DNA from: Cliona cf. orientalis
Lineage: Eukaryota; Porifera; Demospongiae; Clionaida; Clionaidae
Length of the DNA: 64,000 bases
Assembly: GCA_963930775.1 (NCBI GenBank)
Contig: OZ005703.1
Coordinates: 7,936,001-8,000,000 of the forward strand
Reading direction: 5' to 3'
The position numbers and the translations under genes are program-made. The notes under the pieces are model-generated. The model was not told the DNA's origin and did not search any database. It was given only the letters and a program-made list of their open reading frames with translations. The stretch's first letter is position 1; the number at the start of each line of letters is the position of its first letter. Of the stretch, positions 1 to 64,000 are shown in pieces.

Positions 1-374
1 ATTGTATATGTAATGCCCAATCAAGAAGTTCACTGAAATACCCTTTACCACTTGTACATTCATGATTAATTCATCTATATATAATATACTAGGCATCTGG
101 TCAAGTGTGTGGCAGACTGTGTAATAGAAGTCACTGTTGGTAAAAGTGTAGTATGCTATATACACCGATAGTGCTATAGCTTGAACATGTACGAGCACTT
201 ATACTGCTTTTATATTTGATCTTTTGAGTCAATGTGGTCTATTGGATCATGGAGGCTAAGTGATCCAAACAAGGGGACTCATGCAATGCATGATTTGAGT
301 AACCACAAGTAACTCAGCTATATGCCACATCAAGCTCCATTAATTTAAAATCGTGGATTGAGCAATTAATCAGT

Positions 375-570
375 GATTGAGCCCAAAGTTCTGCACTTTT
401 AATTTTTCACCCCCAATATTCTACATCAGGTTGTGAGCTAAAAATTGGGTGTCCGGAATTGCTACCATAATCACTCCTGAATTCTAGCAGGAATGATGGC
501 GATTTATGCTCCCACGATAGGTGCAAAAACGAGCTTAACTTGCCCTCCAAAACTAATTAGGGATGAACAT
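375..570 (+). repeat. dispersed direct repeat, copy 1
   Basis: About 195 bp that resembles 1556-1755 on the same strand. Shared landmarks in order are GAGCCCAAAG, TCCGGAAT, AATCACTCCTG, ATTCTAG and CCCTCCAAAACTAA. The copies differ by many substitutions and small indels, so this is an old duplication or two copies of an unnamed dispersed element. No terminal inverted repeats were found. Confidence 0.6.
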
Positions 571-1110
571 CACATGATTTTGGTTTTATATACACCATGT
601 GCAAGGACACATTAATTGGGGTGCACTCGATCATGTATCTCTTGTATATGTACCCCATGTATACTAATTCCATGACCATTAATACTTTAATATACCGAAG
701 CTGATGACTAATTTATCAGCACTTTGGTTGCTAGGTGAACACACACACACATACAATTATGAATAGATCATGCAGCTAAATAGCCACAAGGGGAGCTTTA
801 TGGCTAATTAATAAATGGTGGGAAATAACTGGTCCAGAAGTTTATGGGAGAGTATTAACCATAGATGATGAATACGGTTCAGCTTCGGAGTAGAGGGGTT
901 ATTTTTACAACAGTCTAAAAGTAGATGGACTAAACTACATAGCTGCCTCAAGATGGCCTCTTCTCTGTCAGGTAAGTTTTTGCATAGCTAATGAATAAAT
1001 ATATACTGTATAGTAATAATTACAACAATGTGTAGGCTGTAAGACTTACAAAAATTTAATAGTAAGAGCAGTAATTAAATAATTATTATTTTGGATACCA
1101 ATGGGGACTG

Positions 1111-1210
1111 AGTAAAGTTAGTGCAGTGATGCACTGATTTAGCCGCAAGTTTAGTGCACGAGGATATCAATGGGTTCGATTCCTAGCAGCTTCCGTGGAC
1201 TTTTTTTTTC
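1111..1210 (+). repeat. pol III box A/box B element, SINE-like
   Basis: TAGTGCAGTGA (1119-1129) resembles a tRNA A box, and GTGC/GCAC can pair as a D stem. GGTTCGATTCC (1173-1183) matches the B box consensus. A run of nine T (1201-1209) could terminate pol III. The acceptor stem and anticodon arm do not fold, so this is not a functional tRNA; a tRNA-derived SINE head or tRNA relic is the better reading. Confidence 0.4.
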
Positions 1211-1555
1211 TCTTCCAGCTGGCTTACTAGAAGAATTTGTGGTGCTCTAGCTGCTAATATGATTATTATTAGGACTACCATGTAACCTCCATAGTGAGAC
1301 AGGGTATAGACATGGCTAGCTCGCTCCCTCCTACCCAATGTTACCACGTCTTATGTTAATGACAGAGCCTATGCTAACCAGCAGCATCTGACAGCCTCTG
1401 CTTTTGTATTGGGTCTTCTGAGCCATATGGTGCTACATAAGTGGTCTAACCAAGCTAGGGCACTTATCATAGTAATAATTGACACACATACATGTACATT
1501 GTATTATAGGGGAAACAGAAGCCATTATTGACTGTAAAAAAATTGTTCTTTAGTG

Positions 1556-1755
1556 TTTGAGCCCAAAGCTTTGTACTTGAAAATTTTCACCTGCTAATAA
1601 TAATACTCTACTGTCAGGCTGTCAGGTATCCGGAATCGCTACGAAGGGCCACAATCACTCCTGGATTCTAGTGGAAATGACAGCGATTAAAATTTGATGC
1701 TTCCACAATCATAGGGAGCTTAACTTTCCCTCCAAAACTAACTAGGTATGTACAT
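1556..1755 (+). repeat. dispersed direct repeat, copy 2
   Basis: Partner of 375-570, with the same ordered landmarks and several small indels. No coding potential. Confidence 0.6.
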
Positions 1756-2039
1756 ACTGTAGTTAATCGAATACAACGTATGATCCAATCTAACGTAAGA
1801 AATTAGCATTTTATGAATTCTCATAACGTATAATATATTATATGGAGCGATTGACGACCTTTACCAGAAAATCGCACGTTCTTCAAAAATGAAAATTTTT
1901 TTCCATACGTAGTATTAGATTAAGTACGGTAATATTGTTTAGGGCTAGGGTACACTATAGGATGATGAATCTTTATTATTAGAAATCTGGAGTCAATAAT
2001 ATTCTATTATACGGCCATATATATCAGTGTCCAAAGTCA

Positions 2040-3173
2040 TCATACTCGAGTATCATGCAACGGTTCTACTTCAAGTTCTGAAATATAGACTGCCAATTCG
2101 CCATCGAGGTACCCATACTGCATGATGGGTACCTTGGGAGGTGGAGGGGGGATGCAGAGTGTAGGAGACCACTGTTCGTGTCCAAGACCGTCTTTTCGCC
2201 ACCCCTTCATCAAAACAGAATCACGGTATTTTTCAGGAATTTCTTTTGCCACTTCGTCAATTATGCTACCGAGTTCTTGAGAGGACGGCCAGTGCTTTGG
2301 ATATGGACGATGTTCGGGGTTTTTAGCGAATATCTTATTATGTAACAACGATTGCCCTGCGTACATGATCTCGATCTTGATGTTTATATAAATAGGAGAA
2401 AAATTCCATGTCGTCTTATCGAATACGCTGGTATATGGAAGAATATTTCTGATTGTCTTATTGTGAAAGGCATTGAAAGCGGCGTCGTATCGAGCGACGG
2501 AAAAGTACTCTGCGGACTCGTTAATGTTAGCACGGCACTTCATGTTCTTCCTCCCGGTGACGGCACGACGCAGCCATGTATTGTCCCCGATATCAACAGC
2601 AGCTGCAGCAGGCTCAACTCGAACTAGAAACTGCTCAAACTTCCTCCACGGAGTGGCATCGTAGGTACTCGTCCCCTCGTGAAGAAGTATGTCATCATCC
2701 AAGAGAATGAAGTAGAGATATTCTTGATTTCTCTTCATAGCTTCTTCATACAGGACGTTTCTCCCTCCTCCCCAACTGGTCTTTGTCCCCGTGTAGATAT
2801 ATTCAACATTTGGGGGAGGGGTCTTATCACACTTTCTTCTAAAACTGAGCACGGATACGTCACACGGGCATACGGATGGGTCACCAATGATCTTTTGTAG
2901 GTATTCAGATATACAAGACTCTGTTTGTAACATATAGAGAAACTTTACGCTATTTTTTTCTGTCGTAGGACGCTCTCCTGACTCGGGTGGAGCCGGTTCC
3001 CTGGCCCCGTTTTCGACCGCCCCTCGATTCATCGTCATCCGCCATAGTCTTTCTTGTGGATTAGTCAGTGGAGTGAGCTTCCATATACACAATAACACGA
3101 TCAAACAAACTACTTTGATGCACAGAACCACTTGTAGAGTCTGTTTCTTCATCCAAGACATGATAAAATACAA
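2040..3173 (-). CDS. type II membrane protein, putative glycosyltransferase-like
   Basis: A single open frame of 377 codons without introns. After a short N-terminus (MSWMKKQ) there is one hydrophobic helix at about residues 15-35 and then a Pro/Glu-rich stem: a signal-anchor topology as in Golgi enzymes. Near residue 155 the protein reads FILLDDDI, a DxD-like acidic motif behind hydrophobic residues, as in the metal-nucleotide site of many GT-A glycosyltransferases. A Pro-rich run (PPPPPK) lies near the C-terminus. A start four codons later (3161) is equally possible. I do not recognise the family; substrate and reaction are unknown, and the enzyme call rests on topology plus the acidic motif. 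It lies on the same strand as gene A and downstream of it. Confidence 0.55.
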   Translation of the reverse strand: MYFIMSWMKKQTLQVVLCIKVVCLIVLLCIWKLTPLTNPQERLWRMTMNRGAVENGAREPAPPESGERPTTEKNSVKFLYMLQTESCISEYLQKIIGDPSVCPCDVSVLSFRRKCDKTPPPNVEYIYTGTKTSWGGGRNVLYEEAMKRNQEYLYFILLDDDILLHEGTSTYDATPWRKFEQFLVRVEPAAAAVDIGDNTWLRRAVTGRKNMKCRANINESAEYFSVARYDAAFNAFHNKTIRNILPYTSVFDKTTWNFSPIYINIKIEIMYAGQSLLHNKIFAKNPEHRPYPKHWPSSQELGSIIDEVAKEIPEKYRDSVLMKGWRKDGLGHEQWSPTLCIPPPPPKVPIMQYGYLDGELAVYISELEVEPLHDTRV

Positions 3174-4368
3174 CTAGCTACTGAGTCGACACCTAAATGG
3201 ATGGAATCTGTCAGCTGCCTTGGTCGTGACCGGTCGACCACACCCGTACCCGGTACCCATAGCCTAGCCCTGGCCAGTCACGTGACTAGTGGAAAGTTCC
3301 CATGTCACGCACGGGGTCTGGGAACCGGAACGAGATTAGTGGATCGTGGATCGTACGTGCGCGTGATAAACGAGCCCCACCCAACGCAAAATCGTGTGCG
3401 TCCACCTTACCAAATATCGCGCTTGCCTCAAACAACATGTTGTAGGTATACTCTTAAAGAAATTTACTAACTTTAATCATCATAAGAATTAATATAAGAA
3501 TAATAATATTATTCGCAATAACAGTGTTCATGTATTAAAACTTGTGTATATTATACAAACAATTTTTATGCAAATCAGAGACACCAATCTTCAAAGCACT
3601 AAAAACTCGTGATGTTGTATTATAAAAATCATTAACAAATCAGAATTCGAAACGTATTTTTATGTTAGCTTTTGCTACACAGTAACAATAGTGAGTTAAA
3701 CAAGTTTGCTACCAACTACATCTGAAAGTTGGCGTATGTATCAAAGGATTCAAGAAACACCAAAGCAGTTTCAAAGATCTGCTGGTATTGCTCCTAAAAG
3801 AGTAAACAATGTAAGTGAACATGAGAGTTTGAAAAGCCCAACTCACAAAGATGCAGGTACGATTTGCTTTTATGTGACTAGTAGTCACGGTACAGTGGCG
3901 TAGCTAGGGTTTGGCCGAGTGTAGCTTTCACCATACCATACACTGAACAAACACAACTTCCTTTGAGCTAAAGAAATTATTTATTTACCCATCGCTTCTG
4001 AGTTCTACCCTTATTTGAAACAGCTTTAGCCACACCAATCTTTTCACATGCTAGCTGCTCCCTAAGACGGAATTTCTTTTTACTAAATAGGATGGGGGGA
4101 TGCATAAAGCCGGTGAAGGCCTATACTTCAAACATTGTATAGTACTATAATATATGTTATAGTTAATCGGTTCTACTCCTTTGTAAACAGTCAGTGTTAT
4201 GTTTGTCACTGTCCGTGGTAGTGTAGTAAAGTCATACACACTCTTGAGGGGTTAGGTAAACAGTAAACTACATATTCAACGGATGTGTGTACTGGTGTGT
4301 GGATTGGGTGACGATAAATCTATAATGTCATGTGCACCCCCCCCCTCCCCCAAAATGCGTCCACTCAC
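3174..4368. other. spacer between glycosyltransferase-like gene and gene A
   Basis: Holds the GC-rich putative promoter of the minus-strand gene (3190-3400), then AT-rich DNA. A hAT-like terminus, CAGTGGCGTAGCTAGGG, starts at 3893. The last RPTP exon expected here for gene A ([13 protein letters not shown] type) was not found on the minus strand. A C-rich run lies at 4337-4350. Confidence 0.5.
3277..3286. promoter_or_regulatory. palindromic E-box GTCACGTGAC
   Basis: A perfect 10-bp palindrome about 105 bp upstream of the putative glycosyltransferase start, in a locally GC-richer stretch (3200-3400). CACGTG is bound by bHLH-ZIP factors such as USF and MITF/TFE. A promoter role is inferred from position. 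Confidence 0.4.
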
Positions 4369-7300
4369 CACAGTGGGGACAGCCCCTGGTTTCTGTACTC
4401 GCAGAGCCTTGACGACCTGGAACACATCCACCACTCCCTCTGTCTTGCATCTCTCAATGGTGGTGGCAATGGCACAGAACATTCCACTGCGAGTCACTGT
4501 ATCACTGCAGTGGACAACAATGGGTTTGTTGCCTGATCTTATCTGGACCTTGGTCATCTCCTCAATCACATCAGTGACACTCTTCAGGTTGGAGCAATGA
4601 CCATCAGGCCTCCAGCACGTGATGTGGAACTGAGTAACTTGATGTGCCTTCTGGGTCTACAATAAAAAATAAATAATGTGACTTGCTATGAGAAAAGGGA
4701 CCGTTAGGGGAAGATTTTCTATTATGATAATACCAACATGTGTCAGTATACGTGTGTCAGTATACGTACAAACACAGAGCGGATTACACGTACAGTACAC
4801 TACTACAGTCAAAAACAAATATGTGACTTGCTATCTGAAAAGGGACCATCAGGGGAAGATTTTCTATTCAACTGAACATATACATGTATCAGTATAGACA
4901 CAAACACAGACCGGATTATACGTACAGTACATTACTACTCCATACAAGTATAATATAAAAAGCTACATACTACGAACAAAAGCCAAAATAAAATGTAGGA
5001 TTTCTTTCAACACGAGGGAATTTTGTCTAAAAGTGGGACATTCTCGTAAACTTCAATGAATTGCTAATTATTAAGGGCTAATAAAGTGAATAACAAGAGA
5101 TGCAACACAGAAGAAGCTTGGCTACGCCCCTGGGAACCTTGGAACCAAAAATCGGGGACAGTTTAAGCCTCTTTTGCTTCCTGATGTTGACCCTGAGGTC
5201 ACTCTGGCTACCTTCTTGTCCATGACACTGAGTGTCCTGATAGTAAAGCCTTGCAGTGGTTCTTCTCCAAGCAGGTCAACAGCGTAGCCTCCGTACTCGG
5301 CTACGCCGCTGTTGGGCCAGTACTGAGCACTGGCCTCCTGCCCTCCCTCCGTCAGGTCAGACACCATCACAATCACGGCACTCTTGCGATCATAGACCAT
5401 CTTCCAGAAGTTTCGGACGGTCGACTGAAGGGGACCTTGAGCGATGATAAATGCTCGCTGATGTTTGTACCCCTGAGTAAATGAATAGCAATACCTTAAA
5501 ATCAACAGGCCGGGCCTGTACAAACACTTATAATATCATTCTACTTGATCAGAAATTGGCTTTAGCATAATTATATACATGTAAAGCTTTCATGCATAAA
5601 CAGCCCTAGCTATTAGCTATCAATCAGTAAAGTATTTTAAGGGCATACATTGATGCTGACTGCATGTATGTAGTCAGGTTGCTCTCCCTTGAGAATTACC
5701 CTCCAACGATCGGCTGCAAAAAGAATGATAATTTTATTATCTCATACTTTACATTTCCTTCAAAATCAAATGGTTTCACAAGGGAACTGACCAGGAAGGT
5801 ATCTCTCCCCTCTGTTCCTGTCAGGGTGACTCCGAGCTGTGTTGCACTGTACCTCATCAGGGTTGGGAGAAACTTGCTCAAGAACCTAAGACAGTGATTA
5901 AAATTTTAATAACACAGGATTATCGATTCTTTGGGGGGGGGGGGGGGGATCAGACATGTTTCAGTACTTTAGAATTATTCTAGTATCTCTATGTACATTT
6001 GAGAAAGTTCTAGGGAGGGGGAATCAACTTCATAAATCCAAGCTACAAGTATCACACAGAAATGACATTCTTTACAATCCAGCACTATCTTGACATTTTG
6101 TACACTATAGAGCACTTGCTGGCCCAATAACGTAGACCCCAGTATACACACAGTGTGCATTCCATGTAAACTTGACATACACAATTTGTGACAAAGACCA
6201 CTAGTTTATACAACAGCAACATTCCGTGGCCTTGGGCCAGCTGGGCTGACTTGCAGCAACCGATATAATTATAGCATTTGTACATCTTCTCTCTCACCTT
6301 CATTTGATGCTGGAATCCAGCCTTCTTCCCCAGTTTCACAATGGTTGCCCTCAGGTTGGTGGCTGAGATTTGAGTGTCTCCACAGGTGACCGACTCCAGG
6401 ATAGCATCATGGATGAATGTGAATTGATCCTGCACATGGAGATTGCATAATATTATGGCAGCAATCTGAGAAGTTAAACTGGTGAACTCACATGAGTTTG
6501 GACCATTTTCATTCTTCTTTGTCTGATCTTGGTGATGGCTCCTGGGATGTCCACCACCTGCTCTTTCTCTATCTGCTCCAAGATGTTGTCAATCACAATG
6601 AATGTACCTGTGCGACCCACACCAGCACTGAATGTGTACAAACCAAAAGGTGTAACATAATCATGTGATAATAATATTATTATGGTGAAGTTTAGCTATC
6701 TTTCTCACCTGCAGTGTACTACCATTGGTCCCCTGGAGGGGTGGTGCTGAGCCTTCACTCTCCTGTGGAAGGCTAAGATGGGCGTGGCATAGTCTGGTAC
6801 TCCATGATCAGGCCAGGCAGTGAAGTGGTATTGAGTCACCTTGTGGGAACGCCCTCCAGAACCAAGCTAAGATGTGCCAAAAACAGGTAATCATGTCTAA
6901 TATTAATTTTCGAAATAACAACATTAACTTACCGAGACAGAGAGAGTCCTCACGGTATAGTCAGCAAAGATCTGCTGGTCAGCAATGATTACTTGGAAGG
7001 GTCCATACGATTCTTGCCCACTCTCCGGCCAATACCGCTGACACTTGATCTTACTACCCTCCTTCACATTGGTCACCATGACGATGGTAGGGGGATGCTC
7101 CTGCCAAATTAGCCGCCAGAAGTCCACAACAGTTTTCGGGATGGGGCCTGGGAAATGACACAAATACAAGGGCCAGGTGTACATGATTCTGGTTTGCATT
7201 AGCATATCTAAACATGTGCCAAAGATTATATTTTCGTTAAATAAGCAAAATTAGTTACGGTTTGTTATGTACACAGTCGCACCGTCCCGGCCCGAGCCAT

Positions 7301-8024
7301 GCATGTACATGTACATGTACATGTGCACAAACATGTACTGTTAGTGGGTGTACTTCTTTCCTGCATATTTAACTCACCTTGCGTTGCAATGAACTTGTTC
7401 GGAACGGAATAACCCTGGATGAGTGAAAGAAGACACCGGTTTCAGTTCGACAAGGAATTCGTGATAAATTACTAATTGAAATGCGATAGTTACTAAACAC
7501 TCACATCGATGTAGCAGGCGTTGATGTAGTCTCCTTGGCAGTCCTTGTACTCACCGAGGGGCTGGAGCACAATGCGATTATCATCATCTAACAAACATAG
7601 GCAGAGAGATAGATAGAGAGATAGATAAGTGGGTCATATATGGCCATATGAGCACAATTGTGAAACTTATTCACTGGTAAGTATTGATATTCACAGTGGT
7701 ACATGGTATGAGAGGTGAGACACATGTATCTCATGAATACACTCAAGTGGCGAGGCTGGGATCAACAACAGGACTAGGAAGTGACCTCGGCTACACAAAC
7801 ACACTAGAGGTATTTTGGGGGGTGATCCCCGAGTGTGTGTAGGGGTGTGCATACCACTAAATCAAGCACCCAATACTACAAGTACAGCGGAGATAATTGG
7901 CTTCTAATGGCTTCATGAGTAATTCAGTCGCTTCATTGGAGACTATCGATACTCGTGAAATACTCCAGAATCGTACATGCATGTAAACTCTGGATTCCTT
8001 TCGATAGTATTATATGTATAGTCG

Positions 8025-8061
<37 letters not shown>

Positions 8062-11000
8062 CAAAGTGAAAGTATGCCCTACACAATCAAAGGGCATGTT
8101 TGTGTCACTCACAAACAATAATGTTTCCAAATCTGTTAAGAGGTTTCCTTCGAGGCTCTGTGGCGTAGCTGGTGCTGTGGCCATGCTCACCACGGTCAAG
8201 GGCCTACAAGAGAGAGGACACAGAGAGAGAGAGACAGAGAGAGAGAGAGAACACGAGTCATGTATGGACACAAGGGCTGCGGTGTGTATTTATCACCATT
8301 AGCAAATACTTTCTTTGTAGGCACAAGGCACAAAGATAACAGAGGCTAAGCTATTGAAAGTTAGAAGGGCTACAAAAAGCAACTTACCTCATAGAGCTCC
8401 TTAAACGGTTTGTTCGAGTTGGAATGAAGTTCGGAGACGTACTCCCCAAATTCAGGAATGGGAATGGGCCTTGATTTCACCATCTCCCCAAGGTCGATTG
8501 CTGTCTCAGCACCGTCTTCGCTGACTGTCAGCTTGATTTCTCTCTGCTCAGAGCCGTGTGAGTTAGCAGCCACTGCCTTGTAGACTCCAGAGTGTTTCAG
8601 CTCCGTGGAGGGAATGGTCAGGCTCCCGTCTGACTCAATCTCACGGGCATAGTCTGCTCTGACTGGCTCCCCATCGTGGTACCAGGTCACTGTTGGCTGT
8701 GGCTCTCCACTCACCTTGATCCTAAAGTACACTCCTTCTCCCTCAGTGATGTTAGTATCAGAGGGAAACTTCAAAATCTTTGGCTCTGTGGTTAGTAACA
8801 AAATGCACAAATGCCCCTCTTGAAATAATTTCACTTACGTTTACTAGTTGCGACTCCAAACACTTGATCTCCATTTTTCTGCTTGGAGTACAGTACAGAC
8901 GACTTAGTCTTTGACACCTCATAGGGCTTGCTGGAGCTACGCCTGTGGAGGGGGAAAATAACAGGCATGTACACACAAGCCATCACGATTAATTTTGAGG
9001 ACTTTGAATAACAAAATGATAAATTATTGAGACCCACCTTCTCAAGAACATCACCACGATTATGATTATCACAATGAGGATTATCACTACAGCCAGTCCA
9101 GCAACAGCCCCACCTGCTGCAGCCGGAGCTATATTATTACCCCCTTGTTGTGGAGATTCAGTTGGAGTTAGTTGCAAAACTATGAATAATAAATTCATGA
9201 AATAATAATATTATATCAAGAAAGGCATTTTAGAATTCACCAGACGTTAACCCACCTATATTTGCACAGACTCTTGTCACTTTTGACCGAGCATCAGGTA
9301 CTTGACAGCAGTATATCCCACTGGGAGACGTATTGTTTCTTCGATGCAGTCGCACAATACTGGATTCTCTTGTAACATAAAAATCTCCACTACTAGTGCC
9401 ACCTTCATCTCCAACATTTCCTCCACTTGGCCCAACCCACCCTCCAATATCATTACAACATTGGGTACTGTCAGTATAGCACAGCAATGCCTCTCCAACT
9501 CCTCCTCCTTCCATTCTATCTCCAATTCGAGAGACGAGAATCTCACTGTTGTTTGTAAACACTTGCCCATTCAAAGAAAGGTACACACCTATAATTATTA
9601 TACAAATAATTAATAAGTATTATTGTCATGATGTAAGAGTTCACCTGTAGTGACTCGAGTTATGGAAGAAAGTAATGCTGTATTCCCATCGAGATAAGTT
9701 GCAGTTGGCTGTGGTCTGACTTCAGCCATGCAGGTATAGTTTCCAGAGTCATTCCTCCCAAAAGATTCAAGCCGTCTGGTATAGGTGAAGGTTGTGCCAC
9801 TGCCAGTCGGTGTTGATCTGGTGGGATTACCGAGTTGAGATCCATCTCTGGACAGTTGTACATCTATTATTAGCAGTGAGCGATCAGCTGCTGCTATTGC
9901 TGAATTAAACTCCAAAGTACAGGTCAAAGTTACATCAGCTCCAAACATCACAATTTCAGAAGCACCACCGTTTGATAGCGCAATAGAAGAAAGAGTTGGA
10001 ACTATATTGATACAAGCACATGATAGCATTATATAATATGTATTTTATCTAAAACTCACTCGTAATCCTGACACTAAAAGGATTAATATTCATTGCTACG
10101 ATAGTTCCTTCGAGGTACATTGAACTGATGGTGACTTGACAAGTATAGTTAGCGGCATTAGACAATAGTAATGGAGATAAGGAGAGATCAGAGTTCATTC
10201 CAATTTGTTCACTACTGTTCTTTGTCCACATATACATGACATTGTACATGTTATCAGGTCTGAGCTGTTCATCTCCAGATACACTACAGGTCAGTTGATA
10301 AGATAGCCCCGCAGTTGGACTCATTTCACCATCAGTGATCTGGACTGACACAGAGGGAGCTGAAATCAAGAGTGCAGTGTGCATGTACAATGTAGGATAA
10401 TAATTACATAAGATCATGATGAATGTTAGGTTGTAGTACCATTCACTGTGATGTTTACTGATTCAGATAAGAATGCTAATCCACCAACACTTGCGTTGCA
10501 TGAGTACGAGCCATTGTCAGACTGTCCTATTGGTCTAAACTGCAGTTGGCTTGTAGTAGCATTGGAGATGATATTCAAATTTGGCCTGCTCTCAACAACT
10601 GGTGTCCTGCCATCAGGTGGTCCCTTTAGCCATTGAAAGCTTTCAGCTTGAGAGCCACCTGCTGAACACTCCAGTGTGTAGCTCTCACCAGCAATGGGAG
10701 GGTCAGATGGGATTGTGATGGATGCACCACCTAAAAGAAAATATCGTTAATTCAGCATGGCACATAATATTACTATAGTCAACATGGAGCATACCGATGT
10801 TCACACAGAGAGTTTGATTGGTGTTAGTAGTATCAGGTACCTCACAACAGAACTGTCCAGTTGGTGATTCAACGTCACTGGGTCGATTCAAGGACACCTC
10901 TCCATTAGCTCCTCTGGTTCTGTAAAATGCCATGGTTGAAGTAGTCCCTTGCACTAGTGCTCCATTTGGTTGGTACCACTCTCCAAGTGCAGGGTTCTGA

Positions 11001-13783
11001 CTGCAGCAACGAAGGTTGTCAGTGATGCACTGTAGAGCACCACTGGGGTTTTCACCAATGTCTTTGGTGTTAATGTTGCTGTTGTTACTAATTTGTACAT
11101 CTCTCAGTGCAAGATAAACACCTGAAAATACAGCATTAGATACAGGGTGCATTTTCAATTAAACACATCTATCTTACCAGTTGTGACTCTGAGTGAATGA
11201 GATGTAGTGCTGCTGTCACTGATGAATGCATTAGATGGTAAACTGACAGTAGCGCTGCAGATGTACATTCCAGAGTCACTCCTCCCAAATGGGCTGATTG
11301 TAAATTCTGAGGCATAGTTAGTAAGGCTTCCCATAACTGACTGTGCAATGCTAGTACGCATGAACCCTTCATCTGTAGTCAATACTATGTTGACAGTCAC
11401 TGGAACATTCACTGCTGGATTCAACTCCACAGCACAGGTCAGAGTAACATCAGATCCAAAAGGTGATATGGGGTTGGGAATGCTACTTGATAGAGTTACT
11501 GAAGTAGGAGCTGGGACTGCAAAGTAGCAAGTACACAGCAGTGTTTCATACAGAGGGTGGGGTGCCCTGGGATTTCCCATACCTAACTCAGATTTCCCCC
11601 CTCGAGCTTTCTGACTCTACCGTATAATTTGTATTAGTTTCCCACCCTAATGGCATCAGGTCATCCATCTACTTATCATAAAATCAGTGATTCTGTATGA
11701 AACACTGCATAGTACACCCTAAAGGAATTGATATCACACTGTACACCCTAAGGGGATTAATATCGCACACACTGTGACATTAAGGATATAAGAGCAAAAT
11801 CTGTACATAATAATAATATTATTATTATCATATACATGAATGATAAGTATGGCTAGCAAACTCAAGTGCCATAATGACTACACAAATGTATTATTTGAGG
11901 GGGACTCATGATTGCCATGAAAATTTTGCATGTATGCTTCATATAAAATGTGAATAAAATTATATTGCTCACGCTCATAAAAACCCTTTTATTATAAAGT
12001 TAGTATTACCGTATAGCCAGAAAAGTTGGCGGTTTAGTGGATCAGCCAGCCAGCCACCAAATTAAAACCCGCCTATATTTTGCGCATGCAAAGGTGATTG
12101 CGCATTGAAGGAAATTGGAGGGTGTGGTCTTTGCACTAATTTGGTACCCGGTATGAATCACTTCTACTGTGTACCGATCCTTCAAGGCTTGTTTTCGAGT
12201 TCTCTTTTAGTGCAAAATAATCTCTCACTGATGGTTGGACTTAGCGTTCCATACAATTCACTCGATCATGATCTAGCAAGCCACTCCTCCCCTCAACGAT
12301 CTCAAGCGTGTGTATGCATGCGGCAGATTCGGTGTGTGGCTAGATTGAACTTAGAACTTAGCAATCCGCCAAATTAAAATATTTTTATTTTGTTCTCGCT
12401 GGTTAAGGCCAATCTGCCATATTTTCCAGCTATACGGTACTAAACTTACTTTGAAGTGTAACATCTTGTGTATCCATCTGAGTGACGCTACAGGGTGAAG
12501 TAACAGTAGCCTGACATGTATACTGTCCAGCATCAGACAGCCTGAGAGGAGAGAAGGAGAGTTCTCTATCATCAGTTCCAACTGGAGTCTGAGTGCCATT
12601 GCCATTGTTCTTGGTCCACTGGTAGGTTATGGTGGGATCTGCAGTTCCAGTAACTATTTCACCACATATGAGGGAGTAGCCACTTTGCCCCAACACCTTA
12701 GCTCCACTAGTAGTGATCTGGAAACCTACCAGGGAAGGGAAAGAGAGCTCAATGTCTACTAACAATCATGTACTACATGGCAATACCATTCACAGTAACC
12801 GTAGTACTGGTTACCAGCTTTACAGGCCCAAGTCGACATGTGTAGTTCCCTATATGACACTGACTCAGTGGAGAAAACTGCAGAGTACTGGTATAGGTAG
12901 CGCCACTGCTAGTAGTTCCCATATCAGTGACACCAGAGGGAAGAGGATCACTGCCACTTGGACCAAAGGACCACATAAAGGTTGGTGCAGGGACATTGAC
13001 TGGTAGAGGAGAAGAATCACTATTGAGGGTTGATGAGCACATCAGTGAGTAGACTGTCCCGGCAGTATTGGAACCAGAGGAAGAAGTTGTTACATGAGGA
13101 ACGTCAAAACGAGACGCAAAATTCACTGCGATATGCAATATGCAAGCATATAGAATTCATCGATTGTGAGCACCCAGTAAACAACTATCAACTTACAAAT
13201 GTTTACATAGAGGATCTGGTTAATACTGGGATTAGCAGCATTGGGTAGCTCACAGCGGAAACGACCTCTTTCTGTTATACCACTGAATCTACGAAAGAGA
13301 CGAACTGAGCCATAAACCTGTTGTCCAGTTATGACTTCATTTGGACCTCTGTTCACCATAAACCGTGTACCACTACCAAATTCACCAACTCTGGTCCCAA
13401 CAGGAAAGTACCAGAAACCATGCTGAGTACGCGGGACAGGACTACCTGACTCTGTACCACAACAGTCCACTAGGTCAGTTATACACTCCAATGCTGCACC
13501 ATTACTGCCAGGGTTCCTATTTGTTGGACCAGGACCACTTCCAATGTTCAAGACATCATCAAAATCCACAAAGCTGTTATTGGGAATGGTCTCTCCTCCA
13601 TATCTCAGAGAGACACCAGCTGCATGTATGAAAGAGAGAGCTAGTCAACCTCAGCCAGCATCACTGAGATCGGACTACTATACCTTGCCCATTGCTAAGC
13701 GAAACCAGTACAGCTTCAAGCAACAGCAGCCCCCCAAAGAACATCCCTCCAACTTTACCACCAGCACTAGCAACAACTTCCAT
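4369..13783 (-). CDS. RPTP gene A: nine-domain ectodomain receptor tyrosine phosphatase
   Basis: 24 exons in transcript order: 13684-13783, 13197-13619, 12787-13125, 12450-12725, 11178-11516, 10795-11121, 10440-10730, 10060-10359, 9645-10001, 9256-9588, 9038-9179, 8839-8942, 8388-8785, 8113-8203, 7505-7587, 7378-7414, 6933-7147, 6709-6866, 6492-6627, 6298-6429, 5792-5885, 5649-5713, 5212-5472, 4369-4656. All phases agree (1763 codons). Order: signal peptide (MEVVASAGG start), [Cys-rich Ig, Ig, Ig, Ig] twice, a third Cys-rich Ig, TM (about 1045-1070), cytosolic I-set Ig (1111-1243), D1 with WPD and [11 protein letters not shown]2 with [10 protein letters not shown]. The usual last exon is missing; reading through the final donor, the frame stays open to a stop at 4276. 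The donor at 5791 is GTCAGT. Opposite strand to genes B-G. Confidence 0.8.
4657..5211. repeat. gene A intron with two MITE end fragments
   Basis: This intron between the two large D2 exons contains two partial tandem copies (from 4674 and from 4820) of the left half of the element seen in full at 27827-28075, each starting near ATGTGACTTGCTAT. At 5116-5132 a hAT-like end (rc CAGGGGCGTAGC) points towards the matching end at 3893. Confidence 0.55.
5886..6297. other. gene A intron with poly-G run
   Basis: AT-rich intron between the exon after the D1 Q-loop region and the preceding exon. It contains a run of about 16 G at 5933-5948. No other feature seen. Confidence 0.5.
7588..8112. repeat. gene A intron with TG microsatellite
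   Basis: Intron between the NRFGN exon and the DDDNR exon. It carries a (TG)n tract at about 8029-8058 and a short GATA-like repeat near 7605-7625. A GA-rich tract (8218-8252) lies in the next intron. Confidence 0.6.
12003..12443. mobile_element. TIR element in gene A intron next to a splice donor
   Basis: ACCGTATAGC near 12008 is inverted as GCTATACGGT near 12430-12440; the flanking bases pair imperfectly for about 25 bp more. The inner arms share CCGCCAAATTAAAA (12053 and 12366). The right end stops about 6 bp short of the exon 4 splice donor (12449). No ORF inside; a non-autonomous DNA transposon is likely. A target duplication was not resolved. Confidence 0.55.
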
Positions 13784-13884
13784 CTTCGTTGACTGCATAC
13801 GAACACGGCCAGGGCCCTGCCATCGGAATGGATCGTGGACTAGTGAAATTGGATTGGATTTTGGGCGAGACGCGCCAATGATTG

Positions 13885-13896
13885 ACGACCATTACC
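13885..13896 (+). promoter_or_regulatory. ACGACCWTTACC motif upstream of gene A
   Basis: ACGACCATTACC lies about 100 bp upstream of the gene A start, on the strand opposite to the gene. The surrounding GTGGAC...ATTGGATTGGAT context resembles, in the same gene-relative orientation, the segment upstream of gene B. Confidence 0.5.
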
Positions 13897-14544
13897 ATTC
13901 AAGGGAACGCCAAAATTAAACACAAATTGAACACGTTGAAGTATACTTTCTCTCTGCTTTACTGTCTAGCAATAGTCACTCAGCCTCCAATCTGTGCATG
14001 TAGTCACAGAGAGCAGCCAATAGGTGATCTCCTAGTGGTGCGGTGGGGATGGAGCTATTGGGCAGAGCTATATATTCCAGATAATGGACGTACACCCCTG
14101 TCATGTTGCCTTGTGGAGGAAGAAGTTTGCATTTTCTACCCTAAATACTACTTAAATTAGTGAAATCATCATCAAAAACTAGTCGTCAATTTTCTGATTT
14201 TATTCCTCCACGCCCTGGATGAGCTACCCCTTCAGGTACCATTTAATTGCGTGGGCGTGAGCGTCAGGAATGGCTTATTCAATTAGCGAATCGTGAAGGG
14301 GCGTGGCCGAAGAGGCCATACGAGTGCTTTTGGTCGAAGGTGGGCGTGTCCAGAATCGGCCAGGGATGATTATGCGCGTGTAATTAGCGACCGGAAGTGG
14401 CCCCTGAAGAAAAGGCCGGTAATTGCCCACATCAAAGCAAGATCAAAGCATTCTTGCTTAACTATTAACCGCAACGACTTATTACTAATTACTAATACTA
14501 AATACTAAGTAGAAAAAAAAAATACTAAAATAATACTAATTAAA
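13897..14544. other. divergent intergenic DNA, A/B side
   Basis: No supported gene. It holds GGGCGTG-type words (14245-14350) and an AT-rich run before the first TIR unit. The ORFs at 13882-14160 and 14293-14508 have no recognisable domain or splice context. Confidence 0.5.
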
Positions 14545-14917
14545 CACTAAGTAGAAAAAAATTATTTAATTATTTAAATCTTTTCTTTTTAAATAATCTA
14601 ATTCATGGGGGGGTTGGGAGTACTTGGGGAGATAATTTTTACATGGGCACGCAGAATGGGTCGAAACTAGAGATTTGACCGGACAGATTTTTGATTCACA
14701 CCTTACAATTAAAGTTACGGCCCTTTGAAGTTTCCCCATATGTTTGTACAGGGAAGCCATGCGTTTGCAATGTTTCGCCCACGCGCACATAAAAGTGACG
14801 ACCTTTACCAACTTTTGACAAAATTGAAATTTAGGCTGCCTGCTTGCATTGTATGGTTCCACTATGCATCCAGCTCAATTATATGATGGTTTTTGGACAA
14901 TTTTTTTCTGCTTAGTG
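14545..14917. mobile_element. tandem TIR unit 1
   Basis: Bounded by CACTAAGTAGAAAAA on the left and TTTTTCTGCTTAGTG on the right, which are inverted repeats. The body shares GGGCACGCAGAATGG and GATTCACGCCTT-like words with the next two units, and contains ACGACCTTTACC at 14798. Confidence 0.65.
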
Positions 14918-14938
14918 TTCTGGTCGCCTTGTACTAAT

Positions 14939-15308
14939 ACTAAGTAGAAAAAAAAAAAAGATCTAAGAACTGAAAAAAGATTAGAGCACTAGGAAGCATT
15001 TCAGGCCATAATTTTGATATGGGCACGCAGAATGGATCGAAACAAGAAGTTTAATCTTTTTGAATTTTTGATTCACGCCTTTATATTAAAGATACACCCC
15101 CTAGAGTGTTCCCATATGTTTGTATAGGAAGCCATGCACTTGCAATGTTTGCCCATAAAAAAATTACGGGCGCGCGGGGTACGTTGACGACCCTTTACCA
15201 AACATTGTATATATTGCTATTTGGATGCCTGCTTGCATTGTATGGCTCTACTATGCATCCAGCTCGACTGTGTAGTGGTTTTCGGACCATTTTTTTTTCT
15301 GCTTAGTG
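14939..15308. mobile_element. tandem TIR unit 2
   Basis: Same ends and body plan as unit 1 (ACTAAGTAGAAAA to CTGCTTAGTG). It contains ACGACCCTTTACC at 15187. Confidence 0.65.
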
Positions 15309-15326
15309 TGTGGTCCCCTTGTTACA

Positions 15327-15698
15327 CACTAAGTAGAAAAAAAAAGCGAATTTAAATAATTAAATAATTAAATAATCTAATTCATGGGGGGTTTGGGAGC
15401 ACTTGGGGACATAATTTTTGCACCGGCACGCAGAATGGGTCGAAACTAGAGATTTGACCTGAAAGAATTTTGATTCACGCCTTAGAATTAAAGTTACGGT
15501 CCTTGAAAGTTTTCCCATATGTTTGTATAGGAAGCAATGTTTGCCCATAAAAAAATTACGGGCGCGCGGGGTACGTTGACGACCCTTTACCGAATATTGT
15601 GTATATGGCTATTAGGATGCCTGCTTGCATTGTATGGCTCTACTATGCATCCAGCTCGACTGTGTGGTGGTTTTCGGACCATTTTTTTCTGCTTAGTG
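15327..15698. mobile_element. tandem TIR unit 3
   Basis: Third unit with the same ends; its right half (ATTACGGGCGCGCGGGGTAC, then ACGACCCTTTACC at 15579) is closest to unit 2. Three same-orientation copies within 1.2 kb suggest a local tandem amplification of one non-autonomous element. Confidence 0.65.
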
Positions 15699-16706
15699 TG
15701 TGGTCCCCTTGAAAAAAAAAAAAAAAAAGCTAATTAGGCCTAATTAAGCATGTGGGCGTGTTCCTGGCACTGTGTGGAGTGTGTGCGTGTGCGTTAATGC
15801 AGGTTTTATTGCTTCCGATTGGGCGTGGCTTCACAGGCCAGTGCTTGGACATCGGGGCCGGGGACTTGGCTGCGGCGATAGGTGGGCGTGTCCCGGATGC
15901 GGTGGTGACCTTTGAACCCGTCCAGGAGGCTTTGGGGGCGTGGCAGGAGGTCAAAGGTGAGGCCATGTCTGTTAATGAGGCACTGTACGGCGGTGCGATC
16001 GAGGGGCCTGTACGGCTGGACGGAAGCTGACGATGGTTTGAAGCGGATGTGGTTGCGATGACGTGTTGTTACTCCGCCCACACAGGAAATGAGGTGAGCT
16101 CTTGTGTGGGCGGTGTGGCAGAACGGCCTCCAAGTGTTTGTGTGTGTTTTGGCCTCGAGGAAGCTGTGTGTTTTAATTGGGATTGATTGTGGGCTTCCGG
16201 TGGACATCCGGTGGTTAGTAGGCACTTGATTGAGAATGGTGGTCCTTGGGGAACAGGGTGGGGCTGTTTTGGGCGTGGCCTGGCCCCTCCCTTCCGGCTC
16301 GGCTTCCGGTCCATGGAGGATATTAAATGAACACTTCCGGCTCTAGCAGCCACACCCCTGAGACCTGTGCAATTAAAAGGGCGTGGTTACACAACATGCA
16401 CCTCACTAATGACTTTGATGTGGTTTAGGTGTCATATCCCCACCTCACGCCCACGCAATTTAATGGTACCTTCAATACTCATTATTTGCTGGCATGTCGC
16501 TCAGCACTTCATTACTATCTGGTGTCTACAATACTTCATTAAATCCATAAAAGTACCATTGATACTTCATTAAATCACCTCAAACCAACTCTTCAGTACT
16601 AATCAACCTTCCTCCACAGGGGTGTATCCTTATTAACTGGAATAGCCCAATTGTGAGTTTAAGTAATCCATACTTAGATATCGAGGTTCTTGGTTGGGTA
16701 ATAGAT
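15699..16706. other. GC-richer spacer without a supported gene
   Basis: Starts with a poly-A run (15712-15728). From 15750 to 16370 it is noticeably GC-richer and full of GGGCGTGG / CACGCCC words on both strands. Open frames exist on both strands (for example 15752-16030), but none shows a domain, and opposite frames are equally open, as expected from base composition. Confidence 0.5.
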
Positions 16707-16800
16707 ACTAATTCGCATAGCAAGTATGCTCGTTCTTGTTACACCATGTTCTGCCAGTGTTGGTGTAACAAGAACGAGCGTACTTGCTATACGAATTAGT
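16707..16800. mobile_element. 94-bp near-perfect hairpin element
   Basis: Two arms of about 40 bp (16707-16746 and 16761-16800) are inverted copies with a few mismatches, around a 14-base loop. The outer arms read ACTAATTCGCATAGC and its inverse. This is the form of a minimal foldback element. Confidence 0.65.
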
Positions 16801-17318
16801 AGTCTATACTCAGTCTGTGCTCTATTTGGGAAAGCCATGTACTATTTACTTAGTGGAAATGTATTTTTTAACCATAAATCCCCCCCCCCCCACCCCCAAA
16901 ATAATCAATTCTTGCTGTATACTTTCACCGATTCCTGTTACTTTTCCAATCTATAATTTCTCGTCAGACCTCTATCCAAGGATTTACAGCAGTGTGGGGA
17001 TGATCTTAACCCTCTCCTGACGAGCACTCCAGTACTAAGATGATCCAAAAGGAAGCATAATAGTCCCACTGAACAACCGATAAGCAAGAGGAGAAAGAAG
17101 GTATAATATTACTATTCTAGTAGCCAGTACTGAGATTAGTATCATACCTGCTATTAAATTTTAATACTATTATACTCAGATAAAAAATCAGAATACAGTG
17201 GCAAAGGATCATAATAATATAATACATCAATGAAAAGCGAAGTCTGGCACAGCCAAATGGTGTATGTGGACTTGACGGCACAAAGGAAAAGAAAGACACT
17301 GAACTGCCGCAACCATGG

Positions 17319-18063
17319 ATGAAGATAGGCACAGTTCAGCTGTCTCAGGCTGATAAGGATATCCTCCTTATCTGGCAAGAGCATGGCTGAATGGTAACAT
17401 CATTAATTTTATGCTGCCCAAGTGCTACTGAAGAATCAAGCACCCATGGTTGGTGGTCTGCAAGAGCCTAGCAAAAGACATGTTTGTTCAATTGACATCA
17501 AACAAGTTGAATTTATGCGGATCCTACATGATGGGCATGGGCATTGGTTGATGGTGAGCACAGTTGGAGCAAAGAATGGTCAAGTCCATGTATACAATAG
17601 CATGTATCCTTCGGTTGGGACGTACTCAAAAAACAGATTGCTTCAATTTTGTGCACCGAACCAATCCAAGATTGAGTGCATATCATGGATGTGCAAATGC
17701 AGGTCGGTGGCAGTGACTGCAGGCTCTTTGTAATTACATTTACAACTGCGATCGTGAATGCCATAGTATTCCACCTGGAAAATATGTCCTGGATCAAGCG
17801 AAGATGAGACAGCATTTGTATGAGTCATTGCTAAGTGGAAAACTACAAATGTTCCCAAAACTGAGGGAACGGAGGGGTGCTACTCGGGTCAAAGTCAAAG
17901 ATGATATCCAAGCATTTTGTGTATGCAGAATGCCAGAACTACCAGGAATAGAGATGGTCGAGTGCTGCCGGTGCAAAGAATGGTATCATGTTCCCTGCAT
18001 TCAAGTACCACAGGCAGCACTGAAGGACAAGAAAGTTGTTTGGTTTGTGATAACAGTGTACTG
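17319..18063 (+). pseudogene. decayed Ulp1/SENP-like (C48) protease + PHD finger, transposon type
   Basis: Translation in shifting frames gives LSQADKDILL, then WLNGNIIN / AAQVLLKNQAP, then GHWLMVS...VHVYNSM, then VQMQVGGSDC. These are the blocks of an Ulp1-type cysteine protease: catalytic His in HW, the Asp position (VYDS in relatives) changed to Asn, and Cys in GGSDC. Frameshifts near 17400 and 17690 separate the blocks. A PHD-like finger follows (FCVCRMPE, VECCRCKEWYHVPC), but its last Cys pair is lost (WFVITV). Ulp1 plus PHD proteins of this kind are carried by some animal DNA transposons. With frameshifts, an altered catalytic residue and a broken finger, it is best read as a relic. Confidence 0.65.
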
Positions 18064-18241
18064 AGCTAACTGGCTACCAGCAACATTAATATTTCACCGT
18101 GTATGCTGCTCTATAGTTCTCAGTGTTTAATAATCATCAGATTCTGAAAATTCACAAGCGAGTTGTGGGGTGAGGGGGACTATATAAAGTGCTGTGGATG
18201 GTCCACCTAGGACTGTCTCAGGCTATAGCGCCATAGATATT

Positions 18242-18253
18242 GGAAATGGTCGT
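18242..18253 (-). promoter_or_regulatory. ACGACCATTTCC motif upstream of gene B
   Basis: On the minus strand this reads ACGACCATTTCC, about 95 bp upstream of the gene B start and antisense to the gene, as in gene A. The nearby TTGGATC and GTGGACC words are also shared with the gene A upstream region. Confidence 0.45.
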
Positions 18254-18345
18254 CAACAGTGTTACTGGTCCACAATCTCCAAGATCCAATCCCGAGTCTC
18301 GAGTCCACATTTGTAAATCACTAAGCTTGTCATAGCGGGCGGTTT

Positions 18346-21300
18346 ATGAAGATGGTGCTGTTTGGTGGTAAACTTGGACGGGTCTTCTCTTTGGCGCTGC
18401 TATTGCTAGTGACTGCACGTGTTTCAAGACAACAAGGTATGTACGCGGCTGTGTTCAGTATGATGCACCAGTACCATGTACCACATGCGCCAGACTCCCT
18501 CGAGCTCAATAGCTGAGGGTCTTATACTTAATATGCTATATGATTGGGAAGGTAGCGTTTTCTTTCACATATGCAGTTGGTGTCTATCTGAGGTATCGAG
18601 GAGAGACCTTACCCAGTGACAGCTTTGTGGATAGTGATGATGTCTTAAACATTGGAAGTCCTGATATTGCTCCAACAAATAGGAACCCTGGCAGTAATGG
18701 TGCAGCATTGGAGTGTATAACTGACCTAGTAGACTGTTGTGGTACAGAACCTGACACACCGTCAGGTATCATGCCTACTGAGCGTGGTGACTGGTTCTTT
18801 CCTGATGGGAACAGAATTGAATTTTCTAATGGTGGTGCACGGTTTCTAGCAAACAGGGGTCCAAATGAAGTCATAAATGGACAACAGTTTAATGGCTCAG
18901 TTCGTCTCTATCGTAGATTCAGTGATGTACCAGGAAGAGGTCGTTTCCGCTGTGAGCTACCCAGTGCTGCTAATCCCAGTGTTAACCAGATCCTCTATGT
19001 GAACATTTGTGAGTTTATTAATTATTAGCTATGTGACTAGTGTGTACCAATAATGTTATAATAATAATATTATTACATGTTCTTCATTATTTCTACAGTG
19101 AATTTTGGGGTCCGTTTTAATCTTCCCCATATGACCTTCTCTCCCCCCGCTGGCTCCACTCCTCCTATTGCTGGGCAGAGAGGCTACTCACTGACATGCT
19201 CAACAATTCTCAATAGTGATTCCAGTGTTGATCCTGAACGTCTACCAGTCAATGTCCCTGCACCGAGGTTTGTGTGGTCCTTTGGTTCAAGTGGCAGTGA
19301 TCCTCTTCCCTCTGGTGTCACTGATATGGGAACTACTAGCAGTAATAATATTACCTTCACCAGTACTCTGCAGTTTTCTCGACTGAGTCAGCCTCTGCAT
19401 GCAGGGAACTATACATGTCGACTTGGGCCTGCACGACTGGTGAATAATGTTATAATAGCTGTAAATGGTAAGTTCTCTGTCAGTAAAGATCATATTAATA
19501 GTAGCACTGAGGGCGATCGTGAGTGGATGTTATTGATAGACTATGAGCAGTTCAGTGTGTTGTGATCACAGTAGTCTGAATATACAGACACAGAGAGAGA
19601 AGAGCTACTCTAAATCAATTGTATTATAATATGTAGCTATCTCGTTGCATGCATGAAGGAGCATCTCTCTTTTTTGTAGCCAGTTCTTTTCTTTTGCTCT
19701 TTCTCTAGATCCGGCCATCTCAGCCATGGTAACTGCTAATCTCAACAACCCCATAATGGTGGGACAAACTGACCACACTCTAACTTGTGATGTTTCTGGA
19801 GCTGATGGTCTTACTGACCGAACAATAACCTACCAGTGGACCAGAGATGGACGAACAATACAAAGTGGCAGCTCAAATACTTTTGATTTCTCTTCTCCTC
19901 TTCAACTATCCCTAGCTGGACGAAGTGTATATACTTGTAGTGCCAGTGTTGGCTCTAACTTGCTAAATGCTAACATCGATGCATCTGCTGGAACTACTCA
20001 GACTGTGACGATTCAGAGTGAGTTAACAATTCAATGCCATAGTAGCTGTCATAGTGGCGTAATTATAATACTTTTTTCCAACAGTTCCAGACCCACAGTC
20101 TGTTACTCTCACTACTAGCCCTGACAATATTCTGAATGGATCTCTTGTCATGGTGAACTGTTCTGTGGTGTTGAACTCAATAAGAGAAGAAGATCTGTCG
20201 TTGCTGAATGTATCAGCAGAGATCTCCAGGAATGGGACTATACTAACACAGACTAGTCAATCCATGGATGGTACAACCTTTAACTTTGGAGCCACTGTGA
20301 ACTCTTTCACTCAGAGTAATGTTGGAAGCTACATCTGCACAGCTACTGTTAGATCAGCACTATCCTCCCAGTTCCTCACTGGGACTGGACAAGGGACGTC
20401 GCCACTCGTGAGACTGACAATAGGTAAGCGATCGAGCTACACAAACACCCTGAAATTGACTATTATGTAATGACTGTGCTCTGTGACTCTATCATCTTTT
20501 TTGTTAGGAATCCCGCCTACTTCTCCTCCTTCTCCCAGAGGTGGTAGTAGTCAGGCTGGTGCCATTGCTGGAGGTGTCATTGTTGTCATCGTGGCACTGG
20601 CTGCAGTGGTTGTGGCTGTAGTAGCCCTGCTGTTCTGGTTCAAGTAAGTCGTGTGACTATCTCTGCAGCGACATGTATGTGTATAAGGGTGGTGGGAATG
20701 TCATTCTGACCCGAACCAGGACTGACACTAGATGTACTCTTCACCTTTTACACGATGTTATTGTTATGATATTGTGTTTCTGTGGAAGCAGCTGAATGGC
20801 TTCCCCTCCATAGCTAGAATATTATTATAGCTGTGGGGTTGGGCGTGTCAGAGATATGCATCCATATGCATATGCAGGTGTTGATAAGGGGGTAAGATGT
20901 TTCACTTAGAAAATTCCATGAGGGGGGAATCAACCTCAGGGGTCCCCATGCTCCCCACCCTCTAAATAAAACAATACATAGCCGTAGAGTTAGTTTCTTG
21001 TCAAATTTTCATGTATCTCTCCTCCCCCTCCCTTAGGAAGAGGCGAACCCCAGTGCCGTACAAGCAGGCCTACGGTGGATCTAAGCCGCCAGTTGCCTAC
21101 ACCAGACCACTCAGAGCTGGTGATGTCGCACTCACCGGAGCAACTAAAATCACAAGTGAGGACAAAAAAAACATTTTCTGTTACAGGTCCACCGTAGTTT
21201 CTGACTGGGATTGGAATCTGACAATATTTAGTTAGCTTGTATAGATTGTGATATACCAACCAGAATCTGGTACAAAATCTGAGAAAAGGTCCATATCAAG

Positions 21301-22153
21301 TTGAACGGTTTTTGTTTATCTAACTAAAGTACCACCAGTTAGAATATTGCAGTCTTGCTATATAACTAAGTGGAGTAGTATCTGCTTTGGTGTGTACAAT
21401 TTTGAGATAGTTTTGTATTTTAGTTATGTTTTGGGAGAAATTCATGGCTGAATGATCGGTATTTCTGCAGAACCAACAATCACCAAATTTCCCTCTGATA
21501 CAAACATCACTGAGGGAGAGGGAGTGTACTTTAGGATCAAGGTGAGTGGAGAGCCACAGCCAACAGTGACCTGGTACCACGATGGGGAGCCAGTCAGAGC
21601 AGACTATGCCCGTGAGATTGAGTCAGACGGGAGCCTGACCATTCCCTCCACGGAGCTGAAACACTCTGGAGTCTACAAGGCAGTGGCTGCCAACTCACAC
21701 GGCTCTGAAGAGAAGCAGGTGAAGTTGACGGTCAGCGAAGAAGGAATATCTTCAACAGATGCTGGTGCTATGAACGGAATGGTGTCGTCCCGTCCCATTC
21801 CCGTTCCAGATTTTGGGAAATACGTCGCCGATCTTCATGCCAACTCAAATCAACCTTTTAAAGATCTTTATCAGGTTTGCGTTTTCAGTTCACCTAAAAA
21901 TAACTACCAAGTTTATCGATGATTATGAACAAACAAATAACTGTTATTTTAATAACCACAATTCTTCTTGTCAATATTCAATTCTACATATATGTACATC
22001 ACCACCTTCATTACCTGGTACCCACAGGCTCTGGACACTGGAGAGGGAGGACACAGTATTGAATACGCCACCAACCGTGAGAGGAAACCCCTCAACAGAT
22101 TTGGAAATATCGTTGTTTGTAAGTCAAAAAGACTTTTATTTTCTCTGTGTGTC

Positions 22154-22225
<72 letters not shown>

Positions 22226-23183
22226 AGGCATGTAGACTTTTATTTTCTGTGCTGGTGTGAGTGTGTTTGCACATATATGCTTATGTGTCTTGAATACTCT
22301 TAATTTTATTGGCAAAGAAACATGTATTTGCCCTACCCTTGTTGATGTCACAACATTAGGTAGCTTTGATGTTAAAAATTAGTGCTTATAATAGCAAGTG
22401 TGCTAACGTGAGGGCAAGAGATCATGGAAGGTTGGAACACTATTTATTATCTCGACTAGGTACCATGGTAGAGTGAATCTATGTTGTGAGGCAGCCATCA
22501 AGAGGAGGCCCTTCTTCACTATAGTGCTTCTGGACAAGTGTAGAGTTCAGACAGAATACCACTCCATAAGAAGGTTGCTTCATTGATGATCCTCCCCTCC
22601 CCCCTTTTGTGAGGGTAGTGAGGCCATGAAGAGAAGCAGTTGATCTGCTGCTGGCTTGATTTCTTCACCTCCCTTCCTCCATTAGCAGGGTCTAGGTGGC
22701 AATCTGGTCAGCTTGTTAGCACACCAAGCTTTAGGATGTTCTAATCTGACATAAGATTACCTTTTATAGAGCTTCCATGATTGAGCAACCCTCACAAACC
22801 ACACACCATACCTTTAATAGCTACACTAGTAAGAGTTTGGTGGTGGGTTCCCTGCATGTGAGTGGTTGACATGTGTGGACTTCCTCTGTGAGTCCAGGGC
22901 CCAGGGCCTTGTGATGTGTGAGGAAGTGAGGGCTCCACCTCAGCCCTTACTTGGTGCTCACCACAGAATTAACCAAAATAATCCATTGTTTGTCTACTAC
23001 AGAATTTACATGTGTCTTGTTCATGAAGCTGACTGTTTTAGGTAGACAGCTGCATGGTCCCGTGCCTTCCTGCATGATGGTAGGGTCTTGTTTTCTTATG
23101 GAAACACAGCAGCCCTTCCACGTACACGAAACACGCTCACTGTCTCCTTCAGTCGCTCAGGCAAGCAGGCAGTCTCATCATGA

Positions 23184-23215
<32 letters not shown>

Positions 23216-23911
23216 ACAAACTACTGGTTTCTTGTCCGTTTCACTACAACTAGGAATCCTGTTTAGTTTCACTAACTGTCCCTCTGCTGTGAGTATACTG
23301 GCAAAGCCCCTTACTACAGGGATACATGTACAGGTACATGTGCGTGCTACATGTACCTGTACCTGTACCTGTACATGTACATGTACATGTACAATAATTG
23401 TACTGTTCATGTTACATGTGCACTGAGGTGTGTAAGGTCATAAATAAGTCCATTTTATGAAAGGTACTGCACTATAATGCTATTGTTGACCTGTTTGCTG
23501 TCGATAATGGTTGATTGGTCATGCATAACCAGAGATAATCACTGATTCCATCAAGTACTGCTTGCTACAGCTCATCATAGTCACACATCCTACAAACACC
23601 GTGCCCTTTCCTTGCATACATAAGTGACCTATATACACAGACTCGCCCCTAGTTGTGTTAGTGTTTATCCTAGAATGATTATGTCTTCCTGCAGATGATG
23701 ACAATCGCATTGCTCTGAAGCCTCTGCCTGATGTCAGTGACTGTCAGAGAGACTACATCAACGCCTGCTATGTCGACGTACGTTTGTTGACCCGAGTCCT
23801 TTGATCTTTAAACGGAAACTGTTAAAGTTTACCATTCTATAAACACCCTCACACACTCACACACTCACACTCACACTCACACACTCACACTCACACTTCA
23901 CACACTCACAC

Positions 23912-23968
<57 letters not shown>

Positions 23969-24708
23969 TTCTTTGTATTTCAGGGCTACTCCGTACCAAA
24001 CAAGTTTATTGCCACTCAAGGTTAGTTATGTCAACTCCAAACTCACATTTCACCAATGGCTAACTTATCTTATACGATGTCATGTACTGGTAGATCCTAA
24101 AGGCGGGGGGATTATATTACTTTATGTGACTGTACTGCTGTCCTGTATAGTATGAACCCTAGCTTGCTCTTGTGTATCCATTTGCTAGCACAGGCAGAGC
24201 CACTTGACTTGAATGTGAAAGTATTAAGCATACGATATCGGCATGCTTGAGATAGTGTTGGGCCAACAATTGCTGTGTACTGGAACGACGCACCATCACA
24301 GTGTTCAATCGATGTTGATCTATGTTTGTTAAGTGGCTCAGTTCCCTAGCTACGTACAGTCTTAAGTGGCCATCAGTACTAACAGCCGGCTAAGTACATG
24401 TAGGTAGTGTAGATCACTACAGCCTTCTACAGCCAGTTAGCTTGTAGTTTAAGTGGTATAGTGCCATTTCAATCCTTACCTTTATTAGCATCCACTTCTC
24501 CTCATGTACTATTATGTGCGACTACTGTACATGCAGTATCACCATGGTACTGCAAATTTTGCGCCGTATATAATTATAGTGTAGTATGTTCAGGCAGCTA
24601 TCAGCTTGTGCTTGTATGTTAAGTGGCATAATTCATTTTAGCGTGCCTTCTTCCAAGCTCCCACCTCCCTGCTGATCATAGGTACGTAGCTAGAGTAAGT
24701 GTGTACAG

Positions 24709-24743
<35 letters not shown>

Positions 24744-27700
24744 TGTAAACAAGAGTATTATTTCACACCCAGCTAAAGTGAAAAGCTTGAGCCACGTGTG
24801 GAAAGCAATAACTGATCATTTGTAGTACAACAGCACTAGATTGTGAGATTATAAACAAAAGCTGCCAACCCCCCACCCACTCCCTCCCTCCCTTGCTGCA
24901 GGGAACTGTTGACACAGAAGGCTAGAGTAGCTATAGAGTGTGGTCTTAGGCCAGCTGGTGAACATGCCAGGACAAGGTGTACACTCCACTCTCTTTGTCT
25001 TTGATGTCTCCCATTGCCTCTGAGTCAAGTGGTAGAGTGTGTGGGTTGCAGTTTGCCTCTGGAGTTATATAAGCAAAGGGTTTCTTTCTCTCTCTCTCTC
25101 TCTCTGGCTTGTATTGGTGTCGGCTGTCGCTGTGTGGTTACTATAGAATGCTATCAAATTGCATTTGGAGGAATTCTGTGAAGTGGTCTCCCAAAGTGCA
25201 TGGCTATAGCCTCTAAGTATCACTCACCCACTGTGTGTGTGTGTGTGTGTGTGTGTGCTTGTGTGGGAGTCAGTGTTATGTGAAGCTTTACGAGGTCTTC
25301 TAGAATGTCGGTGAGTCAATCGTCCATTCAGCCCTGGCCTGTCCGACTATCCAACCATTTCCTACCGCTAGCCCCACTAGCGCTGTTGCCCTCGGCTCAA
25401 AATGATGCGTGCATTTATGTATGATATATGATAATAATTAGCTGAGTCAGCGGAATAGTATGGTCTGTTGTTGTGTCAACCAGGCAGTGTGAATATTGTT
25501 ATCCTCCTGAGCATGTGACTGGAGGTATTGTGTCTAATTATAGCTTAGGCCTTAATTGGTTTCAACCATATTTGGAAGTTGCTGATTCTACACGTACAAT
25601 GTCATGTATATACATGTATGCATGTGTAGTCTTTTTTAGCGATCATAAAAATTAATTATTATAGTGCCGTACATGTTCTCACTACTGAAGACCTACAGTG
25701 TGTTCAAATACAGGTACTCCTGTTGTAAAATATAGCGTTCCTCCTCTTCACCCCACGCTAACAAACTCTGTACCATCAAAACAATCTAGGCTTATCATGC
25801 ACGGTGCTAATTCATTGCCTAGTTCTGTTATGGTTGATATGAAACTGTTCTGGTGTTGCGTCTGTGGCTGGCAGCCCCCAGCCTACCAGTGTTTCCTTAT
25901 TTGAGAGGCTGGGGGTGATTTTAGACGGAGCATTGGGAAAAAAATTATCGATCTATGCATGTTATTATATACCTGCATAGAGGTGTGCTGTGTACTAACC
26001 AGCACTTTGCTTTTCTTAAGAAAAAACAACAAACAAACATGCATAGTATGAGTATACTATATAGTACACTTTATATGTATACCTTTATTGATTAAAAATG
26101 GCAATTTTGCAGTACGGTCTACATGTACCTTCATAACCTCCAAATTAACAATATTTCTTATTTACATATGTACATGTACGTATGCCAATCACTGGCAGAT
26201 TTCAATCCACTAATATCCCACATACATTGTGCATAAGTTGGTTAAGCTGTTATTGCAGTGTGCGACTGTTTTGCATAACATCATATTACGAGTTGCCTTT
26301 GATATTCCCAGTAGTTTAAGCATGCTCTTGGATGTGGGCTATTGGTTAAAGGAATGTTTGCTGCTGGCATGGAGTGGTCAGCCCTCTGCTGTACGTAGTA
26401 AACCATGTTTTTGTGTGCAAAGCATGTGGTAGAGGATTGTTCAACACTGTGTAGTGGTGTGTATGGTATTTAAGTGTCCGTGAGCTCAGGTACATGTAAA
26501 GATGTACAATCGAGCATGCCAAACTTGCTTTCTACAACTGTAGTCATTGGTATATATATAATATGAGACTCAAACATACAGTAGATTACACTACCGTACA
26601 ATACCTCATACATATTACAAAAAGTCCAAAGGTCCCTAGGCGGATCACGTAATTAATATTATTTCATGCACAGTAACGATAGAGATATCGAATTATTGCG
26701 CTTTGCTCTGATACAGGTCCCCTGCCCAAGACAGTGGTGGACTTTTGGCGGCTAATTTGGCAGGAGCGTCCCCCTACCATCGTCATGGTGACCAACGTGA
26801 AGGAAGGTACTCGTATCAAGTGTCAGCAGTATTGGCCGGAGAGTGGGAAGAAAGATTTTGGACCTTTTCAAGTGACCATAACTGACCAGCAGATCTTTGC
26901 AGACTACACCATCAGAATTCTCTCTGTCTCGGTAAATTTTAGTTAAAACATCACTTTTTAGAGCAAATGTGAAGCTTTATTGTTTTCTCAACATCCTAGC
27001 TTGGTTCTGGAGGGCGTTCCCACAAGGTGACTCAATACCACTTCACTGCCTGGCCTGATCATGGAGTACCAGACTATGCCACACCCATCTTAGCCTTCCA
27101 CAGGAGAGTGAAGGCTCAGCACCACCCCTCCAGGGGACCAATGGTAGTACACTGCAGGTGAGATAGATAGCTAAATCATACCAAGCATATTATTAAATCT
27201 TTTGGTTTTGTACACATTCAGTGCTGGTGTGGGTCGCACAGGTACACTCATCACAATAGACAATGTGCTGGAGCAGATAGAGAAAGAGCAGGTGGTGGAC
27301 ATCCCAGGAGCCGTCACCAAGATCAGACAAAGAAGAATGAAAATGGTCCAAACTCATGTGAGTATCGTAGTTTGTCTTATTCCGTGCTTATATGGCAGCT
27401 ATTGTGACTGATGCTCCATTGTGCAGGATCAATTCACGTTCATCCATGATGCCATTCTTGAGTCAGTCACCTGTGGAGACACACAGATCGCAGCCACCAA
27501 TCTTCGCATGAACATATCTAAGATGAAGAAGAAAGACAATCAAAATCAACCCAATGGATTCCAGTATCAATACGAGGTATATTCATACGTTCAGGGTGTG
27601 GATTTTGGTTATTTAATTTTACATTTTCATGTTGTTTTTTTTCTGCATTAGATCCTGGAGCAGGTTTCCCCCAACCCTGATGAGGTTCACTGTGGTGGAG

Positions 27701-29450
27701 CTCAAAGCTATCCAGAGAGAAATCGCAGTGAAAAGTTCCTTCCTGGTAAGTCCCCACGCACTTTACCTTATTTGGTGACCATCAGCATATCCATGGGCGT
27801 GGCAGTGAGGATGCTTTTGCTATAATATTATGTGACCTGCTATGAGAAAAGGGACCATTCATGTTAGTATGAAATAAGATCAATTTCTATCATGACAATG
27901 GCCAACTTGCTTTCTACAAATGTAGTAGTGAGTATACTTGTATCAGTGTATTGACACCAACATACAGCGGATACACCTACAGAATATATATTATCCTCTA
28001 TGCATACTAGTACAACCTACATACGACAAACACGAAGTCCCAAATGGTCCCTTTTCTCACAGTTGGTCACATAATTATATGATGTTACATTTTTACGTGT
28101 TGGTTGATTCATGACCTTTGGGATGATTGTTTTCATATTATTTTTCTCTCTACTTTCCAGCGGATCGTTGGAGAGTTGTTCTAAAAGGAGAGCAACCTGA
28201 CTACATACATGCAGTCAACATCAATGTGAGTTTGTTGCTACTACCGCTACAGTATAGTATAGTACCCCTAACTGGAGTAAAGTTCTGTGGTAGCTTCCTT
28301 TGTAGTAGAGATTCTCTTTGCTTCGATGAAAGTGGCTTCTCTTTAGACAATATGAACATTAATTTCACTTCAAGGCTCCGAATTGATATTTCCAATCGAT
28401 AATATAATAACTATCGATATTAATTATTTGTTCCTTTAATCTTGTGTATCAACATTATGATGTGGTATAGCTACACTGCTTATTGGAAAACCACATCCAT
28501 AGCTTAAATTGATAATTTTTATGATTGAATGTCAACACTTCCTTGATTGCTTCAGTGACGGAGATTGACAGCGTGTGATGAAATTATGATGTAATGTTTG
28601 TACCTATGCAGGGCTACAAGCACAAGAGGGCATTCATAGTTGCGGAAGGTCCAATGAAGTCAACAGTGAGAAACTTTTGGAAGATGATTTACGAGCGCAA
28701 CTGTGCCGTGGTGGTGATGACATCATCCTTAGTTGAGGGAGGGCAGGAGGCCAGTGCTCAGTACTGGCCTGACAGTGGAATAGCTCATTATGGAGAGTTC
28801 GCTGTGGACCTACTGGGTGAAGAGAAACTGCAGGGATTTGTGATTAGGAATCTCAGTGTCATGGATACAAAGGTATGCTAAATACTGTCACATGATTGAG
28901 TGCGCACCATGCTAGTGGCACTTCTATATTTAACGACCTTTACCAAATCCCACACCGCATCATGGAATCGATATCTCTCCCCCCCCCCCCCCAAAATTCT
29001 TTCTTGCAGACTCAGAAAGCTCACAAAGTTACTCAGTTCCACATCACGTGCTGGAGGCCTGATGGTCATTGCTCCAACCTGAAGAGTGTCACTGATGTGA
29101 TTGAGGAGATGACCAAGGTCCAGATAAGATCAGGCAACAAACCCATTGTTGTCCACTGCAGTGATACAGTGACTCGCAGTGGAATGTTCTGTGCCATTGC
29201 CACCACCATTGAGAGATGCAAGACAGAGGGAGTGGTGGATGTGTTCCAGGTCGTCAAGGCTCTGCGAGTACAGAAACCAGGGGCTGTCCCCACTGTGGTG
29301 AGTGGACATGTGTCATAAATCATCTGTGGGCAAAATTATGTGAATTTTTCCTTGTTCCCCCTCATGCAGGAAAACTACAAACACATTTTCGAGACAGCTT
29401 TGGTGTATCTGGAGTCTTTTGATACCTACGCCAATTTCCAGAACATCTAA
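18346..29450 (+). CDS. RPTP gene B: intact Ig-type receptor tyrosine phosphatase
   Basis: 20 exons: 18346-18436, 18577-19008, 19099-19467, 19709-20017, 20085-20423, 20508-20643, 21037-21155, 21471-21874, 22028-22118, 23695-23777, 23984-24020, 26717-26931, 27000-27157, 27222-27357, 27427-27576, 27652-27745, 28161-28225, 28612-28872, 29010-29297, 29370-29450. Phases agree throughout: 1285 residues plus stop. Signal peptide (1-27), Cys-rich Ig-like domain (31-174), three Ig domains (175-513), Pro-rich stalk and TM (about 531-557), basic juxtamembrane KRRTPVPYK (559-598), I-set Ig without core cysteines (599-733), D1 (734-1054) with TAWPDHG and [11 protein letters not shown] (Cys about 927), D2 (1055-1285) with WRPDG and [11 protein letters not shown]-terminus FQNI. 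It should remove phosphate from phosphotyrosine on cytosolic targets; the ligand is unknown. Its juxtamembrane exon differs from that of genes C-F. Confidence 0.88.
22119..23694. repeat. gene B intron 9 with microsatellites
   Basis: A 1.6 kb intron. It holds (TG)n then (GA)n at 22146-22223, (CA)n at 23183-23218, and a block of tandem ACATGT/ACCTGT hexamers at 23328-23393. No exon seen. Confidence 0.6.
23846..23966. repeat. CACACT / CA microsatellite
   Basis: A run of ACTCAC-type units that passes into a pure CA tract and ends 18 bases before the acceptor of a 37-base exon (23984-24020). Confidence 0.8.
24021..26716. other. gene B intron 11, repeat-rich
   Basis: The largest intron of the window. 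It holds GA (24711-24739), TC (25087-25106) and TG (25235-25258) tracts, a tRNA-like stretch near 25015-25080 (AAGTGGTAGAGTG resembles an A box, but no clear B box follows) and, at about 26505-26650, a truncated copy of the element at 27827-28075. No coding exon found. Confidence 0.5.
27827..28075. mobile_element. 249-bp MITE with ATTATGTGACC ends
   Basis: Lies in gene B intron 16. ATTATGTGACC on the left matches GGTCACATAAT on the right, and inside these GAGAAAAGGGACCA is inverted as TGGTCCCTTTTCTC. No ORF. Partial copies lie in a gene A intron (4674-4935) and near 26505-26650, so this is a repeat family. Confidence 0.75.
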
Positions 29451-29551
29451 TTAATTTTAATATTATGTGACCCTCTCCCCCTACCATTTTAATTAATTAG
29501 AATGTGTACAGTGTGGTTTAATTCTTTAGTTAATTAGTGCATTATTATTAA

Positions 29552-29672
29552 TAGCTTGTGGAATTTAATGCTGCTATGTAATATCGTTCAACTGTGTGAT
29601 GCTAATACGGACGCGAGTGGCGGCATTAACGACCTTTACCAAATGGGGGCGTGCTCAATTGCGCATGCGCAC
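29552..29672 (+). promoter_or_regulatory. promoter cassette of gene C
   Basis: Begins AGCTTGTGGAATTTAATGCT, contains ACGACCTTTACC (29629-29640) and then the palindrome TGCGCATGCGCA, an NRF1-type motif. The same ordered cassette recurs upstream of genes D, E and F, and downstream of F. It lies 150-270 bp upstream of the start. Confidence 0.6.
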
Positions 29673-29819
29673 TACGTGCACATCAAACCGCAATTTTTCT
29701 GTTTACTCTTGACTAGCCATTTTAGCACGGCTCAAAATGCCAGTTCAATTGCATATTTCTCTAGAGTTCAGCGGTGTACCTAATTATTAGCTGACCGTCT
29801 GGGCAGCGCAGCTTGTGAG

Positions 29820-32800
29820 ATGGCGCGTGCTGATGGTCACTTCTGTCTGGGGCTACTTCTGATGGCTTCACTGGCTGCTGGAGCTCAACAAGGTAGCAAG
29901 ACTGATAGTAAGATAATCCCTGGCTGACAAAATTTTTAGACTAATACCCAAAATGTACAATCATGCATCCAGATCTCTAGTATTAATAAATAATAATTAT
30001 TATGCACACACATCATTAGCTGGTGTCTCTCTGAGGTTTCAAGGAGAGACCTTACCCAATGACAGCTTTGTGGATCTTGATGATGTCTTGAACATTGGAA
30101 AGGGTCCTGCTCCAACAAATAGGAACCCCCGCAGTAATGATGGACAAGGTGCAGCATTGGAGTGCATAACTGACCTAGTAGACTGTTGTGGTAGAGAGTC
30201 TGACACACCATCAAATATCACGCGCACTGTTAGTGGTGACTGGTTCTTTCCTGATGGGACTACAGTTGGGTCTGGTAGTGGTTCAGTGTTTCTAGTGAAC
30301 AGAGGTCCAAATGAAGTCATAAATGGACAGCAGGTTAATGGCTCAGTTCGTCTCTTTCGTAGATTCAGTAAAATACCAGAAAGAGGTCGTTTCCGCTGTG
30401 AGCTACCCAATGCTGCTAATTCCAGTGTTAATCAGACTCTCTATGCTAATATTTGTGAGTTTGTTTCACTTAATGTATTAGCTATATTTTATCGAGTACC
30501 TTACTGTAGTGAATTTTGGATTCAAATATGATATTGATCATGTGACCATCTCTCCCTCCACTGGCTCCACTGTCCCTACTGTTGGGGAGGCATACTCACT
30601 GACGTGCTCATCAACTCTCTTTAATACCAGTCGTCTAAGTACTATAACCTCTGGTGTACCTTTACCAAACTTTCAGTGGTTCTTTAATGGCAGTACCTCA
30701 CTCCCCTCTAATGTGACTGATATGCCAACTGTTATAAGCAACTCCACTAGCGAGACCTACACCAGTATTCTGCAGTTTTCTCCACTGAGTCTGTCTCATG
30801 CAGGGATGTACACATGTCGACTTGGACCTGGAAGACTGGTGAAGAATGCTACAGTAATAGTGAATGGTATGATAAGACTAGTAGCATACACAAATTCTAA
30901 ATAATTATAGCCATAAATCTAATAATAATTATTATGACACTGTATGTCAATAGCTCCACCCAATCGTGGTAACAGCTAATCTCAATGCACCCCTAATGGT
31001 GGGACAAACTGACAAGATTATATTATTATACTTGTACTGTACTAACTGTACTCACTTTGAATGGTCACCATTCGACTGTTAGTAGCCATCACTGGATGAT
31101 TCAGTAAGGCTGAGGTGACATTGCATAAGTATAGTTTCCAGCATTAGACATGCTAAGTGGAGTGAGGGGTCGAGTTGTTGAGTTATCAACTTGAGTCTGG
31201 CTGTTTCCATTCTTAATCTAAATTATCACTCATTGTTAGGCCATTCCAGCTAAACTTGGAATCTTTAATTATAAGCTTGGGGGATGGGGGGAGGGGGGAC
31301 CCTGGGGACGAGGCTAGAATCACGGTAACAAAATTGAAATACATAATAATTATTACATATATACACTATTCCTATAGTCCCAGATCCACAGTCCGTCATT
31401 GTCAATAGCAGCCTTGGAAGCATGGTTACTAATGGATCTAATGTTACTCTGACCTGCTTTGTACAAATGGGTGAAAATGTAACTTCAGCCCATCTTGAGT
31501 CACTCATGATGGTGAATGCTTCAATAATCAAGCCAGATGGGACTGTACTGGTCCTATCCAACCCAAAGATAGAGGGAACAGCCTACAAGTTAACCACTCG
31601 AATAATCTCCTTTGGTGATGATGATGTTGGAAATTACACCTGCAATGCTACAGTCAGGCCACTACCTGCAGTTTACCTCACTGGAATGGGTCAACTTGTG
31701 TCTAGTCCTTACGAAATAGTAATAGGTACGTGAAAAACTGAAATCTCGCCCTGTTCTACGTATGTGTGTGTGCTTTATAATAGCGCTCCCTACTACCTCT
31801 CCTCCTCCTACCATTCAATCACCCCTCAATCCAAGTGGCAGGACTGACACTGGTAGTGGTAGCAATTCAGGTGCCATTGCAGGAGGTGTGATCGTTGTCA
31901 TCATAGCACTAGCTGCAGTGGGGGCCACGGCTATTATAATCTTAATATTCATGTAAGTTTCATCACTGTATCATCAGAGACTACTTTATAATATTATATC
32001 TGGCCTACTGGCACAGGAGGAGGAGGAGATCAACAGCATTTTACAAGCATGCAACTGTACCTAGTGTAAAACAACGCCCTCCAGTCCCTGCTGCTTACAG
32101 TGGCAAACAGGTCAAGAAGGATGATATAGTATGCATTGGGTTGGACAATAATAACAGTAAGTATAGCTTACTTACAAGTAACCCTCACTTACTAAAGGTT
32201 TATGTCGTGCTTAATTACCAAAACATGAGCTTTCCGACACATGTTTGGCAGAGGATAGGGGAGAGTTTTATAAATGAAATGTGTAGAAAATTTTTCCCTA
32301 TCCTACACATTTCCTATATACATGAATGAAATCTGAGTTTTTATCTAGAGCCTGGATTTGGAATATTAATTTTACAGACCCACAGATCACAAAGTTTCCC
32401 TCGGATACAATTGTCACTGAGGGAGAGGGAGTGTACTTTAGGATCAAGGTGAGTGGAGAGCCACAGCCAACAGTCACCTGGTTCCACGATGGGGAGCCAG
32501 TCAGAGCAGACTATGCCCGTGAGATTGAGTCAGACGGGAGCCTGACCATTCCCTCCACGGAGCTGAAACACTCTGGAGTCTACAAGGCAGTGGCTGCCAA
32601 CTTACATGGCTCTGAAGAGAGGGAAATCAAGCTGATGGTTAATGAGGAGACGGGGACTTCGACAGCCAGTGCCATTGGTGAAGTGGTGTTCTTCAGGCCC
32701 ATTCCCATTCCTGAGTTTGGGAAATATGTTGCTGAACTTCATGCTAACTCAAATCAACCTTTCAAAGATCTCTACCAGGTTAGGCTTCAAAAGAATTTCC

Positions 32801-35800
32801 ATTAATATATCGATATCAATTACCTGGTACTTGTATATCATACTTTTGATCTCATTTCTCCTACATGCATGCACCTCGCTTATTCACAACACCTTCGCTA
32901 TCACTACAGGCTCTGGACACTGGAGAGGAAGGGCATAGTATTGAATACGCCACCAAACATGAGACAAAACCACTCAACAGATTTGCGAATATTGTTGTTT
33001 GTAAGTGAAATTTAATAAATATTTTGACCAGATGTAAGACACTCAATATTATTATACCTGGCCTTTAAGCTTAAGTATTAAAAATATTGGGCACATTATT
33101 ATGGATGGCACTTTTCCTGCAGATGATGACAATCGCATTGCTCTGAAGCCTCTGCCTGATGTCAGTGACTGTCAGAGAGACTACATCAACGCATGCTATG
33201 TCGACGTACGTGAGTTTATTGTTGATTTTTCATTAACAATCACAACTACTATAGAATGAGTTTTATAGCTTGTTTTTTTGTGTTCCCAAACTTACAGGGC
33301 TACTCTATTCCAAACAAGTTCATGGTCACCCAAGGTAAGTGGGCATGGACAATGTCATGTGATGAGCTATAGCTACATGACGCCAATCCAAGAAAAGGTG
33401 GTACAAAGGATAGTTTCTGATCATTAGATTCAATTTTGATAGGAAATTTGGTTCATGATAACATCCACTGACTCGCATCATACCCTTCACACACACATGC
33501 CTGCACACACACACACATGCATGCTGTGATGTTGCACTGCAGTTGTGTGACTGTTTGTGCCACAATACAATAATTATGTTATGAAGTAATGAAGGTTGCT
33601 TTCATGCTTTTTATATACAACAACGGAGAACTTTTGCTTAAAATAACCTCATGCTTTGAGTTTGATCCCAAAACACTAACTGTGCACACATGCATAATGT
33701 GATGACAGCTAGGGATGGGTTCTCAGGCAAACTTTGCCATTTTTGTTTAAAATAGGCCAATGTTTGCACAAAACTGTTATCATTTTTTGCTAAAATCAAC
33801 AAGAATAGCAATTTGAATCAGCCAGCTCAATTATCAAACAAGGAGGGATTGAGATAACATTATTACAATGATATTGTCATAGCATTGCATTGTCGCTAGA
33901 AGGTCACAAGCATTACAAGGCAGCAGGGTTTCATCCAGTTGGGGGGGGGGGGGGAGACAGGGGGCTCCCTAGCTTCCCCCCTAAAAATTTGACTTTAATT
34001 AAATTAAGCATCATAATATCACAGTAAATCACCAAATAAAATCACTAGCATTTGTTTTTGATCAAAAATTATCCGAAACAGTATGGAAGAATTAAAGAAA
34101 TTTTCCTAAAATACGTCCCAAGGAACTTGGTGTGCTGAATATGCCCACTCATTTATCATACTTCCACCCCAATTTTTGTCGCTAGATGAAACCCTGAGCA
34201 GTACAATGTCATGTAAATAATGGTCCACAGGTCCCCTACCTAAGACAGTGGTAGACTTTTGGCGTCTAATTTGGCAGGAGCGTCCCCCTACCATCGTCAT
34301 GGTTACCAACATTAAGGAGGGTAGTAAGATCAAGTGTCAGCAGTATTGGCCGGAGAGTGGGAAGAAAGATTTTGGACCTTTTCAAGTGACCATAACTGAC
34401 CAGCAGATCTTTGCAGACTACACCATCAGAATTCTCTCTATCAAAGTATAATAATTTAATTTTAAGAAAATATTTAAAAATTGGTTGTAGTTTGGTTCAG
34501 AACGTTCCCATAAGGTGACTCAATACCACTTCACTGCCTGGCCTGATCATGGAGTACCAGATTATGCCACGCCCATCTTAGCCTTCCACAGGAGAGTGAA
34601 GGCTCAGCACCACCCCTCCAGGGGACCAATGGTAGTACACTGCAGGTGAGATAGATAGCTAAACTTTACCATAATAATATTATTATCACATATAATATGT
34701 TAACACCTTTTGGTTTTGTGTTTTGTACACATGCAGTGCTGGTGTGGGTCGCACAGGTACATTCATTGTGATTGACAACATCTTGGAGCAGATAGAGAAA
34801 GAGCAGGTGGTGGACATCCCAGGAGCCATCACCAAGGCCAGACAAAGAAGAATGAAAATGGTCCAAACTCATGTAAGATCACCAGTTTGATTGCTGCCAT
34901 AATATTATGCAATCTCCATATGCAGGATCAGTTCACATTCATCCATGATGCTATCCTGGAGTCAGTCACCTGTGGAGACACTCAAATCGCAGCCACCAAT
35001 TTGAGGACAACAATAGCTAAAATGAAAAGGAATGATAGCAAGAATCAACCTCATGGATTCCAGTACCAATTTATAGTATGACATTGTAGGATTTGCATGG
35101 TAAGGGATCATCACTACTATCATTCTTGCAGATTTTGGAGCAGGTTTCTCCCAACCCTGAGGAGATTCATAGTAGTGGGGCACTCAACTGCCCAGACAGA
35201 AACCGCAGCGACAAATATCTTCCTGGTAAATATTCCCATTGTGAGCTGGGGTGTGCAATAGTCATAGCTACCTTGCTTTTTTCCAGCGGATCGTTGGAGG
35301 GTTATTCTAAAAGGAGAACAGCCTGACTACATAGCTACATGCAGTCAACATCAATGTGAGTGATATCTTGGTATCTATGAATTTTAATTCAATAATCTAC
35401 AGGATAAGCTCATCCACAAAAATTTTGATAGTTTACAGCACTAAAATATTTGTATCAACGCAGGGCTACAAGCACAAGAGAGCATTCATAGTTGCGGAAG
35501 GTCCAATGAAGTCAACAGTGAGAAACTTTTGGAAGATGATTTACGAGCGCAACTGTGCCGTGGTGGTGATGACATCATCCTTAGTTGAGGGAGGGCAGGA
35601 GGCCAGCGCTCAGTACTGGCCTGACAGTGGAATAGCTCATTATGGAGAGTTTGCTGTGGACCTACTGGGAGAAGAGAAACTGCAGGGATTTGTGATTAGG
35701 AATCTCAGTGTCATGGATACAAAGGTATGCTAATACTGCCACATGATTGAGTATACACCATGCTAGTAGCACTTCTATATTTAACGACCTTTACCAAATT

Positions 35801-36295
35801 CCACACCACGTCATGGAATCAATATCTCTCTCCCCTCTCGTTCTTTCTCGCAGACTCAGAAAGCTCACAAAGTTACTCAGTTCCACATCACGTGCTGGAG
35901 GCCTGATGGTCATTGCTCCAACCTGAAGAGTGTCACTGATGTGATTGAGGAGATGACCAAGGTCCAGATAAGATCAGGCAACAAACCCATTGTTGTCCAC
36001 TGCAGTGATACAGTGACTCGCAGTGGAATGTTCTGTGCCATTGCCACCACCATTGAGAGATGCAAGACAGAGGGAGTGGTGGATGTGTTCCAGGTCGTCA
36101 AGGCTCTGCGAGTACAGAAACCAGGGGCTGTCCCCACTGTGGTGAGTGGACATGTGTCATAAATCATCTGTGGGGGGAATTTATCAAAATTTTTCCTTGT
36201 TCCCCCTCATGCAGGAAAACTGCAAGCACATTTTCGAGACAGCCTTGGTGTATCTGGAGTCTTTTGATACCTATGCCAACTTCCAGAACATCTAA
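29820..36295 (+). CDS. RPTP gene C: receptor phosphatase, frameshifted before D2
   Basis: Exons: 29820-29892, 30020-30454, 30510-30866, 31378-31725, 31784-31952, 32017-32156, 32378-32778, 32910-33000, 33123-33205, 33298-33334, 34231-34445, 34491-34645, 34737-34872, 34926-35075, 35132-35225, 35287-35355, 35464-35724, 35854-36141, 36214-36295. Signal peptide [14 protein letters not shown]; Cys-rich Ig, Ig, Ig; Pro-rich stalk and TM; RRRRS juxtamembrane; cytosolic I-set; D1 with WPD and [12 protein letters not shown]. The exon for Ig domain 3 is a partly inverted fossil; skipping it keeps the frame. The exon at 35287-35355 is 69 bp where others have 65: an extra AGCT after GACTACAT. This shifts the frame and gives a stop early in the next exon, so D2 would be lost. 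The ITIM-like Tyr is Cys here (codon 32132-32134). Confidence 0.78.
31012..31232. pseudogene. inverted Ig-exon fossil in gene C
   Basis: The 5' half of an Ig exon (from 30953, GGTGGGACAAACTGAC) is in sense orientation. The following segment reads on the minus strand as the 3' half of the same exon ([16 protein letters not shown]), including its old donor and intron start. Genes E (44737-45018) and G keep the exon intact. Confidence 0.8.
33335..34230. other. gene C intron 11 with poly-G tract
   Basis: 0.9 kb intron that closely matches the intron of gene E at 47377-48259 in sequence and length. It has 14 G at 33941-33954 where gene E has 22 G. A CA-rich patch lies near 33490-33520. No exon seen. 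Confidence 0.6.
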
Positions 36296-36392
36296 TTTAA
36301 TATTATGTGACCCTCTCCACTACCATTTTAATTAATTAGAATGTGTACAGTGTGGTTTGATTATTTAGTTTATGTAACTAGTGTATTATTAA

Positions 36393-36500
36393 TAGCTTAT
36401 GGAATTTAATGCTGCTGTGTAATAATGTTCAAGAGTGTGATGCCGGACGCGAGTGGCCGCGTTAACGACCTTTACCCAATGGGCACGAAGGATTTGCGCA
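36393..36500 (+). promoter_or_regulatory. promoter cassette of gene D
   Basis: Same cassette as at 29552: AGCTTATGGAATTTAATGCT, then ACGACCTTTACC (36465-36476), then a shortened TTTGCGCACTG where others have the NRF1-type palindrome. It is followed by CTAGATATTCTAACGGCTC, which is the uninterrupted version of the site split by the mobile element before gene F. Confidence 0.6.
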
Positions 36501-36701
36501 CTGATTACAGTTAGTGTTTAGAATCTCTAGATATTCTAACGGCTCAAAATCATGCGCATGTCAGTTCAATCGCAGGTTAGATCTCAGCGGTGGTTGAGCG
36601 GCATTATTTAATATAGCTAATACTGCGCTTGCGATTTAGCCCAGCTCTGGGGATTTCGGGTACATGAGTAATTAGACTGTCGGGGCAGCACAGCTGGCGA
36701 G

Positions 36702-39700
36702 ATGGCGCTTGCTGATGGTCTCTTCTGTCTGGTGCTACTGTTGCTGGGTTCACTGACTACTAGAGCTCAACAATTGCAAGGTAGTTACTCTAATATTATT
36801 ATTATACTGATATAATATTATTATAGTGAGATTTAATAGATCGTATTGACGTACGTTAGATAAAGCATATCCATGCAGATCTCTATCATTGTATTAATTT
36901 TGATGATTGTGCACACATATCTTTAGCTGGTGTCACTTTGGTTCTTCATGGAGTAACTATACCCAATGACAGCTTTGTGGACCTTGATGATGTCATGTAC
37001 ACTTCTCCTAGTGAAACGAATAGAAGGGCTCCTCCATCAAATAGGAATCCCAGAGATGAATCACTGCAGTGCATAACTGACCTAGTAGACTGTTGTGGTA
37101 CAGAGTCTGGCACACCATCAGGTATCATGCGCACTGTTCGTGGCGACTGGTACTTTCCTGATGGGACTACAGTTGAATCTACCGCTTCTGGAGCAGTTTT
37201 TCTAGCAAACAGAGGTCCAAATGAAGTCATACATCAAAAACAGTTTAATGGCTCAGTTCGTCTCTATCGTAGATACGGTAATCCACCAGGAAGAGGTCGT
37301 TTCCGCTGTGAGCTACCCAGTGCTACTGATCCCAGTGTTAACCAGACACTCTATGCCAGTATTTGTGAGTTTCACTTGCTATGTTATAGCTAATACTTCA
37401 TTGAGTACTCTACAGTGAGTTTTGGATTCCGTCATGATATTGATCATGTGACCATCTCTCCCTCCACTGACTCCACTACCACTACTGCTGGGGAGAGAGA
37501 CTACTTACTGACATGTTCATCAACTCTCTTTGAACCCACTAGTCTACCCTCTGGTGTACCTAAACCAATGTTTCAGTGGTTGTTTGGTGGCAGTACCTCA
37601 CTTCCCTCTGGTGTGACTGCTATGCCAACTGTTATGAGCGACAGCAACTCCTCTAGCGAGACCTACACCGGTATTCTGCAGTTTTCTCCACTGAGTCCAT
37701 CTCATGCAGGGATGTACACATGTCGACTTGGGGCTGGAAGACTGGTGAACAATGCTACAGTTATAGTGAATGGTATGATAAGACTAGTAGCATACACAAA
37801 TTCTAAAATTTAATAATTAGCTATAGACAGATTTTTCACCGTAAAATATGTATACAACCAAGGGCTTATCAAGCCGTGGCTCGATAAGCCCTTGGTATAA
37901 TACTTTCATTTTTGCCAAAAGGGACGAGCCACTCTCTTCTTAATTTATTTACCGTAACAATCCAATAAGTAGGAGTGGTCACAAAATTGGGCGTGGCAAC
38001 ACAAGCCCCCCTCCCCCGCCTCCCCACTACGAAAAAGTTATTTACACCGATGGTCAGGCTGCTTCCATTCTTAATCACTCATTGCTAGGCCATTCCAGCT
38101 AAACTTGGAAACTCAAATAATTATAAGCTTGGGGAATGGGGGAGGGGGGGACCCTGGGGACGAGGCTAGAATGTAAATACATAATTACATACGCTATTCC
38201 TACAGTCCCGGATCCACAATCTGTCACTGTCACTAGCAGCCTTGGTACCATGGTTCGTATTGGATCAGATATTACTCTGACCTGCTCTGTGCAAATGGGT
38301 GAAAATGTACTTTCAGCTCATCTTGAATCACTCATGACTGTGAATGCTTCAATCACCAAGCCGGACGAGACTATAGTAGTTCTATCTAGCCCAAAGATAG
38401 AGAGAACAGCCTACAAGTTAACTACTCAAATAAAATCCTTTGGAGACGATGATGTTGGAAACTACGTCTGCAATGCTACAGTTGAGCCATCACCTACTGC
38501 AATTTACCTCACTGGAATGGGTCAACGTGTGTCTAGTCCTTTAAAAATAGTAATAGGTAAGTGAAAAACATAAACCTTGCCCTATTCTACACCATACTCT
38601 CCTCCCCGCTAATCAATCACCCTTCAATCCATGCAGGTGGCAGCGATTCAGGTGCCATTGCAGGAGGTGTGATCGTCGTCATCATAGCAATAGTTGCAGT
38701 GGGGACCGTGGCTATTATAATCTTAATATTCATGTAAGTTTCATCCCTGTATCAACAGAGACTAGCTACTTCATATTGTTATATCTGGCTTACTGGCACA
38801 GGAGGAGGAGGAGGAGGTCAACAGCATCTTACAAGCATGCAACTGTACCTAGTGTAAAGAAACACCCTCCAGTCCCTGATGCTTATAGTGGCAACCGGCT
38901 CAAGCAGGATGATATAGTGTACATTGGGTTGGACAATAATAGCAGTAAGTAGCATACTTACAAATAACCCTGGATTAGGAATGTTAATTTTACAGAGCCA
39001 CAGATCACAAAGTTTCCCTCGGATACAACTGTGATTGAGGGGGAAGGGGTGTACTTTAGGATCAAGGTGAGTGGAGAGCCACAGCCAACAGTGACCTGGT
39101 ACCATGATGGGGAGCCAGTCAGAGCAGACTATGCCCGTGAGATTGAGTCAGATGGGAGCCTGACCATTCCCTCCACGGAGCTGAAACACTCTGGAGTCTA
39201 CAAGGCAGTGGCTGCCAACTCACACGGCTCTGAAGAGAGGGAAATCAAGCTGATGGTTAATGAGGAGACAGGGGCTTCAACAGCCAGTGCCATTGGCGAA
39301 GTGGTATTCTCCAGGCCCATTCCCATTCCTGAGTTTGGCAAATATGTTACTGAGCTTCATTCTAACTCAAATCAACCTTTCAAAGATCTCTACCAGGTTG
39401 GCCTTCATGAATGTCCATTAGCTATAGATAGATATCAGTTAGCTTCTTGTTTATTTGTGATCATTCCACCTACATGCATGCACCTCACTTATTCACAACA
39501 CCTTTGCTATCACTCACAGGCTCTGGACACTGGAGAGGAAGGGCATAGTATTGAATACGCCACCAACCGTGGGATAAAACCACTCAACAGATTTGCAAAT
39601 ATTGTTGTTTGTAAGTGAGATATAGAACACTTATATATTTGTATGTACATTATACAATATTATTATACCTGGCCCTTAAGTATCGTAACTATTGGGTACA

Positions 39701-42573
39701 TTATTGTATGGTGCCACTTTTCCTGCAGATGATGACAATCGCATTGCTCTGAAGCCTCTGCCTGATGTCAGTGACTGTCAGAGAGACTACATCAACGCCT
39801 GCTATGTCGACGTACGTGAGTTTATTGTTGATTTTCCATTAGCTACTCAACTACTATAGAATAGCTTGTTTGTCTGTGTTCCCAAACTTACAGGGCTACT
39901 CTATTCCAAACAAGTTCATGGTCACCCAAGGTAAGTGGGCATGGACAATGTCATGTGATGAGCTATAGCTACATGACCCCAATCCAAGTGATTGATAGAG
40001 ATGGTACAAAGGATAGTTTCTGAGATTCCAATCTTAATAGAAAATGCAACATTAATTAAAATAATTTTTACCTTCATCCACATGCACTGACTCGCATCAT
40101 ACCCTCCACACACACACATGCATGCCATGACGTTGCATTGCAGCTGGTACCAGTACCCCAGACTAATACAATGATATTGTACTCTTCATTATGAAGTACT
40201 GAAGGTTGCTTTAATGTTTTGTGTATTTGGCTTAAAATAACTGCATACTTTCAGTTTGATTTTTTAAGCAACACTGACTGTGCACACATGCATAATGTGA
40301 TGATAGCTCTCAAGTAAACTTTGCCATTTTCATTCAAAATAGGCCCAGCATTGCATGTTTGCACAAATCTGCTATCATTTTTGCTAAAATCTACAAGAAT
40401 AACAATTTGAATCAGCCAGCTCATTCAGTATCAAACAATGGAATTGAGATAATAATATATTATATTAAAATTGCGCAGCATTATGGCTAGAACACCTTTT
40501 TTGTCCTAATTATAAGGTCCCCTGCCTAAGACAGTGGTGGATTTCTGGCGGCTAATTTGGCAGGAGCGTCCCCCTACCATCGTCATGGTGACCAATGTGA
40601 AGGAGGGTAGTAAGATCAAGTGTCAGCAGTATTGGCCGGAGAGTGGGAAGAAAGATTTTGGACCTTTTCAAGTGACCATAACTGACCAGCAGATCTTTGC
40701 AGATTACACCATCAGAATTCTCTCTATCAAAGTATGATAATTTATTAATATTAATTAAAGTTATCTTTAATTGGTTGTAGTTTGGTTCAGAAAGTTCCCA
40801 CAAGGTGACTCAATACCACTTCACTGCCTGGCCTGATCATGGAGTACCAGACTATGCCACATCCATCTTAGCCTTCCACAGGAGAGTGAAGGCTCAGCAC
40901 CACCCCTCCAGGGGACCAATGGTAGTACACTGCAGGTGAGAAAGATAGCTAAACTTTACCATACCAAGCAAATTTTACACCTTTTGGTTTTGTACACATT
41001 CAGTGCTGGTGTGGGTCGCACAGGTACACTTATTGCAATAGACAATGTGCTGGAGCAGATAGAGAAAGAGCAGGTGGTGGACATCCCAGGAGCCATCACC
41101 AAGGCCAGACAAAGAAGAATGAAAATGGTCCAAACTCATGTGAGTTCACCACTTCAACTCTCTGATCAATGCCATTTCATCATCAATCTCCATACATGCA
41201 GGATCAATTCACATTCATCCATGATGCTATCCTGGAGTCAGTCACCTGTGGAGACACTCAAATCGCAGCCACCAATTTGAGGACTACAATAGCTAAAATG
41301 AAGAGAAATGATAGCAAGAATCAACCTCATGGATTCCAGTACCAATTCAAGGTATGTATGTCGACTTTACATGGTAAGGGGTCGTTACCCTCTCATTTTT
41401 CTCTCTGCAGATCTTGGAGCAGGTTTCTCCCAACCCTGAGGAGATTCACTGTAGTGGGGCACTCAACTGCCCAGACAGAAATCGCAGTGACAAATATCTT
41501 CCTGGTGAGTTTCCATTGTGAGCTGGGGTGTCTATGTTATAATAATTATCATATCTTGTTCTTTCCAGCGGATCGTTGGAGAGTTGTTCTAAAAGGAGAA
41601 CAGCCAGACTACATACATGCAGTCAATATCAATGTGAGCTTGGAAATGATATCTATGAACCGTAATGCAATAACTTAATGGATAAAGCTCTAAATTTGGA
41701 ATTTCCCATTGGATTTTTTTATGCAGGGCTACAAGCACAAGAGAGCATTCATAGTTGCAGAAGGTCCAATGAAGTCAACAGTGAGAAACTTTTGGAAGAT
41801 GATTTACGAGCGCAACTGTGCCGTGGTGGTGATGACATCCTCTTTAGTTGAGGGAGGGCAGGAGGCCAGCGCTCAGTACTGGCCTGACAGTGGAATAGCT
41901 CATTATGGAGAGTTCGCTGTGGACCTACTGGGAGAAGAGAAACTGCAGGGATTTATGATTAGGAATCTCAGTGTCACGGATACAAAGGTAATAATATGCT
42001 GATACTATCACATGATTGACTATACACCATGCTAATAGCACTTCTATATTTAACGACCTTTACCAAATTCCACACCACATCATGGAATCAATATCTCTAC
42101 CCCCTGTCATTCTTTCTTGCAGACTCAGAAAGCTCACAAAGTTACTCAGTTCCACATCACGTGCTGGAGGTCTGATGGTCATTGCTCCAACCTGAAGAGT
42201 GTCACTGATGTGATTGAGGAGATGACCAAGGTCCAGATAAGATCAGGCAACAAACCCATTGTTGTCCACTGCAGTGATACAGTGACTCGCAGTGGAATGT
42301 TCTGTGCCACTGCCACCACCATTGAGAGATGCAAGACAGAGGGAGTGGTGGATGTGTTCCAGGTCGTCAAGGCTCTGCGAGTACAGAAACCAGGGGCTGT
42401 CCCCACTGTGGTGAGTGGACACGTGTCATAAAGGATCTGTGGGGGGAATTTATCAAAATTATGTGAATTTTTCCTTGTTCTCCCTCATGCAGGAAAACTA
42501 TAAGCACATTTTTGAGATAGCTTTGGTGTATCTGGAGTCTTTTGATACCTACGCCAACTTCCAGAACATCTAA
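36702..42573 (+). CDS. RPTP gene D: intact receptor phosphatase with ITIM-like motif
   Basis: Exons: 36702-36780, 36927-37364, 37416-37772, 38206-38556, 38637-38733, 38802-38944, 38996-39396, 39520-39610, 39729-39811, 39894-39930, 40517-40731, 40781-40935, 41004-41139, 41202-41351, 41411-41504, 41569-41633, 41727-41987, 42123-42410, 42493-42573. The sum is in frame: 1173 residues. Signal peptide [15 protein letters not shown] (1-24), Cys-rich Ig (27-172), Ig (173-291), Ig (292-408), TM (about 415-440), juxtamembrane RRRRR...HPPVP, then IVYIGL (38914-38931), which fits the ITIM consensus IxYxxL; I-set without cysteines (489-622); D1 with WPD and [12 protein letters not shown]2 with [10 protein letters not shown]. 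The Pro-rich stalk of genes C and E is missing because the TM exon starts later. Acceptors are regular except TATAAG before 40517. Confidence 0.86.
37857..37896. repeat. 40-bp perfect hairpin in gene D intron
   Basis: ACCAAGGGCTTATC and its exact inverse GATAAGCCCTTGGT surround a 12-base loop that itself pairs (AGCC/GGCT). It is followed by about 150 bp without counterpart in the paralogous introns, so it may mark an insertion. Confidence 0.6.
38045..38105. pseudogene. remnant of the inverted Ig exon in gene D
   Basis: The words CAGGCTGCTTCCATTCTTAA and GCTAGGCCATTCCAGC match the right end of the inverted exon fossil in genes C and F. The rest has been deleted or replaced. Confidence 0.6.
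39931..40516. other. gene D intron 11
   Basis: AT-rich intron that matches the gene F intron at 58760-59332 rather than those of genes C and E. No exon or RNA seen. Confidence 0.5.
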
Positions 42574-42679
42574 TTATTATGTGACCCTCTCCCCTACCAT
42601 TTTAATTAATTAGAATGTGTACAGTGTGGTTTAATTCTTTAGTTAATTTGTAACTAGTATATTATTATTACTAGAGATG

Positions 42680-43263
42680 ATGTTTTAACATCAATGGGGC
42701 GAGCCTCCGCGAACCCCACACAAGTGGTGTACAAATGATTTTATCAAGTTTGGAAATTTATGATCGACTCGAGAGAGTGGAAACTACGGTTAGAACGTGT
42801 CTGTAGCTACTTGGATAGTGCATGGTCTCATAGTTCAGTGTAGCCTCATATCGATGATCATTTTGCTAGCAACAGTCACTTGTTTTTAGGGCCTTGAATT
42901 TGGAGTCTCAAATGGACCATCCGGCTGTATCTACTGGAAATGTTTCGCTCTGCCTGCCTAGAACGACATACTTATTCTTTGTAGCCTTGCCCCTCTCAGT
43001 CTGAGTCTCGGCAGCTCTCCTTTTGAACCTTCTGTTTCTGCGTTTTCTCAGTCTTTCTTTTTTAGTCCCTCGATGTCAGTGTTCGGTGCTCCCGTACCGT
43101 GTCCCTACGTCGTATGCGCATGCGCGTAACGGAAGAAATATTGTATATCGTTGAAATAGAAGACAGGTATATACGGAATGACGTACGGACGGCAGATATA
43201 TATATATAAACGGAAAATCTCGATTGACATCACTTGTGTGGGGCTCGCTTCGGCTCCCCCAAA
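42680..43263. mobile_element. 580-bp insertion between genes D and E
   Basis: Interrupts a 3' flank that is continuous in the paralogues (ATTATTATTA joined to TAGCTTGTGG). The left side GGGGCGAGCC...CCCCACACAAGTGGTG is inverted on the right as CACTTGTGTGGGGCTCGC...GGCTCCCCC. It contains a TGCGCATGCGC word near 43116. No transposase frame seen; non-autonomous. Confidence 0.7.
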
Positions 43264-43385
43264 TAGCTTGTGGAATTTAATGCTGCTGTGTAATAATGTT
43301 AAAGTGTGTGATGGCACGCGGACGCGAGTGACGGCATTAACGACCTTTTCCAAATAGGCGTGCGTAGTTGCGCATGCGCATTAAA
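43263..43385 (+). promoter_or_regulatory. promoter cassette of gene E
   Basis: TAGCTTGTGGAATTTAATGC, then ACGACCTTTTCC (43340-43351) and TTGCGCATGCGCA. Same order as upstream of genes C and D, about 230 bp before the start. Confidence 0.55.
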
Positions 43386-45435
43386 CACAGTTCATGCACA
43401 TCATGAGTTGGAGCATTTTCGTTTACTTTTGACTAGCTGGATATTCTATTTTTAGTACGGCCGGCTCAAAATATCAGTTCAATCGCATGTTTAATATAGT
43501 CTAATAATTATTATCTCTAGCTCAGCGGTGTGCCTAATTATTAGCTGACCGTCGGGACAGCCGGCGCAGCTGGCGAGATGGCGCGTGCTGATGGTCTCTT
43601 CTCTCTTGGGCTGCTGTTGCTGGCTTCACTGACTACTAGAGCTCAACAAGGTAGCAAGTAAGATAATCCCTAGCTAACAATTTTTTTAGACTACTACCCA
43701 AAATGTACATGCATCCAGATCTCTAGTATTAATAATGATGATTGTTTAATGTGCATTAGCTGGTGTCACTCTGGTCACAGTTCTTCATGGAGTAACCATA
43801 CCCAGTAACAGCCTTGTGGATTTTGATGATGTCATGTACACTGCACCCAACTCCATGAATGCTGATCCTCCATCAAATAGGAATCCCAGAGATGAAGCAC
43901 TGAAGTGTGTAACTGACCTAGTAGACTGTTGTGGTACAGAGTCTGACGCACCATCAAATATCACGCGCACAGTTCGTGGTGACCGGTACTTTCCTGATGG
44001 GACTACAGTTGGGTTTGGTGATGGTACACGGTTTCTTGTAAACAGAGGTCCAAATGAAAACATAAATGGACAACAGGTTAATGGCTCAGTTCGTCTCTAC
44101 CGTAGATACAGTGGTGCACCAGAAAGAGGTCGTTTTCGCTGTGAGCTACCCAATGCTGCTAATCCCAGAGTTAACCAGACTCTCTATGCTAATATTTGTG
44201 AGTTTTGTTTCGCTTAATGTATTAGCTATATTTTATCGAGTACCTTACTGTAGTGAATTTTGGATTCAGTTATGATATTGATCATGTGACCATCTCTTCC
44301 TCCACTGACTCCACTACCACTACTGCTGGGCAGAGAAACTACTCACTGATGTGCTCATCAACTCTCTTTGAACTCGATCGTATATTCTCTCGGTCTGATG
44401 TACCTTCACCAAAATTTCAGTGGTTGTTTGATGGCAGCAGTACCTCACTTCCCTCTGGTGTGACTGCTATGCCAACTGTTATGAGCAGCAACTCCGATAG
44501 TGAGACCTACACCAGTACTCTGCAGTTTTCTATAATAAGTCAGTCTCATGCAGGGATGTACACATGTCGACTTGGGGCTGGAAGACTGGTGATCAGTGCT
44601 ATGATTACTGTGAATGGTATTATTATAAGACTAGCAGCATAATTATACATAATGTTCTCTAGATCTGTTAATGGTAGCTTAGCCTATAGATATCATTACT
44701 ATAGATTTATGACATTATGTCTTATAATCTCTCTAGTTCCACCCATCAATATCATAGTAACTGCTAACCTCAACACCCCCCTGATGGTGGGACAAACTGA
44801 CTTCACTCTAACTTGTGGTGTTTCTGGAGCTAGTAAACTTACCCCAGTGATAATTTGGATTAAGAATGGAAGCACTCTGACCCAAGTTGATAATTCAACA
44901 ACTCTACTCCTCACTCCACTTAGCTTGTCACATGCTGGAAACTACACATGCAGTATCACCTCAGCCTTACTGAACCATCCAGTGATGGCTAATAACAGCC
45001 AAATGGTGACCATTCAAAGTGAGTACAGTTAGTACAGCATAAGTATAATAGTCTTGTTGCTAGGCCTTTGCAGTTAAAATTGGAAACTGTAAGTGGGGAG
45101 GCGAGGATAGAATTTATAATAGACTATTCCTACAGTTCCAGATCTACAATCTGTCACTGTCACTAGCAGCCTTGGAAACATTGTTCTCAATGGATCTGAT
45201 GTTACTCTGACATGCTCTGTGCAAATGGGTGAAAATATACCTTCAGCTCATCTTGAGTCACTCTTGATGGTGAATGCTTCAATCACCAAGCCAGATGGGA
45301 CTGTACTGGTCCTATCTAACCCAGAGATAGAGGGCACAGCCTACAAGTTAACCACTCGAATAATCTCCTTTGATGACGACGATGTTGGAAATTACACCTG
45401 CAATGCTACAGTCAGGCCACTACATGCAGTTTACC

Positions 45436-45786
45436 AGGGGCGTACCTTAGTTGTTTCCTCGTTGCCCGGAAACCCCCCTTGGCAGTCAGATTCAGCATTA
45501 TCTTAGTATGACTTAGCTGCTACAGGAAACCCCCTTGGTTTCCAGATTCCATCTGCAGGCACTAAAATCTCTTAAAACTTAGCTTAGAACTCTCCTCTAG
45601 TGTTTTACCTTGTGTTTCTTTGCTAAAATCTTCGAGAAACTGGCAAACTGTTACTAAAACATGCTAAACAGCGATCGTTAATTAGAGGGCGTGGCCCCAA
45701 AAGTGGGCGTGGTCGATAACTTTTTCGCGCGCGCTTCGCGCGCAACTGCTTAGAAACCCCCTGTATTAAATCCTGGGTACGCCCCT
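45436..45786. mobile_element. 351-bp hAT-like MITE in a gene E exon
   Basis: Ends AGGGGCGTACC and GGTACGCCCCT are perfect 11-bp inverted repeats. The exon bases GTTTACC are duplicated on both sides (45429-45435 and 45787-45793). Removing the element and one copy restores the AVYLTGMG reading of the paralogues. A CGCGCGCGC palindrome lies near 45726-45743. No ORF of note; non-autonomous. Confidence 0.85.
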
Positions 45787-45870
45787 GTTTACCTCACTGG
45801 AATGGGTCAACTTGTGTCTAGTCCTTTAGTAATAGGTACATGATAAACTGAATCTCACCCTGTTCTATGT

Positions 45871-45917
45871 TAGTCTCGCGGCGCCGCCCCTTCACAAGAG
45901 GTGGCACCGCGAGACTA
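45871..45917. mobile_element. 47-bp palindromic micro-element with 9-bp target duplication
   Basis: TAGTCTCGCGG...CCGCGAGACTA forms a hairpin with about 22-bp arms. GTTCTATGT flanks it on both sides (45862-45870 and 45918-45926). The same intron in gene C (about 31752-31766) has the site once, uninterrupted. Confidence 0.8.
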
Positions 45918-47376
45918 GTTCTATGTATGTGTGTGTGCTTTATAATAGCACTCCCTACTACCACTCCTCCTCCTTCTACTACTCAACCATCCCTCAATCC
46001 AAGTGGCAGGACTGATACTAGCAGTGATAGCAATTCAGGTGCCATTGCAGGAGGTGTGATTGTCGTCATCATAGCGCTAGCTGCAGTGGGGGCCACGGCT
46101 ATTATAATCTTAATATTCATGTAAGTTTCATCACCGCATCAACAGAGACTACTTCTGAATCATACTAAGTTAATATATCTGGCCTACTGGCACAGGAGAA
46201 GGAGGAGGACGCATTCAACAGGAACTTACAAACAAACAGCAGCATCTAGTGTAAAGAAACGCCCTCCAGTTCCTGTTGCATACAGCAAACACTACAAACG
46301 GGATGACATTGAGTACATTGGATTGGGAAACAACAGCAGTAAGCACAGCTCTATTCATATGATTAGAAACAGCCCTAGATTTAAAAAAAATATTATCTCA
46401 AGAACCACAGATCACAAAGTTTCCCTCTGATACAACCGTCATTGAGGGGGAAGGAGTGTACTTTAGGATCAAGGTGAGTGGAGAGCCACAGCCAACAGTG
46501 ACCTGGTACCACAATGGGGAGCCAGTCAGAGCAGACTATGCCCGTGAGATTGAGTCAGACGGGAGCCTGACCATTCCCTCCACAGAGCTGAAACACTCTG
46601 GAGTCTACAAGGCAGTGGCTGCCAACTCACATGGCTTTGGAGAGAGGGAAATCAAGCTGATGGTTAATGAGGAGACAGGAGCTTTAACAGCCAGTGCCAT
46701 TGGCGAAGTGGTGTTCTTCAGGCCCATTCCCATTCCTGAGTTTGGGAAATACGTTGCTGAACTTCATGCTAACTCAAATAAACCTTTCAAAGATCTCTAC
46801 CAGGTTAGACTTCAAAAAGAATTTCCATTAATATATCAATATCAATTACCTGGTACTTGTATAATATTATTATACTTTCAATATCATTTCTCCTAGCTAC
46901 ATGCATGCACCTTGCTTATTCACAACACCTTTGCTATCACACACAGACTCTGGACACTGGAGAGGAAGGGCACAGTATTGAATACGCCACCAAACATGAG
47001 ACAAAACCACTCAATAGATTTGCAAATATTGTTGTTTGTAAGTGAAATTTAATAAATATTTTGACCAGATGTAAGACACTCAATATTATTATACCTGGCC
47101 TTTAAGCTTAAAGATTAAAAATTTAATGTTGGGCACATTATTATGGATGGCACTTTTCCTGCAGATGATGACAATCGCATTGCTCTGAAGCCTCTGCCTG
47201 ATGTCAGTGACTGTCAGAGAGACTACATCAACGCCTGCTATGTCGATGTACGTGAGTTTATTGTTGATTTTTCATTAGCTACTCAAACAATCACAACTAC
47301 TATATTTTAGCTTGTTTGTCTGTGTTCCCAAACTTACAGGGCTACTCTATTCCAAACAAGTTCATGGTCACCCAAG

Positions 47377-48259
47377 GTAAGTGGGCATGGACAATGTCAT
47401 GTGATGAGCTTTAGCTACATGACCCCAATTCAAGTGATTGACAGAGATGGTACAAAGGATAGTTTCTGATCATCAGATTCAGTTTTGATAGGAAATTTGG
47501 TTCATGATAACATCCACTGACTCGCATCGATCATACCCTTCACACACACATGCATGCTGTGATGTTGCACTGCAGTTGTATGACTGTTTGTGCCACAATA
47601 CAATGTTATGAAGTAATGAAGGTTGCTTTCATGCTTTTATATACAATAACAGAGAGCTTTTGCTTAAAATAACCTCATGCTTTGAGTTTGATCCCAAAAC
47701 ACTAACTGTGCACACATGCATAATGTGATGACAGCTAGGGATGGGTTCTCAAGCAAACTTTGCCATTTTTGTTTAAATAGGCCAATGTTTGCACAAAACT
47801 GTTATCATTTTTTGCTAAAATCAACAAGAATAGCAATTTGAATCAGCCAGCTCAATTATCAAACGAGGGATTGAGATAACATTATTACAATGATGTTGTC
47901 ATAGCATTGCATTGTCGCTAGAAGGTCACAAGCATTACATGGCAGCAGGGTTTCATCCAGTGGGGGGGGGGGGGGGGGGGGGGAGACGTCGACAGGGCGC
48001 TCCCTAACTTCCCCCCTAAAAATTTGACTTTAATTAAATTAAGCATCATAATATCACAGTAAATCACCAAAAAAAATCACTAGCATTTGTTTTTGATCAA
48101 AAATTATCCGAAACAGTATGGAAGAATTAAAGAAATTTTCCTAAAATACGTCCCAAGGAACTTGGTGTGCTGAATACGCCCACTCATTTATCGCGCTTCC
48201 ACCCCAATTTTTGTCGCTAGATGAAACCCCGAGCAGTACATGTAAATAATGGTCCACAG
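47377..48259. other. gene E intron 11 with poly-G tract
   Basis: Close copy of the gene C intron at 33335-34230. It has 22 consecutive G at 47962-47983. No exon seen. Confidence 0.6.
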
Positions 48260-50416
48260 GTCCCCTACCTAAGACAGTGGTGGACTTTTGGCGTCTAATT
48301 TGGCAGGAGCGTCCCCCTACCATCGTCATGGTTACCAACGTTAAGGAGGGTAGTAAGATCAAGTGTCAGCAGTATTGGCCGGAGAGTGGGAAGAAAGATT
48401 TTGGACCTTTTCAAGTGACCATAACAGACCAGCAGATCTTTGCAGACTACACCATCAGAATTCTCTCTGTCAAAGTATAATAATTTAATTTTAAGAAAAT
48501 ATTTAAAAATTGTCTTTAATTGGTTGTAGTTTGGTTCAGAACGTTCCCACAAGGTGACTCAATACCACTTCACTGCCTGGCCTGATCATGGAGTACCAGA
48601 CTATGCCACGCCCATCTTAGCCTTCCACAGGAGAGTGAAGGCTCAGCACCACCCCTCCAGGGGACCAATGGTAGTACACTGCAGGTAGGAAATATAATAG
48701 ATGTATCTTAATAAGGTATATTTTAAATCTTTTGGTTCTGTACGCATGCAGTGCTGGTGTGGGTCGCACAGGTACATTCATTGTGATTGACAACATCTTG
48801 GAGCAGATAGAGAAAGAGCAGGTGGTGGACATCCCAGGAGCCATCACCAAGGCCAGACAAAGAAGAATGAAAATGGTTCAAACTCATGTAAGATCACCAG
48901 TTTAACTTCTCAGATTACTGCCATAATATTATGCAATCTCCATATGCAGGATCAATTCACATTCATCCATGATGCTATCCTGGAGTCAGTCACCTGTGGA
49001 GACACTCAAATCTCAGCCACCAATTTGAGGACAACAATAGCTAAAATGAAAAGGAATGATAGCAAGAATCAACCTCATGGATTCCAATACCAATTTATAG
49101 TATGATATTGTAGGATTTGCATGGTAAGGGATCATCACTACTATCATTTTTGCAGATTTTGGAGCAGGTTTCTCCCAACCCTGAGGAGATTCATAGTAGT
49201 GGGGCACTCAACTGCCCAGACAGAAATCGCAGCGACAAATATCTTCCTGGTAAATATTCCCATTGTGAACTGGGGTGTGCAATAATCATAGCTACCTTGC
49301 TTTTTTCCAGCGGATCGTTGGAGGGTTATTCTAAAAGGAGAACAGCCTGACTACATACATGCAGTCAGCATCAATGTGAGTAATATCTTAGTATCTATGA
49401 ATTTTAATTCAATAATCTACAGGATAAGCTCATCCACAAATATTTTGATAGTTTACAGCACTAAAATATTTGTATCAATGCAGGGCTACAAGCACAAGAG
49501 GGCATTCATAGTTGCGGAAAGTCCAATGAAGTCAACATTGAGAAACTTTTGGAAGATGATTTACGAGCGCAACTCTGCTGTGGTGGTGATGACATCATCC
49601 TTAGTTGAGGGAGGGCAGGAGGCCAGTGCTCAGTACTGGCCTGACAGTGGAATAGCTCATTATGGAGAGTTCGCTGTGGACCTACTGGGAGAAGAGAAAC
49701 TGCAGGGATTTGTGATTAGGAATCTCAGTGTCATGGATACAAAGGTATGCTGATACTATCACATGATTGAGTATAGTAGCACTTCTACATTTAACGACCT
49801 TTACCAAATTCCACACCACGTCATGGAATCAATATCTCTCCCCCCTCTCGTTCTTTCTTGCAGACTCAGAAAGCTCACAAAGTTACTCAGTTCCATATCA
49901 CGTGCTGGAGGCCTGATGGTCATTGCTCCAACCTGAAGAGTGTCACTGATGTGATTGAGGAGATGACCAAGGTCCAGATAAGATCAGGCAACAAACCCAT
50001 TGTTGTCCACTGCAGTGATACAGTGACTTGCAGTGGAATGTTCTGTGCCATTGCCACCACCATTGAGAGATGCAAGACAGAGGGAGTGGTGGATGTGTTC
50101 CAGGTCGTCAAGGCTCTGCGAGTACAGAAACCAGGGGCTGTCCCCACTGTGGTGAGTAGACACGTGTCATAAATCATCTGTGGGGGGAATTTATCAAAAT
50201 TATGTGAATTTTTCCTTATTCCCCCTCATGCAGGAAAACTACAAGCACATTTTTGAGACAGCTTTGGTGTATCTGGAGTCTTTTGATACCTACGCCAATT
50301 TCCAGAACATCTAATGTAATATTATGTTACCCTCTCCCCTTACCATTTTAATTAATTAGAATGTGTACAGTGTGGTTTAATTTTTTGGTTAATATGTAAC
50401 TAGTGTATTATTATTA

Positions 50417-50582
50417 TAGCTTGTGGAATTTAATGCTGCTGTGTAATAATGTTCAAGTGAGTGATGCCAATTCGGACGTGAGTTGCGGCGATAACGATCT
50501 TTACCCAATGGTCACGAAGGATTTGCGCATGCACACTGATTACAGTTTTAATAATAGTGTTGAGAATCTCTAGATATTCTAA
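50417..50582 (+). promoter_or_regulatory. left half of the split promoter cassette of gene F
   Basis: AGCTTGTGGAATTTAATGCT, ACGATCTTTACC (50494-50505), TTTGCGCATGCACA, ending CTAGATATTCTAA. In gene D the next bases are CGGCTCAAAATCATGCGCAT; here these occur only at 55277, after the mobile element. Confidence 0.65.
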
Positions 50583-51370
50583 TAGGCATGTCAGACACAC
50601 AAAAAATTGCCTATAAAAACCTGCATACATTTAAATATTATGAAGTTTCAGGGATCATAACTACTCACTACAATGTGCTACGAACACCAAACTTGCACCA
50701 CAGCCTTCAGCAAAGATAGCACTACACTGCAGTATCCAAAGTGTAACCACTTCCGGCATTGCAGGGCTTCAGGAAAACTCCACAAAATTAATATTTAATA
50801 TTGCTGATGGATAATTTCAACTTGCTCCATGCTGCTCACTTTTCCAGGGCATTTTATGCTTCTAGGGGTACTTCAAGGTGCTGATTTCAAATTTTTCAGT
50901 AGTTTCAACCATTTTTGAAGTTTTCGGTCGAAAAGAGCTCGATCAGCATTTTACTTTGTGTAAAATAGCATGTGTACATATGAAAAAATGCGTTGAAAAT
51001 ATGAAAAATGAAATTTTTGGCTCAAACTACCCCTGGTTAGACTATTTCTGCCAAAAAATATGCTACATAGAAAGTGCACGCACTTTAAACTCTTTGTTGC
51101 TTCTAAGGAACTCGGGGCTTGTCTTACACTTTAAGAATAGATTCCACTAAAGAAAACAATATTAATATATGCATAATGTGCATGTACATGTGTGAACATG
51201 TGTGTGTACTACTGTGAGAGTTTATGTATGTGTTTGAGTGGACATCTAAACTAGAAATTTCAAAAAAGCATGCATGAAGTCAGCTTCTGGAATTCTGAGG
51301 CAGTGAAGTATTAGCTACAATAGCAGTCAAACCAGTATGCACACCAACTTTTTTTTATTGATTAAGTTAT

Positions 51371-51485
51371 AGTTATAGCGCGGGGCCAGGGATTTATGGC
51401 AGTAAACGAACCGAGTCCGAGGGCGCAGCCCGAGGATAAGGTTTGTTTACGTTGCCATAAATCCCTGGCAACCCGCGCTATAACT
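51371..51485. repeat. hairpin element upstream of the recombinase
   Basis: GTTATAGCGCGG...CCAGGGATTTATGGC on the left is inverted as GCCATAAATCCCTGG...CCGCGCTATAAC on the right. GTTATA occurs on both outer flanks (51366-51371, 51486-51491), a possible target duplication. Confidence 0.65.
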
Positions 51486-51587
51486 GTTATATATCCCACC
51501 CGATTGGTCAGAGTTCCCGGTATCTATGGTGACACGCTATTTAAATTATTGTTAGCAACTGACAGTGTAACATTGCTCACTTCGACT

Positions 51588-53383
51588 ATGGATGCTCAGG
51601 CTTGTCCCTACGATCCATACTGCCTTGGCCTCTGTGAATGGACCGACTGTCCAGGTGCGCTTCAACTAGACAACACGCCACGCCCAACTAACCTGCTCGT
51701 TTCAGCCCCGCCTTCTCAATCTCCTCCAGTAGCGAGCCACTCCTCTCTCTCCGTCCAGCCCGAATCTACGCGGTTTAAATTCGCTACAGAAGAAGAGCTG
51801 TCCACTTTCGCTAAGGGACTAGTTCCTGAAAATACTACCAGGAGCACCAAATGGGCCTTGAACACATTCAGTGCTTGGATAAGGGAAAGAAATACTAGAT
51901 ATCCAGCCGATCCAGTCCCAGATGACATTCTGGTGTGTAGCGAGCCTGAAATCATAAATCTCCATCTCTCCAGATTCATTGTGGAGACAAGAAAGTCAAA
52001 TGGAGAGATTTACCCTCCATCTACACTTCATCAGTTATGCACCTATCAATGTCAAGCCCCACTACCCCCCATAGGGGCGAGGGTGGGGGTAGGGTGGGGA
52101 TTTGACACCCGAGAAGTTCAAAGTCTCCGCCCCCTGGGCCAAAATTACAGGAAAATCCCCCTATTTATCAAGTTCTATAGTAGCTGTGTATTGACTTTAC
52201 CTTGCGCAATAATAAATGGTGTATTAATGCACATGTGCAATAATTACACACTAAGCATGATCAAATGCCCCTCCCATCCCCTACTGGGTCAAATCCCCCA
52301 CCCTTTAGGCAGAAATTTGCGTCAATGGACTTTGAAATGCCCGACCCTCGCCCCTATGGGGGGTAGTGGGGCTTGACATTGATAGGCGCATTACTTTGTG
52401 GAATTTTGAGACGTATGCGAGAACTCAATCCGAATTGTCCAAACTTTTTGGACAAAAATGACAACAGATTCCGGAGTCTTCAAGGCACTCTTGACTCGTA
52501 TTTTCACAAGCTGCACTCTGAAGGTATAGGGAGGAAAGTGAAGCATGCAGAGGTGATAACAACAGACGAAGAAGACCAGCTATGGGAGAGTGGTGTATTG
52601 AATGTAACTACACCTAGAGGATTGCAGAATGCAGTATTCTTCACTATTGGAAAGCTCTTTTGTCTTCGTGGTGGAAAGGAGCATAGGGCTTTGAAACTGT
52701 CCCAGCTAAAGCGAGATAGCAACGTCGACAAGTACATATACCACGAGAATGTATCAAAGAACAGAAATGGCAGTTTTAAGCAGCTTCATGTTCGCAGCAA
52801 GGTGGTACCTGTCTATTCATGTCCGGAGGCTGGCATACGGTGTCCTGTGTACTTGCTAGATCTCTATATCAGCAAGCTTCCAGAAGAAGCAAAGGAAAAG
52901 GATCTAGTATATGTGCGACCGTTGGAAAAACAGCCTAATGATGCAAGCAAGCCATGGTACAGTGCAGTACCGATTGGAAACCACACATTACAACAAATGG
53001 TAAAGAAGATGTGTGCGGATGCTGGCATTGGTGGCCACAAAACTAACCATAGCCTGAGGGCTACTGGTGCAACTGAACTTTTCAAGAGAGGTGCTCCAGA
53101 GAAACTGATCCAAGAACGAACCGGACACCGCTCCCTCGAAGCTCTCAGAACCTATGAAAGATCGAGTGAGGAACAACACAAAGCAGCTTCTGCACTACTG
53201 TCCGCACCAAACCATTTACCTCATTATAGTCATATAGCCAACACAAGTACATCTACCAAAACACAAGCAATCGAAATACATCAAGCCGCACCATCAACAC
53301 AAGGAATAAGCAGTATGCCAGTATCATTTCAAAATTTACAGGGCTGCACTATCAACATCATTGGGTCTCCAAACCTCAAGTGA
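51588..53383 (+). CDS. tyrosine recombinase, Crypton/DUF3504-like, interrupted
   Basis: The likely start is MDAQACPYDPYC at 51588; an upstream in-frame ATG at 51396 lies in the hairpin. The N-terminal part has a core-binding-like domain (FATEEELSTFAKGL, STKWALNTFSAWI). The catalytic part follows in a second frame: LRGGKEHRAL (first Arg), NHSLRATGATELF (HxxR), GHRSLEALRTY (His and the Tyr nucleophile). All expected residues are present. This is the domain of Crypton transposons and of Crypton-derived genes such as ZMYM2, QRICH1 and KCTD1. A 353-bp element at 52038-52390 separates the two parts; removing it with one TTA copy joins LHQL to LCGIL in one frame, as expected for the family. So the gene was intact before the insertion and now reads into a stop at about 52374 unless the insert is spliced out. 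Confidence 0.8.
52038..52390. mobile_element. 353-bp PIF/Harbinger-like MITE inside the recombinase
   Basis: 47-bp terminal inverted repeats with one mismatch (52038-52084 and 52344-52390; ends TGCACCTATC / GATAGGCGCA). TTA is present on both sides (52035-52037, 52391-52393), matching the TWA target duplication of PIF/Harbinger elements. No ORF for a transposase. Confidence 0.85.
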
Positions 53384-54434
53384 TTGCATATTATTTACAG
53401 TATGCTAGCAGACTAAGTATGTGATCATAACTTCTTATTTTATCACTATTGACTGATAGATTAACTTCATTCATGTTATTTGTGCAAAGTTATTATGTAA
53501 AATATCCATGTCTTGAGGACACAAAATATGAACCATATCGGCCTTGTAGCCCTCAAGGCCCAAATTATGAGATTTATTGTCCAGTCAATTGTATTGCAAA
53601 GGTATAGGAGGTGGGATATATTGCATGTTAAATTCATCAGTCTCTGAGAACAAGCAGAGAGATACTAACATGCTATAATATTATTTCAAGTTTGGAGTCA
53701 ATCAGTAATATAGTTTTTGAGTTATAGGCCTCTAAAGCAATCAACATGTTATGTGCCATTCCCCTATTGGAATAGTACACACAAGCCTGGCAGAAAATAA
53801 TTGTGATGTTTAGAAATATTAAAACAGCCATATCTCTGCAACCACTCAACGAAATTTTATGGAACAAAGACTAAATTGTAACTTGAAGGTATGGCATTCC
53901 AACACTGACAAAATTGGCAAGCTCAAATATATGGTCAAACTTGAGTCAGATATATGGTCAAACTCAATTATGTGGTCAAAATTGTTGCCTATACGTGGTC
54001 AAAGCCAAATATATGGTCAAATTTTATATGATCAAACTCAAATACATGGTCAAACGAAAGTTATGGTCATTTTCCCATATATGGTCAAACATGCAGCAAA
54101 TATATGGTCAAAATTCAAGAAAATCCCCTTACATAATAGTCACGGATATGACGTATCTATTAGTTAATTGGACCGACGTGACGTCAACAGAATCATAGCC
54201 AGAATCCGCGTTCGCGAATAAAATTCGCGATCGCGCGCACAAACGATCCTTTACCCGCTATGTAGTCTCGTTCACGGACCTGCCCCCTCTGGGGCGGAGT
54301 CTGGGGACTTGGCCATCTCGCTCCGCTACCTCCTTCGTAGGGCTTGCGCGCGAGAGTAGGTACAATCATAGATTATATATTCCTCTCTGGTACAATCGGA
54401 CATTGTAAGGTACAGTATGAATGAAATTAGCTGA

Positions 54435-54516
54435 GCTAGCCGTGTCCCCAGGCCCTCTCTCTATCTTTCATAATAAATACTGGGAGATCGAGAGAGGGCC
54501 TGGGGATAAGGCTAGC
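54435..54516. repeat. hairpin in the centre of the palindromic element
   Basis: GCTAGCCGTGTCCCCAGG...CTCTCTC is inverted as GAGAGAGGGCCTGGGG...GGCTAGC: arms of 27 bp with a few mismatches around a 28-base loop. Confidence 0.7.
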
Positions 54517-54527
54517 CCAGGTAAGAC

Positions 54528-54621
54528 TCTAGTCTCGAAACCAGACCGCTCCCACCGCAGCGTTCAGTTCTTTCAGGATGAACTGAACGCTGCGGTGGGA
54601 GTGGTCTGGTTTCGAGACCAA
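54528..54621. mobile_element. 94-bp hairpin element with 8-bp target duplication
   Basis: Arms 54532-54570 and 54580-54618 are inverted copies with one mismatch. GGTAAGAC flanks on both sides (54520-54527, 54622-54629). The GTCTCG terminus resembles the micro-element at 45871, so they may be relatives. Confidence 0.75.
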
Positions 54622-55269
54622 GGTAAGACACACCAGGTGCAGAAGGATATATTATAGTACATGAATAGCTAGTAGTTTCATTCATGCTTACCATACTGCT
54701 TTAATGCCATACAATACAATGTCCGATTGTACCTAGTCTCGCGCACCAGCCCTCCCACGTAGGAGCGGAGCGAAATGATCAAGTCCCCAGACTCCGCCCT
54801 AAAGGGGGCCGTCCGTGAACGAGACTACATAAGGTAAGGATCGTGGGTGTACGTTTGTGCGCGCGATCGCGAATTTTATTCGCAAACGCGGATTCTGTGA
54901 CGTTACGTCGATCCAATTAACTAATAGATACGTCATATCCGTGACTATTATGTAAGGGGATTTTCTTGAATTTTGACCATATATTTGCTGCATGTTTGAC
55001 CATATATGGGAAAAATGACCATAACTTTCGTTTGACCATGTATTTGAGTTTGATCATATAAAATTTGACCATATATTTGGCTTTGACCATATATAGGCAA
55101 CCATTTTGACCACATAATTGAGTTGACCATATATCTGACTCAAGTTTGACCATATATTTGAGCTTGCCAATTTTGTCAGTGTTGGAATGCCATATTGAAG
55201 TCTCCTTTATTATTATGTGCAGCAAAGAAAGTGTAAGGGGTAACCTAAAATTTTGATGTAATATGCCTA

Positions 55270-55335
55270 ATTCTAACGGCTCAAAATCATGCGCATATCA
55301 TGGATCAGTTAATTCAATTGCAGGTTAGATCTCAG
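55270..55335 (+). promoter_or_regulatory. right half of the split promoter cassette of gene F
   Basis: ATTCTAACGGCTCAAAATCA continues the gene D-type promoter cassette after the mobile element, and runs on to GGTTAGATCTCAGCGG as in gene D. Confidence 0.6.
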
Positions 55336-55336
55336 C

Positions 55337-55435
55337 GGGCGAATTTTTTTGATGCAAGTGCACCGGACCTGACGAATTTTTTTTTTTTTTTTTTTTGGGC
55401 CCACTCTCAGTCGAAAGTGGGCACCAAAAAAATTC
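55337..55435. repeat. hairpin element at the gene F breakpoint
   Basis: GCGAATTTTTTTGATGC is inverted as GCACCAAAAAAATTCGC. Inside lie a T run of about 20 (55378-55396) and a small GCCCACT/AGTGGGC hairpin. It sits where gene D-type upstream sequence gives way to a gene A-type first exon. Confidence 0.6.
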
Positions 55436-56583
55436 GCGGTCGCGAAGGATAATTGCCAGCACTCGTAATTATTTTTTCATGGCGCGTTAATTAGATCGGA
55501 TATGGTAAATCGACAAAGATGGAAGTTGTTGCTGGTGGTAAACTTGGAAGGATGTTCTTTTGGGGACTGCTGTTGCTCGAAGCTGCACTGGTTTCGCTTG
55601 GCAATGGACAAGGTATTGTAATCCGATCTCAGTGATGCAGGATGAAGCTGACTAGCCTTCTCTTTCATACATGCAGCTGGTGTCTCTCTGATGTTCCTTG
55701 GAGAGACCTTGCCCAGTGACAGCTTTGTGGATCTTGATGATATCTTGAACACTGGAGGTCTTCCTGATCCATCAAATAGGAACCCCGCCAGTGCAAATGC
55801 ATCATTGCAGTGCATAACTGACCGAGTAGACTGTTGTGGTACAGAGTCAGGTACTGTGCATACCACATGTGCGTGGTAACTGGTACTTTCCTGATGGGAC
55901 TATAATTAGGTTTTTCAGTAGTGGTACACGGTTTCTAGTGAACAGAGGTCCAAATGAAGTCATATTAAATGGCGAACAATTTTATGGCTCAGTTCGTCTC
56001 TTTCGTAGATTCAGTGGTCCACCAGGAAGAGGTCGTTTCCGCTGTGAGCTACCCAGTGCTGCTGATCCCAACATTAACCAGATCCTCTATGTGAACATTT
56101 GTGAGTTGATAGTTATTATTAGGTACTTATATGTAGTTCTACATCCTTACATATTAAAATTTAGTGAATTTTGGGTCTGAGCACAACGTTCCTCATCTAT
56201 CTATTTCTTCCTCTGGTTCCAATACTGCCGGGACGGTCTACTCACTGATGTGCTCATCAACCCTCAGAAGTGATTCTACTCCTCTACCAGTCAATGTCCC
56301 TGCACCGAGGTTTATGTGGTTCTTTGGTCCAAGTGGCAGTGATCCTCTTCCCTTTGATATGGGAACTACTAGCAGTGACAATATTACCTTCACCAGTACT
56401 CTGCAGTTTTCTCCACTGAGCCTGTCTCATGCAGGGATATACACATGTCGACTTGGGCCTGGAAGACTGGTGAACAATGCTACAGTTACTATGGATGGTA
56501 TGATAGGAATAGTAGCATACATATATAAATATTAAAATAATGGTATAATTATAGCTATAGATCTAATACTAATATTATGTCAA

Positions 56584-56860
56584 TAGCTCCACCCATCAGA
56601 GTCGTGATCTCAATGCATCCCTAATGGTGGGACAAACTGACAATACTATATTATTATACTTATGCTGTACTAGCTGTACTTTGAATGATCACCATTCGAC
56701 TGTTATTAGCCATCACTGGATGATTCAGTAAGGTTGAGGTGATACTGCATGTGTAGCTTCCAGCATGTGACAAGCTAAGTGGAGTGAGGTGTAGAGTTGT
56801 TGAGTTATCAACTTGTGTCTGGCTGCTTCCATTCTTAATCCAAATTATCACTCATTGCTA
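56584..56860. pseudogene. inverted Ig-exon fossil in gene F
   Basis: The sense 5' half (to about 56645) is followed by the 3' half in reverse (minus strand: IIWIKNGSSQTQ, LSLSHAGSYTC). Same arrangement and breakpoints as in gene C. Confidence 0.8.
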
Positions 56861-58759
56861 GGCCATTCCAGCTAAACTTGGAAACTTTAATTATAAGCTT
56901 GGGGGATGGGGATGGGGGGGGGGGGGGGGGGGACCCTGTGGATGAGGCTAGAATGTAATTATATACACTATTCCTACAGTCCCGGATCCACAATCTGTCA
57001 CTGTCACTAGCAGCCTTGGAAGCATGGTTCGTATTGGATCTAATGTTACTCTGATCTGCTCTGTTGAAATGGGTGAAAATGTAACTTCAGCCCATCTTGA
57101 GTCACTCATGATGGTGAATGCTTCAATCACTAAGCCAAATGGGACTGTAGTGGTTCTATCTAACCCAAAGATAGAGGGCACTGCCTACAAGTTAACCACT
57201 CAAATAATCTCCTTTGGTGACGATGATGTTGGAAATTACACCTGCAATGCTACAGTCAGGCGATCACCTTCTGCAGTTTACCTCACTGGAATGGGTCAAC
57301 TTGTGTCTAGTCCTTTAGAAATAGTAATAGGTAAGTGAAAAACTGAAATCTTGCCCTATTCTACACCATATTCTCCTCCCCCCTAATCAACCACCCCTCA
57401 ATCCAGGTGGCAGGACTGACACTGGCAGTGGTGGAAGCAATTCAGGTGCCATTGCAGGAGGTGTGATCGTTGTCATCATAGCACTAGCTGCGGTGGGGGC
57501 CGCAGCTATTATAATCTTAATATTCATGTAAATTTCATCACTGTAATAACAGAGACTAGTTCATATTATTATATCTGGCCTACTGGCACAGGAGAAGGAG
57601 GAGGAGGAGGTCAACAGCATCTTACAAGCAAGAAACTGCACCTAGTGTACAGAAACACCCTCCAGTCCCTGCTGCTTACAGTGGCAAGTGGGTCAAGCAG
57701 GATAATATAGCATACATTGGGTTGGACAATAATAGCAGTAAGTAGCATACTTACAAATAATCCTGGATTAGGAATGTTAATTTTACAGAGCCACAGATCA
57801 TAAAGTCTCCCTCGGATACAACTGTGATTGAGGGGGAGGGAGTGTACTTTAGGATCAAGGTGAGTGGAGAGCCACAGCCAACAGTGACCTGGTACCACGA
57901 TGGGGAGCCAGTCAGAGCAGACTATGCCCGTGAGATTGAGTCAGACGGGAGCCTGACCATTCCCTCCACGGAGCTGAAACACTCTGGAGTCTACAAGGCA
58001 GTGGCTGCCAACTCACACGGCTCTGAAGAGAGGGAAATCAAGCTGATGGTTAATGAGGAGACAGGGGCTTCAACAGCCAGTGCCATTGGCGAAGTGGTAT
58101 TCTCCAGGCCCATTCCCATTCCTGAGTTTGGCAAATATGTTACTGAGCTTCATTCTAACTCAAATCAACCTTTCAAAGATCTCTACCAGGTTGGCCTTCA
58201 TGAATGTCCATTAGCTATAGATAGATATCAGTTAGCTTCTTGTTTATTTGTGATCTTTAGTTTACATTCCACCTACATGCATGCACCTCACTTATTCACA
58301 ACCCCTTCACTATCACTCACAGGCTCTGGACACTGGAGAGGAAGGGCATAGTATTGAATACGCCACCAACCGTGGGATAAAACCACTCAACAGATTTGCA
58401 AATATTGTTGTTTGTAAGTGAGATATAGAACACTTACATATTTGTATGTACATTATACAATATTATTATACCTGGCCCTTAAGTATCGTAACTATTGGGT
58501 ACATTATTGTATGGTGCCACTTTTCCTGCAGATGATGACAATCGCATTGCTCTGAAGCCTCTGCCTGATGTCAGTGACTGTCAGAGAGACTACATCAACG
58601 CATGCTATGTCGACGTACGTGAGTTTATTGTTGATTTTCCATTAGCTATTTAAACAATCACAACTATAATATACTATAATATTATAGAAATAACTTGTTT
58701 GTCTGTGTTCCCAAACTTACAGGGCTACTCTATTCCAAACAAGTTCATGGTCACCCAAG

Positions 58760-59332
58760 GTAAGCGGGCATGCACAGTGTCATGTGATGAGCTTTAGCTA
58801 CATGGCCTCAATTCAAGTGATTGATAGAGATGGTACAAAGGATAGTTTCTGAGATTCCAATCTTAATAGAAAATGCGACATTAATTAAAATAATTTTACC
58901 TTCATCCACATGTACTGACTTGCATCATACCCTCCACACACACACATGCATGCCATGATGTTGCATTTCAGCTGGTACCAGTACCCCAGACTAATACAAT
59001 GTACTCTTCATTATGTAATGAAGGTTGCTTTAATGTTTTGTGTACTTGGCTTAAAATAACTGCATACTTTCAGTTTGATTTTTTAAGCAACACTGGCTGT
59101 GCACACATGCATAATGTGATGATAACTCTCAAGTAAACTTTGCCATTTTCATTCAAAATAGGCCCAGCATTGCATGTTTGCACAAATCTGATATCATTTT
59201 TGCTAAAATCTACAAGAATAACAATTTGAATCAGCCAGCTCATTCAGTATCAAACAATGGAATTGAGATAATATATTATATTAAAATTGTGCAGCATTAT
59301 GGCTAGAACACCTTTTTTGTCCTAATTATAAG
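58760..59332. other. gene F intron 11
   Basis: Near copy of the gene D intron at 39931-40516, with small indels. No exon seen. Confidence 0.55.
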
Positions 59333-61536
59333 GTCCCCTGCCTAAGACAGTGGTGGATTTCTGGCGGCTAATTTGGCAGGAGCGTCCCCCTACCATCGTC
59401 ATGGTGACCAATGTGAAGGAGGGTAGTAAGATCAAGTGTCAGCAGTATTGGCCGGAGAGTGGGAAGAAAGATTTTGGACCTTTTCAAGTGACGATAACAG
59501 ACCAGCAGATCTTTGCAGATTACACCATCAGAATTCTCTCTGTCAAAGTATGATAATTTATTAATATTAATTAAAGTTATCTTTAATTGGTTGTAGTTTG
59601 GTTCAGAAAGTTCCGGCCACAAGGTGACTCAATACCACTTCACTGCCTGGCCTGATCATGGAGTACCAGACTATGCCACATCCATCTTAGCCTTCCACAG
59701 GAGAGTGAAGGCTCAGCACCACCCCTCCAGGGGACCAATGGTAGTACACTGCAGGTGAGAAAGATAGCTAACTTTACCATACCAAGCAAATTTTACACCT
59801 TTTGGTTTTGTACACATTCAGTGCTGGTGTGGGTCGCACAGGTACACTTATCACAATAGACAATGTGCTGGAGCAGATAGAGAAAGAGCAGGTGGTGGAC
59901 ATCCCAGGAGCCATCACCAAGGCCAGACAAAGAAGAATGAAAATGGTCCAAACTCATGTGAGTTCACCACTTCAACTCTCTGATCAATGCCATTTCATCA
60001 TCAATCTCCATACATGCAGGATCAATTCACATTCATCCATGATGCTATCCTGGAGTCAGTCACCTGTGGAGACACTCAAATCTCAGCCACCAATTTGAGG
60101 ACTACAATAGCTAAAATGAAGAGAAATGATAGCAAGAATCAACCTCATGGATTCCAGTACCAATTCAAGGTATGTATGTCGACTTTGCATGGTAAGGGGT
60201 CGTTACCCTCTCATTTTTCTCTCTGCAGATTCTGGAGCAGGTTTCTCCCAACCCTGAGGAGATTCACTGTAGTGGGGCACTCAACTGCCCAGACAGAAAC
60301 CGCAGTGACAAATGTCTTCCTGGTGAGTTTCCATGGGTGTCTATGTTATAGCTAATAGCTATCATAAAATTAATTATTATCTTGCTCTTTTCAGCGGATC
60401 GTTGGAGAGTTGTTCTAAAAGGAGAACAGCCTGACTACATACATGCAGTCAATATCAATGTGAGCTTGGAAATGATATCTATGAACCGTAATTCAATAAC
60501 TTAATGGATAAAGCTCTGAAGTCGCAGTTGTGTATTTGCCCACTAGCTACACTAAATTTGGAATTTCCTATTGAGTTTTTGTGTCAATGCAGGGCTACAA
60601 GCACAAGAGGGCATTCATAGTTGCAGAAGGTCCAATGAAGTCAACAGTGAGAAACTTTTGGAAGATGATTTACGAGCGCAACTGTGCCGTGGTGGTGATG
60701 ACATCATCCTTAGTTGAGGGAGGGCAGGAGGCCAGTGCTCAGTACTGGCCTGACAGTGGAATAGCTCATTATGGAGAGTTCGCTGTGGACCTACTGGGAG
60801 AAGAGAAACTGCAGGGATTTGTGATTAGGAACCTCAATGTTATGGATACAAAAGTATGCTAATACCATCACATGATTGGGTGAACACCATGCTAGTAGCA
60901 CTTCTATATTTAACGACCTTTACCAAATTCCACACCACGTCATGGAATCAATTATCTCTACCCCCTCTCATTCTTTCTTGCAGACTCAGAAATCTCACAA
61001 AGTTACTCAGTTCCACATCACGTGCTGGAGGCCTGATGGTCATTGCTCCAACCTGAAGAGTGTCACTGATGTGATTGAGGAGATGACCGAGGTCCAGATA
61101 AGATCAGGCAACAAACCCATTGTTGTCCACTGCAGTGATACAGTGACTCGCAGTGGAATGTTCTGTGCCATTGCCACCACCATTGAGAGATGCAAGACAG
61201 AGGGAGTGGTTGATGTGTTCCAGGTCGTCAAGGCTCTGCGAGTACAGAAACCAGGGGCTGTCCCCACTGTGGTGAGTGAACATGTGTCATAAATGATCTG
61301 TGGGGGGAATTTATCAAAATTATGTGAATTTTTCCTTGTTCCCCCTCATGCAGGAAAACTACAAGCACATTTTCGAGACAGCTTTGGTGTATCTGGAGTC
61401 TTTTGATACCTACGCCAACTTCCAGAACATTTAATTATTATGTAACCCTCTCCCCTACCATTTTAATTAATTAGAATGTGTACAGTGTGGATTGATTATT
61501 TAGTTAATATGAAAAACTTGTATCTAGTGTATTATA

Positions 61537-61622
61537 GCTTGTGGAATTTAATGTGTGATGCCAATACGGCGGCGTTAGCGACCTTTACCCAATAGGCGCT
61601 AGGAATTGCGCATGCGCACTAA
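61537..61622 (+). promoter_or_regulatory. promoter-like cassette downstream of gene F
   Basis: AGCTTGTGGAATTTAATG, GCGACCTTTACC (61578-61589) and TTGCGCATGCGCA in the order seen upstream of genes C-F. Gene G starts 1.1 kb further on and has a second motif copy nearer its start, so this cassette may be displaced. Confidence 0.5.
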
Positions 61623-62590
61623 GCAATCAAAACGTGTTATATACAGATCCAGAAATTATTACGTCCAGAGTCCCAATTAACAAATCGATTCGGCCTCGCG
61701 ATGAGGTAATTATGATGAATAATGATGAAACCTATGATGAAATTGTGATGTAATTGCTGTGAAACTGTTTCAAAATGTTTAGCGCTCATGAAAGGTTGTT
61801 GGGACCCAGAATTCGAACCTAGCGTAGAAGAGATCGTGGATTATCCGATGATATCCTTTTGGCGTTTCTCTCAGTTCGCTTTCTCTAGCGAGCTCGCTTT
61901 CAGGGCAGGGGGATTTCCCTATTCAGTCGAGCACATGGAAGGTGAAGGTCAACCGGCTCAAGCCGCGCGCCCCAATATTGTACGCGTATACGGAGCATGC
62001 GCAGTTTGTCGATGTGTCCCAGTTCGAATTTATGGCGGCGTATCCATGAGGGACTCTGGACGTAGTCTCTGAGTTGTTCATTATTATCTCCCCAGTAACA
62101 ATTTACTTTTCTGTGGTTATGAGGTAATTATAGTGTAATTATGATGAAACCTATGGTGTAATCTATGAGGTAATTATGAGAAAATTCAGGGCCTCGCTGG
62201 AGCCTTTCTGAGACTTGAAAATCAGTAAATATGTAGAGTATCTTACGCGTGTATCCAGCGAATAGATTACAACCTGAGCGCTACTTTCTCTGAGAAGTAC
62301 TGTTGGTTGAACTTCACGTGTTTTCTTGGCTTACGTAATGCCATGGATAAATAAAGCTAGCCTTGCGCTATATATAGCACATGTAGCACGCATCACTGCC
62401 ACAAGGGGCTGGCCCGCGCGCGACTGCAGCAGCGTGACCAACCTGAAGTTCGGAAGGAATACTGTGTTGTCGAGTTCGTCTCTATGATTGAAGCATCGAA
62501 ACTTGTCGCTATCAAGGTTGAGAGTCGATCTTAGACGCCATCTCCACGATTTCTGGGGCCAGCATCGATCGATGTGTACGCATTCTATTG
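61623..62590. other. spacer before gene G
   Basis: GAGGTAATTATGATGAA-type words occur near 61700-61760 and again near 62120-62180 in direct orientation, enclosing a GC-richer 350-bp block with an open but domain-less frame (61788-62072). No supported gene. Confidence 0.45.
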
Positions 62591-62603
62591 ACGACCTTTT
62601 ACC
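62591..62603 (+). promoter_or_regulatory. ACGACCTTTTACC motif upstream of gene G
   Basis: One-base-longer version of the recurrent motif, about 90 bp before the gene G start. Confidence 0.5.
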
Positions 62604-62690
62604 ATATGCACCATTACACTGTGCAGCTACTGGGGAGATGGTCAAGGGTTCATTAATAATAATTATTAGCCAATCATCGCAAGCGGCGAG

Positions 62691-64000
62691 ATGGCGCATG
62701 CTGATGATTTCTGTCTGGGGCTACTGTTGCTGGTTTCATTGACTCCTAGAGCTCAACAAGGTAGCACTATACACTGATAGCAAGATGATCGATCCCTGGT
62801 TCTATAATTATTATTTGCAATAATATTTTGATATCATGATGCCTATAGTTGGTGTCTATCTCAAGGTTCAAGGAGTGAAAGTACCCAACGATAGTCTGGT
62901 GGATGTTGGTGATATCCTTTATCGCACAATTCGTGAACCAGAGTTAGAAGATCCCTCCAACAACAATGCCACACTTCATAATGCAGCATTGCTGTGTGTG
63001 ACTGACCTAGTAGAGTGTTGTGAGTCACCTCGTCGTGGTGATTGGTTTTATCCCAATGGGAGCAGAGTTGAGTTTGATGGAAACCCTGATAACGCAGTAT
63101 TTCGAGCAAATCGAGGTCAAAAAGAAATGAGAAATGGGCGACAATTTTATGGCTCAGTTCGTCTGTGGCGCAGATATAGTCCAACACAAAGAGGTCGCTT
63201 CCGCTGCGAGATACCCAGTGCTGCTGATTCTAATGTTAACCAGACACTCTATATTAACGTTTGTGAGTTTTATTTCACTTGATATGTTATAGCTAATCAT
63301 GATTTTATTGAGTACCTTACTCCAGTGGATTTTGGATTCCGTCATAATATTGACCCAGTGATCTTCTCTCCCTCCACTGGCTCCACTATCACTGCTGCTG
63401 GGCAGAGAGACTACTCACTGAACTGCTCAACCACTCTTTTTAATGCCAATCGCCTAAGTGTACTCTCTGATGTACCTCCACCAAACTTTCAGTGGTCCTT
63501 TGATGGCAGTACCTCACTTCCCTCTGGTGTGACTGCTATGCCAACTGTTATGAGCAGCATCAACTCCACTAGCGAGACCTACACCAGTACTCTGCAGTTT
63601 AGCTCTCCACTGAGTCAGGTTTATGCAGGGATGTACACATGTCAACTTGCACCTGGAAGACTGGAGAACAGTGTTATGATTACAGTGAATGGTATGATAA
63701 GACTAGTAGCACACATCTGTTAATGGTATATATTCTTAATAGTTCCACCCATCAATATCATGGTGACTGCTAATCTCAACACCCCCCTAATGGCGGGACA
63801 AACTGGAAACACTCTGACTTGTGATGTTTCTGGAGCTAGTAAACTTAGGCCAATGATAATTTGGACTAAGAATGGAAGGACTCAGACAGAGATTGATAAT
63901 TCAACAACTCTACCCTTCACTCCACTGAGCTTGTCACATGCTGGAAACTACACATGCAGTATCACCTCAGCCTTACTGGACCATCCAGTGATGGCTGCTA
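62691..64000 (+). CDS. RPTP gene G, 5' end only
   Basis: Exons: 62691-62760, 62849-63262, 63326-63691, and 63743 running off the right edge. Signal peptide MAHADDFCLGLLLLVSL; Cys-rich Ig-like domain (LLCVTDLVECC, GDWFYPNG, GRFRCEIPSA); second Ig domain (YSLNC to YTCQL); and an intact Ig domain 3 (INIMVTANL to NYTCSI), which genes C, D and F have lost. All visible phases match genes D and E. The TM and cytoplasmic exons are outside the window. Its first domain is the most diverged of the plus-strand set (short linker, CESPRRGDW). Confidence 0.82.

Follow-up and report, generated by a model that had tools for sequence, protein, structure and literature searches.

Results

Gene structure and topology of the central receptor phosphatase

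The window, meaning the whole stretch of 64,000 nucleotides analysed here, corresponds to C15:7936001-8000000 of the demosponge Cliona cf. orientalis. The odCliOrie1.1 assembly of this sponge comprises 217.17 Mb in 307 scaffolds according to the available part of its description (PMC12639293), and our genome searches covered 216.8 Mb in 149 contigs. The central gene of the window (18346-29450) has 20 exons and an open frame of 1285 aa; its model was assembled by hand from the DNA sequence by matching GT-AG splice phases. The encoded protein consists, in order, of a signal peptide, outer Ig-like exons, a transmembrane (TM) helix, a basic exon, an I-set domain, an active-type D1 and an altered D2, as follows:

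18346..18436, + strand: exon 1, signal peptide (gene model; hydrophobic residues 3-23)
18577..19008, + strand: exon 2, outer Cys-rich exon, no Pfam match at E<=1 (gene model, Pfam)
19099..20423, + strand: exons 3-5, three outer Ig-like exons with a Cys pair in each (gene model, Pfam)
20508..20643, + strand: exon 6, transmembrane helix (Kyte-Doolittle 3.31)
21037..21155, + strand: exon 7, basic stop-transfer stretch of 11 residues and juxtamembrane linker (net charge +8)
21471..21874, + strand: exon 8, Cys-free I-set (residues 1-87), linker and D1 start (Pfam, fold, phases)
22028..27357, + strand: exons 9-14, D1 with WPD and a ten-residue motif (gene model)
27427..29450, + strand: exons 15-20, remaining D1, D2 with its own ten-residue motif, and stop codon

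The signal peptide, the single TM and the cytosolic PTP (PF00102, 2.4e-143, in two stretches) are those of a receptor-type PTP. D1 carries the WPD loop TAWPDHGVP and an 11-residue HCX5R segment and is predicted to be of the active type. Outer Ig was matched by Pfam in the window gene, with exon 4 alone among exons 3-5 passing the cut-off, and no FN3 match was found in this gene. Exon 2 shows a C..CC..C pattern and has many relatives within the cluster described below. A pseudogene or chance reading of the central copy was ruled out, the frame being open over 20 exons.

The initial annotation had placed an I-set exon after the TM and its basic residues and before PTP D1, and order, strand and GT-AG phases in the central gene agree with this. 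Topology was read from hydropathy and exon order, on a genomic sequence basis. The spliced protein has two hydrophobic segments only, at residues 3-23 and 525-561, and a second TM, sought by hydropathy in this protein, was not found besides the signal peptide and the TM. Since these are the only two such segments, the cytosolic position of the I-set after the TM, also proposed in that annotation, is well supported. N-glycosylation sequons number 7 in the 499 outer residues and 1 in the 88-residue I-set. Loss of exon 8 by itself breaks the frame.

An I-set fold without the core cysteines

The I-set exon was recognized by Pfam PF07679 at 1.7e-20 (73.3 bits, cut-off 23.7), and all eight I-set rows from other lineages also scored above the cut-off. 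An AlphaFold model built with the six near-identical window rows gave an Ig-like strand order over residues 1-90, with a mean pLDDT of 66.2; ten-residue blocks of this part ranged from 56 to 90, seven of nine lying at 74-90, and the linker was low. When this model was submitted to Foldseek, 569 PDB matches were obtained at E<=0.001, the best being MLCK Ig8 (6.2e-09), with MLCK IgCam3, Robo1 Ig5 and APEG-1 at the top as well and PTP-delta Ig1-3 and titin M3 nearby. Because cytosolic and outer domains are mixed among these matches, an inner or outer origin of the I-set cannot be told by fold alone. In a PDB profile search, titin ranked highest, closely followed by DSCAM, Robo and neurofascin. 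The retained Ig fold that had been read from the letters is thus borne out by profile, strand order and structural matches.

A core Cys pair is usual, though not obligatory, in I-set domains. In the central I-set, the B-strand position is Ile and the F-strand position is Ala while the core Trp (W of VTWYHDGE) is kept, so the replacement of both cysteines noted initially is correct. Among the cluster genes, Cys was found at the B position in none of 15 (one copy is without that strand) and at the F position in none of 16; outer exons 3, 4 and 5 retain both Cys in 15/15, 13/13 and 16/16 aligned cluster genes. The pair is absent from all eight main groups of loci, five of which carry one or two other Cys. 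The domain therefore resembles titin-type cytosolic I-sets in combining the Ig fold with the lack of a core disulphide and a cytosolic location, the latter judged by hydropathy and order only, but it sits in a receptor phosphatase and not in a cytoskeletal or sarcomeric protein.

The EF loop carries a family mark. His-x-Gly replaces the usual D/N-x-G before Tyr in 11/11 main-clade rows and in 0/9 others, the fuller form E-x-[KR]-H-x-G is found in 10 of the 11, and His-x-Gly is retained across 8 groups of loci. Lying in a loop and not in the core, this position is the leading candidate for a functional surface. In the general Ig topology, the EF loop lies at the C-terminal end of the domain, and here that end would face D1.

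Copies in the window and in the C15 cluster

All six copies of the I-set exon listed in the initial annotation were recovered by tblastn (78-100% identity over 134 aa). Besides the central one, they are:

8388..8785, - strand: copy 1 I-set exon (TM match 9034-9171, - strand)
32378..32778, + strand: copy 3 I-set exon (TM match 31786-31950)
38996..39396, + strand: copy 4 I-set exon (TM match 38606-38731)
46403..46803, + strand: copy 5 I-set exon (TM match 45951-46118)
57789..58189, + strand: copy 6 I-set exon (TM match 57376-57525)

Over C15:7870001-8070000, we counted 16 genes with an I-set exon, and all 16 have an upstream TM match and downstream D1/D2 exon matches on the same strand. The exons have an acceptor AG in 15 cases, and a donor GT and a length of 2 mod 3 in all 16. 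A scripted join of TM, basic and I-set exons was open and in frame in 15 of the 16 genes, with the caveats that the g15 donor falls inside the helix and that the donor chosen in the central gene differs from the hand model. The remaining gene, g11, is missing the first 35 I-set residues and gave no scripted join. It is one of three decayed-looking copies with damaged or shortened I-set exons (g11 at C15:8023294, C14:6.285 Mb at C14:6284650, and C3:4.713 Mb at C3:4713362).

Two further observations were made in this region. In the exon between TM and I-set, an ITIM-like I-x-Y-I-G-L was counted by eye in 8 of the 16 cluster genes (g05-g08, g10 and g13-g15, C15:7.97-8.05 Mb); Cys replaces Tyr in three more genes and Phe replaces the first Ile in one. 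Common descent may explain this stretch. On the minus strand, C15:7888521-7933056 (L040-L045) holds outer-exon and TM-like matches in succession, with neither I-set nor strong PTP exon matches; these are perhaps receptors of the same outer type that lack a phosphatase tail, in the manner of paired receptors.

Related loci on other chromosomes

Searching the genome with the window domain pointed to further loci on C3, C4, C8, C12, C14 and C16 and at C15:7.22 Mb. A TM-like segment was found upstream of the pre-PTP I-set at all 28 readable loci on seven chromosomes, comprising the 16 cluster genes and 12 others, these assignments resting on hydropathy of open frames rather than on spliced models. 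Among the 150 PF07679 matches and 150 PTP matches listed, 21 of the I-set matches are followed on the same strand by a PTP match at no more than 4 kb, and 25 by one at no more than 7 kb, although three of these 25 (C15:450.9-453.4 kb), unread, may be outer domains. The same was true, within 4 kb, of 12/12 further matches from the window-domain search.

When the C12 domain (I-set only) served as query, pre-PTP I-sets made up the best 29 of 36 matches, ahead of any other I-set of the genome. The C8 domain with its D1 start gave the best 29 of 33 as pre-PTP I-sets, the D1 start helping the ranking, and with the window domain C1 I-sets ranked among the C4 members. We estimate that the genome holds about 32 internal-I-set receptor phosphatase genes, 3 of the 7 or 8 C4 copies having been read. 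A single exon encodes both the I-set and the D1 start in the C15, C3, C16 and C8 lineages; in the C4, C14 and C12 lineages they lie in separate exons. The outer parts also vary, with Ig and FN3 in C16 and C12 and FN3 in C8 (Pfam, exons chosen by eye).

As a control, the RPTP at C15:4.058 Mb (L003) runs from TM through a short exon to the D1 start, with D2 exons present; no Ig exon was seen between its TM and D1, this being one of three such loci with both ends in hand. A separate gene at C8:9935930-9939607 (L001) has SH2-like exons (by eye) ahead of PTP and is of the SHP type.

Relatives outside the Cliona genome were also sought. None was found in viral_contigs (30 pattern matches) or in genome_contigs (21 pattern matches), collections that cover viruses and prokaryotes, so that this says little.

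Constraint and gene conversion

Within the cluster, pN/pS was 0.57-0.79 for outer exons 2-5, 0.14 for D1 exon 12 and 0.20 for D2 exon 19. Inside exon 8, it was 0.27 for I-set residues 1-87, 0.165 for residues 17-74 and 0.45 for the linker (residues 88-106, 70% identity). Silent sites gave a different picture, as pS was 0.046 over I-set codons 17-74, while the linker gave 0.40, the D1 start 0.29 and outer exons 2-5 0.36-0.48. This uniform tract (21521-21694, exon 8 codons 17-74) has steep edges and covers the same codons in other cluster copies; exons 13 and 19 are equally uniform at silent sites (pS 0.041 and 0.057). The near-identity of the window copies over codons 17-74 is, judging from these patterns, largely the product of exon-local gene conversion, and the apparent conservation of the I-set within the cluster is consequently inflated. 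Purifying selection alone was rejected as the cause of copy sameness, silent sites over these codons being nearly as uniform.

Constraint was also gauged against loci outside the cluster. Between the cluster and the C3 locus, pN and pS were 0.096 and 0.496 for I-set codons 17-74, and 0.091 and 0.505 for exon 12. Versus C15:7.22 Mb, the I-set gave 0.074 over 0.204 (0.36) and exon 12 gave 0.099 over 0.502 (0.20). These values indicate that the I-set is under real constraint, similar to that of the catalytic exon or somewhat weaker. Exon 7, on the other side of the I-set, is variable both in length and in sequence. With linkers so loose, a tethered module fits better than a rigid one.

A LAR-like gene and the origin of the internal I-set

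A LAR-like RPTP at C15:7866000-7875500 (L060, L057, L039) also shows a TM, a basic stretch and a pre-D1 I-set. This I-set keeps one of the two cysteines, that of the B strand, and has the usual Asp in the EF loop. It is possible that it represents an intermediate or a separate capture. With this domain as query (27 matches), the I-set at C15:8.272 Mb, which has both Cys, ranked second, and I-sets of C1 and C8 were interspersed with those of the main clade; these mixed matches are the reason why a separate capture is considered. In an I-set tree of 20 rows, with long branches and weak deep support, the main clade of 11 rows is recovered at 88/92 (not starred). For the pre-D1 position of 12 rows this tree requires 2 changes, since the LAR-like row is placed with an outgroup row; a single change suffices in 2% of bootstrap trees.

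Discussion

To our knowledge, the Ig domains of RPTPs have been taken as the outer, ligand-reading part only. Here, in an early-branching animal, a large set of receptors has an Ig domain as a constant inner component, and the core cysteines of this domain have been lost in step with the reducing compartment. We found no description of an internal Ig in a receptor phosphatase in the portion of the open-licence literature seen, and the part consulted of a paper on RPTP evolution mentions none (PMC5336234); an earlier published description is possible.

The layout, the hydropathy topology and the constraint are read from the sequence, and from them we infer a role as an interaction module. The cytosolic part of these demosponge type I receptor tyrosine phosphatases opens with an I-set lacking the core disulphide, which variable linkers join to the membrane on one side and to D1 on the other. 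In our working model, this I-set, as the constant module, would bind a cytosolic partner common to the receptors (a scaffold, a substrate or a second receptor). Receptors with many different outer parts might in this way bring the same partner and D1 together at a ligand contact. D1 could then dephosphorylate the partner or its complex, and D2 would serve as a non-catalytic platform. A constant module for docking or assembly, on a tether between TM and D1 and with a mechanism that is conjectural throughout, has in our opinion about an even chance of being right. We prefer it because the I-set is constant as opposed to the differing outer parts, because the linkers are loose and because the domain was not seen in another RPTP of the genome; dimerisation, a lid and a spacer follow in this order.

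Dimerisation would make the I-set a lateral assembly module whose copies pair and set whether the D1 domains are dimers. Ig domains of titin-type proteins can pair with each other, those of MLCK and titin are among the nearest folds, and the I-set lies just outside D1 in a receptor able to cluster; we nevertheless hold this to be unlikely. A little less probable still is that the I-set acts on D1 as a lid or clamp, keeping phosphatase activity low until a ligand shifts it. The single exon common to the I-set and the D1 start in four lineages would suit such a clamp, as would the family mark at what is probably the D1-facing end. Since by general Ig topology the conserved EF loop would face D1, a contact between I-set and D1 is as easy to imagine as one with a foreign partner. 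However, constraint within exon 8 is lowest in the linker to D1, which in other copies is shorter than the central one by up to 9 residues, and separate exons encode I-set and D1 start in the C4, C14 and C12 lineages.

The domain might also be a passive spacer or the relic of a captured outer I-set with no binding role, as the missing core Cys pair, the cluster identity due mostly to gene conversion, the weaker constraint versus C15:7.22 Mb and the three decayed copies could suggest. Contrarily, the purifying selection seen when the C3 and C15 loci are compared resembles that of catalytic exon 12, and the family-specific His-x-Gly has been retained in 8 groups of loci, and we rate this reading slightly below the lid. 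Finally, the layout could be an artefact of exon reading, the I-set belonging to another transcript, or isoforms without exons 6-7 having the I-set outside; exons 6 and 7 add up to 255 nt, so skipping both would leave the frame intact. This is very improbable, since the TM-basic-I-set join is open and in frame in all cluster genes but one, the order recurs at unlinked loci, and loss of exons 6-7 would put both phosphatase domains outside too.

If the docking module is real, an internal Ig would be a new coupling of recognition to phosphatase output. Receptors constant inside and variable outside offer a ready set for testing self/non-self or symbiont recognition in sponges. A bolder and rather doubtful extension is that the roughly 32 phosphatases form one receptor class with swappable, diversifying outer parts and a shared cytosolic Ig socket, kept uniform by gene conversion, which would feed a common inhibitory recognition output (allorecognition or symbiont sensing). 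If true, this class would be a recognition output in an animal without lymphocytes.

Among known systems, the type IIa RPTPs (LAR/PTPRF, PTPRS, PTPRD) share with the window gene a single TM, outer Ig, a D1 with the ten-residue motif and an altered D2. PTPRS (2fh7) is the best PDB match of the window D1-D2 (6.4e-147), and D1 starts with a PIPV or PPIQV segment as in type IIa enzymes. The window gene differs from them by the I-set between TM and D1, by its ten-residue D2 motif, and by the lack of an FN3 match, although its C16, C12 and C8 relatives have FN3. The cytosolic I-sets of titin, MLCK/telokin, palladin and APEG-1 belong to cytoskeletal proteins and not to receptors, and the His-x-Gly EF loop is absent from both titin rows compared. 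An echinoderm NLR with an 'intracellular Ig domain' is not a membrane receptor phosphatase but, as far as the portion of the source consulted goes, likewise has a cytosolic Ig in an immune protein (PMC13133943).
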